A stretch of 46,228 nt of DNA from Desulfobaccales bacterium (lineage in GTDB: Bacteria; Desulfobacterota; Desulfobaccia; Desulfobaccales; 0-14-0-80-60-11). The stretch spans positions 1-46,228 of the forward strand of contig JBBFLF010000019.1 of the NCBI GenBank assembly GCA_037481655.1, given 5' to 3'. This document shows, in pieces, positions 1 through 46,228 of the stretch. The notes beneath the pieces were generated by a model that was not told where the DNA came from, made no database searches, and was given only the letters and a program-made list of their open reading frames with translations. Each line of letters starts with the position of its first letter. Positions within the stretch are counted from its first letter, which is position 1. The position numbers were made by a program, and so were the translations under genes.

Positions 1-1271
1 GTGTGCACCGTCGGAGCGGACTTGGCGGCCGTCCCCTTGCCGGATTTGCCCTTGCTGGCCGAAGCCACCTGCATGGGCGCGGATTTGCTCCCCTTCCTGG
101 CCACGGTGGCCGTCTTGCCCCGGGACTTGGCGGTCACGGCGGCCTTCCGGGAGCTGCTGCTGGCCCGCCGCACGCTGCGGCTGCCGCTGTCGGCCCGCAC
201 CGGCTCACTGGCGAAGGCGGGAAACTCAGCCCGGGCCATCATGATGTTGCGGTGGAACTTGTCTGCGGCGTTTTTGGGGATGCGCAGGGCATAGACCGGC
301 ATATCCGGCGGGGTCACGCCTTTGCGCAGCTCCGGGTTGAGCATCTGGATCTCTTCCACCGACACGCCGCTGGCCACCGCCGCCGCCTTGAGGGAGGTGG
401 GCTCGTTCACCTTGACGGTGTCATATTTGAGCGGCGGGAGATACGGGACATTGCGGAAGCCGAATTTCTCCGGGTTTTTGGCGATGATCATGGCGGCGAT
501 CATCTGGGGGACGTAATTTTTGGTCTCGGTGGGCAGGCGCTCGTTGGCGGAGAGCTCCCAGAAATTTTTGTGGGTGCCGGCGTCAATCTCCTTTTGCACC
601 CGGCCTTCGCCGCAGTTGTAGCTGGCCGCCGCCAGATACCAGGAGCCGAAGCGCTTGTAGAGGTCGGTCAGGTACTTGGCCGCCGCCACGGTGGACTTTT
701 CCGGATCCCGGCGCTCATCCACATAGTTGTTGATGGTGAGGCCGTAGCGCACCGCAGTGCCCCGGATGAACTGCCACATGCCGCAGGCGTGGGCATGGGA
801 GTAGGCATGGGGGTTGAAGCCGCTCTCCACCATGGCCAGATAGGCCAGGTCCTCCGGCAGCCCATGCTCGTGGAAGATCTCGTGGATCAGGGGCAGATAG
901 CGGGTGGAGCGGGCCAGATAGCGGCGGATGATCTCCTTGCGCTCGGTGGAGAAATAGACCAGATAGGCCTTGACCTGCCGGTTGACGTCCACCGGCATGT
1001 CAAACTTGATCTTCTGATCCCATTTTTTGAGCTCCTCTTCGACGGCCGGGTCAAGAGAGGTGAGGCCGCTCTTGGCCAGGAGCTCCTCCATGCGTTTGGC
1101 GCTCAGTTCCCCCCCCAGGGACTCTTCCCGCTCGGCCATCTCCAGGTCCGGTTCCTGGGTAGCCAGGTCGGGAGGCGGGGCCTCCGGTTTGACGGCAGTT
1201 TGGCGGGCGCCCCCGCCACAGCCGACCGCCAGGGCAGAAAACAGGATGACGGCCATCCACCAGGATAGCAT
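1..1271 (-). CDS. MltD-like membrane-bound lytic murein transglycosylase, cut by the window edge
   Basis: Partial: 423 codons are open and run off the left end without a stop. Residues 1-18 form a lipoprotein signal (hydrophobic stretch, then LAVGC), so Cys18 should carry lipid and anchor the protein in a membrane facing the periplasm. An SLT domain spans about residues 115-250, with catalytic Glu149 in MVESGFNPHA, then GMWQF and AASYNCGEGRV, the three classic family-1 motifs. Such enzymes cleave the MurNAc-GlcNAc bond of peptidoglycan to give 1,6-anhydroMurNAc. A degenerate LysM-like segment follows (about 285-345), then a Ser/Ala/Lys/Arg-rich basic stretch to the edge; MltD relatives usually end in LysM repeats, which would lie outside. 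ATG 1271 is preferred because GGGGG sits 5 nt upstream; an in-frame ATG at 1283 has no ribosome-binding site. Confidence 0.93.
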   Translation of the reverse strand, partial: MLSWWMAVILFSALAVGCGGGARQTAVKPEAPPPDLATQEPDLEMAEREESLGGELSAKRMEELLAKSGLTSLDPAVEEELKKWDQKIKFDMPVDVNRQVKAYLVYFSTERKEIIRRYLARSTRYLPLIHEIFHEHGLPEDLAYLAMVESGFNPHAYSHAHACGMWQFIRGTAVRYGLTINNYVDERRDPEKSTVAAAKYLTDLYKRFGSWYLAAASYNCGEGRVQKEIDAGTHKNFWELSANERLPTETKNYVPQMIAAMIIAKNPEKFGFRNVPYLPPLKYDTVKVNEPTSLKAAAVASGVSVEEIQMLNPELRKGVTPPDMPVYALRIPKNAADKFHRNIMMARAEFPAFASEPVRADSGSRSVRRASSSSRKAAVTAKSRGKTATVARKGSKSAPMQVASASKGKSGKGTAAKSAPTVH

Positions 1272-1586
1272 AGTAACCCCCATGTTGTGGGTGAGTGGTC
1301 GGAATCTCCGGGACGCTGGTCCCGCCTCCCCCATGAGACGGGTTTCCCCTGCTGCGTGCGGTAACCCCATCAATAGCAGAGTCGGTCAGGCACAATCAAG
1401 GAAAAAACGCGTCGCCGCTGCACTTTTTGTGTATGGGTTATCAAGCATGCTGAATTTCCTGCTAAAATAGCTGTCGGCTCTTACAGGCGGCCGAGCGGGG
1501 GCAGGAGCCGTCAAAGTCATCTGGGCCGGTGCCGGCTCCCGCACCAATTGCCCCCAACTGGACGCGGCTGATTTCTCTCATAAATC
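1272..1586 (-). promoter_or_regulatory. long structured leader upstream of the transglycosylase
   Basis: No gene fits between 1272 and 1586. Read leftward, it can form a strong hairpin at about 1497-1556 (GGGGGCA and GGAGCC arms meeting GGCTCC and TGCCCCC). Near 1316-1343 there is a second 8-bp stem (CCCGTCTC / GAGGCGGG) and, next to it, a 5-bp stem GGGAC/GTCCC. If transcription starts at the sigma-54-like site at 1587-1602, the leader is about 300 nt. This could be a riboswitch or another RNA control element. I cannot match it to a known class. Confidence 0.3.
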
Positions 1587-1602
1587 TGCAAGTTGAATGC
1601 CA
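1587..1602 (-). promoter_or_regulatory. sigma-54-type promoter candidate reading toward the transglycosylase
   Basis: On the minus strand the sequence is TGGCATTCAACTTGCA. GG (-24) and GC (-12) have the required 10-nt spacing and only the sixth base departs from TGGCACG-N4-TTGCW. The site overlaps the first codons of the divergent membrane-protein gene and lies about 315 nt upstream of the transglycosylase start. A chance match is possible. Confidence 0.42.
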
Positions 1603-2537
1603 TGAAAGCGCACAATCATACCTTTCTGGCCCGGGGTCAGATCCTGGCGGCCATCTTGGCCTGGCTAGCGGCGATGGCCGGAGTGGCGCTGGATTTCCCG
1701 GTGGTCCGCGCTTATCTCTATCACCTGGCTTGGTGGCCCCTGCTCCTGTTCTTAGACGGCCTCCTGCTCCTCAGGACCGGGGAATCCTGGCTGTGGCAAC
1801 GGCCAAAGGCATTTCTCCGGGCCGCCGCCTTCTCCGTCACCATCTGGCTTTTCTTTGAACTCTTCAACCTGCATCTTCTCAATTGGCGCTACGTGGGCCT
1901 GGAGCCGCGCCTGTGGCTGCGCTGGCCGGGCTACGCTTTGGCTTTCGCCACCGTGGTGCCCGCCATTTTATTGACAGCACAAGTGCTCCAGGCTTTTGGG
2001 GCCTTTGCCGGCCGGCGGGGCGAGCCCCGGACCTGGGAGTCCTGGCCGCCCGTGTTTCTCATTCTGGGAACCGCCTGCCTGACTCTCCCTTGGGTGTTTC
2101 CCACCTATGCCTTCCCCCTCATCTGGCTGGGGGTGATTTTCCTTTTTGATCCCTTCCTCCCCTTGGTGGGCCGGCCGGCCTTTACCGCCCGGTTCCTGGC
2201 AGGCGAGCGCCAGGAATTCTATTGCCTCCTCACTGCCGGGCTGCTCCTGGGCCTGTGGTGGGAGCTGTGGAATTACCCCGCCACCTCCCGCTGGATCTAC
2301 ACCCTGCCCATCTTAGGGTTTGGGAAGATCTTTGAGATGCCCGTTCTCGGGTATCTGGGTTTCCCGCCCTTTGCCCTGGAGTGCGCCATCCTGTACACTT
2401 TCATGGAAGGGCTTTTCGTCCGCCTGGAAGCCCATCCCCAGGGGCGGCGCCTCTTCTGGCTGGCCCAGGGTCTGTGGTGGCTGGCGATTTTTGCCGCCCT
2501 GGACGCCCGGACGGTCCTTTCCTTCTCTGCATACTGA
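1602..2537 (+). CDS. polytopic membrane protein of unknown function
   Basis: About 311 residues, almost entirely hydrophobic, with roughly 8-9 membrane-spanning segments separated by short charged loops. Aromatic and Glu/Asn-containing motifs stand out: FFELFNLHLLNWRYV near residue 85, WWELWNYPATSRWIY near 210, and EMPVLGYLGFPPFALE near 245. The last two, conserved-looking and rich in Trp, Pro and Glu, may line an intramembrane site; the arrangement is loosely like lycopene-cyclase-type membrane proteins, but I do not recognise a family with confidence. A TTG three codons upstream (1593) is an alternative start; neither start has a clear ribosome-binding site. rimO starts 25 bp after its stop, so the two may be co-transcribed, which does not by itself tell the function. 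Confidence 0.75.
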   Translation: MKAHNHTFLARGQILAAILAWLAAMAGVALDFPVVRAYLYHLAWWPLLLFLDGLLLLRTGESWLWQRPKAFLRAAAFSVTIWLFFELFNLHLLNWRYVGLEPRLWLRWPGYALAFATVVPAILLTAQVLQAFGAFAGRRGEPRTWESWPPVFLILGTACLTLPWVFPTYAFPLIWLGVIFLFDPFLPLVGRPAFTARFLAGERQEFYCLLTAGLLLGLWWELWNYPATSRWIYTLPILGFGKIFEMPVLGYLGFPPFALECAILYTFMEGLFVRLEAHPQGRRLFWLAQGLWWLAIFAALDARTVLSFSAY

Positions 2538-2562
2538 GGGGGAAAGCAGCCAGCCCGGGTAA

Positions 2563-3927
2563 ATGAAAATCTGCGAGGTCCTGTCTCTGACCCCTCATTT
2601 CCGTCCCCGAACTGTCTTCACCGTCTCTTTGGGCTGTCCCAAGAACCTGGTGGACAACGAGATCATGCTGGGAGAGCTGGCCCGGCAGGGCTGGCAGGTG
2701 GTGGCGGAGCCCGAGGCCGCCCTTGTCCTGCTGGTGAACACCTGCGCCTTCATCGCCCCTGCCGCCCAGGAGGCGGTGGACACCATCCTGGAGCTCGCCC
2801 GGCATAAAGAGCGGTCGCCGGAAAAGCGCCTGGTGGTGGCGGGCTGCCTGCCCCAGCGTTACGGGGGCGAGCTCCTGAAGCTCCTGCCGGAGGTGGACCT
2901 CTTCGTGGGGGTGAACGACTTCCCCCGGCTGGCCCGGCTCCTGGAGGAGCAGCCCGAGGGACGTCTCCATATCGGCGCCCCCCGCTTTGATTATGCCGCG
3001 CCTCAGCCCCGGCTGGCCGCCACCCCGCCTTACTTGGCCTACCTCAAGATCGCCGAGGGCTGCAGTCACCGGTGCACCTTCTGCACCATCCCCCGTATCC
3101 GGGGGCCGTATCGCAGCCGGCCCCTGCCGACGCTCCTTGCCGAAGCGGAGGAGCTGGCGGCCTCAGGGGTGCGGGAGCTCATCCTGGTGGCCCAGGACAC
3201 CACCGTCTACGGCCGGGAGTGGGGCTATCGCCCGGGACTGCCGGAGCTGCTCACCGAGCTGGCCCGTCTGCCCGGCTTGCTGTGGATCCGCCTCCTCTAT
3301 GGCCACCCCTCCGGAGTGACGAAGCGGCTGTTGCAGGTGATGGCCGCCCATCCCCAGATCTGCCCGTACTTGGACCTCCCCATCCAGCACGCCCACGAGG
3401 CGGTGCTCAGGCGCATGGGCCGACGCTACACCAACGCCGAGCTCCGGCGGCTGTTTGCCGACATCCGGGCAATTCTGCCCCAGGCGGCGCTTCGCACCAC
3501 GGTGATGGTGGGCTTCCCCGGCGAGACCGAGGCGGAGTTCGCCGCCCTCCTGGAGCTGGCCGCCGAGGTGCGTTTCCTGCACCTGGGAGTATTTGTTTAT
3601 GAACCGGAAGAGGGCACTCCTGCCGCCCGACTCAAATCCCCGGTGCCCCGGCGCACCGCCAAGGCCCGGGCCCGCCGCCTCAAGGCCCTGCAGACCCGCA
3701 TCGTCAAAGAGGAACTGCAGCGGCTGGTGGGCACGGTGCAGGAGGTGCTGGTGGAAGGGGTGAGCGAGGAGAGCGAGTACCTGCTCACCGGCCGCCTGAG
3801 CCTCCAGGCCCCGGAGATTGACGGCCGGGTGCTCATCACCGCCGGCCAGGGCCACCCAGGCACCCTGCAACGGGTGCGGATAACCCGGGTGCTGGCGCCG
3901 GATCTCTTGGGAGAGATTGTGGACTGA
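2563..3927 (+). CDS. rimO: ribosomal protein S12 methylthiotransferase RimO
   Basis: 454 residues. RimO is a cytoplasmic radical-SAM enzyme with two iron-sulfur clusters that adds a methylthio group to the conserved Asp of ribosomal protein S12. The N-terminal UPF0004 domain has Cys25 (SLGCPKN), Cys61 (VNTCAF) and Cys95 (VAGCLPQRY) for one cluster. The radical-SAM motif CSHRCTFC (Cys167, 171, 174) binds the second. A C-terminal TRAM domain follows (about 385-450). SLGCPKN with the CSHRC context distinguishes RimO from the tRNA enzyme MiaB. The first ~15 residues ahead of RTVFTVSLG are longer than in many homologues, but no better internal start is visible. The stop codon is also the first three bases of a dispersed repeat element. 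Confidence 0.95.
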   Translation: MKICEVLSLTPHFRPRTVFTVSLGCPKNLVDNEIMLGELARQGWQVVAEPEAALVLLVNTCAFIAPAAQEAVDTILELARHKERSPEKRLVVAGCLPQRYGGELLKLLPEVDLFVGVNDFPRLARLLEEQPEGRLHIGAPRFDYAAPQPRLAATPPYLAYLKIAEGCSHRCTFCTIPRIRGPYRSRPLPTLLAEAEELAASGVRELILVAQDTTVYGREWGYRPGLPELLTELARLPGLLWIRLLYGHPSGVTKRLLQVMAAHPQICPYLDLPIQHAHEAVLRRMGRRYTNAELRRLFADIRAILPQAALRTTVMVGFPGETEAEFAALLELAAEVRFLHLGVFVYEPEEGTPAARLKSPVPRRTAKARARRLKALQTRIVKEELQRLVGTVQEVLVEGVSEESEYLLTGRLSLQAPEIDGRVLITAGQGHPGTLQRVRITRVLAPDLLGEIVD

Positions 3928-4056
3928 GGGGAGGGCCGGGGGAGCAATGGCTCCCCCGCCCTCCCCTCACACTCCCCTCCCAACCCCCTTTATGGGGTTG
4001 GGGGAGAGGGTTTGGGAGAGGGGGCAGGGGTCCACAACCCCTGGCCCCCTCTCCCA
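3925..4056 (+). repeat. triple-hairpin intergenic repeat, copy A
   Basis: About 130 bp made of three GC-rich inverted repeats. Hairpin 1 pairs TGAGGGGAGGGC...GGGGGAGC with GCTCCCCC...GCCCTCCCCTCA. Hairpin 2 is CCCAACCCC-CTTTAT-GGGGTTGGG. Hairpin 3 pairs GGGAGAGGGGGC-AGGGG with CCCCTGGCCCCCTCTCCC. Highly similar copies lie at 16183-16314, 29703-29833, 41010-41140 and 43310-43443. This copy fills the space between convergent rimO and the GNAT gene, and its first TGA is rimO's stop. It probably halts transcription from both sides. Confidence 0.9.
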
Positions 4057-4060
4057 GGCC

Positions 4061-5191
4061 TCAGCCGCTGATATCCCGGCCCATGACGCGGAAGGTCTTG
4101 TAGTGTTTCGCCCCCAGGCTCTTCAAGGCTTTGAGGTAGGAGGTGAGGTTTTCCGGGATCAGCGACAGGTCGCAGGACTCACAGGGGGTATGTCGGGCCA
4201 GATAAAAATAGGTGTTCAGGACCAGGGCGTAGTGGAGGCGCTTCCCCTGGTAGGGCTGATGCACCCCCAGAACCAGGGCCCGGACCTTGCGCAGGGGGGC
4301 GAAGCGGGCGGCATACCATAGCCGGAGCCGGCCGTAAGGGGTGAGGCGGCCGTTGAGCTCCTTTACCACCGGGTTGAGGTCCGGCACGGTGATGCTGAAG
4401 GCCACCACCTGGTCGTCGTGGAGGATGAGGTTCACCAGTTCGGGGCGGATGAGGGGGGCCAGCTCCCGGAAGAGGTTGTCGAACTGGCGGCGGGACAGGG
4501 GCACATGCCCCCAGTTGGGCTCCCAGGCCTCGTTGAAAAGCTCGTAAACCTCCTGGGCCCGGCGGCGCATCTCCCCCTGCTGCAGGGTCCTCAGCACCAG
4601 GGGCTGGCCGTCCAGGATTTTATGGAGCAGACGCTCCATGGCCGCCTCATCCGGCAGCCTCTCATTGATACGCAGGGCCAGCCAGTCCATCACCTTGGTG
4701 AAGCCCAGCTCCGTGAGCAGATCCACGTAATACGGGGGGTTGTGCGTCTGGAGGATGGCGGGCATGGTGTCAAAGCCGTCCACCAGAAGCCCCATCTCAT
4801 CGTAGACGGAGAAGTTAAGGGGTCCCACCAGGCGGGTTTTGCCCCGTTCGGCCAGCCAGGCGCCGGCGGCCCGGAAGAGGGCCTCGGCCGCCTCTGCGTC
4901 GGGGTGGCATTCAAAGAAGCCGAAAAAGCCGGTCTCCCGGTCGTGGTGGTGGTCGTAGGCGTGGTTGACCTGGGCCGTGATCCGGCCCACGGGGCGGCCG
5001 TGCCGGTAGGCCAGGAAGTAGGCCGGCTCCCCGATCTCAAAGAAGGGGCCCCGCTTGGGGTCCAGGAAGCGCCGCTGCTCGGGGAGGAGAGGCGGCACCC
5101 AATAGGGGTCGTTCCGGTAAATCTCCCAGGGCAGTCGCAGGAAGTCTTCCAACCTGGCCCGGTCGGTCACCTGCTGTACGGTTACCGCCAT
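4061..5191 (-). CDS. GNAT-fold acyltransferase-like protein (YghO-like)
   Basis: 376 residues, soluble, no signal peptide. The sequence resembles the long YghO-type proteins related to GNAT N-acetyltransferases: an N-terminal part with PWEIYRNDPYWVPPL and an FFEIGEPAYFLAYRHGRPVGRI strand pair typical of a GNAT core, then FGFFECHPD, then a C-terminal half with ALVLGVHQPYQGKRLHYAL, where GNAT proteins bind acyl-CoA. The substrate is unknown. It begins 40 bp after the sigma-54 regulator gene, on the same strand, with a GGAGG six nt before ATG, so it is probably the last gene of the kinase-regulator transcript. Its link to that signal is inferred from position only. Confidence 0.75.
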   Translation of the reverse strand: MAVTVQQVTDRARLEDFLRLPWEIYRNDPYWVPPLLPEQRRFLDPKRGPFFEIGEPAYFLAYRHGRPVGRITAQVNHAYDHHHDRETGFFGFFECHPDAEAAEALFRAAGAWLAERGKTRLVGPLNFSVYDEMGLLVDGFDTMPAILQTHNPPYYVDLLTELGFTKVMDWLALRINERLPDEAAMERLLHKILDGQPLVLRTLQQGEMRRRAQEVYELFNEAWEPNWGHVPLSRRQFDNLFRELAPLIRPELVNLILHDDQVVAFSITVPDLNPVVKELNGRLTPYGRLRLWYAARFAPLRKVRALVLGVHQPYQGKRLHYALVLNTYFYLARHTPCESCDLSLIPENLTSYLKALKSLGAKHYKTFRVMGRDISG

Positions 5192-5231
5192 GGTCTGCCT
5201 CCCTCACAGCCGCCTGCCGATTCTGTCCGCC

Positions 5232-6674
5232 TCATGAGGTGGAATCAGTCTTCACGGTGGTGGCGATCTTGAGCTGGTAGCGGTCGATCTTGGCCAGGAG
5301 CGTGGGCCGGGAGAGCCCCAGGAGCCGGGCCGCCTGGCTGCGGTTGCCGCCGGTGAGCTCCAGGGCTTCGCTCACCAGCAGGCGGCCCACCACCTCCAGG
5401 GCGCCGTCAAAGAGATGGGGGCTGCGGTCGCCCTTGGAGAGGAGGAGGTGGCGCACCCAGCGCCGGAGAGCCTCCTCCCCAGGGGGCTCCTCACCCCGGG
5501 CCTCGGCTTCGCCGCCCAGGGCCTGGACGATGTCCTGGGGCCGGATGGGGTAACCCCGGCTGAAGATGAGGGCCTTCTGCAGGACGTTGGCCAGCTCCCG
5601 GACGTTGCCCGGCCAGTGGTGGCGTTGGAGCAGGGCCAGGGCCTCCGGAGCCAGTCCGGGGTTATTGAGGCCCATCTCCCGGGAGAAGCGGGCCAGGAAG
5701 TAGTCGGCCAGGAGCGGAATGTCGTCGGCCCGCTCCCTCAACGGCGGCAGCCAGATGGTCACCACATTGAGGCGGAAGTAGAGGTCCTCCCGGAAGCGTC
5801 CCTCCGCCAGGGCGGCCTCCAGGTCCCGGTTGGTGGCGGCCAGGATGCGCACGTCCACCGGGATGGTCTCCCGGCCGCCCAGGCGTTCCAGCTTCTTTTC
5901 CTGGAGCAGCCTCAGGATCTTGGCCTGGATGCTGAAGGGCATGTCGCCGATTTCATCCAGAAAGACGGTGCCCCCGTCCGCCTGCTCGAATTTGCCCACC
6001 CGGCGGTGCACCGCGCCGGTGAAGGCCCCCTTCTCATAGCCGAAGAGCTCGCTTTCCAGGAGGGTCTCGGGGATGGCGACGCAGTTGATGACCAAAAAGG
6101 CCTTGCGGGCCCGGAGGCTGTATTGGTAGATGGCCCGGGCCACCAGCTCCTTGCCGGTGCCCGACTCCCCCCGGATGAGGACCGTGGCGTCGGTGGGGGC
6201 CACCCGGCCGATGGCCTTGTAGACCTCCTGCATGGGCCGGCTCTTGCCGATGAGGGCCTCCCCGGCGGCGGCCTGAGGGGGAACGTCCACCTCCACCCGG
6301 GAGCGCATGCAACGCCCGGCCTCCAGGGCCTGGTCGATGAGGGCTAAGATGTCCGGGATTTCAAAGGGCTTGAGGATATAATCAAAGGCCCCCAGACGGG
6401 TGGCCTCAATGGCGGTCTCAGTGGTACCGTAGGCGGTCATGATGATGACCGGCAGGTGGGGCTCCCGGGCATGGATGGCGGCAAAGGCCTCCAGCCCGCT
6501 CATCCCGGCCATGCGCACGTCCATGATCACCAGATCCGGGACTTTCTCCTGCACCAGGGCCACGGCCGCCTCGCCGCTGGCGGCGGTGAGCACCGTATGC
6601 CCCTCTTCGGTGAGGAGCTTTTCAAAGCTCATCCGGAGCTGTGGATCATCATCGACGACCAGAATGACGCCCAT
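5232..6674 (-). CDS. sigma-54-dependent response regulator (NtrC/AtoC family)
   Basis: 480 residues in three domains. The receiver domain (1-120) has the phosphoacceptor Asp52 in VIMDVRM and the acidic DDD near residue 9. The AAA+ domain (about 140-375) has Walker A GESGTGKE, the GAFTGA loop that contacts sigma-54, and FLDEIGD as Walker B. The Fis-type helix-turn-helix at the C terminus is in GGNRSQAARLLGLSRPTL. When phosphorylated, such proteins form rings on distant enhancers and open sigma-54 promoters. The kinase gene ends 12 bp upstream, so the pair is translated together. Its target genes are not evident; three sigma-54-like promoters in this window are candidates. Nothing is missing from the catalytic motifs. 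Confidence 0.95.
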   Translation of the reverse strand: MGVILVVDDDPQLRMSFEKLLTEEGHTVLTAASGEAAVALVQEKVPDLVIMDVRMAGMSGLEAFAAIHAREPHLPVIIMTAYGTTETAIEATRLGAFDYILKPFEIPDILALIDQALEAGRCMRSRVEVDVPPQAAAGEALIGKSRPMQEVYKAIGRVAPTDATVLIRGESGTGKELVARAIYQYSLRARKAFLVINCVAIPETLLESELFGYEKGAFTGAVHRRVGKFEQADGGTVFLDEIGDMPFSIQAKILRLLQEKKLERLGGRETIPVDVRILAATNRDLEAALAEGRFREDLYFRLNVVTIWLPPLRERADDIPLLADYFLARFSREMGLNNPGLAPEALALLQRHHWPGNVRELANVLQKALIFSRGYPIRPQDIVQALGGEAEARGEEPPGEEALRRWVRHLLLSKGDRSPHLFDGALEVVGRLLVSEALELTGGNRSQAARLLGLSRPTLLAKIDRYQLKIATTVKTDSTS

Positions 6675-6686
6675 ACCTAGCCTGCC

Positions 6687-8168
6687 TCACCCGGCGGCAG
6701 TGGGGAGTATCGCCGCCTCGTCCCTCAGCGGCAGGGTAATGGTAAAGGCGGCTCCCCGGCCCTCCGCCGAGTTGACCTGGATGAGGCCGCCGTGTTCAGT
6801 GACGATGCGCTGCACAATGGGGAGCCCCAGGCCGGTGCCCTCCTCCTTGGTGCTGAAAAAGGGCTGGAAGATCTTGTCCCGGATGGAGGCCGGGATGCCC
6901 GGGCCGCTGTCTTTGACCGTGACACTCACCACCGGCCCCAGGGCCGCCATCTGCCCCCGCCCTTCCTGGATGACGATGTGACCGCCGTGAGGCATGGCCT
7001 CGCAGGCATTGAGGAGCAGATTCACCAACATCTCCTTGAGCTGTTCCGGGTCGCCCTGGGTTTCCGGGAGGCGGCCCGAGCGCTGCACTTCCACCGTCAC
7101 CCCGTAGGATTCCAGCCGCTGCCTTAAGAGGGTGAGGGTGCTGTCCACCACCTCCGAGAGGCTGACCGGCTGCATCTTCAGTTTCGGCGGCCGGGAGAAT
7201 TCCAGGAAGGAACGCACGATGGTGTCGATATGGCGGATCTCCTGGGAGATGACCTCCAGGTCCTCTTTTTGGGTGGGGGTGAGGTTGAGGTGCCGGCCCA
7301 GGGAAAAGAGGCGCATCTTTACGGAGGTGAGGGGGTTGCGGATGCTGTGGGCCACCCCGGCGGCCAGTTTGCCCACCAAAGCCAGCTTCTCCGCCTGGAG
7401 GAGGCTTTCCTGACTCTTCTCCAACTGGCTCTGGGCCTGGTCAATGTCCTCCTTGAGCGTCTGCATCCGCCGGCTGACGGCCGTGACTTCATCGGAGGGG
7501 CTGACCTGGGAGGCGTCCTGGGCCAGGCGACGCAGGGGCTCCAGGATCTGCCGGAACAAAACATACAACAGCAGGGCCCCCAGACCCACCACGGTGATGA
7601 GGGCCCCGGTGGTCAGGGTATTGATCAGCCTGATCCGCTGCCGGTTTTCACTGAGGGTGCGACTGATGGCGTAATCGTGGGTGAGTTTCAGGCGTTCGCA
7701 GAGGTCGATGATGGCGGCGTACTGCCCCCGGGCCTCCTGATGGCGCCGCCAGCCTTCCTCCTTGCGCCCCTGCCGGTAGAGCTCGATCACCCCTGCCCGG
7801 GTCTCTTGGTAGGCCTGATAATGTTCCCAGATCTGGGCGATGTTGTCGGCCATGGGAGGCGTGTGGGCGGTGGCCCGGGCCTTCTCCAGGGCCCGGAGAA
7901 AGGCCTGGTGGTGCCGCTCCAGTTCCTCCAGCCACCGGGATTGGCCGTCAATGAAAAAATAGGTGAGGTAGCCTTTCTGGCGCAGCAGGGCGTTTTCCAA
8001 CTCCTCGGCGGCCTGGAAGGCGGCCAGATGGCGGTCCGCCAGGCTGGTGAAGACCTGCTCCGTGGCCTCATTGTGCCAGAAGCTCACCAATCCGCCCGCC
8101 AGGGTGATGAGCACCAGGGCGGTAAGAAGCAGCAGGATCCGGGTGCGCAGGCTGAGGCGCTGCCACAT
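6687..8168 (-). CDS. membrane sensor histidine kinase, partner of the sigma-54 regulator
   Basis: 493 residues. TM1 is at about 11-30 and TM2 at about 185-206. Between them is a mainly helical periplasmic domain of about 150 residues, like a four-helix-bundle sensor. A HAMP linker (207-260) leads to a HisKA domain with His274 (AGVAHSIRNPLTS) and a HATPase domain with NLLLNACEAMPHGG, DSGPGIP and GTGLGLPIV. The signal is unknown. The gene lies directly upstream of the NtrC-type regulator and presumably phosphorylates its Asp52. The ribosome-binding site is weak. A TATAAT at 8348-8353 in the leader could be its -10 box, though no good -35 accompanies it. Confidence 0.93.
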   Translation of the reverse strand: MWQRLSLRTRILLLLTALVLITLAGGLVSFWHNEATEQVFTSLADRHLAAFQAAEELENALLRQKGYLTYFFIDGQSRWLEELERHHQAFLRALEKARATAHTPPMADNIAQIWEHYQAYQETRAGVIELYRQGRKEEGWRRHQEARGQYAAIIDLCERLKLTHDYAISRTLSENRQRIRLINTLTTGALITVVGLGALLLYVLFRQILEPLRRLAQDASQVSPSDEVTAVSRRMQTLKEDIDQAQSQLEKSQESLLQAEKLALVGKLAAGVAHSIRNPLTSVKMRLFSLGRHLNLTPTQKEDLEVISQEIRHIDTIVRSFLEFSRPPKLKMQPVSLSEVVDSTLTLLRQRLESYGVTVEVQRSGRLPETQGDPEQLKEMLVNLLLNACEAMPHGGHIVIQEGRGQMAALGPVVSVTVKDSGPGIPASIRDKIFQPFFSTKEEGTGLGLPIVQRIVTEHGGLIQVNSAEGRGAAFTITLPLRDEAAILPTAAG

Positions 8169-8456
8169 GCTGAGGCGAGAAAACGGGGAACTCAGAATCG
8201 TCCTCGGATATCTTCGTCGGGCGAGCCGGGAAACCGGTGGCCACGGAGCCAGCCCTCCCGCCCCGGAAAAGGGCGGGTCTGAATGGGGACCGGCAGTATG
8301 GGCCGTGACCCTGCCCGTCTCTTTGGGGAACTCATTTCCCTGCTTGCATTATAAGATATTTCTCTCCCGGGAAAAAAGGGGGCAGGGACCGGCCGGCCTG
8401 ACCTGGCCAATCACCAGTCAGGGGATGGGAGGCTAACTTCCCTCACCCGAGGGGCC
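8169..8456. other. intergenic region between the kinase and TPR genes
   Basis: 288 bp with no convincing gene. It must hold the end of the TPR transcript and the start of the kinase operon, both leftward. The only core promoter element I see is TATAAT on the minus strand at 8348-8353, about 180 nt before the kinase start, without a recognisable -35. Confidence 0.3.
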
Positions 8457-9329
8457 TCACCGCAGCTGGCTGCCGGGCAGGGAGCTGGGATAGCGGCCGC
8501 TGGTGTCCAAACCGGGCGCGGTCTGCAAGGCCGAGGGATAATCGGGGGTAGGAGGCGTGCGGAAGCTCTCCGGATAGCGGTCAGGCACCGCGCTGCGGAA
8601 TTTGCCGTAAGAAGGATCCATGCCGGAGCGGTCGGGAAAGGAGATGAGGGCAAAGAGCTCCGCCGCCTCCTGGGGCCGGGTCAGGCCCAGGATGGTGTAT
8701 TGCTGCAGGGCCCCCTCCTTGTTGCCTTCCAGGAGATAGGCCACCCCCAGGTTGAACTGGGCCTGGGGGTTGTTGGGATTGGCCTGGGCCGCGGCCTGGA
8801 AGGCCTCCCGGGCTTCGGCCAGGCGTCCCATCTGGCTCAGGATCACCCCCAAATTGTTGAGGGCAGCGTCGTCCTGCGGATTGTATTGCAAGGCGGCCTG
8901 CAGGGATGCCTGGGCTTCCTGAAGACGGCCCTGCTCGATCTGGGTCAAGCCCTGGCGGCCGTACATGAAAGCCAGGGCCTCCCGGGCCTGGGGGTTTTGG
9001 GGTTTGAGCTTCAGGGCCTTCTCCACCTCCCGGATGCCGGCCGCGGCATCCCCCTGCATGAACTTCACTTCCCCGGAGCGCAACAGCACCTCCGGATAGT
9101 CGGGCTTGAGCTTCAGGGCCTCGGCGTATTCCTTGAGGGCCAATTGGGGCCGGCCCTCGATTTCGTACTTCAGCCCCAACATGTAGCGGGCCTGGGGGTT
9201 TTTGGGATTGGCTGCCACCGCCTGCTGCAGCTCCCGCAAGGTGGGTCCGCCCGTGCGCGACAGGGCCGGAGCCGACCAAACGACCATCACTGCGGTCAGA
9301 AAAATGATGGCCCGCCGGCCTGGTCTCAT
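8457..9329 (-). CDS. secreted TPR-repeat protein
   Basis: 290 residues. The N-terminal RPGRRAIIFLTAVMVVWSAPALS is a signal peptide, so the mature protein is likely periplasmic or outer-membrane associated. From about residue 30 to 230 there are five or six tetratricopeptide repeats with the usual alternation, such as ARYMLGLKYEIEGRPQLALK and AALNNLGVILSQMGRLAEA. TPRs are scaffolds for protein partners. The last ~60 residues are Pro/Ser/Tyr-rich and probably disordered. ATG 9329 is chosen over GTG 9338 because GGAGG lies 8 nt before it. It stands alone and is divergent from the epimerase-like gene, so context does not identify the partner. Confidence 0.85.
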   Translation of the reverse strand: MRPGRRAIIFLTAVMVVWSAPALSRTGGPTLRELQQAVAANPKNPQARYMLGLKYEIEGRPQLALKEYAEALKLKPDYPEVLLRSGEVKFMQGDAAAGIREVEKALKLKPQNPQAREALAFMYGRQGLTQIEQGRLQEAQASLQAALQYNPQDDAALNNLGVILSQMGRLAEAREAFQAAAQANPNNPQAQFNLGVAYLLEGNKEGALQQYTILGLTRPQEAAELFALISFPDRSGMDPSYGKFRSAVPDRYPESFRTPPTPDYPSALQTAPGLDTSGRYPSSLPGSQLR

Positions 9330-9550
9330 GACCGTCACCTCCGCTCCGAGCCTGAGGAAGCCTGTGCCGCTGCCTCAGGAGCGGGAAATACCTACGCCTG
9401 GCCTGCGCCTTTGTCCTCATCATAGCGCCCCCCCACTGACTTGGCAAGGACCGGATTCTGACGGCGGCTCCCGGAAAAGAATTTTTCCCTCCTGTCCCGC
9501 CGGAACATTTGCCGGTAGAATGAAGAAAAACAGACACGCAGGGGGATCAA

Positions 9551-11113
9551 ATGGTCCTGGCAGAGCATTTCGGCACCCCGGTGGCGGACCGGCGCACTCG
9601 GCCGGTCCTGGTTACCGGCTCCACCGGCTATGTGGGCGGGCGGCTCATCCCCAAGCTTTTGGAGGAGGGCTGGCAGGTCAGGGCTCTGGGCCGCTCGGTG
9701 GCCAAGCTCCAGGCCCGGCCGTGGGCGGGGCATCCCCAGGTGGAGCTGGCCCAGGGGGACGTCCTGGACCTGGATTCCCTCCGCCGGGCCGCCCAGGGCT
9801 GTTGGGCCGCGTTTTACCTGGTGCACTCCATGCTGGCCGCCCCGGAGCGCTACCAGGAGGCCGACCGCCAGGCGGCCCGCAACATGGCGCAGGCCGCGGC
9901 CGAGGCCGGGCTGGACCGCATCATCTACCTGGGGGGCTTAGGCGGGGCGGAGGACCCTCACCTGAGCCAACATCTGCGCTCCCGCCATGAGGTGGCCCGG
10001 ATCCTCCAGTCCGGCCCCGTGCCCGCCACTTTCCTTAGGGCCGCCATGATCTTGGGCTCGGGGAGCGCCTCCTTTGAGATCATGCGCTATCTGGTGGAGC
10101 GCCTGCCGGTGATGATTACCCCCAAGTGGGTGCACAATCCCGTCCAGCCCATCGCCATCCGCAATGTGTTGGGCTATCTGGTGGGCTGCCTGGAGCATGA
10201 CGAGACCAAAGGGCAGACCTTTGACATCGGTGGCCCGGAGATCACCACCTACCGGAAGCTCTTTGACATTTACGCCGAGGAGGCGGGGCTGAGGCGGCGC
10301 CTCATCATCCCGGTGCCGGTCCTTACTCCCCGCTTGAGCTCGTATTGGATCCACCTGGTGACCCCGGTGCCCGCGGCCATTGCCCGGCCCCTGGCCGAAG
10401 GGCTGCGCAACCCGGTGATCTGCCGGGAGAACCGCATCCGGGAGATCATTCCCCAGGAGCTCCTGGACTGCCGCACCACCATCCGCCTGGCCTTGCAGCG
10501 TATCCGCCAGGAGCAGGTGGACACCTGCTGGATGGACGCCGGCCGCACGGTGCCGCCGGAGTGGCTCTACTGCGGGGATCCGGAGTATGCCGGGGGGACG
10601 GTGAGGGAACTGGCCTACGGTATCACCCTTCAGGCCAGTCCGGAGGAGGTCTGGGAGCCGGTGGCCCGCATCGGCGGCCGCACCGGCTGGTATTTCGGCA
10701 CCGGGCTCTGGAAACTCCGCGGCCTTGCCGACCGGCTGCTGGGCGGGGTGGGTTTCCGGGGCGGGCGGCGTCACCCCGCGGAGATCCGGGTGGGGGATGC
10801 CCTGGATTTCTGGCGGGTCCTGGAGGTGACCCCCCCGGTCAAGCTGGTCCTCCTGGCGGAAATGAAACTGCCCGGAGAAGCCATTCTGGAGTTTGAGGTG
10901 GAACCCCTGGGCGAGGGGCGCTGCCGCCTGGTGCAACGGGCCCGTTTTCTCCCCAAGGGCTTGGGCGGGCTGATCTACTGGCACGCCCTGGATCCCCTGC
11001 ACCGGGTGGTTTACGGCGGCATGCTTAAGGCCATTGCCCGGGCCACGGGCAAGCCCGTGGTGGCCGGTCCGGAGCGCCTGCCGGAGAAGAGGCGGCAGGG
11101 GCGGGGGGCCTGA
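9551..11113 (+). CDS. NAD(P)-binding epimerase-like protein with C-terminal DUF2867 domain
   Basis: 520 residues. Residues 18-330 form an atypical extended-SDR/NmrA-like Rossmann fold: the nucleotide motif is VLVTGSTGYVGGRL, followed by a YLVHSM strand and IYLGGLGG. A second domain (about 350-500) starts with ELAYGITLQASPEEVWEPV and has a START-like/DUF2867 layout (WRVLEVTPPVKLVLLAEMKLPGEA), which may hold a hydrophobic ligand. This two-domain arrangement is common and usually annotated as an SDR family oxidoreductase; the substrate is unknown. The active-site YxxxK of classical SDRs is not obvious. The start has AGGGGG five nt upstream. Confidence 0.85.
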   Translation: MVLAEHFGTPVADRRTRPVLVTGSTGYVGGRLIPKLLEEGWQVRALGRSVAKLQARPWAGHPQVELAQGDVLDLDSLRRAAQGCWAAFYLVHSMLAAPERYQEADRQAARNMAQAAAEAGLDRIIYLGGLGGAEDPHLSQHLRSRHEVARILQSGPVPATFLRAAMILGSGSASFEIMRYLVERLPVMITPKWVHNPVQPIAIRNVLGYLVGCLEHDETKGQTFDIGGPEITTYRKLFDIYAEEAGLRRRLIIPVPVLTPRLSSYWIHLVTPVPAAIARPLAEGLRNPVICRENRIREIIPQELLDCRTTIRLALQRIRQEQVDTCWMDAGRTVPPEWLYCGDPEYAGGTVRELAYGITLQASPEEVWEPVARIGGRTGWYFGTGLWKLRGLADRLLGGVGFRGGRRHPAEIRVGDALDFWRVLEVTPPVKLVLLAEMKLPGEAILEFEVEPLGEGRCRLVQRARFLPKGLGGLIYWHALDPLHRVVYGGMLKAIARATGKPVVAGPERLPEKRRQGRGA

Positions 11114-11125
11114 GGACTGGGGCCC

Positions 11126-11150
11126 GAGGCCTGCCCTCCCCTGAGGCCTC
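11126..11150 (+). terminator. GC-rich inverted repeat after the epimerase-like gene
   Basis: GAGGCCT and AGGCCTC, seven paired bases around an 11-nt loop, 13 bp after the stop. There is no T-tract, so it is a weak terminator candidate at best. Confidence 0.3.
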
Positions 11151-11300
11151 CACTGCCATGCAGATGCCGATATAGAGATGCCGGCTTGGGAGCATTACGA
11201 GGGTGGCGTCAATCGCCGGGCGCCAGATCGCCTGCCTACATTTTATGTATAGATACCGGCCTCTTTTACCGCCTTCCCCGCCTCAACTCTAGGCTGAAGG

Positions 11301-11744
11301 TCACACCACCAGGGACCCCAGGCTGGGGGTGAGGCAGGCGGAGGAGGGGGAGGGCTCCGTCACCGAACCCCGGGCCTGCTGGCAGATCTGTTCCCAGGCC
11401 TGTTTGAGGTCCGTGAGCATGGCCATGACCTCCTCCACCGCCTGGATGTTCCAAGTAAGGTTGGCCCGGGTGAGGTGCTGGGTCATGAAGTGGTAGAGGC
11501 GGGAGAGGTTGGCGGCCAGCTCCCCGCCGTCCTGGAAATTGAGGGAGGCGTTCAGCTCGGCGATGATGTCCAGGGCCTTGCCGAGATAGAGGCCTTTCCC
11601 CGGGGCGTCTTTGGCGGCCATGCGGGCTTTGGCCTGGCCGAGGAAGTTCAGGGCCCCCTCGTAGAGCATCACCACCAGTTGCAGGCGGTCGGCGGTGGTC
11701 ACCTGGGTGGTCAGATACTGCTGATGGACAACTTGGGTTTTCAT
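11301..11744 (-). CDS. fliS: flagellar export chaperone FliS
   Basis: 147 residues, all helical. FliS binds the C-terminal D0 segment of flagellin in the cytoplasm and keeps it unpolymerised until export. The family pattern is visible: YLTTQVTTADRLQLVVMLYEGALNFL near the N terminus, KALDIIAELNASLNFQDGGELAANLSRLYHFM in the middle, and AVEEVMAMLTDLKQAWEQI. ATG 11744 has GGAGG just upstream; longer in-frame readings lack one. The last ~20 residues (Ser/Pro/Leu-rich) extend past the core. It is the last of the leftward fliC-fliD-fliS series, after an unusually long 360-bp spacer. Confidence 0.9.
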   Translation of the reverse strand: MKTQVVHQQYLTTQVTTADRLQLVVMLYEGALNFLGQAKARMAAKDAPGKGLYLGKALDIIAELNASLNFQDGGELAANLSRLYHFMTQHLTRANLTWNIQAVEEVMAMLTDLKQAWEQICQQARGSVTEPSPSSACLTPSLGSLVV

Positions 11745-12104
11745 CTCTCCTCCCATTTTCAGGATGGCCGGCAGGGGACGCGGGCACACTAATTGGCTCC
11801 TTGCCCACTCTCCGCCCTCTCCCCCGGGCGCCTGATGGCCGCGGGCCGGCCCGGTGGAGAAGCTCCCGGGGTCTCAGCTGCGCCGGCCCGACTGTGGCGG
11901 GCGGCAGGGGGAGCCGTCAGCGGTTCCTTTCCGGCGGCTTCCTCTCCGTGCGCCTCCGCGTCCCTTCTCTGGACTCCCCCCGGGGATCGTTTCCCCCTCC
12001 CCCCACCACCCCTTCCCTTCGCTTCCCGGGACTCCCCGGCCGCATTTTTTGCGCCTCCCCTCCCGCCGCCCGCCTTCTCCCGGACCTTTTCTTCCGGATG
12101 GCCC
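11745..12104. other. 360-bp GC-rich spacer between fliD and fliS
   Basis: I find no plausible gene on either strand: minus-strand frames give at best a 42-codon ATG reading of low-complexity Gly/Arg sequence, or open frames with no start codon. The plus strand is long pyrimidine (CCCTCCC-like) tracts. No sigma-28 or sigma-54 match was seen. A very weak terminator or a decayed flagellar gene (such as flaG) are possibilities only. Confidence 0.4.
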
Positions 12105-13835
12105 TTACGACCTGGTATTGTTCATTTTCTGGATCTGGCCGGCCAGGTAATTGGCCTGGTCGTTCAGCTGGCCCAGCACCGCCTCCAGGCGGGCAAACTG
12201 CTCGGTGAGGCGCTGGCGGTAGGCCTCCAGCCGCCTTGTCTCCAGTTCGATCTTGTCATCAATACCATTGATGATGTCCTGATAATTCTTGATGAGGATA
12301 TGCACCGGGCCGGTGGCCAGGCTCAGGAGCTCATCCAGTCTGTCCCTCAGGGTACGGCTGAGGCCGCTTTTGAGGCGCACCACCCCGGTGTGATCACCGT
12401 CGGTGAGGGCCACCTTGACGGCCAGGCCGTATTCCGGAAAGCCCGCGGCGCCGGTCAGGGTATCGCCGGAGACGATGGCCGGATGGCCGTTGATGGTGCC
12501 GCCGGTAAGAACCCCGCCCTGGACGGTGGCGGTGACCGCATAAATTCCCGGCTTGGTGATGTCCGGCAAGGCGCTGACATAGCTGATGGTGCCGGTGGTG
12601 TCGTCGCTCACGCCGGCAAAGGCGGCGGCGAAGAGCTCCCCCACCGCCTCGGGCCGCTCCCGCAGGGCGGCACTGAGGGCGGCCTCGTCCAGCTTGAGCT
12701 GCCCAAAGGTGGGGGAGGACGGGTCGGCATCGGTGGTGATCCCCACCTGGGCCAGGCTGAGGTAGGGGTCGGCAGGCGAGGCAAACCCCGGGGCATTGCC
12801 GGTGGCTGCTTGGGTGAGGCCGCTTTTCACCAGCTGCACCACGTAGTTTCCCAGCAATAACCCGGCCTTTTTCGTCACCGGGTCGAATTTGGTGAGCTCC
12901 CGGATATAGGCCGCCACCTCGTTGTATCTCTCCACCAGGGCGGTGATCTTTTCCTGCATGGCGGCGGTGTCCGGGGCCACTGACACCGTGACCGGGGTGG
13001 CGGAAGTCCCGCTGAGGCTGAGGCTCACCCCCGGGATGAGGTCGGTGATCAGGTTGGCGCTGCGCTCGATCCAGCCGTCAGGGGGGTAACCGTTGAGGCG
13101 CAGCTGAGCGTTGGCGGCGTTTTGGGTCTCGCTGAAGGTGGCGGCGGTGAAGTCCAGGGTGCCGTCCGTGCCGTTTAAGGTGGTGAGGGCGTCAGCCACC
13201 GTGATGGTGTTGGCGGCGCCGGTGTCCCGGCCCTGGAGCATGAGCCGGTAGCGGCTGGCCCCCGCCGCGGCCCCCAGATCCACCACCAGGGCCTGCACCC
13301 CCGGGTTGGCGCCGCTGCCGTTAATGGCCGCAGCCAGGTCTGTGAGGGTGGCCCCGGAAGGGACATTCACCGTGAAGGTGCTGCCGGCGTAAGTGAGGGC
13401 CAGGGTCTTGGCGGTGCCGCTGGCGTTCACCACCGTGTCGGCCCCGGGCAGGCCCTGGTGCACCTCCACCTCATTTTGGGCCAGCTGCTGAATGAGGAGC
13501 CGGTGGCTGCCCAGGGCGGCGCCAGGAGCAGCGCTGGCCGCAAGCATCCCGGGGTCGCTGACGCTCACCTGGCGCACCTGGAATTCGCCGGGGCTGTCCA
13601 TGCCTGCAGCCGTGGTGCGGAAGGCCCGGAGTTTGTCCTCAAGGGCGCTCAGGGCCTCGATCTTGGCCAGCCATTCCTCTTTCCAGGCGCTGAATCTCTT
13701 GAGCTGGCGGCCCTCCACCTCCACCAGCCGGTTGATCATGGTCTGGCTGTCAATGCCGGAGCCCAGCCCGGTGAAGGTGATGGCCGGCTGGTAGAAGAGG
13801 CTGGACGTGAGGCCGCTGACGGTGGTGTCTGCCAT
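12105..13835 (-). CDS. fliD: flagellar filament cap protein FliD
   Basis: 576 residues. FliD pentamers cap the growing filament and guide flagellin folding. The N-terminal ITFTGLGSGIDSQTMINRLVEVEGRQLKRF is the FliD_N signature, followed by a coiled coil with KLRAFR and QVSVSDPGMLAASA. The variable middle (about 115-400) is rich in Thr, Ala and Gly. The C-terminal FliD_C part (about 260-576) ends in a long helix (RRLEAYRQRLTEQFARLEAVLGQLNDQANYL), the D0 coiled coil that docks on the filament. The ribosome-binding site is poor, but a perfect-spacing sigma-54 promoter ends 39 bp upstream. It lies between fliC and fliS on the same strand. Confidence 0.95.
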   Translation of the reverse strand: MADTTVSGLTSSLFYQPAITFTGLGSGIDSQTMINRLVEVEGRQLKRFSAWKEEWLAKIEALSALEDKLRAFRTTAAGMDSPGEFQVRQVSVSDPGMLAASAAPGAALGSHRLLIQQLAQNEVEVHQGLPGADTVVNASGTAKTLALTYAGSTFTVNVPSGATLTDLAAAINGSGANPGVQALVVDLGAAAGASRYRLMLQGRDTGAANTITVADALTTLNGTDGTLDFTAATFSETQNAANAQLRLNGYPPDGWIERSANLITDLIPGVSLSLSGTSATPVTVSVAPDTAAMQEKITALVERYNEVAAYIRELTKFDPVTKKAGLLLGNYVVQLVKSGLTQAATGNAPGFASPADPYLSLAQVGITTDADPSSPTFGQLKLDEAALSAALRERPEAVGELFAAAFAGVSDDTTGTISYVSALPDITKPGIYAVTATVQGGVLTGGTINGHPAIVSGDTLTGAAGFPEYGLAVKVALTDGDHTGVVRLKSGLSRTLRDRLDELLSLATGPVHILIKNYQDIINGIDDKIELETRRLEAYRQRLTEQFARLEAVLGQLNDQANYLAGQIQKMNNTRS

Positions 13836-13873
13836 GGCGCCGGAAGAAGTGACTCAGGTTTTCTCCCCGGCAA

Positions 13874-13889
13874 AGCAAAGCCTGTGCCA
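13874..13889 (-). promoter_or_regulatory. sigma-54 promoter of fliD
   Basis: On the minus strand: TGGCACAGGCTTTGCT. It matches TGGCAC-N5-TTGCT exactly, with 10 nt between GG (-24) and GC (-12). Transcription would start near 13863, about 28 nt before the fliD ATG. Sigma-54 control of middle flagellar genes is known in many Proteobacteria. Confidence 0.8.
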
Positions 13890-13936
13890 GGGGCCGCGGG
13901 CTTACAAGCAGGCCGGGAAAATGGGGGGCGGCTTAA

Positions 13937-13966
13937 GGGGCAGGGAAGATTTTACCCCCCTGCCCC
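13937..13966 (-). terminator. hairpin after fliC
   Basis: GGGGCAGGG and CCCTGCCCC pair perfectly (9 bp) around a 12-nt loop, 16 bp beyond the fliC stop. The following minus-strand bases are TTAAG rather than a U-run, so termination may be partial. It would separate the sigma-28 fliC transcript from the sigma-54 fliD transcript. Confidence 0.55.
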
Positions 13967-13981
13967 GGCAAGAAAGTTACG

Positions 13982-14866
13982 TCAGCCGCGGATGAGCTGC
14001 AGGGCCAGCTGCGGCAGGGCGTTGGCCTGGGCCAGCATGGCCACCGCCGCCTGGGTGAGGATCTGGTTGCGCACGAATTCCGTCATTTCCGTAGCCACGT
14101 TGACGTCCGAAATGCGGGATTCCGCCGCCTGCAGGTTCTCCGCCTGGATGGTGAGGTTGGTGATGGTGTTGGCCAGGCGGTTGGCCAGGGCTCCCAGGTT
14201 GGCCCGGATGTTGTCCTTGGAGGTGATGGCCGCGTCGATGGCCTCCAAGGCCTGTTGGGCCGCCGCCTGGGTGCTGATGGTGTAGCCCGCCCGGGTGGCG
14301 TCAATGGCGTTGCCCACTCCCAAAGCCGAGGCGGTGGCCGCATTGATGCGGATGTAGTAGTAGTCCTCGGCGGAGCTGTTGCCGGTGCCAAAGTGAATCT
14401 TCATCTGGTTGCCGGCGCTGCCGTCAAAGCCGCCGCCGGAGAGGCTGCCGTCCAGGAGCTTGACGCCGTTGAAGTCCGTGGCGTTGGCGATCCGGGTGAT
14501 CTCCGAGGCCATGGCCTGATACTCGCTGTCCATGATGAGGCGCTGGACATCGGTATAGGTGCCGGTGGCCGCCTGCTCCGCCAGCTCTTTCATGCGGGTG
14601 AGCTTCTCGTCAATGACCGACAGGGCCCCGTCCGCCGTCTGGATAAGGGAGAGGGCGTCGTTGGCGTTGCGCACCCCCTGGTTGAGCACCCGGATGTCGG
14701 TGCGCATCATCTCCCGGATGGCCAGACCGGCGGCGTCATCGGCGGCGGAATTGATGCGCAGACCCGAGGCCAAGCGGGCCACCGACTGGGACAGGCGGCT
14801 GTAAGTGGCGGTAAGATGGCGAGACGCGGTCATCGCCATGAGGTTGTGGTTGATGACCAGACTCAT
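13982..14866 (-). CDS. fliC: flagellin
   Basis: 294 residues, a short flagellin with little between the conserved D0/D1 ends. The N terminus has SLVINHNLMAMTASRHL, LSQSVARLASGLRINSAADDAAGLAI and the D1 helices (DALSLIQTADGALSVIDEKL). The C terminus has IRANLGALANRLANTITNL, AAESRISDVNVATEMTEFVRNQIL and the closing LPQLALQLIRG. The hypervariable region is only about 70 residues (roughly 150-220), with SGGGFDGSAGN and EDYYYIRINA. Flagellin is exported unfolded and assembles the filament. ATG 14866 is chosen because homology starts at MSLVINHN and GGAGG lies 9 nt upstream. It is driven by a sigma-28 promoter about 110 bp upstream. Confidence 0.97.
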   Translation of the reverse strand: MSLVINHNLMAMTASRHLTATYSRLSQSVARLASGLRINSAADDAAGLAIREMMRTDIRVLNQGVRNANDALSLIQTADGALSVIDEKLTRMKELAEQAATGTYTDVQRLIMDSEYQAMASEITRIANATDFNGVKLLDGSLSGGGFDGSAGNQMKIHFGTGNSSAEDYYYIRINAATASALGVGNAIDATRAGYTISTQAAAQQALEAIDAAITSKDNIRANLGALANRLANTITNLTIQAENLQAAESRISDVNVATEMTEFVRNQILTQAAVAMLAQANALPQLALQLIRG

Positions 14867-14977
14867 GTGAGCTTTCCTCCTTGAAAAGGCCGTTGGCATC
14901 CATGCTGCCGGGACCCCCCCTGCTCCTGCTGCGCCCCCCTTTCTGCCTGGTTTGGGGGCATCCCGGTGTCGCTCACT

Positions 14978-15004
14978 TCATCGGCTCTGGCCCACAAAAC
15001 TTTA
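14978..15004 (-). promoter_or_regulatory. sigma-28 (FliA) promoter of fliC
   Basis: On the minus strand: TAAAGTTT, 11 nt, GCCGATGA. The flagellar sigma-28 consensus is TAAAGTTT-N11-GCCGATAA, so only one base differs and spacing is exact. The start would be near 14971, giving a leader of about 105 nt before fliC. Confidence 0.9.
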
Positions 15005-15006
15005 AC

Positions 15007-15025
15007 TTTCCGCAATTTGCGGAAA
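15007..15025. promoter_or_regulatory. perfect palindrome abutting the fliC promoter (operator candidate)
   Basis: TTTCCGCAATTTGCGGAAA is a perfect 9+1+9 inverted repeat. It ends two bases upstream of the sigma-28 -35 box, in the divergent space between fliC and the DHH gene. Its size and place suit a dimeric DNA-binding protein; no terminator role is expected, as both genes start here. Confidence 0.5.
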
Positions 15026-15127
15026 TTTTTGCCGCGTCCCCACCTCATCTCTTTTCTCGTTCCTGCCATTTTCTTGCCTGTTTAAGGATTTTTCCCCCTC
15101 CCCCGACGCCAAATTCAGGTACAATTC

Positions 15128-16174
15128 GTGAGCAACGTGACTGCGATGAAATCCCAGCTTGCCCGACTGTATCAACTTTTTCACCACGAGGATCATCTCC
15201 TCATCCTCATTGATGCCGACCCGGACTCCATCGCCAGCGCCCTGGCCCTGAAAAGGCTCTTGTGGCATCGCATCTCCGGCTGCCTCATCTCCCCCATCCG
15301 GCCCATCACCCGCTCCCAAAACCAAAGGATGGTGCGCCTGCTGAACATTCCCCTGGTGCCGTATCCGGAGGTGGACCCGGCCCATTTCACCCGTTTCGCC
15401 CTGGTGGATTCCCAGCCCCCCCACCATGAGCTCTTCGCCCGCCACCGCTACGACCTCATCATCGACCACCACCCCCGACATCCGGACACCACCGCCCGGA
15501 TGCTGGATATCCGGCCTTCTTATGGCGCCACCTCCACCATCCTGACGGAATACCTGCGGGCCGCCCGCATCAAGCCTTCTCTGCAGCTGGCCACCGCCCT
15601 CTATTACGGCATCAAAACCGATACCGCCAATTTCGAGCGGCCCGCCTGCGAAGCCGACATTCGGGCTTTTCATTTTCTCTTCCGCTACACCCGCCTGGCC
15701 CTGGTGCGCCGGCTGGAATTCGCCGAGCTCACTTTGGGGATGCTGCAATACTACCAGCAGGCCCTGCGGCGCTACCGGGTGAAAGGCAACCGCCTGTACA
15801 CCTTCCTGGGGCCGGTCTCCACCCCGGACATCCTGGTGATCATCGCCGATTCCTTTCTCCGGGTGGAGGAGATCTCCTGGACCATCGTGGGGGGCATCTA
15901 TCAGGATCAGCTCGTCGTCATCTTCCGCAATGACGGGCTGCGTAAGAATGCCGGGCGCCTGGCCCAGGCCGCCTTCGGTAAACTGGGCAAGGCGGGGGGG
16001 CACGCCACCAGCGCCCGAGCCGAGGTGCCTCTCACCAAGCTGGAGAAATACCTGCCGCCCTGGTCCGGGCAGTGGCAGGCGTGGCTGGATTTCCTGATGG
16101 AGCGGGTGGAAAAGGCGGGCCGCCTGGCCCGCAAGAAGAAAGAGGGAACCCCGCCCCCGGCGGAGGCCTCCTAG
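15128..16174 (+). CDS. DHH-family phosphoesterase
   Basis: 348 residues. The DHH superfamily includes NrnA-type nanoRNases, cyclic-dinucleotide/pApA hydrolases and RecJ; all use two metal ions. Visible motifs are ILIDADPDSIAS (the usual DxDxxxS site), ALVDSQPPHH (metal Asp), IIDHHPRH (the DHH motif), GATSTIL and YGIKTDTANFER. A DHHA1-type C-terminal domain ends with GKAGGHATSARAEVPL (GGH motif for substrate). The tail is basic. GTG 15128 (weak AGG nine nt upstream) and ATG 15146 are both possible. The substrate could be short RNA or a cyclic dinucleotide product; sequence alone does not decide. It is transcribed away from fliC and ends 8 bp before a triple-hairpin repeat. Confidence 0.88.
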   Translation: MSNVTAMKSQLARLYQLFHHEDHLLILIDADPDSIASALALKRLLWHRISGCLISPIRPITRSQNQRMVRLLNIPLVPYPEVDPAHFTRFALVDSQPPHHELFARHRYDLIIDHHPRHPDTTARMLDIRPSYGATSTILTEYLRAARIKPSLQLATALYYGIKTDTANFERPACEADIRAFHFLFRYTRLALVRRLEFAELTLGMLQYYQQALRRYRVKGNRLYTFLGPVSTPDILVIIADSFLRVEEISWTIVGGIYQDQLVVIFRNDGLRKNAGRLAQAAFGKLGKAGGHATSARAEVPLTKLEKYLPPWSGQWQAWLDFLMERVEKAGRLARKKKEGTPPPAEAS

Positions 16175-16182
16175 ACAATTTT

Positions 16183-16314
16183 TGAGGGGAGGGCCGGGGG
16201 AGCGGTGGCTCCCCCGCCCTCCCCTCAAACTCCACTCCCACCCCCCTTTATGGGGTTGGGGGAGAGGGCGTGGGAGAGGGGGCAGGGGTCCATGACCCCT
16301 GGCCCCCTCTCCCA
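16183..16314 (+). repeat. triple-hairpin intergenic repeat, copy B
   Basis: Same three hairpins and same orientation as the copy at 3925-4056, with a few substitutions, mostly in loops (for example GGTG instead of AATG in the first). It lies between the convergent DHH phosphoesterase and hldE genes and nearly fills the space. Confidence 0.9.
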
Positions 16315-16318
16315 CAGC

Positions 16319-17791
16319 TCAGCCGTTTCGGATCTGGTGGATGATGCCGGAGATGGAGATGTCCTCCCGGATGGGCACGAGGCGCACCTCGCCGCCGTAG
16401 GCTTCCACCACCTCCCGGCCCGCCACCTCCTCTTCGGGGTAGTTGCTCCCCTTGGCCAGCACATCGGGCCGGAGCTCCGCCAGAATCCGGGGCAGCTCGG
16501 CGGAATCGAACAAGGTGACGTAGTCCACTGCGGCCAGGGCGGCCAGCAGGCGCTGGCGCTGCTCCTGATCCAGGACCGGCCTGCCCTCCCCCTTCACCTG
16601 GCGCACCGAGGCATCGGAATCCAAGGCCACCACCAGGACATCCCCCAGGCGGCGGGCGTCCTCCAGGAATTTCACGTGGCCCACGTGCAACAGATCGAAG
16701 CAGCCGTTGGTGAAGACCACCCTTTTCCCCTGGGCCTTCAGGTGGGCGAGGATAAAGCGCAGGTCCCGCAGGCTCACCACCTTTTCCTCCCGGTGCACGT
16801 GGCCTTGGAGCTCCTGCTCCAGCTCGCCCGGGAGGATGGGGGCGGTGCCCCGCTTGGTGACCACCACCCCGGCGGCGGTGTTGGCCAGGGCCGCGGCCTG
16901 GGGGAGAGGCAGACCCAGGGCCAGCCCCAGGGCCAGGACCGCCACCACCGTGTCCCCGGCGCCGGAGACATCGAAGACTTCCCTGGGGGTGCGGGCCGGC
17001 AGGTGCAGGGCGCCGGTATCGTCCAGGAGGGTCATGCCCCGGGGGCCCTGGGTCACGAGAAGGCAGGCCACGCCCAGGCGGGCCCTGAGCTCCTGCCCCC
17101 GGGCCGCCAGCTCCGCCGCTTCTTTGAGAGGGCGGCCCAGGACCTCCTCCAGCTCCTTCTGGTTGGGGGTGAGGATGGTGGCCCCGGCATAGCGCCGCCA
17201 GTTGCGGCCCTTGGGGTCCACCACGATGGGGAGGCGGAGCTCCCGGGCCAGCCGGATGAGCTCCGGCACCAGCTCCGGGGGGAGGGCCCCCTTGGCGTAG
17301 TCCGAAAGGATGAGGCCCTGAACGCCGGGCAGGCGGGTCTGGGCAAAGTCCAGGGCAAAACGCACATAATCGGGCCCGCCGGGGAGGGGGGTCTCCCGGT
17401 CGATGCGCACCACCTGCTGCTGCTCCCCCACCACCCGGGTCTTGCGGGTGGTCTGACGGGCCGGGTCGGCAAAGAGACCGTCTCCGGAGACCCCCAGGGC
17501 GGCAAGCTCCTGGCGCAAAAGCTCCCCAGGACGGTCCCGGCCGGTGAGCCCCAGGACCTCCGCCTGGGCCCCCAGGGCGGCCAGGTTGTGCACCACGTTG
17601 CCTGCCCCGCCCAAAGTGCGGCTCTCCCGCTCCACCCGCACCACCACCACCGGCGCCTCGGGGGAGATGCGCCCCACCCGGCCCCAGATGTATTCATCCA
17701 GCATGAAATCCCCGGCCACCAGGAGGCTCATCTCCCGGAAACGGCGCAGGTCCAGCTGGCGCAGGCTGTCGATAATGGCGGTCTGGGTCAT
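16319..17791 (-). CDS. hldE: bifunctional heptose-7-phosphate kinase / heptose-1-phosphate adenylyltransferase HldE
   Basis: 490 residues, both enzymes in one chain. Residues about 10-325 form a PfkB/ribokinase fold: AGDFMLDEYIWG at the start, TLGGAGNVVHNLAALGA and the catalytic DVSGAGDTVVAV. Residues about 345-490 are a nucleotidyltransferase with VVFTNGCFDLLHVGHVKFLE (HxGH site) and LRPDVLAKGSNYPEE. Together they make ADP-heptose for the LPS inner core, apart from one phosphatase step. The gene is the last of the leftward lptD-ugd-hldE series, 148 bp after ugd, and is stopped by the repeat at 16183-16314. It indicates a heptose-containing LPS core. Confidence 0.96.
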   Translation of the reverse strand: MTQTAIIDSLRQLDLRRFREMSLLVAGDFMLDEYIWGRVGRISPEAPVVVVRVERESRTLGGAGNVVHNLAALGAQAEVLGLTGRDRPGELLRQELAALGVSGDGLFADPARQTTRKTRVVGEQQQVVRIDRETPLPGGPDYVRFALDFAQTRLPGVQGLILSDYAKGALPPELVPELIRLARELRLPIVVDPKGRNWRRYAGATILTPNQKELEEVLGRPLKEAAELAARGQELRARLGVACLLVTQGPRGMTLLDDTGALHLPARTPREVFDVSGAGDTVVAVLALGLALGLPLPQAAALANTAAGVVVTKRGTAPILPGELEQELQGHVHREEKVVSLRDLRFILAHLKAQGKRVVFTNGCFDLLHVGHVKFLEDARRLGDVLVVALDSDASVRQVKGEGRPVLDQEQRQRLLAALAAVDYVTLFDSAELPRILAELRPDVLAKGSNYPEEEVAGREVVEAYGGEVRLVPIREDISISGIIHQIRNG

Positions 17792-17939
17792 GGTCTGATT
17801 GCCTGAGTCAGGCCGGGGGCAGGTCGCAGACTGCCCTTTCTGACGCTGAGATGCCGGCGCCTGGTCTTCAAGAAAGGGGGCCGGCGTAGAGCCCTGACCC
17901 CCTCAGCCAACCCCACTTCCCCAGCCCCTTATCGGAAGT

Positions 17940-19271
17940 TCATTTTTCCTGGGGCTGGCCGATGTAAAAGTATTGGAAGCCCAACCGGGCCAGCTTGTCC
18001 GGCTTGTAGAGGTTGCGGCCGTCGAAGATCACCGGCGACTTCATCAGGGCCTTCATGCGCTCGAAGTCCGGCTCCCGGAAGAGGGGCCACTCGGTGTGGA
18101 TGAGGAGGGCGTCGGCGCCCTCCAGGGCTTCGTAGCTGGAGGCGGCAAAGGTGACCTGGGGGTTGCCGCCCAGGAGATGCCGGGCCTCCTCCATGGCCTT
18201 GGGATCGTAGGCCTGGAAGCGGGCCCCCCGTTTCCCCAGCTCGGAGAGCACCGTGAGGCTAGGGGCCTCCCGCATGTCGTCGGTGCCGGGCTTGAAGGAC
18301 AGACCCCAGACCGCCAGGGTGCGGCCGCTTACGTCGCCCTGGAAATAGTTCACCACCCGGTCCACAAACAGCCGGCGCTGATCCCGGTTGATGGCCTCCG
18401 CCGCCTCCAAGAGCCGCGGGGTGTAGCCCCGGGAGCGGGCGGTGTGGATGAGGGCCTGCATGTCCTTGGGGAAGCAGGAACCGCCGTAGCCCAGGCCGGG
18501 GAAGAGGAAGAGGTTGCCGATGCGGGGGTCCGAGCCGATACCGGCCCGCACCATGGCGATGTCCGCCCCGGTCAAGGAGCAGATGTTGGCGATCTCATTG
18601 ATAAACGAGATCTTGCAGGCCAAAAAGGCGTTGGCGGCGTACTTGGTGAGCTCGGCGGAGACCACGTTCATGACGATGATGGGGTGGTTGGTGCGCACAA
18701 AAGGCGCATAGAGCTCCTTCATGAGCTCCGCCACCCGCACGTCGTCGGCCCCCACCACGATGCGGTCCGGCTTCATGAAATCCTCAATGGCGGTGCCTTC
18801 CTTGAGGAATTCCGGGTTGGAGACCACATCGAACTCATAGTCCACCCCCCGGGCCTGGAGCTCTGCCCGGATGGCTTGGCGCACCAGGTTGGCGGTGCCC
18901 ACCGGCACGGTGGATTTTTCCACCACCACCTTGTAGCCGTTCATGGCCTTGCCGATCTCGTGGGCCACGGCCACCACTGCGGAGAGGTCGGCGGAGCCGT
19001 CGGTGTCCTGGGGGGTGCCCACGGCGATGAAGATGATGAGGCTTTTTTGCACCGCCTGGGCCAGGTCGGTGGTGAAAAAGAGGCGGCCTTCGGCCACGTT
19101 GCGCTTGACGTAATCCTCCAGCCCCGGCTCGTAGATGGGCATGCGCCCTGCCTCCAGCGCCTGGATCTTGGCGGCGTCGGCGTCCACGCAGATGACCTCG
19201 TTGCCCATTTCCGCAAAGCAGGTGCCGGTGACCAGGCCTACGTAGCCGGTGCCAATGATGGCCAGTTTCAT
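17940..19271 (-). CDS. ugd: UDP-glucose 6-dehydrogenase
   Basis: 443 residues. The enzyme oxidises UDP-glucose to UDP-glucuronate with two NAD+, in the cytoplasm. The Rossmann start is KLAIIGTGYVGLVTGTCFAEMGNEVICVD. Also visible are PIYEPGLED, VEKSTVPVGTA, NPEFLKEGTAIEDFMKPDRIVVG and the catalytic Cys266 in GYGGSCFPKDMQAL. The C-terminal domain has WGLSFKPGTDDMREAPS. The EPGL-YVK context and length match UGD rather than the UDP-HexNAc dehydrogenase encoded on the other strand at 21925. It lies 69 bp after lptD and 148 bp before hldE, likely in one envelope-polysaccharide operon. GAGG stands 13 nt before ATG, a long spacing. Confidence 0.94.
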   Translation of the reverse strand: MKLAIIGTGYVGLVTGTCFAEMGNEVICVDADAAKIQALEAGRMPIYEPGLEDYVKRNVAEGRLFFTTDLAQAVQKSLIIFIAVGTPQDTDGSADLSAVVAVAHEIGKAMNGYKVVVEKSTVPVGTANLVRQAIRAELQARGVDYEFDVVSNPEFLKEGTAIEDFMKPDRIVVGADDVRVAELMKELYAPFVRTNHPIIVMNVVSAELTKYAANAFLACKISFINEIANICSLTGADIAMVRAGIGSDPRIGNLFLFPGLGYGGSCFPKDMQALIHTARSRGYTPRLLEAAEAINRDQRRLFVDRVVNYFQGDVSGRTLAVWGLSFKPGTDDMREAPSLTVLSELGKRGARFQAYDPKAMEEARHLLGGNPQVTFAASSYEALEGADALLIHTEWPLFREPDFERMKALMKSPVIFDGRNLYKPDKLARLGFQYFYIGQPQEK

Positions 19272-19340
19272 AAACGAATTATACCTCCTCAGGAAATTAC
19301 CTGCCTGCCAGCCTCTTGGACCGCCGGCCGCCAGACATGG

Positions 19341-21581
19341 TTAATGAGGTCTGAGCTCCTCTGGAACCTGTATCGGCGCTTTTTGAAATTTCTCCAACAG
19401 TCCTGGAAGAATAATCGAAAAACCGACGCGCTGGTCGCCGGGCAAGGTGGCGTAGGAGAAGGCCAGCCCCCAGCACTGGCGCTGCAGGACCACACCATAG
19501 GACTTCTCCAGCTTTTTGCCGGTGAGGAAGGTGTGGCTGGCCTTGAGGGAGACCTTGAGCGAGGGCAGGAGGTTGAGGTGCGTGGCCACGTTGATCTGAT
19601 TGGCAAAATCCTTCAGGTAAAGATAACCCACATTTAAATAATTTTGACGATTTTTGTCATAAAAAACCAGCTTGACGTTGGCCCGGTTGAAGCCCTCGGA
19701 ATAGGGGGAGAACCCCACATTAAAACCCAGGGCCAGGTGCTTGAGGGGGTAGATTTCCGATTCGGCATAAAAATCCGCTAAGCGGTGGTGCTTGAAGTCG
19801 GTGCCGTCCATCCCCATGCTGCTGGAGGTGAAAAAGACGCCGTGGGTCAGCCGGAACCAGAAGATATCCTCCACCCGCACCTGGCCGTCGGGGTTTAGCC
19901 GGCGGCTTAAGAGGGTGCTGGAAAAACCGTAGGTGAGGGCGTTGACCCCGCCCAAAGGGGCATCCCCCTCCCGCACCGGCAGGTTGCGGGTGACGTTCAC
20001 CACCCAGCCCTGGTCAAAGGGGTCGAAGTCCGGGTAGCGCCGGGCCTGATAGCGGGGCATATTCCAGTAGGTGATCTCCGGCCGCAGGAAATGCCGGTAA
20101 TAGGAGGTGCCTTCCCCCCGGCCGTAGTCCCGGTAGACCAGCCCGGCCAGGGAGAGTTTGACATCATACAGCGTCCGGAAGAGGTTCTCTCCGGTGACCC
20201 CGCCGGGGGCGTGCTGGTCCATCCGGAAGAAGGTCTCCCGGAGGCCCACCTGGGAGTTCCAGAAGACCCCAGGCAGGGGCTGGGCCTGCCACCACAGGGT
20301 GGGCCGCAGCTCCAGCTTCTGGCCCGTCTGGGTGCGCTCCTGGTAGAAGTGGGTATATGACCCCTGCAGGCCGACAAACAGGGGCCAGGGGCCCACGGGA
20401 ATGCGCACGGTATCCAGGGCCAGTCCGGGCAGGCGGTTATAGGGCCGGGGCAGGTTCTGGTTTAAGATCTGGTAGTAGCGGGCATAGGCGGTGAGGCTGC
20501 CCCAGGGGAGGCTGCCGGCCACAAGCCCGGTGGAGACCCGGTTCTGCACCTCCTGGCCCTCCAGATTGCGGCCGAAGTCCGTCGCCAGATCCCGGGAAAA
20601 GCCGGAGAGGCCCAGGTGGCCGTAATTGAAATCCCGGAGGTAATTGAAATCGCTGACCCGGTCCAGGGTGAGGCGGGCCTCGAAGCGCTCGCCCAGGGGA
20701 TAGGTGGCCATGCCTGCCAGCCAGTAGCGGTTGGAGGTCTTGACCCCCTCCTTGCCGTCGCTGAGATAAGCCCCCTGGAAGGTCAGCGCCGCCCCGCCGT
20801 GGCCTCGCCAGCGCACCTCCAGCCCCTGCTGGTAGCCCCGCTCCGAGAGGTAATTCTGATAGAAGGTGGCATCGGCGTTGGGGCTCATGGCCCAGTAAAA
20901 GGGCACCTCCACCACCCACCCCGCCTGCCGTTGGCGGCCGATATACGGCTGCAGCAAGCCGGACTGGCGTTCCGTCAGGACCGGCAACACCGCCACCGGG
21001 GAATAGAGCACCGGCACGCCGGCCAGCCGCAGGACGTTGCCCTGGGTGGCGGCGTAGCCCTCCAGCTCCACCGTCACCCGCCGGACCTCAAAGCTCCAGG
21101 CCGGCCGGTCGGCGTCGCAGGTGGTGATCCGGGCCTTTTCGGCATAATAGGTCTTCTCCCCGGTCTTGCGGATGACGCCGGCGGCCAGGTGGAAATGGTT
21201 GCGCCTGAGGAAGAGGCGGGCGTCCTTGAGCTCGCCGGCCTGGGTGGCCAGATTGACGATACCTTCCTTGCCGCTCAGCACATCCTCGCCCGAAACCAGG
21301 ACCACCTCCCCGAAGAGGCGGGCCACCTTGGTCTGCTCCTCCAGCTCCAGGCGCTGGGCGGTGAGGCGGCGGTCGCCCTGGGAGAGTTCCACCCGCCCCT
21401 CCGCCACATAGAGGCGCCGGGCGGCGTCGTAACTCACCTTCTCGGCCCGCAGGCGCCACGGCAGGCCCTGGAACCGCTGGCCACCGAAAAGCTCCAGCTC
21501 CTGGCCGGCAGCGGCTAGGGAGAGGGCTGTGGCCACCAGAAGCAGGGCCAGGGTCCAAGTGCGCAGCGGGGTCCACATCAT
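19341..21581 (-). CDS. lptD: LPS-assembly protein LptD
   Basis: 746 residues. LptD is the outer-membrane beta-barrel that, plugged by LptE, inserts LPS into the outer leaflet. A signal peptide (TWTLALLLVATALSLAAAG) is followed by the OstA/LptA-like jellyroll (about 30-190): AEKVSYDAARRLYVAEGRVEL, QRLELEEQTKVARLFGEVVLVSG. The C-terminal barrel includes VPVLYSPVAVLPV, ERQSGLLQPYIG and the end segment YGVVLQRQCWGLAFSYATLPG. Its length is close to that of E. coli LptD (784). Cysteines are few, so the disulfide pattern of the E. coli protein is not preserved. It leads the lptD-ugd-hldE set. A modest sigma-70 promoter lies at 21611-21639. Confidence 0.93.
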   Translation of the reverse strand: MMWTPLRTWTLALLLVATALSLAAAGQELELFGGQRFQGLPWRLRAEKVSYDAARRLYVAEGRVELSQGDRRLTAQRLELEEQTKVARLFGEVVLVSGEDVLSGKEGIVNLATQAGELKDARLFLRRNHFHLAAGVIRKTGEKTYYAEKARITTCDADRPAWSFEVRRVTVELEGYAATQGNVLRLAGVPVLYSPVAVLPVLTERQSGLLQPYIGRQRQAGWVVEVPFYWAMSPNADATFYQNYLSERGYQQGLEVRWRGHGGAALTFQGAYLSDGKEGVKTSNRYWLAGMATYPLGERFEARLTLDRVSDFNYLRDFNYGHLGLSGFSRDLATDFGRNLEGQEVQNRVSTGLVAGSLPWGSLTAYARYYQILNQNLPRPYNRLPGLALDTVRIPVGPWPLFVGLQGSYTHFYQERTQTGQKLELRPTLWWQAQPLPGVFWNSQVGLRETFFRMDQHAPGGVTGENLFRTLYDVKLSLAGLVYRDYGRGEGTSYYRHFLRPEITYWNMPRYQARRYPDFDPFDQGWVVNVTRNLPVREGDAPLGGVNALTYGFSSTLLSRRLNPDGQVRVEDIFWFRLTHGVFFTSSSMGMDGTDFKHHRLADFYAESEIYPLKHLALGFNVGFSPYSEGFNRANVKLVFYDKNRQNYLNVGYLYLKDFANQINVATHLNLLPSLKVSLKASHTFLTGKKLEKSYGVVLQRQCWGLAFSYATLPGDQRVGFSIILPGLLEKFQKAPIQVPEELRPH

Positions 21582-21924
21582 CCTGATCTGCTCTCACCAA
21601 AAACTTGTGTATGGTAGCATGGCCCAACGCCCGCTTCAAGGTGTCTTAGCCTAGCCGCGGCCTCAGACTGAGAGGACCCGGTTCTGCCGGGAAGGTCGGG
21701 GGGTTCCTTTTCCGCCGAATCCGGGAGCCCCCTTGCAATCCCCGGCATCTTGCGGTAGTCTCTGCCTCCGAGGCCGGCGCTCCCCCGGGCGGCTCAAAGG
21801 AACGGACAGGGGGCGGGCCTGCCGGCAAGGATAAACACAGGCAGGGGAAAGAGGCCGGGAGCGGGGACAACGCCCCTGGGTGTCTGGCCCCTTTTTGCTT
21901 AGAATCTCATCGAAGGAGCGGCGC
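21582..21924. other. divergent intergenic region between lptD and the HexNAc dehydrogenase
   Basis: 343 bp, no gene supported. It contains the lptD promoter candidate at 21611-21639 and, for the rightward gene, a ribosome-binding GGAG seven nt before ATG 21925. No clear rightward promoter was recognised. Confidence 0.4.
21611..21639 (-). promoter_or_regulatory. sigma-70-type promoter candidate of lptD
   Basis: Minus strand TTGAAG, 17 nt, TACCAT: four of six consensus bases in each box and ideal spacing. The start would fall about 23 nt before lptD. Confidence 0.4.
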
Positions 21925-23235
21925 ATGACTTTGCTGGACAAACTCCGCCAGCGCCAGGCCCTGGTGGGGGTCATCGGCCTGGGCTATGTGGGTCTGCCCC
22001 TGGTGCTGCGCTTTTTGGAGGAAGGCTTTCCCGTCCTTGGCTTTGACACCGACCCCGCCAAGGTGGAGAAGCTCAATCGGGGGGAATCCTATATCAAGCA
22101 CATTGCCGCCCACCGCCTCAAGGAGTGGGCCACGGGCGCGGCGCCCCGTTTTGCCGCCACCAGTGATTTGAGCCGCCTCCACGAGCCCGACGCCCTGCTC
22201 ATCTGCGTGCCCACGCCCCTCACCCCGCACCGGGAGCCGGATCTGCGCTACGTGGAGGCCACCACCAGGGCCATCGCCCAGGTGCTGAGGCCGGGGCAGC
22301 TTGTCTCCCTGGAGTCCACCACCTACCCCGGCACCACCGAGGAGGTCCTGCTGCCTTTGCTCTCCGCCCGGGGCACCGTGGGCCGCGACTTTTTCCTCGT
22401 CTTTTCGCCGGAGCGGGAGGATCCCGGCAACCCCACCTTCGGGGTCAAGAACATCCCCAAGGTGGTGGGAGGCGTCACCCCCGCCTGCCTGGAGCACGGC
22501 GTGGCCCTGTATGAGAGCATCGTGGATAAGGTGGTGCCCGTCTCCTCCCCCAAGGCGGCGGAGATGAGCAAACTCCTGGAAAACATCTACCGGGCGGTGA
22601 ACATCGCCCTGGTGAACGAGCTCAAGGCGCTGTGTCTCCGCCTGGGGATTGATATCTTCGAGGTGATTGAAGCAGCCAAGACCAAGCCCTTCGGGTTCCA
22701 GGCCTTTTATCCCGGCCCGGGGCTGGGGGGCCACTGCATCCCCATCGACCCTTTCTACCTCACCTGGAAGGCCCGGGAGTATGACTGCCCCACCCGGTTC
22801 ATTGAGCTCGCCGGGGAGGTCAACACCTCCATGCCCTATTTCGTGGTGGAGCGCATCGTGGAGGTGCTCAATAATGCCGGACGGGCCCTCAAGGGCGCCC
22901 GCATCCTGGTCTTAGGAATTGCCTATAAGAAGGATATTGACGACAACCGGGAATCCCCGGGGGTGAAGATTCTGGACCTGTTGCTCCAGCGGGGCGCCTG
23001 GGTGGACTATCACGACCCCCACATCCCCCATTGCCGGGGCATGCGCCACTATCCCCATCTGGACCTGGCCTCCGTCCCCCTCACTGCCGAGAGCTTGGCG
23101 AGCTATGACTGCGTGGTCCTGGTCACCGATCACAGCGCCTATGACTACCCCTGGATTGCCCGGCACGCCCGCCTGATTGTGGACACCCGCAATGCGTTTA
23201 AGGGCATTCCCGGGGAGCACATCCACCTGGCCTGA
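21925..23235 (+). CDS. nucleotide-sugar dehydrogenase, UDP-N-acetylhexosamine 6-dehydrogenase type (WbpA/TviB-like)
   Basis: 436 residues. NAD-dependent oxidation of the C6 hydroxyl of a UDP-HexNAc to the uronate is the usual reaction of this subgroup, feeding O-antigen or capsule synthesis. Motifs: [17 protein letters not shown] at the N terminus, [44 protein letters not shown], and catalytic Cys271 in [18 protein letters not shown]. The TTYPGTTE and GHCIPIDP patterns separate it from the UDP-glucose enzyme encoded nearby. The C-terminal part has [20 protein letters not shown] 21925 is chosen (GGAG 7 nt upstream); 15 more in-frame residues upstream lack family similarity. It is divergent from lptD, so this is an LPS/polysaccharide locus, but no glycosyltransferases are in view. 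Confidence 0.9.
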
Positions 23236-23295
23236 GAAAGGGGCGGAGGCGGCGAGGGTTTCGTGGTGCTTCCAGAGGCGAGGGGGCCGCTGCCG

Positions 23296-23324
23296 TTGCG
23301 GCCCTGCTCCCTCCGGCATATAAT
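23296..23324 (+). promoter_or_regulatory. sigma-70-type promoter candidate upstream of tRNA-Arg
   Basis: TTGCGG, 17 nt, TATAAT. The -10 box is perfect, the -35 matches four of six. A start near 23331 would leave almost 200 nt of leader before the tRNA, so processing by RNases would be needed; it might serve another short transcript instead. Confidence 0.4.
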
Positions 23325-23526
23325 GTCAGGCAAGATGGGGGAGCATCCGGGTTTTTTCTTCACTCTCCCCCCGGGAAGAGGAGGGCCTGATCCGGTTCCC
23401 TCGGGGTGAGGGAAGTTCCTCCGGGGCCGAAAGGGAGGGGCCAGGAGGTCTGGGGCGAGGGGGCCAGGGAGCTCAGACCCTCTCCATCGTTCCCCGACAT
23501 TCTTCCCACACCTTGACATCCTAATT

Positions 23527-23605
23527 GCCCCCGTAGCTCAGAAATGGACAGAGCAACGGATTCCTAATCCGTGTGTCCCGGGTTCGAATCCCGGCGGGGG
23601 CACCA
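23527..23605 (+). tRNA. tRNA-Arg (anticodon CCU)
   Basis: Complete cloverleaf. The acceptor GCCCCCG pairs with CGGGGGC, followed by discriminator A and an encoded CCA. The D stem is GCTC/GAGC. The anticodon arm ACGGA-TTCCTAA-TCCGT gives CCU, which reads AGG. The T arm is CCGGG-TTCGAAT-CCCGG. AGG is a rare Arg codon in such GC-rich genomes. tRNA genes of this type are frequent integration sites, but I see no integrase or 3'-end duplication nearby. Confidence 0.97.
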
Positions 23606-23901
23606 GATATTAGAGAACCTCCCCGGCCCTGCCCGGCGAGGGTCATCCCTGCCGCATCCGGCTCAGGGAGCATGTGGCACGACATCACCCTTGCCCCCGA
23701 AAGGGGCGGCGAGGTGGATCAGCCGGGAGAAACCCGGGCAAGGTGTATATCGGCGGCCCGGTCGCCTGCCCTGGCAGGTGAGGGTCCACTGGTAAGAAAG
23801 CAAAAAAGGGGGCCGACATCGTTCCCCCACGTTGGCTGACCTCCTCCCCCCGTCGCCGGGGCCTGCTGGCCGGGCTGGCGGTCCTGGCTATCCTGGCCGT
23901 C
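23606..23901. other. intergenic region, including the probable true start of the CHASE2 cyclase
   Basis: No independent gene. The reading frame of the cyclase is open from the TGA at 23779 onward and encodes a transmembrane helix before the first standard start (TTG 23902); see that gene. No terminator was recognised after the tRNA. Confidence 0.5.
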
Positions 23902-25809
23902 TTGATTCTCTCCGGGGCCGGCCGCTCCCTGGAGGACCAGACCCTGGATCTGGCCTTGCGCCTGCGCCCCCAGCGCCCGCCCCCTCCTGACCTCCTCATC
24001 GTGGGCCTCGACGAGCCCTCCTTTAAGGAGCTCCACCATCCCTGGCCCTGGCCGCGGCGGCTGCACACCACCCTGGTGGAGCGGCTGACAGAGCTGGGCG
24101 CCCGCCTCATCATCTTTGACGTGCTCTTTGCCGAGGAAACCTCCCCGGAAGACGACGCCCTCCTGGCGGCGGCACTGCACCGGGCCGGCAATGTTCTTTT
24201 GGGGCAGGCCCTAGAGGTGGCCCAGGACCCCCGCTTTGCCCGGCGCATGCTCATCGAGCCCTTACCGGCACTCCGCCAGGCTGCCTGCGGCGTGGGACTG
24301 ATGGCCTTGACCCCTGATCCCGACGGCGTGGTGCGCCGCTTTCGCCTGCGTCTGGGGGGAGAGCCGACTTTGGCGGCGGTGGCGGCGGCACGGCTGGGGG
24401 TGAGTCTGCCCCCGGAGCTGACGGGACTCATTGATTTTGTCGGTCCCCCGCGCAGCCTTGACACCGTGTCCTATTACCAGGTGCTGAACTCCCGACACCC
24501 CTTTCCGGAAGCTTTAGCGCGGGGCCGCATGGTGCTGATCGGCAGGATGCTGGAGGCCTCGGCCACCCCTCAGGCCCAGGCGGACGCCTTCCTTACGCCT
24601 TTCTACGCCGGCGACGGCCGCCTGATGTCCGGGGTGGAGGTGCATGCCCATATCCTCCACACGCTCCTGACCGGCGGCTGGGGGAGGGAAGCCGGGCCGG
24701 GGATGCGTGTGGGAGCTGCCGCTTTGCTCCTTCTGCTGGCCGTCATCTTTCGCGGCCGCCCCGGCGTGACTGGCGCCTTGCTCACCTTCTTTTTGCTCAC
24801 TGCCCTGGCCCTGGCGGTATCCTTCCTCCTTTTTGTGCGGTGGCGCTTCTGGCTGCCGCCGGTCCTGCCGGTGGCCGGTCTGGTGGCGTGGCAGGTGGGC
24901 CTCCTAACCTGGGATTACCTCAGGGAGTACCGGGAGAAACGCTGGCTCAGGCAGGCCTTCAGCCGCTATGTGTCGCCAGCGGTGGTGGCGGAGCTGGTGG
25001 CCCATCCGGAGGGCTTGAAACTGGGCGGGGAGGAGCTGGAAGTCACGGTGCTCTTCGCCGATCTGGCCGGATTCACCGGACTTTCCGAAACCCTGGGCCC
25101 CGAGGAGCTGGTCAGCCTGCTGAACCGCTATTTCAGCATCCTGACCGACATCATCCAGGCCCGGCGGGGCACGGTGGACAAGTTCATCGGCGATGCGGTG
25201 ATGGCGGTCTGGGGGGCGCCGCTCCCTTTGGCCGACCACGCCGCGTTGGCCTGCCACGCCGCCCTGGAAATCAAAGCGGCCATCGCCCAGGAGCTGGCAG
25301 AGGTGCCAGCGCGGCCCCTCCCCCCGCTGACGGTGCGCCTAGGCGTCCACTCCGGCACGGTATTGGCCGGCAATGTGGGGTCAGTGGAGCGCTTCAACTA
25401 TACGGTGATGGGGGATACGGTCAATCTCGCCTCCCGTCTGGAAGGGGTGAACAAGCACTACGGCACTGCCATCCTCATCAGCGAGGCCACCTTCCGACAG
25501 GTGCAGGGGATGTTCATGGTCCGGGAACTGGACCGCCTCCGGGTCAAGGGCCGCCGGCAGCCGGTGACCGTCTATGAGCTGTTGGGGCCCGGCGAGCAGG
25601 GCACTTCTGCCTGGCTTACGGCCTTTCAGGCAGGTCTCATGGCCTACCGGGCCCGGGACTGGGCGGAAGCCAGTCGCCGGTTTGAGGAGGTGCTGCGCCA
25701 GAAGCCGAAGGACCCGCCGGCCCGCCTTTTCCTGCACCGCTGTCGGGCCTTCCAAGTGGAGCCGCCGCCCCCGGAGTGGGACGGCCTCTTGGTGCTGGAG
25801 GAAAAATGA
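23902..25809 (+). CDS. CHASE2-domain class III adenylate cyclase
   Basis: At least 635 residues. An extracytoplasmic CHASE2 sensor (about 1-250; LDLALRLRPQRPPPPDLLIVGLDEPSF, IIFDVLFAEE) is followed by three transmembrane helices (about 270-335) and a class III cyclase domain (about 375-545). Both metal-binding Asp are present (VLFADLAGFTG and KFIGDAVMAVWGAP), as are the transition-state residues in MGDTVNLASRLEG. Lys in DKFIGD favours ATP, so cAMP is the likely product. A helical TPR-like tail closes the protein. CHASE2 proteins normally begin with a membrane helix; here that helix (GLLAGLAVLAILAVLI) lies upstream of TTG 23902. The true start is probably earlier, possibly ATC 23818, which has AGGGGG five nt upstream. 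It is convergent with the FecR-TPR-barrel gene. Confidence 0.9.
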   Translation: MILSGAGRSLEDQTLDLALRLRPQRPPPPDLLIVGLDEPSFKELHHPWPWPRRLHTTLVERLTELGARLIIFDVLFAEETSPEDDALLAAALHRAGNVLLGQALEVAQDPRFARRMLIEPLPALRQAACGVGLMALTPDPDGVVRRFRLRLGGEPTLAAVAAARLGVSLPPELTGLIDFVGPPRSLDTVSYYQVLNSRHPFPEALARGRMVLIGRMLEASATPQAQADAFLTPFYAGDGRLMSGVEVHAHILHTLLTGGWGREAGPGMRVGAAALLLLLAVIFRGRPGVTGALLTFFLLTALALAVSFLLFVRWRFWLPPVLPVAGLVAWQVGLLTWDYLREYREKRWLRQAFSRYVSPAVVAELVAHPEGLKLGGEELEVTVLFADLAGFTGLSETLGPEELVSLLNRYFSILTDIIQARRGTVDKFIGDAVMAVWGAPLPLADHAALACHAALEIKAAIAQELAEVPARPLPPLTVRLGVHSGTVLAGNVGSVERFNYTVMGDTVNLASRLEGVNKHYGTAILISEATFRQVQGMFMVRELDRLRVKGRRQPVTVYELLGPGEQGTSAWLTAFQAGLMAYRARDWAEASRRFEEVLRQKPKDPPARLFLHRCRAFQVEPPPPEWDGLLVLEEK

Positions 25810-25870
25810 ATAAGGGCGCTCTGATGATGTTCCCCGGAGCTCTAAGGCAGGGCAGAAAAGAGAAGCTGCC

Positions 25871-25915
25871 TCCGCCCCCTGCCCCAAACCCTCTCCCTAA
25901 CCCTTTCAACGGGCC
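25871..25915 (-). repeat. degenerate piece of the triple-hairpin repeat
   Basis: CCCCCTGCCCCAAACCC and CTCTCCCTAACCC-TTTCAACGGG resemble the hairpin 3 to hairpin 2 part of the reverse-oriented copies, with deletions. It lies between the convergent CHASE2 and FecR-TPR-barrel genes, the usual position of the element. Confidence 0.45.
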
Positions 25916-25961
25916 GTTAACTCTCTAGCCTTTCAGCCACCCTCTCTGACGACGGCTTCCC

Positions 25962-28900
25962 TTAAAAATAAAACGCCAGCTTGAAGAGCAGCCGCCGGGC
26001 CGGGAACAGGGCGTCCAGGGTAACGAACTCCTTCTGGAAATAGAAGTGCCGGTCGAAGAGGTTGGTGACCTCCAGCGCGGCCAGACCCCGCTTGCCCGGA
26101 AATTCATAGCCCAGCCGCACATCCACCAGCCCGAAGAGGTTATCCCCCCGGTGGGTCAGGTCCTGGCGCACCAAAAAGGCCCGGAGGAAGCCTTGGAAGC
26201 CGGAGCGGTGCAGGAAGGAGAGCTGGGCAAAGCCGGTGAACTCGGAAAAGTCGTGGCCGCTGGCAAAGGTGGGATCGAACTTCTTGCCGCTGACCCCCAG
26301 CGCCAGGCCCCAGGAGGGGCTGAGGATGCGGTTGACGGTGAAACTCGCGGCGTAGCGCTTCCAGCCCCACCATACCCGGTTCTCCTTCAGGTCGCCGTCC
26401 GCCAGGGAGACCTCGTATTGGGGCGTGGCGATGCGGCCGGCGTCCAGACGCAGCACCGAGAAGGTCTGGGCGTCCCACTGGGCCTCCCAGGCCAGGCCTG
26501 CTTGGCGCACCTCGGAGCCGTCATCCACATTGATGAGGGTCGGGAAGCCGGCGGTCTCCGATGGGGCCAGCAAAGGCGCCAGCAGGCCGTGGGTGTTGAG
26601 GGCCCGCTGCACCGCCAGGCGGAGGGTGTGCTGGGCGGTGAGCTGGTAATTCAGCCCGAACCGGGGGCTGATGCGGGAGGTGAACACCGGCTGGGCAAAG
26701 CCGGAGCGGGGGGTGCGGGCCTCATCATAAAAAAGTCCCGCTTCCAGCAAGAGCTGCGGGGTTAGGCGCCAGTAATCCAGGAGGTAGAGGCTGAAGGAGC
26801 GCTGGGGAGGCCGGAAATGGTCCAGAAGGGTGAGGGAGAGGACCGGGCTGTCATAAATGGAAAACAGCAGATTTTCCCGCCGATGGTATTTCAGGCGACC
26901 GGAGAAGTAATCCACCCCGGCGATGAAGGTGTGGCTCCCCAGCTTGAGGTGCTGCTGAAACTGGAGGTTGTGAAACTCCAGGTCGTTTTCCCGGTTGAGA
27001 GTGCTGGTGAGATCAACAGGCAGGCCGCCCACCGAAAAAATCTGGGGGAAGAAGGTCCGGTCCCTCAGATGCCAGTCGTTTTTGGCATAAGAGAAATAGC
27101 CCAAAAACGTGGCCTCCGGCGTGAAGCGGTGCACGTAGCCCGCCTCAGAGACCCGGGTACGGAAGACCTGCCGCAGGTCGGGGGCGTTCCTGAAGCTGTA
27201 ATCATGGAGATTGGTCACGTCCCCGGCCTCGCTCCGGGCCAGGGTGACCCCGCCCATCAGGGACTGGCGCACGGTGGGCTCCCATTTCACCAAGCCGGTG
27301 AACACGGCAAAATCCCGGTCGCCATTACGGGCCCGGAAGCCGTCATCCTCCTGGTAGCCGCCGGAGATATCGAAGGCCAGCCCCGGCACGCCGCCATACA
27401 CCTCCAGGGCGTGATCCTGGATGGCCCGGCCGTGGCCCCAGGTGCCCACCCCGCCTTGGAGCTGCACCCGGGCATAGGGCATCTCAAACATGGGGGTATA
27501 ATCGTTGTAAAGGGTAAAGGTGTTCTGGTTGGCCGGGGACAAAAGCCGGTAGAGGAGCAGCTCCGAGGCAGCGGAGGCCAGCCGCTGCCGGGTGCCCTGA
27601 TAGGCGCCGGCCAGAAAAAGGTGGGCCGAGCCGGTGAGGTAGTCCTGCTTCACCGCAGTGACCGCCTTGCTGTAGGCCCACTCACCCAAACCCAGCTGGT
27701 TGTAGGCCCGGGCCAGGTCGAAATTGCGCACCGCCAGGTCCCGGTCAAGCATCAGGCGAGAGCGGAACACGGCCAGGTGGTCGTTGAGCTCAATAGAGCG
27801 GTTGATCTCTTGGATGGCCTCGCCGGGCCGGTTCAGGTCGGTGAGGGCGATGCCTTTGTAGAAATGGGGGGTGGGGTCCCGGGGGTCCAAGGTGGTGGCG
27901 TAGTCATACACCTCCAGGGCCTTGGCGAAGGCCCGGGTCTGGTACAGGGCCTTCCCCAGCATGGACTGATAGAGGGAGACCCGGGGTTCCAGCAACGTGG
28001 CGGTGAGCATGGCCGTCAGGCCCTGATCCAGACGGCGGTCCCGGAAATGACAGATCCCCAGGCCCAGGTGGGGTTCCCCCAGGGCCGGGTTGGCCCGGAC
28101 TGCCTGCTCAAAAAGGGTCCGGGCCCCCCGAAAATCCCGGAATGCCAGGCGCACAAAGCCCGCCAGGGTGAGGACCTCCGCTTCCTGCGGAGCCAGGCGC
28201 CGGGCCGCCTCCATGACCTGGGAGGCCTTCTCCAGATAATCCCCGCCCAGCCAGAGTTTGGCCAGGTAGAGATGGGCCGGGACGAAGCGGGGATCGGCCT
28301 TCAGGGCCTGCTGCAAATGCTCCAGGGCTGCTTGCCTTTGGAAGTGGGCGATTTCCACCAGGGCCATCGTCAGGCGGGCCAGGGGCGAGGTCGGGGCTTG
28401 GCTGAGGGCCTGCTCGGCCTCCCGGCGGGCCGCGGCCTTGCGATTCTGCACCAGCCACATCTGGGCCAGCAAAGGCCGGGCCAGGGTAAGCTCCGGGGCC
28501 AGGCGCAGGGCTTCCTCAAGACAGGCCTGGGCCTCCGGCACCTTGGCCACCTGCAGGGCGAAAAAGCCCTCCATGGCCAGAAGCAGGGGATTTTTGGGGT
28601 CCTGGCGGCGGGTCGCCACCAGGAGCTCGTAGGCCCCCCGGGCATCCCCCAGGCGGTAGAGAGCCAGGGCCAAGCCAATCACCGCCCCGACGCCGGGCCG
28701 GGGCACTTTGGCCAAGACGTCTGCCGCCCCGGCGGGATTATTTTCCTGGAGATGCACCCAGCCCAGGACGGTGAGAGCCAGGGCGTGCCCGGGCTCCTGC
28801 CGGAGCAGGGCCTCGGCCGCGGCCCGGGCCTCGTCCAGACGCCCCTGATCATACAAGGCGGCAGCCTCTCCGGTGAGGCCGGCCCGGGTCAGGGGAAAAT

Positions 28901-29579
28901 CCCGATAGCTGAAGATGCCCGGATAATAAAGGGACCATTGTACTGCGTCGTCGGGGGTGAGGACTACCCGTTTGGTGGGCGCCTGGCCGGGCCGGGTAAG
29001 GCCCTCCTCGCCGGCCTGCAGGGTGAGGGAGCCGAAGGGATTGGCCAATTGCAGCCGGCCCTGGAGCAGGATGAGGGAGGTGGTGCCATCCGGGCTGACC
29101 CTCAGGCTGAACTCGGTGCCCCTTATGCCGGCGGTGACTGTGGGGGTCTCCAGCTCGAAGCGGAAGGTCTCCCGGGCGTTGCGGAGCCAGACCTCCCCTT
29201 GGGGCACCCGATACTGGCTGGCGGCGGCCTCCGCCTGGGTCGCGGGCACGATCTCGGCCCATCTAAGGCGCGGCGAGGGCAGGACGCTCCGCAATTCCAG
29301 GAGGGTGTGTTCGTGGAGCTTGAGTTGGCTTTCATCGGCCAGGAGAAGGGCGGCCCGGGAGGAGGCGCCGGTCTTGATGACGTCCCCAGCAAAGAGGGCG
29401 ATCCCCGCTTCCGGCTGTTCCCAGGCCGGGGAGGCGGCCCGCTTCACCAGGACCTCGCCCCGAAATTCGACGAGGCGGCCGGCCAGCGGCGGGCCGGCGG
29501 CGGCGACGGTTCCCAGACCTACCACCAGGCCGGCCCAGATAAGTCCGGCCACCCACAGCCACCGCCGCTTGGCCTCCAT
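25962..29579 (-). CDS. FecR-TPR-outer-membrane beta-barrel fusion protein
   Basis: 1205 residues in one frame. A signal peptide (about 1-28) leads to a FecR-type domain (about 35-205), with FRGEVLVKRA, GDVIKTGASSRAALLLADESQL and the hallmark TPTVTAGIRGTEFSL at 145-159. About ten or more TPR units follow (about 235-670), for example YLAKLWLGGDYLEKASQVME and FYKGIALTDLNRPGEAIQE. From about 700 to the end the pattern is amphipathic aromatic strands of a TonB-receptor-like barrel, with LEVTNLFDRHFYFQKEF near 1165 and the final aromatic LLFKLAFYF that the Bam machinery recognises. No plug domain or TonB box is seen, so import by the usual mechanism is doubtful. GAGG lies seven nt before ATG. It is tail-to-tail with the CHASE2 cyclase. 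Role: perhaps an outer-membrane scaffold or export pore for a polymer; not established. Confidence 0.88.
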   Translation of the reverse strand: MEAKRRWLWVAGLIWAGLVVGLGTVAAAGPPLAGRLVEFRGEVLVKRAASPAWEQPEAGIALFAGDVIKTGASSRAALLLADESQLKLHEHTLLELRSVLPSPRLRWAEIVPATQAEAAASQYRVPQGEVWLRNARETFRFELETPTVTAGIRGTEFSLRVSPDGTTSLILLQGRLQLANPFGSLTLQAGEEGLTRPGQAPTKRVVLTPDDAVQWSLYYPGIFSYRDFPLTRAGLTGEAAALYDQGRLDEARAAAEALLRQEPGHALALTVLGWVHLQENNPAGAADVLAKVPRPGVGAVIGLALALYRLGDARGAYELLVATRRQDPKNPLLLAMEGFFALQVAKVPEAQACLEEALRLAPELTLARPLLAQMWLVQNRKAAARREAEQALSQAPTSPLARLTMALVEIAHFQRQAALEHLQQALKADPRFVPAHLYLAKLWLGGDYLEKASQVMEAARRLAPQEAEVLTLAGFVRLAFRDFRGARTLFEQAVRANPALGEPHLGLGICHFRDRRLDQGLTAMLTATLLEPRVSLYQSMLGKALYQTRAFAKALEVYDYATTLDPRDPTPHFYKGIALTDLNRPGEAIQEINRSIELNDHLAVFRSRLMLDRDLAVRNFDLARAYNQLGLGEWAYSKAVTAVKQDYLTGSAHLFLAGAYQGTRQRLASAASELLLYRLLSPANQNTFTLYNDYTPMFEMPYARVQLQGGVGTWGHGRAIQDHALEVYGGVPGLAFDISGGYQEDDGFRARNGDRDFAVFTGLVKWEPTVRQSLMGGVTLARSEAGDVTNLHDYSFRNAPDLRQVFRTRVSEAGYVHRFTPEATFLGYFSYAKNDWHLRDRTFFPQIFSVGGLPVDLTSTLNRENDLEFHNLQFQQHLKLGSHTFIAGVDYFSGRLKYHRRENLLFSIYDSPVLSLTLLDHFRPPQRSFSLYLLDYWRLTPQLLLEAGLFYDEARTPRSGFAQPVFTSRISPRFGLNYQLTAQHTLRLAVQRALNTHGLLAPLLAPSETAGFPTLINVDDGSEVRQAGLAWEAQWDAQTFSVLRLDAGRIATPQYEVSLADGDLKENRVWWGWKRYAASFTVNRILSPSWGLALGVSGKKFDPTFASGHDFSEFTGFAQLSFLHRSGFQGFLRAFLVRQDLTHRGDNLFGLVDVRLGYEFPGKRGLAALEVTNLFDRHFYFQKEFVTLDALFPARRLLFKLAFYF

Positions 29580-29628
29580 GGGCTCACCTCGTGGCGGGGA
29601 GTTGACAGCTCACCGGCAAAGCGAGGCT

Positions 29629-29637
29629 ATTATAGCA
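29629..29637 (-). promoter_or_regulatory. extended -10 promoter candidate of the FecR-TPR-barrel gene
   Basis: Minus strand TGCTATAAT, a perfect TATAAT with the extended TGn. No good -35 box is visible, as expected for this promoter type. The start would be about 43 nt before the ATG. Confidence 0.5.
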
Positions 29638-29702
29638 ATGAGCAGAAAAAACCAGGAGCGATTGTTGGAAGGCTTTTTCAACTTCTTCCCTTTAAAACCA
29701 AC

Positions 29703-29833
29703 GGGAGAGGGGGCCAGAAGTCGCAACCCCTGCCCCCTCTCCCACACCCTCTCCCCCCCACCCCGTAAAGGGGGATGGGAGGGGAGTCTGAGGGGAGGGC
29801 GGGGAAGCCACTGCTCCCCCGGCCCTCCCCTCA
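29703..29833 (-). repeat. triple-hairpin intergenic repeat, copy C (reverse orientation)
   Basis: Reverse complement of the element at 3925-4056, all three hairpins present; the third one is the most altered. It sits between two leftward genes, after the 71-residue membrane protein and before the promoter of the FecR-TPR-barrel gene, so it may end the exporter transcript. Confidence 0.88.
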
Positions 29834-29856
29834 GCTACCTCTACGCCGCAGTTCAC

Positions 29857-30072
29857 TTAATGCGCGCCGGGGAAGAAGGTGTAGCTGATCCAGACCAGCA
29901 GCCCCAGGGCCAGGACCCCAAGCCCGACGCTCCAGGAGATCAGTTGTTTCTCCACCGGCAGCAGGGGTTCGTACTGCGCCTCCATCTGCTCCAGTTCGCT
30001 CACCAGCCGGGGTTCCTCGGCTGCCGCCGGCTCCGGGCTGGGCGTTGCCAGATTTTTTTCCATGACGGCCAT
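29857..30072 (-). CDS. small single-span membrane protein downstream of the YeiH-family exporter
   Basis: 71 residues. The first ~42 are polar and Glu/Pro-rich (PSPEPAAAEEPRLVSELEQME). One hydrophobic helix (about 47-67, SVGLGVLALGLLVWISYTFF) is followed by PGAH. There is no signal peptide, so the N terminus is probably cytoplasmic. It begins 20 bp after the exporter stop with AGGAG seven nt upstream of ATG, so it is almost surely in that sigma-54 operon. I recognise no family. Its position suggests an accessory subunit or stability factor for the transporter. It is short but has good start signals and coding character. Confidence 0.8.
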   Translation of the reverse strand: MAVMEKNLATPSPEPAAAEEPRLVSELEQMEAQYEPLLPVEKQLISWSVGLGVLALGLLVWISYTFFPGAH

Positions 30073-30091
30073 GATTTTTCTCCTTTCCGGT

Positions 30092-31537
30092 TTATCCGCC
30101 GATGATCGGGGGCTTGACCCCGTGGAAGAAGATCCAGGAGATGGCCAGGCCCACCCAGATGATGAAACCGAACAGGCACACCAGATAGACCACCGCCAGC
30201 CGGCCGATGCCTTCCTCCCAGAGCTTCTTAAAGTTGGAGACCACCCCGATGGTGAAGAAGGTCATGGCAAAGAAGATCTGCCGGAAGACATTGCTCTCCG
30301 CGGTGGCGACTTTGGCGGTCTTGATGAGGGAGGGAACCGAGGCGCAGATAATCAGGAAGATGATGAAGGTGAAGGCATACCCTAAAACGAACTTGGGGAA
30401 GCGCTCCCAGATCTCCCGAACCCGCACCTTGTCGCCGGGCTTGCATTCGATCTTGGCGCACCAGACGATGGCCAGGATGAAGGCCCAGATGCCGATGAAG
30501 ACGTCGATGAACACCTTCACCGTGGTGGTGGTCATGAGGATCCAGCCGTCTTTGTAGTTGATGCCCGCCTCGGCCAGGGCCTTGGCCCGGATGAGGCCGT
30601 CCACGATGGCCCCGCTGGCCACCGCGGCGCCGTCGGTCTTGACCGCCAGGCCCATCCAGGCGCCGGCCACCATGGGCTCGGTCCACAGGGCCACCTGGGC
30701 CAGGAAGGGCAAGAGCAGCAGCTCCACCACCGCGAAGATCACCACCAGGGAGGAGACCATGATGGGCACCACCGGCCGGGCCCGGATGGCGCCGCCGGTG
30801 GCGATGGCCGCGGACACCCCGCAGATGGAGATGCCGGAGGCCAGAGGGGCGGCCCATTCCTTGCTGAACTTGAAGTATTTGCGGGAGACAAAGTAGACGA
30901 TGGCCCAGTAGATGAGGTAGGCCTCCACGATGGCGCACAGGCCCCGGAAGAGCACCGCCGAGGCCAGCCCCAGGGCCTCCGCCGCCTTGACCCCCAGCCC
31001 GGCGCCCATGATGACGATGGCGGTCTTGATGTAGAGCTCCGGCCGGGTGGCCTCCTTCAGGGTGTCAGAAAACCCGGGGAAGAAATTCCCCACCACGAGC
31101 CCCACGATGAGGGCCAGGATATAGCCCGCCTCGCCGGTGAGGTTCAGGGACCAGCCGATGCCCAGGCTCTTGAGCTTGTCGGGGGTGGCGGCCACGTATG
31201 CATAGTGGCCCAGCACCCAGCAGACCATGCTGATGGCGAAGACCAGGGTGAAGGCCATCTGGAATTTGCCCAGATCCACCTTCAGAGCCCGGGCGCCGAT
31301 GCCCATGATGAACACCAAAAAGAGATAGGTGAGGAAGAGCGCCGTCAGGCCCGAAATGCCCTTCAGGTCCTTGCTCACTGCGCCCATGCTTTGGGTGATG
31401 TCGGTCCAGACATTCACCTTCCAGCCCCAGCCCAGAAGGTCGAGACCGACGAAGACTCCCAGGGACAGCACAAAGATGAACAGTCCCAGCCACAGGGAGA
31501 GCCAATCCTCGCTGATGCCTGCGTTTTTCTCCGCCAT
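30092..31537 (-). CDS. YeiH/UPF0324-family putative sulfate exporter (long form)
   Basis: 481 residues, about 11-13 transmembrane helices. The family (transporter class 2.A.98) is annotated as putative sulfate exporters, and a few members have been linked to sulfonate- or taurine-derived sulfur; the substrate is not proved here. Family marks include LYIKTAIVIMGAGLGVKAAEAL, GISICGVSAAIATGGAIRARP and TMTFFTIGVVSNFKKLW-like C-terminal helices. It is clearly longer than the roughly 340-residue E. coli YeiH, with extra N-terminal helices and a cytoplasmic stretch (CAKIECKPGDKVRVREIWERF). AAGGAG lies eight nt before ATG. A strong sigma-54 promoter is 140 bp upstream, and the divergent neighbours are a c-haem kinase and its sigma-54 activator, which almost certainly regulate it. 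Confidence 0.88.
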   Translation of the reverse strand: MAEKNAGISEDWLSLWLGLFIFVLSLGVFVGLDLLGWGWKVNVWTDITQSMGAVSKDLKGISGLTALFLTYLFLVFIMGIGARALKVDLGKFQMAFTLVFAISMVCWVLGHYAYVAATPDKLKSLGIGWSLNLTGEAGYILALIVGLVVGNFFPGFSDTLKEATRPELYIKTAIVIMGAGLGVKAAEALGLASAVLFRGLCAIVEAYLIYWAIVYFVSRKYFKFSKEWAAPLASGISICGVSAAIATGGAIRARPVVPIMVSSLVVIFAVVELLLLPFLAQVALWTEPMVAGAWMGLAVKTDGAAVASGAIVDGLIRAKALAEAGINYKDGWILMTTTTVKVFIDVFIGIWAFILAIVWCAKIECKPGDKVRVREIWERFPKFVLGYAFTFIIFLIICASVPSLIKTAKVATAESNVFRQIFFAMTFFTIGVVSNFKKLWEEGIGRLAVVYLVCLFGFIIWVGLAISWIFFHGVKPPIIGG

Positions 31538-31676
31538 GAGATGAACTCCTTGAAAAAATTAATGAAATAAAGCCTGACCTGCCATGTCCTGTCTTGCCGG
31601 CGCCCACCTCCTCAATAATGAAATTTTGAAGTCTCCCCCGGCCAGAGCGGCCTTTTCCAGCTTTGTCTAGGGCTTA

Positions 31677-31692
31677 AGCAAGGGGAGTGCCA
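31677..31692 (-). promoter_or_regulatory. sigma-54 promoter of the YeiH-family exporter
   Basis: Minus strand TGGCACTCCCCTTGCT: exact TGGCAC-N5-TTGCT with 10 nt between GG and GC. The start would be near 31666, about 130 nt before the exporter ATG. It points away from the NtrC-type system that lies on the other side. Confidence 0.85.
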
Positions 31693-31714
31693 GCCCGTGG
31701 GCAGGCAGGGGTCT

Positions 31715-31735
31715 TGGAAAATATATGTATTTCCA
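31715..31735. promoter_or_regulatory. inverted repeat in AT-rich DNA between promoter and enhancer
   Basis: TGGAAA and TTTCCA flank the nine bases ATATATGTA. It lies between the sigma-54 promoter and the upstream inverted repeats, where sigma-54 systems often have a DNA-bending site. It does not match the IHF consensus. Confidence 0.35.
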
Positions 31736-31757
31736 GCTAGATAAATAGTAAACCGTA

Positions 31758-31806
31758 CCGGGAGGGCTACCCGAAAGTGCCTCCTTCAGGAGGCAGTGGC
31801 TCCCGG
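31758..31806. promoter_or_regulatory. nested inverted repeats, probable enhancer for the NtrC-type regulator
   Basis: The inner palindrome at 31778-31795 is TGCCTCC-TTCA-GGAGGCA (7+4+7, perfect). The outer arms are CCGGGAG at 31758-31764 and CTCCCGG at 31800-31806. It is centred about 100 nt upstream of the exporter's -24 box, a usual enhancer distance, and just upstream of the kinase promoter, so one site could serve both directions. Confidence 0.55.
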
Positions 31807-31809
31807 AGG

Positions 31810-31838
31810 TGGCACCAGAAAAACGGGTGGCGTATAAT
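31810..31838 (+). promoter_or_regulatory. sigma-70-type promoter candidate of the c-haem kinase operon
   Basis: TGGCAC, 17 nt, TATAAT. The -10 is perfect and the -35 is weak. The start near 31845 leaves a leader of about 175 nt. Confidence 0.45.
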
Positions 31839-32021
31839 GCAGGCAGGTCAGCAGCAGGGGTAGGGGGTCAGGAGGCCCCCTCTTCTACACCCTCTTCCCT
31901 TCACAGTAGGATCAATGTGGGGAGGCGGGCGGCCCCGGTCTTCCGCTCCCTGCCTCAGAAATCACGCCCGCTACCCCCTGGTGGCGGCCGGGCGGCCCCG
32001 AGGTCGCCGTCAGGAGCTCCC

Positions 32022-34559
32022 ATGTCTGAGCTTCCCCTCCCGGACGCGGTGCCGCCGCGGTCATCCCCCTCCTTCGGCCTGCAGAAGAAATTCCTGGTGG
32101 GCGTCGGTTTCCTGTTCCTCAGCTTCTGCATCCTCCTGGCCTGGCTCATCTACCGCCACGAGAGGAACCTCCTGGAGGAGGCGGCTTACGAGAAGGCGGA
32201 AATGGTGCTGGCCGCGGCCGAGGCGAGCCGGCACTACATCCAGGAGGTGCTGCGGCCCAAGATGTTTGAGGTGGTGGGCAAAGACGGCTTTGTCCTGGAG
32301 GCCATGTCCACCTCCTTTGTCAGCCGGGCGGTCATGGACCGCTTCCGCCACACCCTGCCGGACTACCAATACCGCCGGGTGGCCACCAATGCCCGCAATC
32401 CGGCCTATGCCCCCCGGCCGGTGGAGCAGGGCCTGATCGAGTTTTTCGCCGCCCACCCCCAGGAGAAGAGCTGGCAGGGCCTGGTGGAGCTCCACGGCCA
32501 GGCCCATTTCCTTTATGCCCGGCCGGTCTTCTTCGACCGCTCCTGCCTGCATTGCCACGGCGACCCCAAAGATGCGCCTGCCGCCCTGGTGGAGCGCTAC
32601 GGCCGGGAGCGGGGCTTCGGCCACAGGGAGGGGGAGATTGCCGGCATCAGCGCGGTGACCATCCCGGTGGAGGTGGCCCTGGCCGCCATCCAGGGCCGGG
32701 CCTTTGGAGTCTTCGGCCTCAGCCTCTTTGTCCTCTCCCTTTTGTTTGTGGGCATCAATTTCTTCTTCAACCGGGTGGTGGTGCACAACCTGCGGGATCT
32801 TCTGAATATCTTCCGGGTGGGGCTGAGGGATGACAAAGAACTGGAGCTCCTCAGCGAAGCCCAGGCCAAGGACGAGCTGGGCGAGCTCACCGTCGCCGCC
32901 CAGGCGCTGGTGGGGCATCTGGGGGATACCCGGAGGCAGTTGGAGGAGTATGCCCACAACCTGGAGGGCATGGTCAAAAGCCGCACCGAGGCCCTGGAGA
33001 CGTCCCGGCGGGCCCTGCAGACCCAGGTGGCGGAACGCAACCGGGAGCTGAAAACCCTCACCACCATCGCCGAGCTGGTGACCCAGGCCGGCAGCATCCG
33101 GGAGATCTTCCCCCGCGTGCTCATCCACACCCTGGCCCTGATCCCGGCCCGGGGGGCGGCCCTGTATCTGCTGCAGGACCACCCGGCCCGCCTGGAGCTG
33201 ATGTGCCAGGAGAACGCCGCCGGCCTTTTGCCCCGCCTGCTCTTAGAGGGAGACGACCCCACACCCGCCGCCGGTGACGCGGCCCGGGAGCTGGCCGAGT
33301 CCTTGCGGGCCGCGGTCTCGGGCCGCATGAGCTTTTTTTCCTGCCCGCACCAAGGCGACAGCTGCCTCAACACGCCGTTGCTCTGCCGCGGCCGGGTTCT
33401 GGGGGTGATGACCTTCGTGGAGGTGGTGTTCACCGAGCTCACCCCGGAGCGCCGGGAGCTGCTGCAGGCCATCGGGCATCAGATCGGCGTCACCATCGAG
33501 AGCCTTCAGAGCCTCACCAGCCTGGCCCAGAGCAAGGAGCTCCTGCAGACGGTCTTTGACGGCATCACCGATATGCTGGTGCTCCTGGACCGCCAGCTCC
33601 GGGTCAAGATGGTGAACCGGGCCTATCTGGATTATTTCGGCCTGCGCCTGGAGGACATCCTGGAGCAGCCCTGCCGTCTGACCCAGCCCGGCAATTCTGC
33701 CGATCTTCTGGCCCACCGCCAGCCCGTGACCGCGGAGATGGACGGGCCCGAGGGGCGCCGGCTTCTAGTGCATACCTACCCTCTCCTGGATGAGCGGGGC
33801 GAGGTCACCGGTCTGGTGCGCTACGCCAAGGACGTCACCGCCCAGAAGCAGGTGGAGGAGCGCATCCGGCAGACGGAGAAACTGGCGGCCCTGGGACAGC
33901 TGGCCGCCGGGGTGGCCCACGAACTGAACAACCCCCTGGGGGTGATCTTGTGCTACGCCGACCTGCTCAGGCGGGAGCTCTCCCAGGCCAAGGAGGCGGC
34001 GGCGCTTCAGGACCTGGCCACCATCGAAAAGCACGCCCGCAGCTGCCAGCGCATCGTGGCGGATCTCCTCAACTTTGCCCGGGGCCAGGAGACCGCCAAA
34101 ACGCGCACCGCCTTGAACCCCACCATCACCGAGGTGGTGCAGATGGTGGAGCACCAGTTCCGCCAGCACTGCACCATCGAGCTGGACCTGGACCCCGCCA
34201 TCCCGGAGATGGAGCTGGATGCGGACAAGATGCGCCAGGTGTATCTCAATCTGCTGATGAACGCCCGGCAGGCCCTGAAAAATACCGGGGTGATCCGCAT
34301 CAGCACCCGCTATCTCCAAGAGGCCGGGCTGGTGCAGATCACTTTCTGGGACAACGGCCGGGGCATTCCGCCGGAGATCCGCAGCAAGATCTTTGATCCC
34401 TTTTTCAGCACCAAAAAGACCGGGGAAGGCACGGGGCTGGGACTGTCGGTGAGCTACGGCATCATCAAGGAACATGGCGGGGACATCCAGGTGGAGAGCG
34501 AGCCCGGCCGCTGGACCCGGTTTACCATCACCCTGCCCGTGTCCACCTCCCGGGGATAA
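32022..34559 (+). CDS. membrane sensor histidine kinase with a c-type haem (DUF3365) sensor, GAF and PAS domains
   Basis: 845 residues. TM1 is about 22-44 and TM2 about 228-249. The periplasmic domain between them is DUF3365/Tll0287-like and carries a covalent haem motif, CLHCH at 175-179, in [17 protein letters not shown]. Such domains sense redox state or small ligands. Then follow HAMP (about 250-305), a coiled coil, GAF (about 360-500), PAS (about 525-640), HisKA ([17 protein letters not shown]) and HATPase ([35 protein letters not shown]). ATG 32022 has AGGAG five nt upstream; the frame is open for 71 further codons upstream but these look non-coding. The sigma-54 regulator starts 5 bp after its stop, so they form one transcript. 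Confidence 0.95.
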
Positions 34560-34564
34560 CGCTG

Positions 34565-35983
<1,419 letters not shown>

Positions 35984-36180
35984 AATCAGAGGCGCGGTGG
36001 CGAAGACGGCGGTCCCCCTATTTCCTGGGCGGTTCATCCTATGGAAGGGATGACCTGGATCTCCTCCGGGAGCCAATTTTGTCGGTTCGCTTCAACTCCG
36101 GAGCTTTCAGGCCGCTCCCGCCATGGCGCCCCGACCCGCAGCAGTGAGGCTCCTCCGGGCGGGTCAGCAGCAGACCGGCG
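35984..36180. other. intergenic region between convergent genes
   Basis: 197 bp. An inverted repeat (GACCCGC...GCGGGTC, about 36134-36166) could slow transcription, but it lacks a T-tract. No gene is supported. Confidence 0.3.
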
Positions 36181-36606
36181 TCAACGGCTCTTTCGCCTCT
36201 GCGGCTGAACGGATTCCTGCTCCTCCCCTTCGTCTTCCGGCTCAACGCCGAGCACCCGGCCGTTGCCCGCGTCCACCTTCACCTCCAGGCCGTTACTCAA
36301 AAGCAGGCGGTACACCAGGCAGCCATCCTCGTTTTCCAGGGCCAGGGCCTTGACCCGGGCCCCGGGATAGGCGCTCAGGGCGGCGGCTATGGCCTTATCC
36401 GCGGAAATGCGGGCCAAAGGCGTGAGGTCCGCCGGCTCCGGGACCGGCACCTTGATGCTGCAGGCAGGGGGAAAAAGGGGTGGGGCAGCCGGCCCCGCAG
36501 AGAAAAGGGGGGGCATCCCTGCGAAGCCGGCTCCCACGGGGAGGAGAGCCGCGAGCCAGGCCAGCATCATCCTTCCCAAGCCCGGCCGGCCGAAATACTC
36601 TCTCAT
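36181..36606 (-). CDS. periplasmic PepSY-domain protein (paralogue B)
   Basis: 141 residues. A signal-like N terminus (MMLAWLAALLPVGAGFAG) precedes one PepSY domain: CSIKVPVPEPADLTPLARIS, then ADKAIAAALSAYPGARVKAL, ENEDGCLVYRLLLSNGLEVKVDAG. The acidic then basic tail is EDEGEEQESVQPQRRKSR. Two Cys (CSIKV and GCLVY) could form a disulfide. It closely resembles the protein encoded at 37336-37722, so one arose by duplication. PepSY domains often bind or inhibit partners or sense periplasmic conditions. The start is uncertain: ATG 36606, or the ATG-ATG pair about 11 codons later that follows GGGAAGG. It is 52 bp after the double-domain gene and probably co-transcribed. Confidence 0.8.
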   Translation of the reverse strand: MREYFGRPGLGRMMLAWLAALLPVGAGFAGMPPLFSAGPAAPPLFPPACSIKVPVPEPADLTPLARISADKAIAAALSAYPGARVKALALENEDGCLVYRLLLSNGLEVKVDAGNGRVLGVEPEDEGEEQESVQPQRRKSR

Positions 36607-36658
36607 GGGGTGAGTCCCGAAAGGGTCGCCGCACTCAGTAGTTGGTGCGGCTGCCGCG

Positions 36659-37189
36659 TCAATTGCCAAACATGCTGGCGTCCCGGGAAGCCTTCCAGTC
36701 CGGCAGGATGGAGCCGTTCTGGCCATGCACCGACATCTGGGTGATCACCGCCCCTTTGTAAAGCAAGGGGACCTTCCAGTCGCCCTTCTTGCCCAGCCAG
36801 GCGGCGCCCACCTGCAGGTTACTCACCACCCCTTGCACCACCTTCACGGCCTGCTCCGGGGTGACCGTGAGCTTCTGGACCCCTGGTTTCTGTCCCTTGG
36901 TGAGGATCTCCCCGGTGGCGGGATGCAGCCGCACCCGGGCGACAATCTTGCCCTCCAGCATGAGCGGCACTTCCAGTTTGGTATCGCCCTGTTTGCCCTG
37001 CTTGGTGAAGGGCTTCCCCACCGTCAGTTTAGGGACGGCCGCCGTCACGGTGGCTTTGGCCTGCTCTGCGGTGATGACGGGCGGAACCTGGGGACCCCCG
37101 CCCTTTTTCTCTTTTTTGGCCCAGGCGGCCCCGGTGACCAGCAAGGTCAGGGCCGCCACCCCGATGACGAGGCGAGCTGCAGTTCTCAT
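36659..37189 (-). CDS. periplasmic protein with two PepSY-like repeats
   Basis: 176 residues. A signal peptide (about 1-24, LVIGVAALTLLVTGAAWA) is followed by a basic KKEKKGGG linker. The rest is an internal duplication: ITAEQAKATVTAAVPKLTVG...TKLEVPLMLEGKIVARVRLHP (about 38-105) and VTPEQAVKVVQGVVSNLQVG...WKVPLLYKGAVITQMSVHG (about 107-168). Each half has the helix-then-sheet layout of PepSY. The function is unknown; it is likely part of the response controlled by the adjacent OmpR-type system. Its promoter has the 36-bp box that also precedes the gene at 37336-37722. A GGAGG lies six nt before ATG. Confidence 0.82.
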   Translation of the reverse strand: MRTAARLVIGVAALTLLVTGAAWAKKEKKGGGPQVPPVITAEQAKATVTAAVPKLTVGKPFTKQGKQGDTKLEVPLMLEGKIVARVRLHPATGEILTKGQKPGVQKLTVTPEQAVKVVQGVVSNLQVGAAWLGKKGDWKVPLLYKGAVITQMSVHGQNGSILPDWKASRDASMFGN

Positions 37190-37227
37190 GAGGATTCCTC
37201 CTTATGGTGCCGGATATGTTGTCTCTG

Positions 37228-37283
37228 ATAATAACGGAGCAAGATTACCCCAACCTTTCCACAGCATTACAGATAAGTAAGGT
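37228..37283 (-). promoter_or_regulatory. PepSY promoter 2 with conserved upstream box
   Basis: On the minus strand, a poor -35 (AGGTTG, 37251-37256), 17 nt, and -10 TATTAT (37228-37233). The 36-bp box at 37248-37283 is identical at 32 of 36 positions to that at 37805-37840 and contains TTATCTGTAAT and GGAAAGGTTGGGG. The weak -35 within a conserved box suggests an activator, most simply the adjacent OmpR-type regulator. Confidence 0.65.
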
Positions 37284-37335
37284 TGACATTGAGGGGCGGG
37301 GAAGCGCGGATCCCCGCCCCTGAGCCACCTTCAGG

Positions 37336-37722
37336 TCATTTCTCGCTCTTCCGGCCTTCCCGATGTCCCTCCTCTTCTTCCTGCTCCTGATGCACCACCT
37401 GGCCGGTGCCGGCGTCCACCTTGAGTTCCAAGCCGTTGCTCAGCTCCACCGCATACACCAGGCAGCCGTTTTCGTTTTCCAGCTCCACCTTCTTCACCTG
37501 GGCGCCCGGATAGGCGGCCTGGGCGGCGGCCACGGCCTGGTTGGCGGTGATTTTGGCCAGCGAGGCCAGATTGGCCGGCTCCGGCTCCGGCACTTTGATG
37601 CTGCACTCATACCGGGGGAACTGCCCCCCTTGCCCGGTTGCGGCCCCCACCGTGGGCCCCAGGGCCACAAGCGCCAGGAGAGCCAGACAAACTCCACTCA
37701 TGTGCAACCACTTCCTGTCCAT
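37336..37722 (-). CDS. periplasmic PepSY-domain protein (paralogue A)
   Basis: 128 residues. Signal peptide about 1-28 (MSGVCLALLALVALGPTVGA). The mature part begins near CSIKVPEPEPANLASLAKIT, then NQAVAAAQAAYPGAQVKKVE, ENENGCLVYAVELSNGLELK and an acidic, His-containing tail (HQEQEEEEGHREG) that might bind metal ions. Residues are largely matched by the protein encoded at 36181-36606, including both cysteines. It is the first of three PepSY genes, 135 bp after the sensor kinase, with its own conserved promoter box. A GGAGG precedes the start. Confidence 0.84.
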   Translation of the reverse strand: MDRKWLHMSGVCLALLALVALGPTVGAATGQGGQFPRYECSIKVPEPEPANLASLAKITANQAVAAAQAAYPGAQVKKVELENENGCLVYAVELSNGLELKVDAGTGQVVHQEQEEEEGHREGRKSEK

Positions 37723-37784
37723 CAGGTTCCTCCTTCTGCACCCGGGGGATTTGGTTTTATGACTTGCGGGTGCTTCTGGAGGTC

Positions 37785-37840
37785 ATGATAAAGAGAGAAA
37801 CTTGCCCCAACCTTTCGGCAGAATTACAGATAAGAAAGGT
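37785..37840 (-). promoter_or_regulatory. PepSY promoter 1 with conserved upstream box
   Basis: On the minus strand, -35 AGGTTG (37808-37813), 17 nt, -10 TATCAT (37785-37790). The box at 37805-37840 reads ACCTTTC-TTATCTGTAATTCTGCC-GAAAGGT, then TGGGG; the outer heptamers ACCTTTC and GAAAGGT are inverted repeats. Spacing to the core promoter is the same as in the copy at 37228-37283, which supports function over chance. Confidence 0.65.
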
Positions 37841-37857
37841 ATGTGGCCGGTCGAAAG

Positions 37858-39249
37858 TCAGGCGGGGAGATAGACCACAAAGCGGGAGCCTTGCTGCGGC
37901 GCGCTGGTCACCGCCACCCGGCCGCCGTGGGCCTGGATGATGGCCTGGACCAGGCTGAGCCCCAGCCCCAGACCCCGCTGGGCCCGGCTGTGATCGCCGC
38001 GATACAGCCTCTCCCAGATTCTCGGCAGGTCTTCCGGGGCTATCCCCACCCCGGTGTCGTGCACGGCCACCCAGACCTCCTTCCCGTCGCGCCCGGCGCT
38101 CACTTCGATCCTGCCCCCTGCCGGGGTGTATTTGACGGCGTTGTCCACCAGGTTGGCCAGGGCCTGCCTGAGCCGGGCGCCGTCGGCGGTGACTCTGAGG
38201 TCCGGAGGATAGCTGGCGACCAGGGCCACCTCCTGGTCTTCCGCCACGTGGGCATAGAGGTCCATGACCTCGGCGAGCAAGGCGGCGAGATTCACCTCCG
38301 CCAGCCGGAGCCGCATCGTCCCGGCCTGCGCTTCGGCAATGTCCATGAGGGTGGTGAGGAGGGTGGAGAGCCGTTCGGCTTCCTCCAGACAATCGGCCAG
38401 AGCCTCCTTACAGGCGCCCGGCTGCTCCGGGGCCTGCAACGCCGCCTCGGCCACGCCCCGAAGCCGGGCCAAGGGGGTGCGCAGATCGTGGGCCACATTG
38501 TCCAGGGTCTCCCGCATGCCGGTCATCAAGGCCTCGATCCGGTCCAGCATCCGGTTGAACAGTCGGGCCAGCTCGTCCAGTTCATCGCCGCTTCCCTGGG
38601 TGGGGGCCCGGGCCGCCATACTGCCCGTGGCGGTGATGGTCTGCACCGTGTCCAGGAGGTGCCGCAGGGGCCGAAGCGCCCGGCCGGCCAGAAAGTGGCC
38701 GCCCAAAAGGCCCATCAGGAGGATGGGGAGGGCCACGCCCGCGGCCACCCGGCGGAAATTCTCCAGGACCTCCTCCCGGTCCCCCGAATTTTTCCCCACC
38801 TGCAGGATAAAGGCATCGGGAAGCCTGACCGAGGCGATCTCCAGGACATCCTCCTCCTTGGGTGCCTGAAGCCGCAGCCACTCCCGGAATTGACCGGGGC
38901 CTTCCAGGCGGCTTAGGTCAAAATCCGCCCATTGGTCGGGTAAGTGCAAAAAAAGGGTCTGGTTTCCCGGCCCGGCCAGCCGCACGAAAAAGAGGTTGGG
39001 CTTGCCGGCGGATCTCTCAAACTTGAGGGCGTTTCGGAGGGCAATGAGTTTCCCGGCCTTGTATTGGGCCTGATACTCCTTGAGGGCGGCCAAAATCTGC
39101 TGGCGGTCCTGTTGCCGCAAAGAGGAGGAGAGCAGGACATAGGCCAACAGCAGGAGGGCCAGGCACCCCAAGCAAAAGACGGCGGAAAACCATAAGGTGA
39201 GCCGGACGCTGATTCTCCGGCGGAGGTGGCTAAGGAAGTTTAAGGACAT
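37858..39249 (-). CDS. OmpR-system sensor histidine kinase (CusS-like)
   Basis: 463 residues. TM1 is about 19-41 and TM2 about 168-188, with a periplasmic domain of about 125 residues between them. HAMP (about 189-242) leads to HisKA with His254 ([16 protein letters not shown]) and a HATPase with [25 protein letters not shown] and [13 protein letters not shown]. The build is that of the CusS/CopS/QseC type; the ligand cannot be told from sequence. Its start overlaps the regulator's stop by 20 bp, so they are translationally coupled. Three PepSY genes follow on the same strand, which suggests that the signal concerns the envelope or periplasm. Confidence 0.94.
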
Positions 39250-39904
39250 ACCCCACCCCCCGGACGGTGTGGATCAGCTTGGGCTCAAAGTCCCGGTCCA
39301 CCTTGTTCCGGAGGCGGCACACCAGCACGTCCACCACATTGGTCTGGGGGTCAAAGTCCAGTTCCCAGACATGCTCCAGGATCATGGTCTTGGAGACCAC
39401 CCGGCCGGGGTGGCGCAGGAGATATTCCAGGAGGGCAAACTCCCGGGGCTGCAGGGGGATTTCTTTCCCGCCCCGCATGACCTTGCGGCTCAGGAGGTCC
39501 AGGGACAGGTCCCCCAGCTCCAGCCGGGTGGCCTGGGGGGCGCCGCCGGCCCGGCGGAGCAGGGCCTGAATCCTGGCCAACAGCTCGGAGAAGGAAAAGG
39601 GCTTGGTGAGGTAGTCGTCGCTGCCGCTCTGCAGCCCCCTGACCCGGTCGTCCACGCTGCGTTTGGCGCTCAGGATGATGACGGGCAAGGCGACCTTCTG
39701 CCGGCGCAGCTCCTCGATCAGGCTCAGGCCGTCCAGCTTGGGGAGCATGAGGTCAATGACCGCCGCGTCATAGGGCTCGGTCAGGGCCAAGTGCAGGCCT
39801 TCCTGTCCGTCTGCGGCATGATCCACCGCATACCCCGCCTCCTTCAGGCCCTTGACGACAAAGGAGGCGATTTTGGGGTCATCTTCCACCACCAGGATGC
39901 GCAT
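39230..39904 (-). CDS. OmpR-family response regulator
   Basis: 224 residues. The receiver (1-115) has [11 protein letters not shown], phosphoacceptor Asp51 in [11 protein letters not shown], and the conserved Lys in [12 protein letters not shown] winged-helix DNA-binding domain (about 125-222) includes [17 protein letters not shown], the recognition helix [16 protein letters not shown] and the wing [12 protein letters not shown]. It is of the CusR/QseB type. It most likely activates the two PepSY promoters with the shared box. No copy of that box was seen upstream of its own gene, so it may not control itself in the same way. Confidence 0.95.
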
Positions 39905-40104
39905 ACTTGATTATCGCTTGTGACTTTGAGGGTGGGCAAGGCAAAAATCCGGACGGTTTTGGGGAGGGCCGGTATGCGGGAGAGGGAAGCCGTAGCCGTC
40001 ACAGACTCCGGAAATGACCGGACCATCCTCCGGCCAAGGGGAGGAGGGAACCGCAACTTAGAAGCACCACCTGAGGGTGAGCCATGACTGACCCCAGACT
40101 ACCC
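39905..40104. other. intergenic region upstream of the OmpR-type system
   Basis: About 200 bp between the tRNA-Ala terminator and the response-regulator start. No gene and no strong promoter were recognised. Confidence 0.35.
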
Positions 40105-40139
40105 AAACAAAAAGGCCGACAGCTTTACCCCTGTCAGCC
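40105..40139 (-). terminator. rho-independent terminator of tRNA-Ala
   Basis: Minus strand GGCTGACAG, loop GGGTAAAG, CTGTCGGCC, then TTTTTGTTT. Nine base pairs (one G-T) and a clear T-run, 20 bp after the tRNA. Confidence 0.88.
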
Positions 40140-40159
40140 CTGCCATTTCTGCCACTTTC

Positions 40160-40235
40160 TGGTGGAGATGAGGGGATTTGAACCCCTGACCTCCTGCATG
40201 CGAAGCAGGCGCTCTTCCAGCTGAGCTACATCCCC
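40160..40235 (-). tRNA. tRNA-Ala (anticodon CGC)
   Basis: Complete cloverleaf with encoded CCA. The acceptor GGGGATG pairs with CATCTCC and includes the G3-U70 wobble that defines alanine. The D stem is GCTC/GAGC. The anticodon arm CCTGC-TTCGCAT-GCAGG gives CGC, which reads GCG. The T arm is GGGGT-TCAAATC-CCC. Discriminator A. It has its own promoter and terminator. Confidence 0.97.
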
Positions 40236-40244
40236 ACAAATTTT

Positions 40245-40273
40245 TATTATGCCCGGAAAATCGGCGCTGTCAA
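40245..40273 (-). promoter_or_regulatory. sigma-70 promoter of tRNA-Ala
   Basis: Minus strand TTGACA, 17 nt, ATAATA (or 18 nt to TAATAA). The -35 is perfect. The start would lie within a few bases of the mature tRNA 5' end. Confidence 0.75.
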
Positions 40274-40315
40274 GGGATTTCCCGGCCCGAGCGGACGGCC
40301 TGGCCTTACCGCCCT

Positions 40316-40984
40316 TTACAGGTCAATGAAGCGCACGAAATTCTCCAGGGGTTCCCGGGTGGTGCGGAAGGCGTTGGCCGGGGCCGCCGGGTCCGGGTAG
40401 CCCAGGGCGATGCCCACCACCAGGCGGTGGGTCGGGTCCAGATTGAGGTGCTCCCGCACCAGATCGGGGTAGTGGGCGAGCTGCGCCTCGATACAGGTCC
40501 CCAGCCCCTGGGCGTGGGCCGCCAGCGCAATGGCATGGGTGATGGCCCCCAGGTCAAACATGGTGTAGGGCACCGGGAGGTCCCCCCGGAAAAGGACAAA
40601 AATCACCACCGGCGCGCCGTAGGCCCGGGTCATGTGGATCAGGTGGGCCCATCGCCTTTCCTTGTCCTCCCGGGCAATGCCCATGGAGCCGAAGAGTCCG
40701 GCGGCGCAGGCCATGTAGCGGGCCCGGTACTCATCCGGGAAGGTCTCGGGCATGGGCACATCGGGGGTGGGAGGGACCTTGCGGGCAAAGCGCTCCACCA
40801 AGGCCTCGGCCAGACGGCGCCAGGTCTCGCCGCCCACCACCGCCAGCTCCCAGGGCTGGGTGTTGCCCCAGGAAGGGCTCCAGCGGGCCGCCTCGAGGAT
40901 GGCCAAGATCACTTCCCTGGGCACCGGGGTGCTAAGAAAGGCCCGGATGCTGCGCCGGGTGGTCAGGGCATCCCGCACCTCCAT
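40316..40984 (-). CDS. nitroreductase-family FMN oxidoreductase
   Basis: 222 residues. Nitroreductase-fold dimers bind FMN and reduce nitro compounds, quinones or other electrophiles with NAD(P)H. The N-terminal DALTTRRSIRAFLSTPVP is the FMN phosphate-binding signature. AARWSPSWGNTQPWELAVV and the C-terminal AITHAIALAAHAQGLGTCIEAQL and VVGIALGYPDP fit the family. A middle segment (FGSMGIAREDKERR) resembles the subgroup annotated simply as nitroreductase; the substrate is not predictable. ATG 40984 has GGAGG seven nt upstream; 16 further in-frame codons upstream fall within the neighbouring repeat and are rejected. Confidence 0.9.
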   Translation of the reverse strand: MEVRDALTTRRSIRAFLSTPVPREVILAILEAARWSPSWGNTQPWELAVVGGETWRRLAEALVERFARKVPPTPDVPMPETFPDEYRARYMACAAGLFGSMGIAREDKERRWAHLIHMTRAYGAPVVIFVLFRGDLPVPYTMFDLGAITHAIALAAHAQGLGTCIEAQLAHYPDLVREHLNLDPTHRLVVGIALGYPDPAAPANAFRTTREPLENFVRFIDL

Positions 40985-41009
40985 GTCCCGTCCTCCTTTG
41001 AGTGATCTT

Positions 41010-41140
41010 TGAGGGGAGGGCTGGGGGACCATGGGCCCCCCACCCTCCCCTCAAACTCCCCTCCCATCCCCCCTTATGGGGTTGGGGGAGAGGGTTTGGG
41101 AGAGGGGGCAGGGGTCTACGACCCCTGGCCCCCTCTCCCA
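41010..41140 (+). repeat. triple-hairpin intergenic repeat, copy D
   Basis: Same orientation as the copies at 3925 and 16183. Hairpin 1 has the loop ACCATG..., hairpin 2 has CTTAT in place of CTTTAT. It separates the nitroreductase start from the cdsA end (both leftward). Confidence 0.9.
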
Positions 41141-41159
41141 TAGTCCAATTGTCACCATC

Positions 41160-41981
41160 TTATGGATAAAACAGCAGACGGAAATAGAGCACCACCGGCC
41201 CGGCAAAGACCAGGCTGTCCAGGCGGTCCAGGATGCCGCCGTGGCCGGGCAAAAGCCCGGAGGCGTCCTTCACCTGGGCCAGGCGCTTGAGCATGGACTC
41301 GAAGAGGTCCCCCAGCACCCCCACCACCCCCAGGATCAGGGAAAGGATAAGCAGCTGGCCCCAGGCCACCTGGGGCAGGAACCTCCCCCCCAGCACCAGG
41401 CCCGCTGCCAGGCTGGCCAGGAGCCCCCCCAGGGTGCCCTCCCAGGTCTTGCCGGGGCTCACTTTAGGGGCGAACTTGTGCTTCCCCAGCGTGCGGCCGG
41501 TGTAAAAGGCGCCGGTATCACCGGCGAAGATGACCAGCAGCAGCCATAAGAGCCACCACTCGCCCTGGGGGAGGAGGCGCAACCACACCAGATGCCCCAG
41601 AAGAAAAGGGAGATAAAGCAGGGCCAGGGCGGTGGCGCCCATCTCCGCTAAAGCGGCAGGCGAGCGGCCGTAGGTGATCAGATGCCCCGCCAGCAGCAGA
41701 AACAGGCAGCCCGCCAGAAACATCAGGGGCAAAAGGGGCGCCGCCGCCATAGCTCTCCCGGGGGCCAGGGCGAAGCCCGCCAGGAGGAGGAATCCCAGGG
41801 CCACTGTCTCCAGCCGCAGCATGCGGCCGGAGGCCGGCAGGAGGAGGGCCCCCAGCTCCCACAGGCCCACAGAGCAGACCAGGGCCGCCAGCAGCAGGAA
41901 CAGCCAGGGGCCGCCCTTCAGCAGGATGAGCAGGAGAAGGGGCAGGGCGACGATGGCCGTGAGCCAGCGTTGTAAATGCAG
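41160..41981 (-). CDS. cdsA: phosphatidate cytidylyltransferase, apparent CTG start
   Basis: 273 residues from CTG 41981. CdsA makes CDP-diacylglycerol from CTP and phosphatidate, the branch point of phospholipid synthesis, in the inner membrane. About eight hydrophobic helices are followed by the signature at the C terminus: VSPGKTWEGTLGGLLAS, VVGVLGDLFESMLKRLAQVKD and GHGGILDRLDSLVFAGP. Upstream of GTG 41870 the frame stays open and encodes HLQRWLTAIVALPLLLLILL, a normal CdsA first helix, but has no ATG, GTG or TTG up to the TAA at about 42016. CTG 41981 has GGAGG six nt upstream. A start at GTG 41870 would remove that helix. The THUMP gene ends 44 bp upstream. Confidence 0.9.
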   Translation of the reverse strand: MHLQRWLTAIVALPLLLLILLKGGPWLFLLLAALVCSVGLWELGALLLPASGRMLRLETVALGFLLLAGFALAPGRAMAAAPLLPLMFLAGCLFLLLAGHLITYGRSPAALAEMGATALALLYLPFLLGHLVWLRLLPQGEWWLLWLLLVIFAGDTGAFYTGRTLGKHKFAPKVSPGKTWEGTLGGLLASLAAGLVLGGRFLPQVAWGQLLILSLILGVVGVLGDLFESMLKRLAQVKDASGLLPGHGGILDRLDSLVFAGPVVLYFRLLFYP

Positions 41982-42025
41982 CGGTAACCTCCGGAATGTT
42001 GGTAAAGCATCCCTTTAAGCGAGGG

Positions 42026-42562
42026 TCACTTCACCTTGATGAAGGGGTATTTTTCCCGCATCTCCCGGGTGATGAGGGTGAGGCCGCACTGGTTGTGCAA
42101 CAGCTCCACCAGGAGGATGGCCTCCGGCTCCTTGAAATCAATGCGGCCGGGGGTGCCCCGTGCAGCCAGGGCCTCCAGGAGATGGCGGTCCAGGTCCTGC
42201 TCCACCTCCTGGCTGTGGATCTCCCCTTTGTGGCCCCGGCGCTTGACCCGCACGTAGAAGGCTTTGCCCGCCAGGTCCGGCACAAAGGCCAGAGCCGCCT
42301 GGTGCAGGCGCTCTTTCAAGTTCTCCAGGGTGAAGGGGAAGATTTTCCGCACCGGGGTGGCGGTGCTGAGGAGCCGGGAAAAGAAGGGCTGCTCCTGCCA
42401 GCGTTGCCGCAGGGTCTCCAGGAAGGCGTCCGGGTCCGGGACCCTGCCGATGAGCACCTCCCGGAAGCCGCTGGGGTGAAACTCCCCCAGGTCGGAGAGC
42501 TCCCGGAGCAGCCGCATCTCCTCACCCATCTGGCTGGTGACCACCACGTTCCAGTCCTTCAT
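42026..42562 (-). CDS. THUMP-domain protein
   Basis: 178 residues, soluble. A THUMP domain, known from tRNA-modifying enzymes and the Tan1 acetylation factor, lies in the second half: FPFTLENLKERLHQAALAFV, KAFYVRVKRRGHKGEIHSQEVEQDL and RIDFKEPEAILLVELLHNQCGLTLI. No catalytic domain is attached, as in Tan1-like proteins, so it may bind tRNA for a partner enzyme. The N-terminal part, KDWNVVVTSQMGEEMRLLREL, has no clear assignment. ATG 42562 has AAGGTGG upstream; 18 extra codons upstream overlap the divergent promoter region. It is 44 bp before cdsA and may be in the same transcript. Confidence 0.85.
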   Translation of the reverse strand: MKDWNVVVTSQMGEEMRLLRELSDLGEFHPSGFREVLIGRVPDPDAFLETLRQRWQEQPFFSRLLSTATPVRKIFPFTLENLKERLHQAALAFVPDLAGKAFYVRVKRRGHKGEIHSQEVEQDLDRHLLEALAARGTPGRIDFKEPEAILLVELLHNQCGLTLITREMREKYPFIKVK

Positions 42563-42578
42563 GTGCCACCTTGCGTCC

Positions 42579-42608
42579 TTGCTCCCGGAGGGGGTTTGCT
42601 GATATAGT
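42579..42608 (+). promoter_or_regulatory. sigma-70-type promoter candidate of the Tat genes
   Basis: TTGCTC, 18 nt, TATAGT in the 80-bp space divergent from the THUMP gene. The start would fall about 27 nt before the first Tat gene. Confidence 0.35.
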
Positions 42609-42642
42609 AACACCAAACCACCCTGTCACCAAGAGGTCGACC

Positions 42643-42912
42643 ATGTTCGGCTATAACTGGGGTCCCATCCTCATCATCCTGCTCATCGTGCTCATCCTCT
42701 TCGGCCCCCGGCGCCTGCCGGAGCTGGGAGAGAGCATCGGCCGGGCCATCAAAAGCTTCAAGAAGGCCCACGACGACGCCGACCAGATCACCAAAACGGA
42801 GGAGAGCGCTCCCGGCGCCCAGGCGCAGGCGCCCACCTGCCCCAACTGCCAGAAGCCGGTGGGCGGGGATTTCGCCTTCTGTCCTCACTGCGGCCACAAG
42901 CTCAAGGCCTAA
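42643..42912 (+). CDS. tatA: TatA-like protein with a C-terminal zinc ribbon
   Basis: 89 residues. The N-terminal half is a TatA/B unit of twin-arginine translocation: a short helix (WGPILIILLIVLILF), the FGPRRLPELG hinge at 20-29, then an amphipathic helix (GESIGRAIKSFKKAHDD). Unlike normal TatA, the protein ends in a zinc ribbon with Cys66, Cys69, Cys80 and Cys83 (CPNC...CPHCG). Tat subunits polymerise in the inner membrane to pass folded proteins. The second Tat gene follows 18 bp later. tatC is not in the window. GAGG lies eight nt before ATG. A longer in-frame reading from 42571 is rejected. Confidence 0.88.
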   Translation: MFGYNWGPILIILLIVLILFGPRRLPELGESIGRAIKSFKKAHDDADQITKTEESAPGAQAQAPTCPNCQKPVGGDFAFCPHCGHKLKA

Positions 42913-42930
42913 AAGGGTGCGCCCCCGGTC

Positions 42931-43275
42931 ATGTTCGGCATCAGCTTTGAGGAACTCCTGGTTCTGGCGGTCCTCACCCTCATCCTCTTCGGGCCCGAGA
43001 AGATGATGGAATACGCCGCCAAGGCCGGCCGCCTGGTGGCCAAGGCCAGGCGGCTGAGCGAGGAGCTGGTGCGCCAGGTGCGCCAGGCCGGCTCCGAGTA
43101 TGTGGAGCCCATCAAGGAGCTGCGCCAGGACCTCATCGCCCCACTCACCCCGCCGGACCACCGGGCCTCGCCGCCTCCCTCCCCTTATCCCGACCTCAAT
43201 TACTGCCCTCACTGCGGCAGCCGGCAGGAGGCCAACTTCACCTTCTGCCCCCAGTGCGGCGCCCGCCTGAAATGA
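42931..43275 (+). CDS. TatA/TatB-like protein with a C-terminal zinc ribbon
   Basis: 114 residues. MFGISFEELLVLAVLTLILFGPEKM is a TatB-like membrane helix and hinge (the Glu at position 8 is typical of TatB). An amphipathic helix (AAKAGRLVAKARRLSEELVRQVRQ) runs to about 65. A Pro-rich linker ends in a zinc ribbon with Cys92, Cys95, Cys106 and Cys109 (CPHCG...CPQCGA). The tail is similar in type to that of the preceding gene, so both Tat proteins carry the same kind of metal-binding end. It is likely the TatB partner, though TatA cannot be ruled out. Confidence 0.85.
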   Translation: MFGISFEELLVLAVLTLILFGPEKMMEYAAKAGRLVAKARRLSEELVRQVRQAGSEYVEPIKELRQDLIAPLTPPDHRASPPPSPYPDLNYCPHCGSRQEANFTFCPQCGARLK

Positions 43276-43309
43276 GCCGGCCATCGGGCTGAAATTTGTG
43301 CAAATAGCT

Positions 43310-43443
43310 GTGGGCGAGGGAGCCAGGGATCATGGACCCCTGCCCCCTCTCCCACGCCCTCACCCCCAACCCCATCTAGGGGCGTGGGAAGGGAGCTTGA
43401 GGGGAAGGCGGGGGAGCCACCGCTTCCCCCGGCCCTTCCCTCA
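43310..43443 (-). repeat. triple-hairpin intergenic repeat, copy E (reverse orientation)
   Basis: Reverse complement form, like the copy at 29703. Hairpins 1 and 2 have several changes (CATCTAGGGG in place of CATAAAGGGG). It lies between the convergent second Tat gene and murI. Confidence 0.85.
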
Positions 43444-43475
43444 CAATTCTCTTTCGGCACCAGGCGGACCGCGGA

Positions 43476-44279
43476 CTACAGCTCCACCACTTCCGAGTCC
43501 ACCGGCTCCCCCATGAACAGGCCCGCCAGCCGGGCGAAGCGGGGGGTGAGGTCGGTGGTGAGGTACCGCCGGGAGCCCCCCCGGCTGAGGCGGCACTCCA
43601 TCTCGGGGTGACGCCTTAAGTAATCCACCAGTTTCACCGCCGACACCTGCCCGGAACACACCAGGTGCACCGCAGGCCCCATCTCTTTCCGGATCTTGTC
43701 CTTGAGGATGGAGTAGTGGGTGCAGCCCAAAATCAGGGTGTCCACCTGGGCGGCCTGGAGCGGGGCCAGATAGCGCCGGAGGATAAGGCGGGTGCCCTCC
43801 CAGTCCTGCTCCCCTTCTTCAATGAGGGGCACCAAGAGCGGGCAGGCCTGCTGATACACCTTGACGTGCGGGTCCAGCTTGTGCAGCTCCAGCTCAAAGG
43901 AGCGGGAGGTGACGGTGCCTTCGGTGGCAATCACCCCGATGCGCCGGCTGCGGGAGAGGGCCAGGGCCTCCTCCACCGTGGGGATGAGGACCCCCAGGAC
44001 CCGGCGCTCCGGGTACCGGGCCGGCAGATAGCGCTGCTGGATGGTGCGCAAGGCCTTGGCCGAGGCGGTGTGGCAGGCCAGGATGATGAGCTCGCAGCCC
44101 TGGGCGAAGAGAAAGTCCACCGCCTGCTCGGTGAAGCGGTAGACCACCCGGTCGGAACGGGTGCCGTAGGGGATGCGGGCATTGTCCCCCAGATAGAGGT
44201 AATCATACTGGGGCAGGAGCTGGAGAAATTCCCGCAGCACCACCAAGCCCCCGAAGCCGGAATCGAAGACGCCGATCAT
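43476..44279 (-). CDS. murI: glutamate racemase
   Basis: 267 residues. MurI makes D-glutamate for peptidoglycan using two cysteines, without cofactor. IGVFDSGFGGLVVLREF has Asp6 and Ser7; YLGDNARIPYGTRS follows. Catalytic Cys69 is in LACHTASAKAL, where most homologues have CNTAS, so the neighbouring Asn is His here. The second catalytic Cys186 is in LGCTHYSILKD. The length is normal. ATG 44279 has GGGAAGG seven nt upstream and matches the usual start; 12 more in-frame codons upstream are not needed. The ABC exporter genes lie upstream on the same strand, but a hairpin at 44360-44412 separates them. Confidence 0.94.
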   Translation of the reverse strand: MIGVFDSGFGGLVVLREFLQLLPQYDYLYLGDNARIPYGTRSDRVVYRFTEQAVDFLFAQGCELIILACHTASAKALRTIQQRYLPARYPERRVLGVLIPTVEEALALSRSRRIGVIATEGTVTSRSFELELHKLDPHVKVYQQACPLLVPLIEEGEQDWEGTRLILRRYLAPLQAAQVDTLILGCTHYSILKDKIRKEMGPAVHLVCSGQVSAVKLVDYLRRHPEMECRLSRGGSRRYLTTDLTPRFARLAGLFMGEPVDSEVVEL

Positions 44280-44359
44280 CGCCAGACCTTCCCGGGATGT
44301 TTCACTGTGGCACAATTTTCAGGGGATGACAAGGCCCGGCCCGCCCTGTCAGGGCTCGG

Positions 44360-44412
44360 GGAAGAGGGTCCGGGGAAAGGGCAGGGTCCAGCACTTCAGG
44401 CCCCCTTTCCCG
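44360..44412 (-). repeat. degenerate hairpin 3 of the repeat family, possible terminator
   Basis: GGGAAAGGGGGCCTGAAG...CTGCCCTTTCCC on the minus strand resembles the third hairpin of the triple-hairpin element. It starts just after the ABC permease stop. No T-run follows. Confidence 0.45.
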
Positions 44413-44418
44413 GATTTT

Positions 44419-45213
44419 TTAGGACGACAGCTTGAGCAAAGTGCCCCGGGCGCGGGCCCGATGCAGCACCACGCCAAGACCCACGTAACTTAGGGCCAGA
44501 TAAACCAGGCTCTGGCTGAAGCCATAGAGCAGCGGGTGCGAGGAGGCGGCGGGGAAGCCGTAAAACTGGCGGAAATAGTCCAGGAAATGGGTGAGGGGCA
44601 GAAGCCAGGCCACCTGTTGTACCCCCTGGGGGAGCACGGTGACCGGGTAGTAAAGCCCACAGATGAGGAAGATGAGATAAGAGAAGGCCCAGGCCGCCAC
44701 TTCGGCCCGGTGCCCGAAACGTAGCACCAGCAGGAGCACCAGCATGCCGATGATGGCGGCGTTGAGAAAGAGCCCGGCGAGGAAGAGCAACAGGCCCGCC
44801 ACCCCCGGTCGCCCCAGATCCATACCGAAGAGCGTCTGGCTCAGCACCCCCATGACCACAAAGATGAACAGCCCCCGGATCAGCCCCGCCAAACCGGCCC
44901 CCATGACCAGGTGCGCCAGACGCACCGGCGCGATGAAGGCATGCTTCAGGCTCCGGGACCAGACATCATAAAGCAGCGAGTAGGACAGATCCAGCTGGGC
45001 GATCTGGATGGTGTTCATGGAGACCGCGCCGATGAGGATGAAGCTCACGGTGTCGGCATCCAGGTGGAGGAAGCGGGTGAGCAGGCCCACAGAGAGGATG
45101 GCCACCCCGGGCCAGAAGAGCATCTCAAAGACGGCAAAAACGTTGCGCCGGTTGACGATGAGGCTCCGGGCCGCAAAGGCCCAGAGCTGCTCCCATTCAC
45201 TGCGCCAGCTCAT
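44419..45213 (-). CDS. ABC-2 type exporter permease
   Basis: 264 residues with six or so transmembrane helices and no ATPase domain. The layout is ABC-2: an N-terminal SEWEQLWAFAARSLIVNRRNVFAVFEML, central helices with MGVLSQTLFGMDLG, and FSYLIFLICGLYYPVTVLPQGVQQVAWLLPLTHFLDYFR, a typical ABC-2 C-terminal segment (as in drug, polysaccharide or NodJ-like exporters). The substrate is not evident. ATG 45213 lies 17 bp inside the ATPase gene, so the two are translationally coupled. A hairpin follows the stop. Confidence 0.9.
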   Translation of the reverse strand: MSWRSEWEQLWAFAARSLIVNRRNVFAVFEMLFWPGVAILSVGLLTRFLHLDADTVSFILIGAVSMNTIQIAQLDLSYSLLYDVWSRSLKHAFIAPVRLAHLVMGAGLAGLIRGLFIFVVMGVLSQTLFGMDLGRPGVAGLLLFLAGLFLNAAIIGMLVLLLVLRFGHRAEVAAWAFSYLIFLICGLYYPVTVLPQGVQQVAWLLPLTHFLDYFRQFYGFPAASSHPLLYGFSQSLVYLALSYVGLGVVLHRARARGTLLKLSS

Positions 45214-46135
45214 GATACAGCTCTTCCAGGTCCGCCTCCTTGAGGCGCACTGAGACCGGAGGGGCCCCGTTGTGCTGCAGAAGCGCCAGCAGCGGCGCCA
45301 ACCGCACCTCGGCCCGGTCCACAATCAGGGCCACCTGGGAGTCGGACACTTCGGCGGATACCACTCCCGGGAGCGCCCGGTAATCCAAGGCCGGGGCCGG
45401 CCCGGCAAAAGTGAGGCGCACCCGGTCCCCCAACCCCAGGCGGGCCTGCAGCTCCGGAATGCTGCCATGGACCGCCAGCACGCCATCCTTGAGGAATGCC
45501 ACTTCCTGGCAGAGAAGCTCCGCCTCCCGGAGGTTGTGGGTGGTGAGGAGAATGGTGAGGCCCGATTCCCGGTTGAGGCGGGCGATCTCCTCCCGCAGGT
45601 GCTTGGCCATCTCCGGGTCCAGGCCGCTGGTGGGCTCATCCAAAAACAGGAGCTCCGGGTCGTTGATGAGGGTCTTGGCCAGCCCCAAGCGCTGCTTCAG
45701 GCCGGTGGAGAGATTGTCGAAGGTCACTCGGCGATGCTCCCGGAGCTCAAAGAGCTCCAGAAGCTCTTCCACTTTCTGCCGGAGACACCTGCCCCCCAGG
45801 CCGTAGAGGCGGCCGCAGAAGGCCAGGTTTTCCTCCACCGTGAGGCACCAGAGGAACTGGGCCCCGGCCGCGGCCAGGTTGATGCGCCGGCGGAGCTGAT
45901 GGGCCTGGCGCACCGCATCCAACCCCAAAACCTCCACCCGCCCGGCATCGGGGAGAAGCAGGGTGGCCAGGATGGAGATGAGGGTGGTCTTGCCTGCGGC
46001 GTTGGGCCCCAGAATGCCGAAGATACCTCCCCGGGGCACCACCAGGTCCACGCCCTTCAGCACCACCTGCGGCGGCTTGAACCAGCCGGTGGGGAAGGCC
46101 TTGACCACTCCCTGGGCAACGATGGCCGGCGGCAT
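45197..46135 (-). CDS. ABC exporter ATP-binding protein
   Basis: 312 residues. Walker A is GPNAAGKT (43-50; the usual Gly before AGKT is Ala). The signature is LSTGLKQRL in place of the common LSGGMKQR. Walker B is LLFLDEPTSGLDP, and the H-loop is LLTTHN. A C-terminal domain of about 95 residues (from about 225; LTFAGPAPALDYRALPG) is of the type found in CcmA/NatA/DrrA exporter ATPases. It powers the permease encoded with a 17-bp overlap downstream. The altered motif residues occur in some active exporters, so loss of function is not implied. Confidence 0.93.
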   Translation of the reverse strand: MPPAIVAQGVVKAFPTGWFKPPQVVLKGVDLVVPRGGIFGILGPNAAGKTTLISILATLLLPDAGRVEVLGLDAVRQAHQLRRRINLAAAGAQFLWCLTVEENLAFCGRLYGLGGRCLRQKVEELLELFELREHRRVTFDNLSTGLKQRLGLAKTLINDPELLFLDEPTSGLDPEMAKHLREEIARLNRESGLTILLTTHNLREAELLCQEVAFLKDGVLAVHGSIPELQARLGLGDRVRLTFAGPAPALDYRALPGVVSAEVSDSQVALIVDRAEVRLAPLLALLQHNGAPPVSVRLKEADLEELYHELAQ

Positions 46136-46179
46136 GACGGGTCAGGTGAGGGAGGGAGGCCCCTCGGCCTCCAGTGAGT

Positions 46180-46228
46180 ATGGCTGTGGGGGAGGGGGCT
46201 AAGGGCCGGTGGGCCCTTACCCCCTCCC
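46180..46228. repeat. GC-rich hairpin at the right edge
   Basis: GGGGGAGGGGGCTAAGGGCC and GGGCCCTTA-CCCCCTCCC form a near-perfect inverted repeat, cut by the window end. It resembles the third hairpin of the triple-hairpin family, but too little is visible to classify it. Confidence 0.45.

Follow-up and report, generated by a model that had tools for sequence, protein, structure and literature searches.

A probable NsrA-type outer membrane receptor encoded beside a CHASE2-adenylate cyclase gene in a Desulfobaccales bacterium

INTRODUCTION

A single open reading frame in a 46,228-nucleotide stretch of DNA from a Desulfobaccales bacterium (contig JBBFLF010000019.1; this whole stretch is referred to here as the window) appears to join a FecR domain, a TPR array, and a TonB-receptor-like barrel in one polypeptide, and the adjoining gene encodes a CHASE2 cyclase. 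The locus raises the question of whether such a barrel serves import, export, or sensing, and of whether the cyclase has any part in its function.

RESULTS AND DISCUSSION

Domain organization of the FecR-TPR-barrel protein

The open reading frame at 25962-29579 had been recognized in a sequence-only reading of the locus, and its coordinates were found to be exact, with the coding strand being the minus strand. The features of the gene and of the neighboring cyclase gene are as follows.

23902..25809, plus strand: CHASE2-adenylate/guanylate cyclase, the probable signaling partner (CHASE2, E = 2e-43; Guanylate_cyc, E = 1e-29)
25962..29579, minus strand: FecR-TPR-barrel (NsrA-like) gene, 1205 aa, ATG start, stop codon included
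29496..29579, minus strand: signal peptide, residues 1 to 28, ending VAAA (read by eye from the sequence)
29055..29384, minus strand: FecR domain (PF04773), residues 66 to 175 (Pfam, E = 6.7e-11)
27540..28868, minus strand: TPR superhelix, approximately residues 238 to 680 (Pfam TPR matches and AlphaFold helices)
27477..27539, minus strand: conserved TPR-barrel junction, residues 681 to 701, SPANQNTFTLYNDYTPMFEMP (alignment and AlphaFold model)
25965..27476, minus strand: 22-stranded TonB-receptor-type barrel, residues 702 to 1205 (PF00593, PDB profile match, AlphaFold model, and fold matches)

When the window protein was searched against Pfam, the FecR domain scored 42.9 bits (cut-off, 24), TPR families were above their cut-offs within approximately residues 238 to 610, and TonB_dep_Rec_b-barrel (PF00593) was above cut-off at residues 761 to 995 (E = 1.1e-10). 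The order that had been read from the letters, i.e., a signal peptide and then FecR, followed by about 430 residues of TPR and about 500 residues of TonB-receptor-like barrel, was therefore upheld in each of its parts. No Pfam plug family matched the protein at E ≤ 1, and no TonB box was seen by eye in the mature N terminus. The genes flanking the receptor gene, as identified with Pfam in the part of the window's open reading frames that was searched, encode the CHASE2 cyclase (PF05226) and a membrane protein that matches PF03601. Elsewhere in the window, positions 31809 to 35983 encode a Tll0287-like sensor histidine kinase with GAF and PAS domains and then a sigma-54 response regulator (Pfam), and a tRNA-Ala (CGC) gene is located at positions 40160 to 40235.

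Conservation and spread of the family

Among the 40 relatives searched, full-length or near-full-length homologues of the window protein, with 48 to 68% identity, were found in the same genus, family, and order. These homologues are open frames without internal stops, and a second copy, a paralogue, is present in the same genome at C6 (G000:C6). Because stop-free, full-length homologues at 48 to 69% identity exist in the same family and order, the open reading frame is not a product of chance. Conservation extended over the whole of a 19-homologue alignment and peaked in the final TPRs and at the TPR-barrel junction. The barrel profile was matched in 34 of the 395 genomes in a sample of the phylum, across which the FecR-TPR-barrel architecture is conserved, and the named genomes with family members include records of Desulfobacca, Solidesulfovibrio, Desulfobulbus, and Syntrophobacteraceae. 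These distribution figures cover the organism's own phylum; sequences from other orders joined the structure alignment, their flanks being too short for linkage counts. A tblastn search of two barrels against plasmids gave no match at 1e-5.

The barrel is of the TonB-receptor type and lacks a plug

An earlier AlphaFold model of the full chain, for which 19 close homologues were used, had low confidence (pLDDT, 68; pTM, 0.49), and statements about the junction are based instead on a model of residues 426 to 1205 made with an alignment of 62 homologues (pLDDT, 91.9; pTM, 0.89). This region was modeled as TPR helices, then a linker of about 21 residues, and then 22 strands, with turns and loops alternating as a TonB-receptor barrel would predict. 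Since this linker between the final TPR helix and the first strand is too short for a plug, the window protein contains no plug domain, in agreement with the sequence-only reading. Structure prediction, proposed there as a check on the barrel, thus returned 22 strands with no plug at the TPR-barrel junction, and the even strand count together with matches to TonB-receptor folds suggests that the modeled barrel is closed.

All of the structure matches listed (50 from Foldseek and 50 from VIA-align) were TonB-dependent-type outer membrane receptors or transporters, with Z scores of up to 23. When the full alignment was used for a sequence search of the PDB, TPR proteins were among the matches listed; PqqU/YncD surfaced when the barrel alignment was used alone, in a profile match that covered the barrel portion only and in which the best solved receptor scored 30.9 bits. 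The PqqU/YncD profile match, the fold matches, and the 22-strand model together support a TonB-receptor-type barrel without a plug, and the window protein is very probably located in the outer membrane.

Linkage to a CHASE2 cyclase

In the window, the cyclase gene is convergent with the receptor gene, downstream of it and 153 bp away. The first listed start of the cyclase is a TTG that falls within the first transmembrane helix, and translation therefore probably begins farther upstream; no ATG, GTG, or TTG was present in the cyclase frame upstream of that helix, and it is possible either that an in-frame CTG at 23836 serves as the start or that the normal start has been lost. The cyclase is 37% identical to CyaK of Sinorhizobium meliloti and, in the alignment of the two, keeps the metal Asp, the substrate Lys, and the Asn/Arg motifs, whose roles are known from class III cyclases. 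A tRNA-Arg (CCT) gene is found just upstream of the cyclase gene, at positions 23527 to 23605.

Across the phylum, a CHASE2 cyclase gene was found no more than 4.5 kb from the receptor gene in 34 of 52 family loci, and in 31 of these 34 linked loci the two genes were on the same strand; in the remaining three, the window's own locus and those of two of its nearest relatives, they are convergent. There are two gene orders: one part of the tree has the linked cyclase downstream of the receptor, and another has it mostly upstream. The adjacency has been kept in spite of deep divergence. The other 18 family loci had no nearby CHASE2, several of these being contig ends, and the paralogue at C6 had none within 7 kb. 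Since the organism's own genome holds five CHASE2 matches in 2.87 Mb, proximity by chance should be rare. The same genome has three cNMP-binding matches, which are possible cAMP effectors.

Some loci carry variations on this arrangement. In one (L041:3180-6787; G009), two genes for long proteins with VDxxGNVYVADT repeats separate the receptor gene from that of the CHASE2 cyclase, and in Solidesulfovibrio and a Desulfovibrio (L069, L070, and L074, at approximately 13.5 to 14.9 kb) a conserved 249-aa gene comes after the receptor-cyclase pair. A split version is found in Paracoccus aminophilus pAMI5 (L156:3401-9046), where consecutive genes encode separate TPR and FecR proteins and then a CHASE2 cyclase; the TPR protein matches SlipAM weakly, and the C terminus of the FecR protein gives a weak TbpB-like match.

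Homology to NsrA of S. meliloti

Previous studies of S. meliloti revealed that its cAMP response to an external signal, signal 1/uL2, depends on both NsrA and CyaK (PMC7529298; PMC13001267). NsrA is an outer membrane barrel protein, CyaK is an inner membrane CHASE2 cyclase, and the signal is a plant protein (PMC7529298, PMC13001267, PMC10463352); NsrA was assigned as the outer membrane signal receptor by genetics, and its barrel was placed at amino acids 600 to 1200 (PMC7529298). A candidate for NsrA was located through searches of pSymB (NC_003078) with the FecR and CHASE2 families, each of which gave a single match: FecR in an open frame of 1227 aa and CHASE2 in the next gene. The FecR protein (L161:1729-5388; 1219 aa) contains FecR and TPR, and its neighbor combines CHASE2 with a cyclase. 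Garnerone et al., in 2018, reportedly described nsrA as lying directly upstream of cyaK in S. meliloti. The candidate matches the descriptions of NsrA both in the position of the barrel and in this reported gene order.

The family profile aligned with the NsrA candidate end to end, over 1037 columns (hhalign E = 5e-36), and the barrel alone was also matched (hhalign E = 6.7e-15). The FecR region of the window protein matched the candidate by BLASTP at 3e-23, identity being low outside FecR. Moreover, the candidate scored 77.6 bits with the family barrel HMM, the best receptor in the PDB having scored 30.9 bits, and none of 200 shuffles was reported. The FecR-TPR-barrel architecture therefore has a precedent in S. 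meliloti NsrA, and the window protein adds a member to a known, little-studied NsrA-like kind, in relatives of sulfate-reducing bacteria.

Proposed function and alternatives

On the strength of the homology to NsrA and of the conserved pairing with CHASE2 cyclases, it is probable that the window gene encodes an NsrA-type outer membrane receptor and that the adjoining CHASE2-adenylate cyclase is its inner membrane partner. The barrel loops at the cell surface would meet a ligand, which is more likely to be sensed than imported because the barrel has no TonB plug. The resulting change would be passed via the periplasmic TPR arm and the FecR domain to the CHASE2 domain, which would switch the cytoplasmic class III cyclase and alter cAMP. 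For this scheme we infer the partnership of the two window proteins, a FecR/TPR-CHASE2 contact, the direction that the response takes, and cAMP as the output. Several points count against the receptor reading: the convergent orientation of the cyclase gene in the window and two of its nearest relatives, in which the two genes are not cotranscribed; the 18 family loci with no nearby CHASE2; the lack of acidic outer loops like those of NsrA; the low identity to NsrA outside FecR; and the recognition of the pSymB protein as NsrA by its fit to published descriptions.

A different function, that of an outer membrane assembly or export scaffold, had been suggested from the sequence alone. As an export porin, the protein would dock a periplasmic or inner membrane machine with its TPR arm and release a polymer or protein through an open barrel, in the manner of PgaA, BcsC, or Slam. 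A TPR array with a C-terminal barrel is the layout of these exporters, the pore has no plug, and possible cargo is offered by the PqqD-like proteins that adjoin paralogues outside the window, two of these proteins bearing apparent Sec or Tat signals. Nevertheless, no Slam or BcsC barrel family was matched at E ≤ 1 (Pfam), the PgaA model matched the TPRs only (21.7 bits; cut-off, 366.65), the barrel is of the TonB-receptor type, and the conserved partner is a cyclase. Since, in addition, the homologue NsrA is by genetics an outer membrane signal receptor, the scaffold proposal was not sustained, and we regard export as unlikely. Identity with PgaA, BcsC, or Slam was itself rejected because the barrel family models gave no match; SlipAM had none at E ≤ 1, and TPR_Slam, at 10.7 bits, was under its cut-off of 35.2.

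It would likewise be surprising if the cyclase were merely a neighbor and the barrel protein had some other task, such as passive uptake or cell envelope anchoring. The convergent genes of the window and the paralogue of the same genome with its lack of a close CHASE2 fit such an explanation, but the adjacency persists over deep divergence and in two gene orders, chance proximity is rare, and the S. meliloti homologue needs its neighboring cyclase (PMC7529298). The homology of the barrel to TonB receptors might also suggest a plug-less TonB-dependent transporter that still imports a nutrient, with FecR regulating a sigma factor. We consider this highly improbable, given that no plug family was matched, that the junction could not hold a plug, and that FecR is here joined to an outer membrane protein, on its periplasmic side, and is not an inner membrane anti-sigma factor.

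Read as a receptor, the window protein bears on NsrA as well, which has been studied so far as a receptor for a plant signal. That the receptor-cyclase pair is conserved in a phylum with many anaerobes suggests a general route from the outer membrane to cAMP, of which the plant role would be one use. Moreover, the confident model of a plug-less barrel with a TPR arm makes the control of an inner membrane cyclase by NsrA testable.

A paralogue clade with radical-SAM genes

Within the order of Desulfobacca, one clade of paralogues has radical-SAM genes beside the receptor gene, in eight loci (L031:5657-7118, which is G000:C6 in the organism's own genome, and L038, L043, L044, L045, L046, L047, and L067). 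Small PqqD-like or similarly placed genes were present in six loci of this clade, with PqqD above the Pfam cut-off in one, and what look like Sec or Tat signals stand at the start of two of the small proteins (L043:4407-4973 and L047:1890-2672). The copy at G000:C6 belongs to the radical-SAM clade, and that in the window does not. A speculative and rather doubtful possibility is that, in this clade, the radical-SAM and PqqD-like proteins make an exported, modified peptide or protein that is read by the NsrA-like receptor, forming a self-sensing circuit from the outer membrane to cAMP. If true, this would couple a receptor to a home-made ligand at the periplasm or the surface, in the paralogue clade only.

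Comparison with known systems

The window protein shares the 22-stranded barrel fold and the barrel sequence profile with TonB-dependent receptors (e.g., PqqU/YncD, PirA, and BtuB), but where these have a plug, it has FecR and TPR at the N terminus. It resembles the FecA-FecR-FecI system in combining a receptor-type outer membrane barrel with a FecR domain, probably for trans-envelope signaling; in that system, however, FecR is an inner membrane anti-sigma factor and the output is a sigma factor, whereas here FecR is fused to the barrel and the proposed output is cAMP. With PgaA, BcsC, and Slam it has in common a periplasmic TPR array followed by an outer membrane barrel, yet its barrel falls outside their families and its conserved partner is a cyclase. 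In Campylobacterota, CHASE2 cyclases are clustered with FecR outer membrane proteins, TPR proteins, and a phosphodiesterase (PMC9239204); the same set of domains thus surrounds the CHASE2 cyclase there as in the window, but the FecR outer membrane and TPR proteins are described as separate, while the window has them in one chain.

The closest likeness is to NsrA-CyaK, in which FecR, TPR, and a C-terminal barrel are likewise joined in one chain and a CHASE2-adenylate cyclase adjoins. The gene orders differ, nsrA being directly upstream of cyaK on the same strand and the window receptor and cyclase genes being convergent. The barrels differ as well, that of NsrA being strongly acidic (80 D/E and 40 K/R) and that of the window protein neutral (51 D/E and 53 K/R). 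Since the outer loops of the window protein are not acidic, the published proposal for uL2 binding need not apply to it; the acidic barrel surface is a feature of that proposal and does not define the family. The lifestyles of the hosts also differ, and the ligands of the two receptors probably do too.
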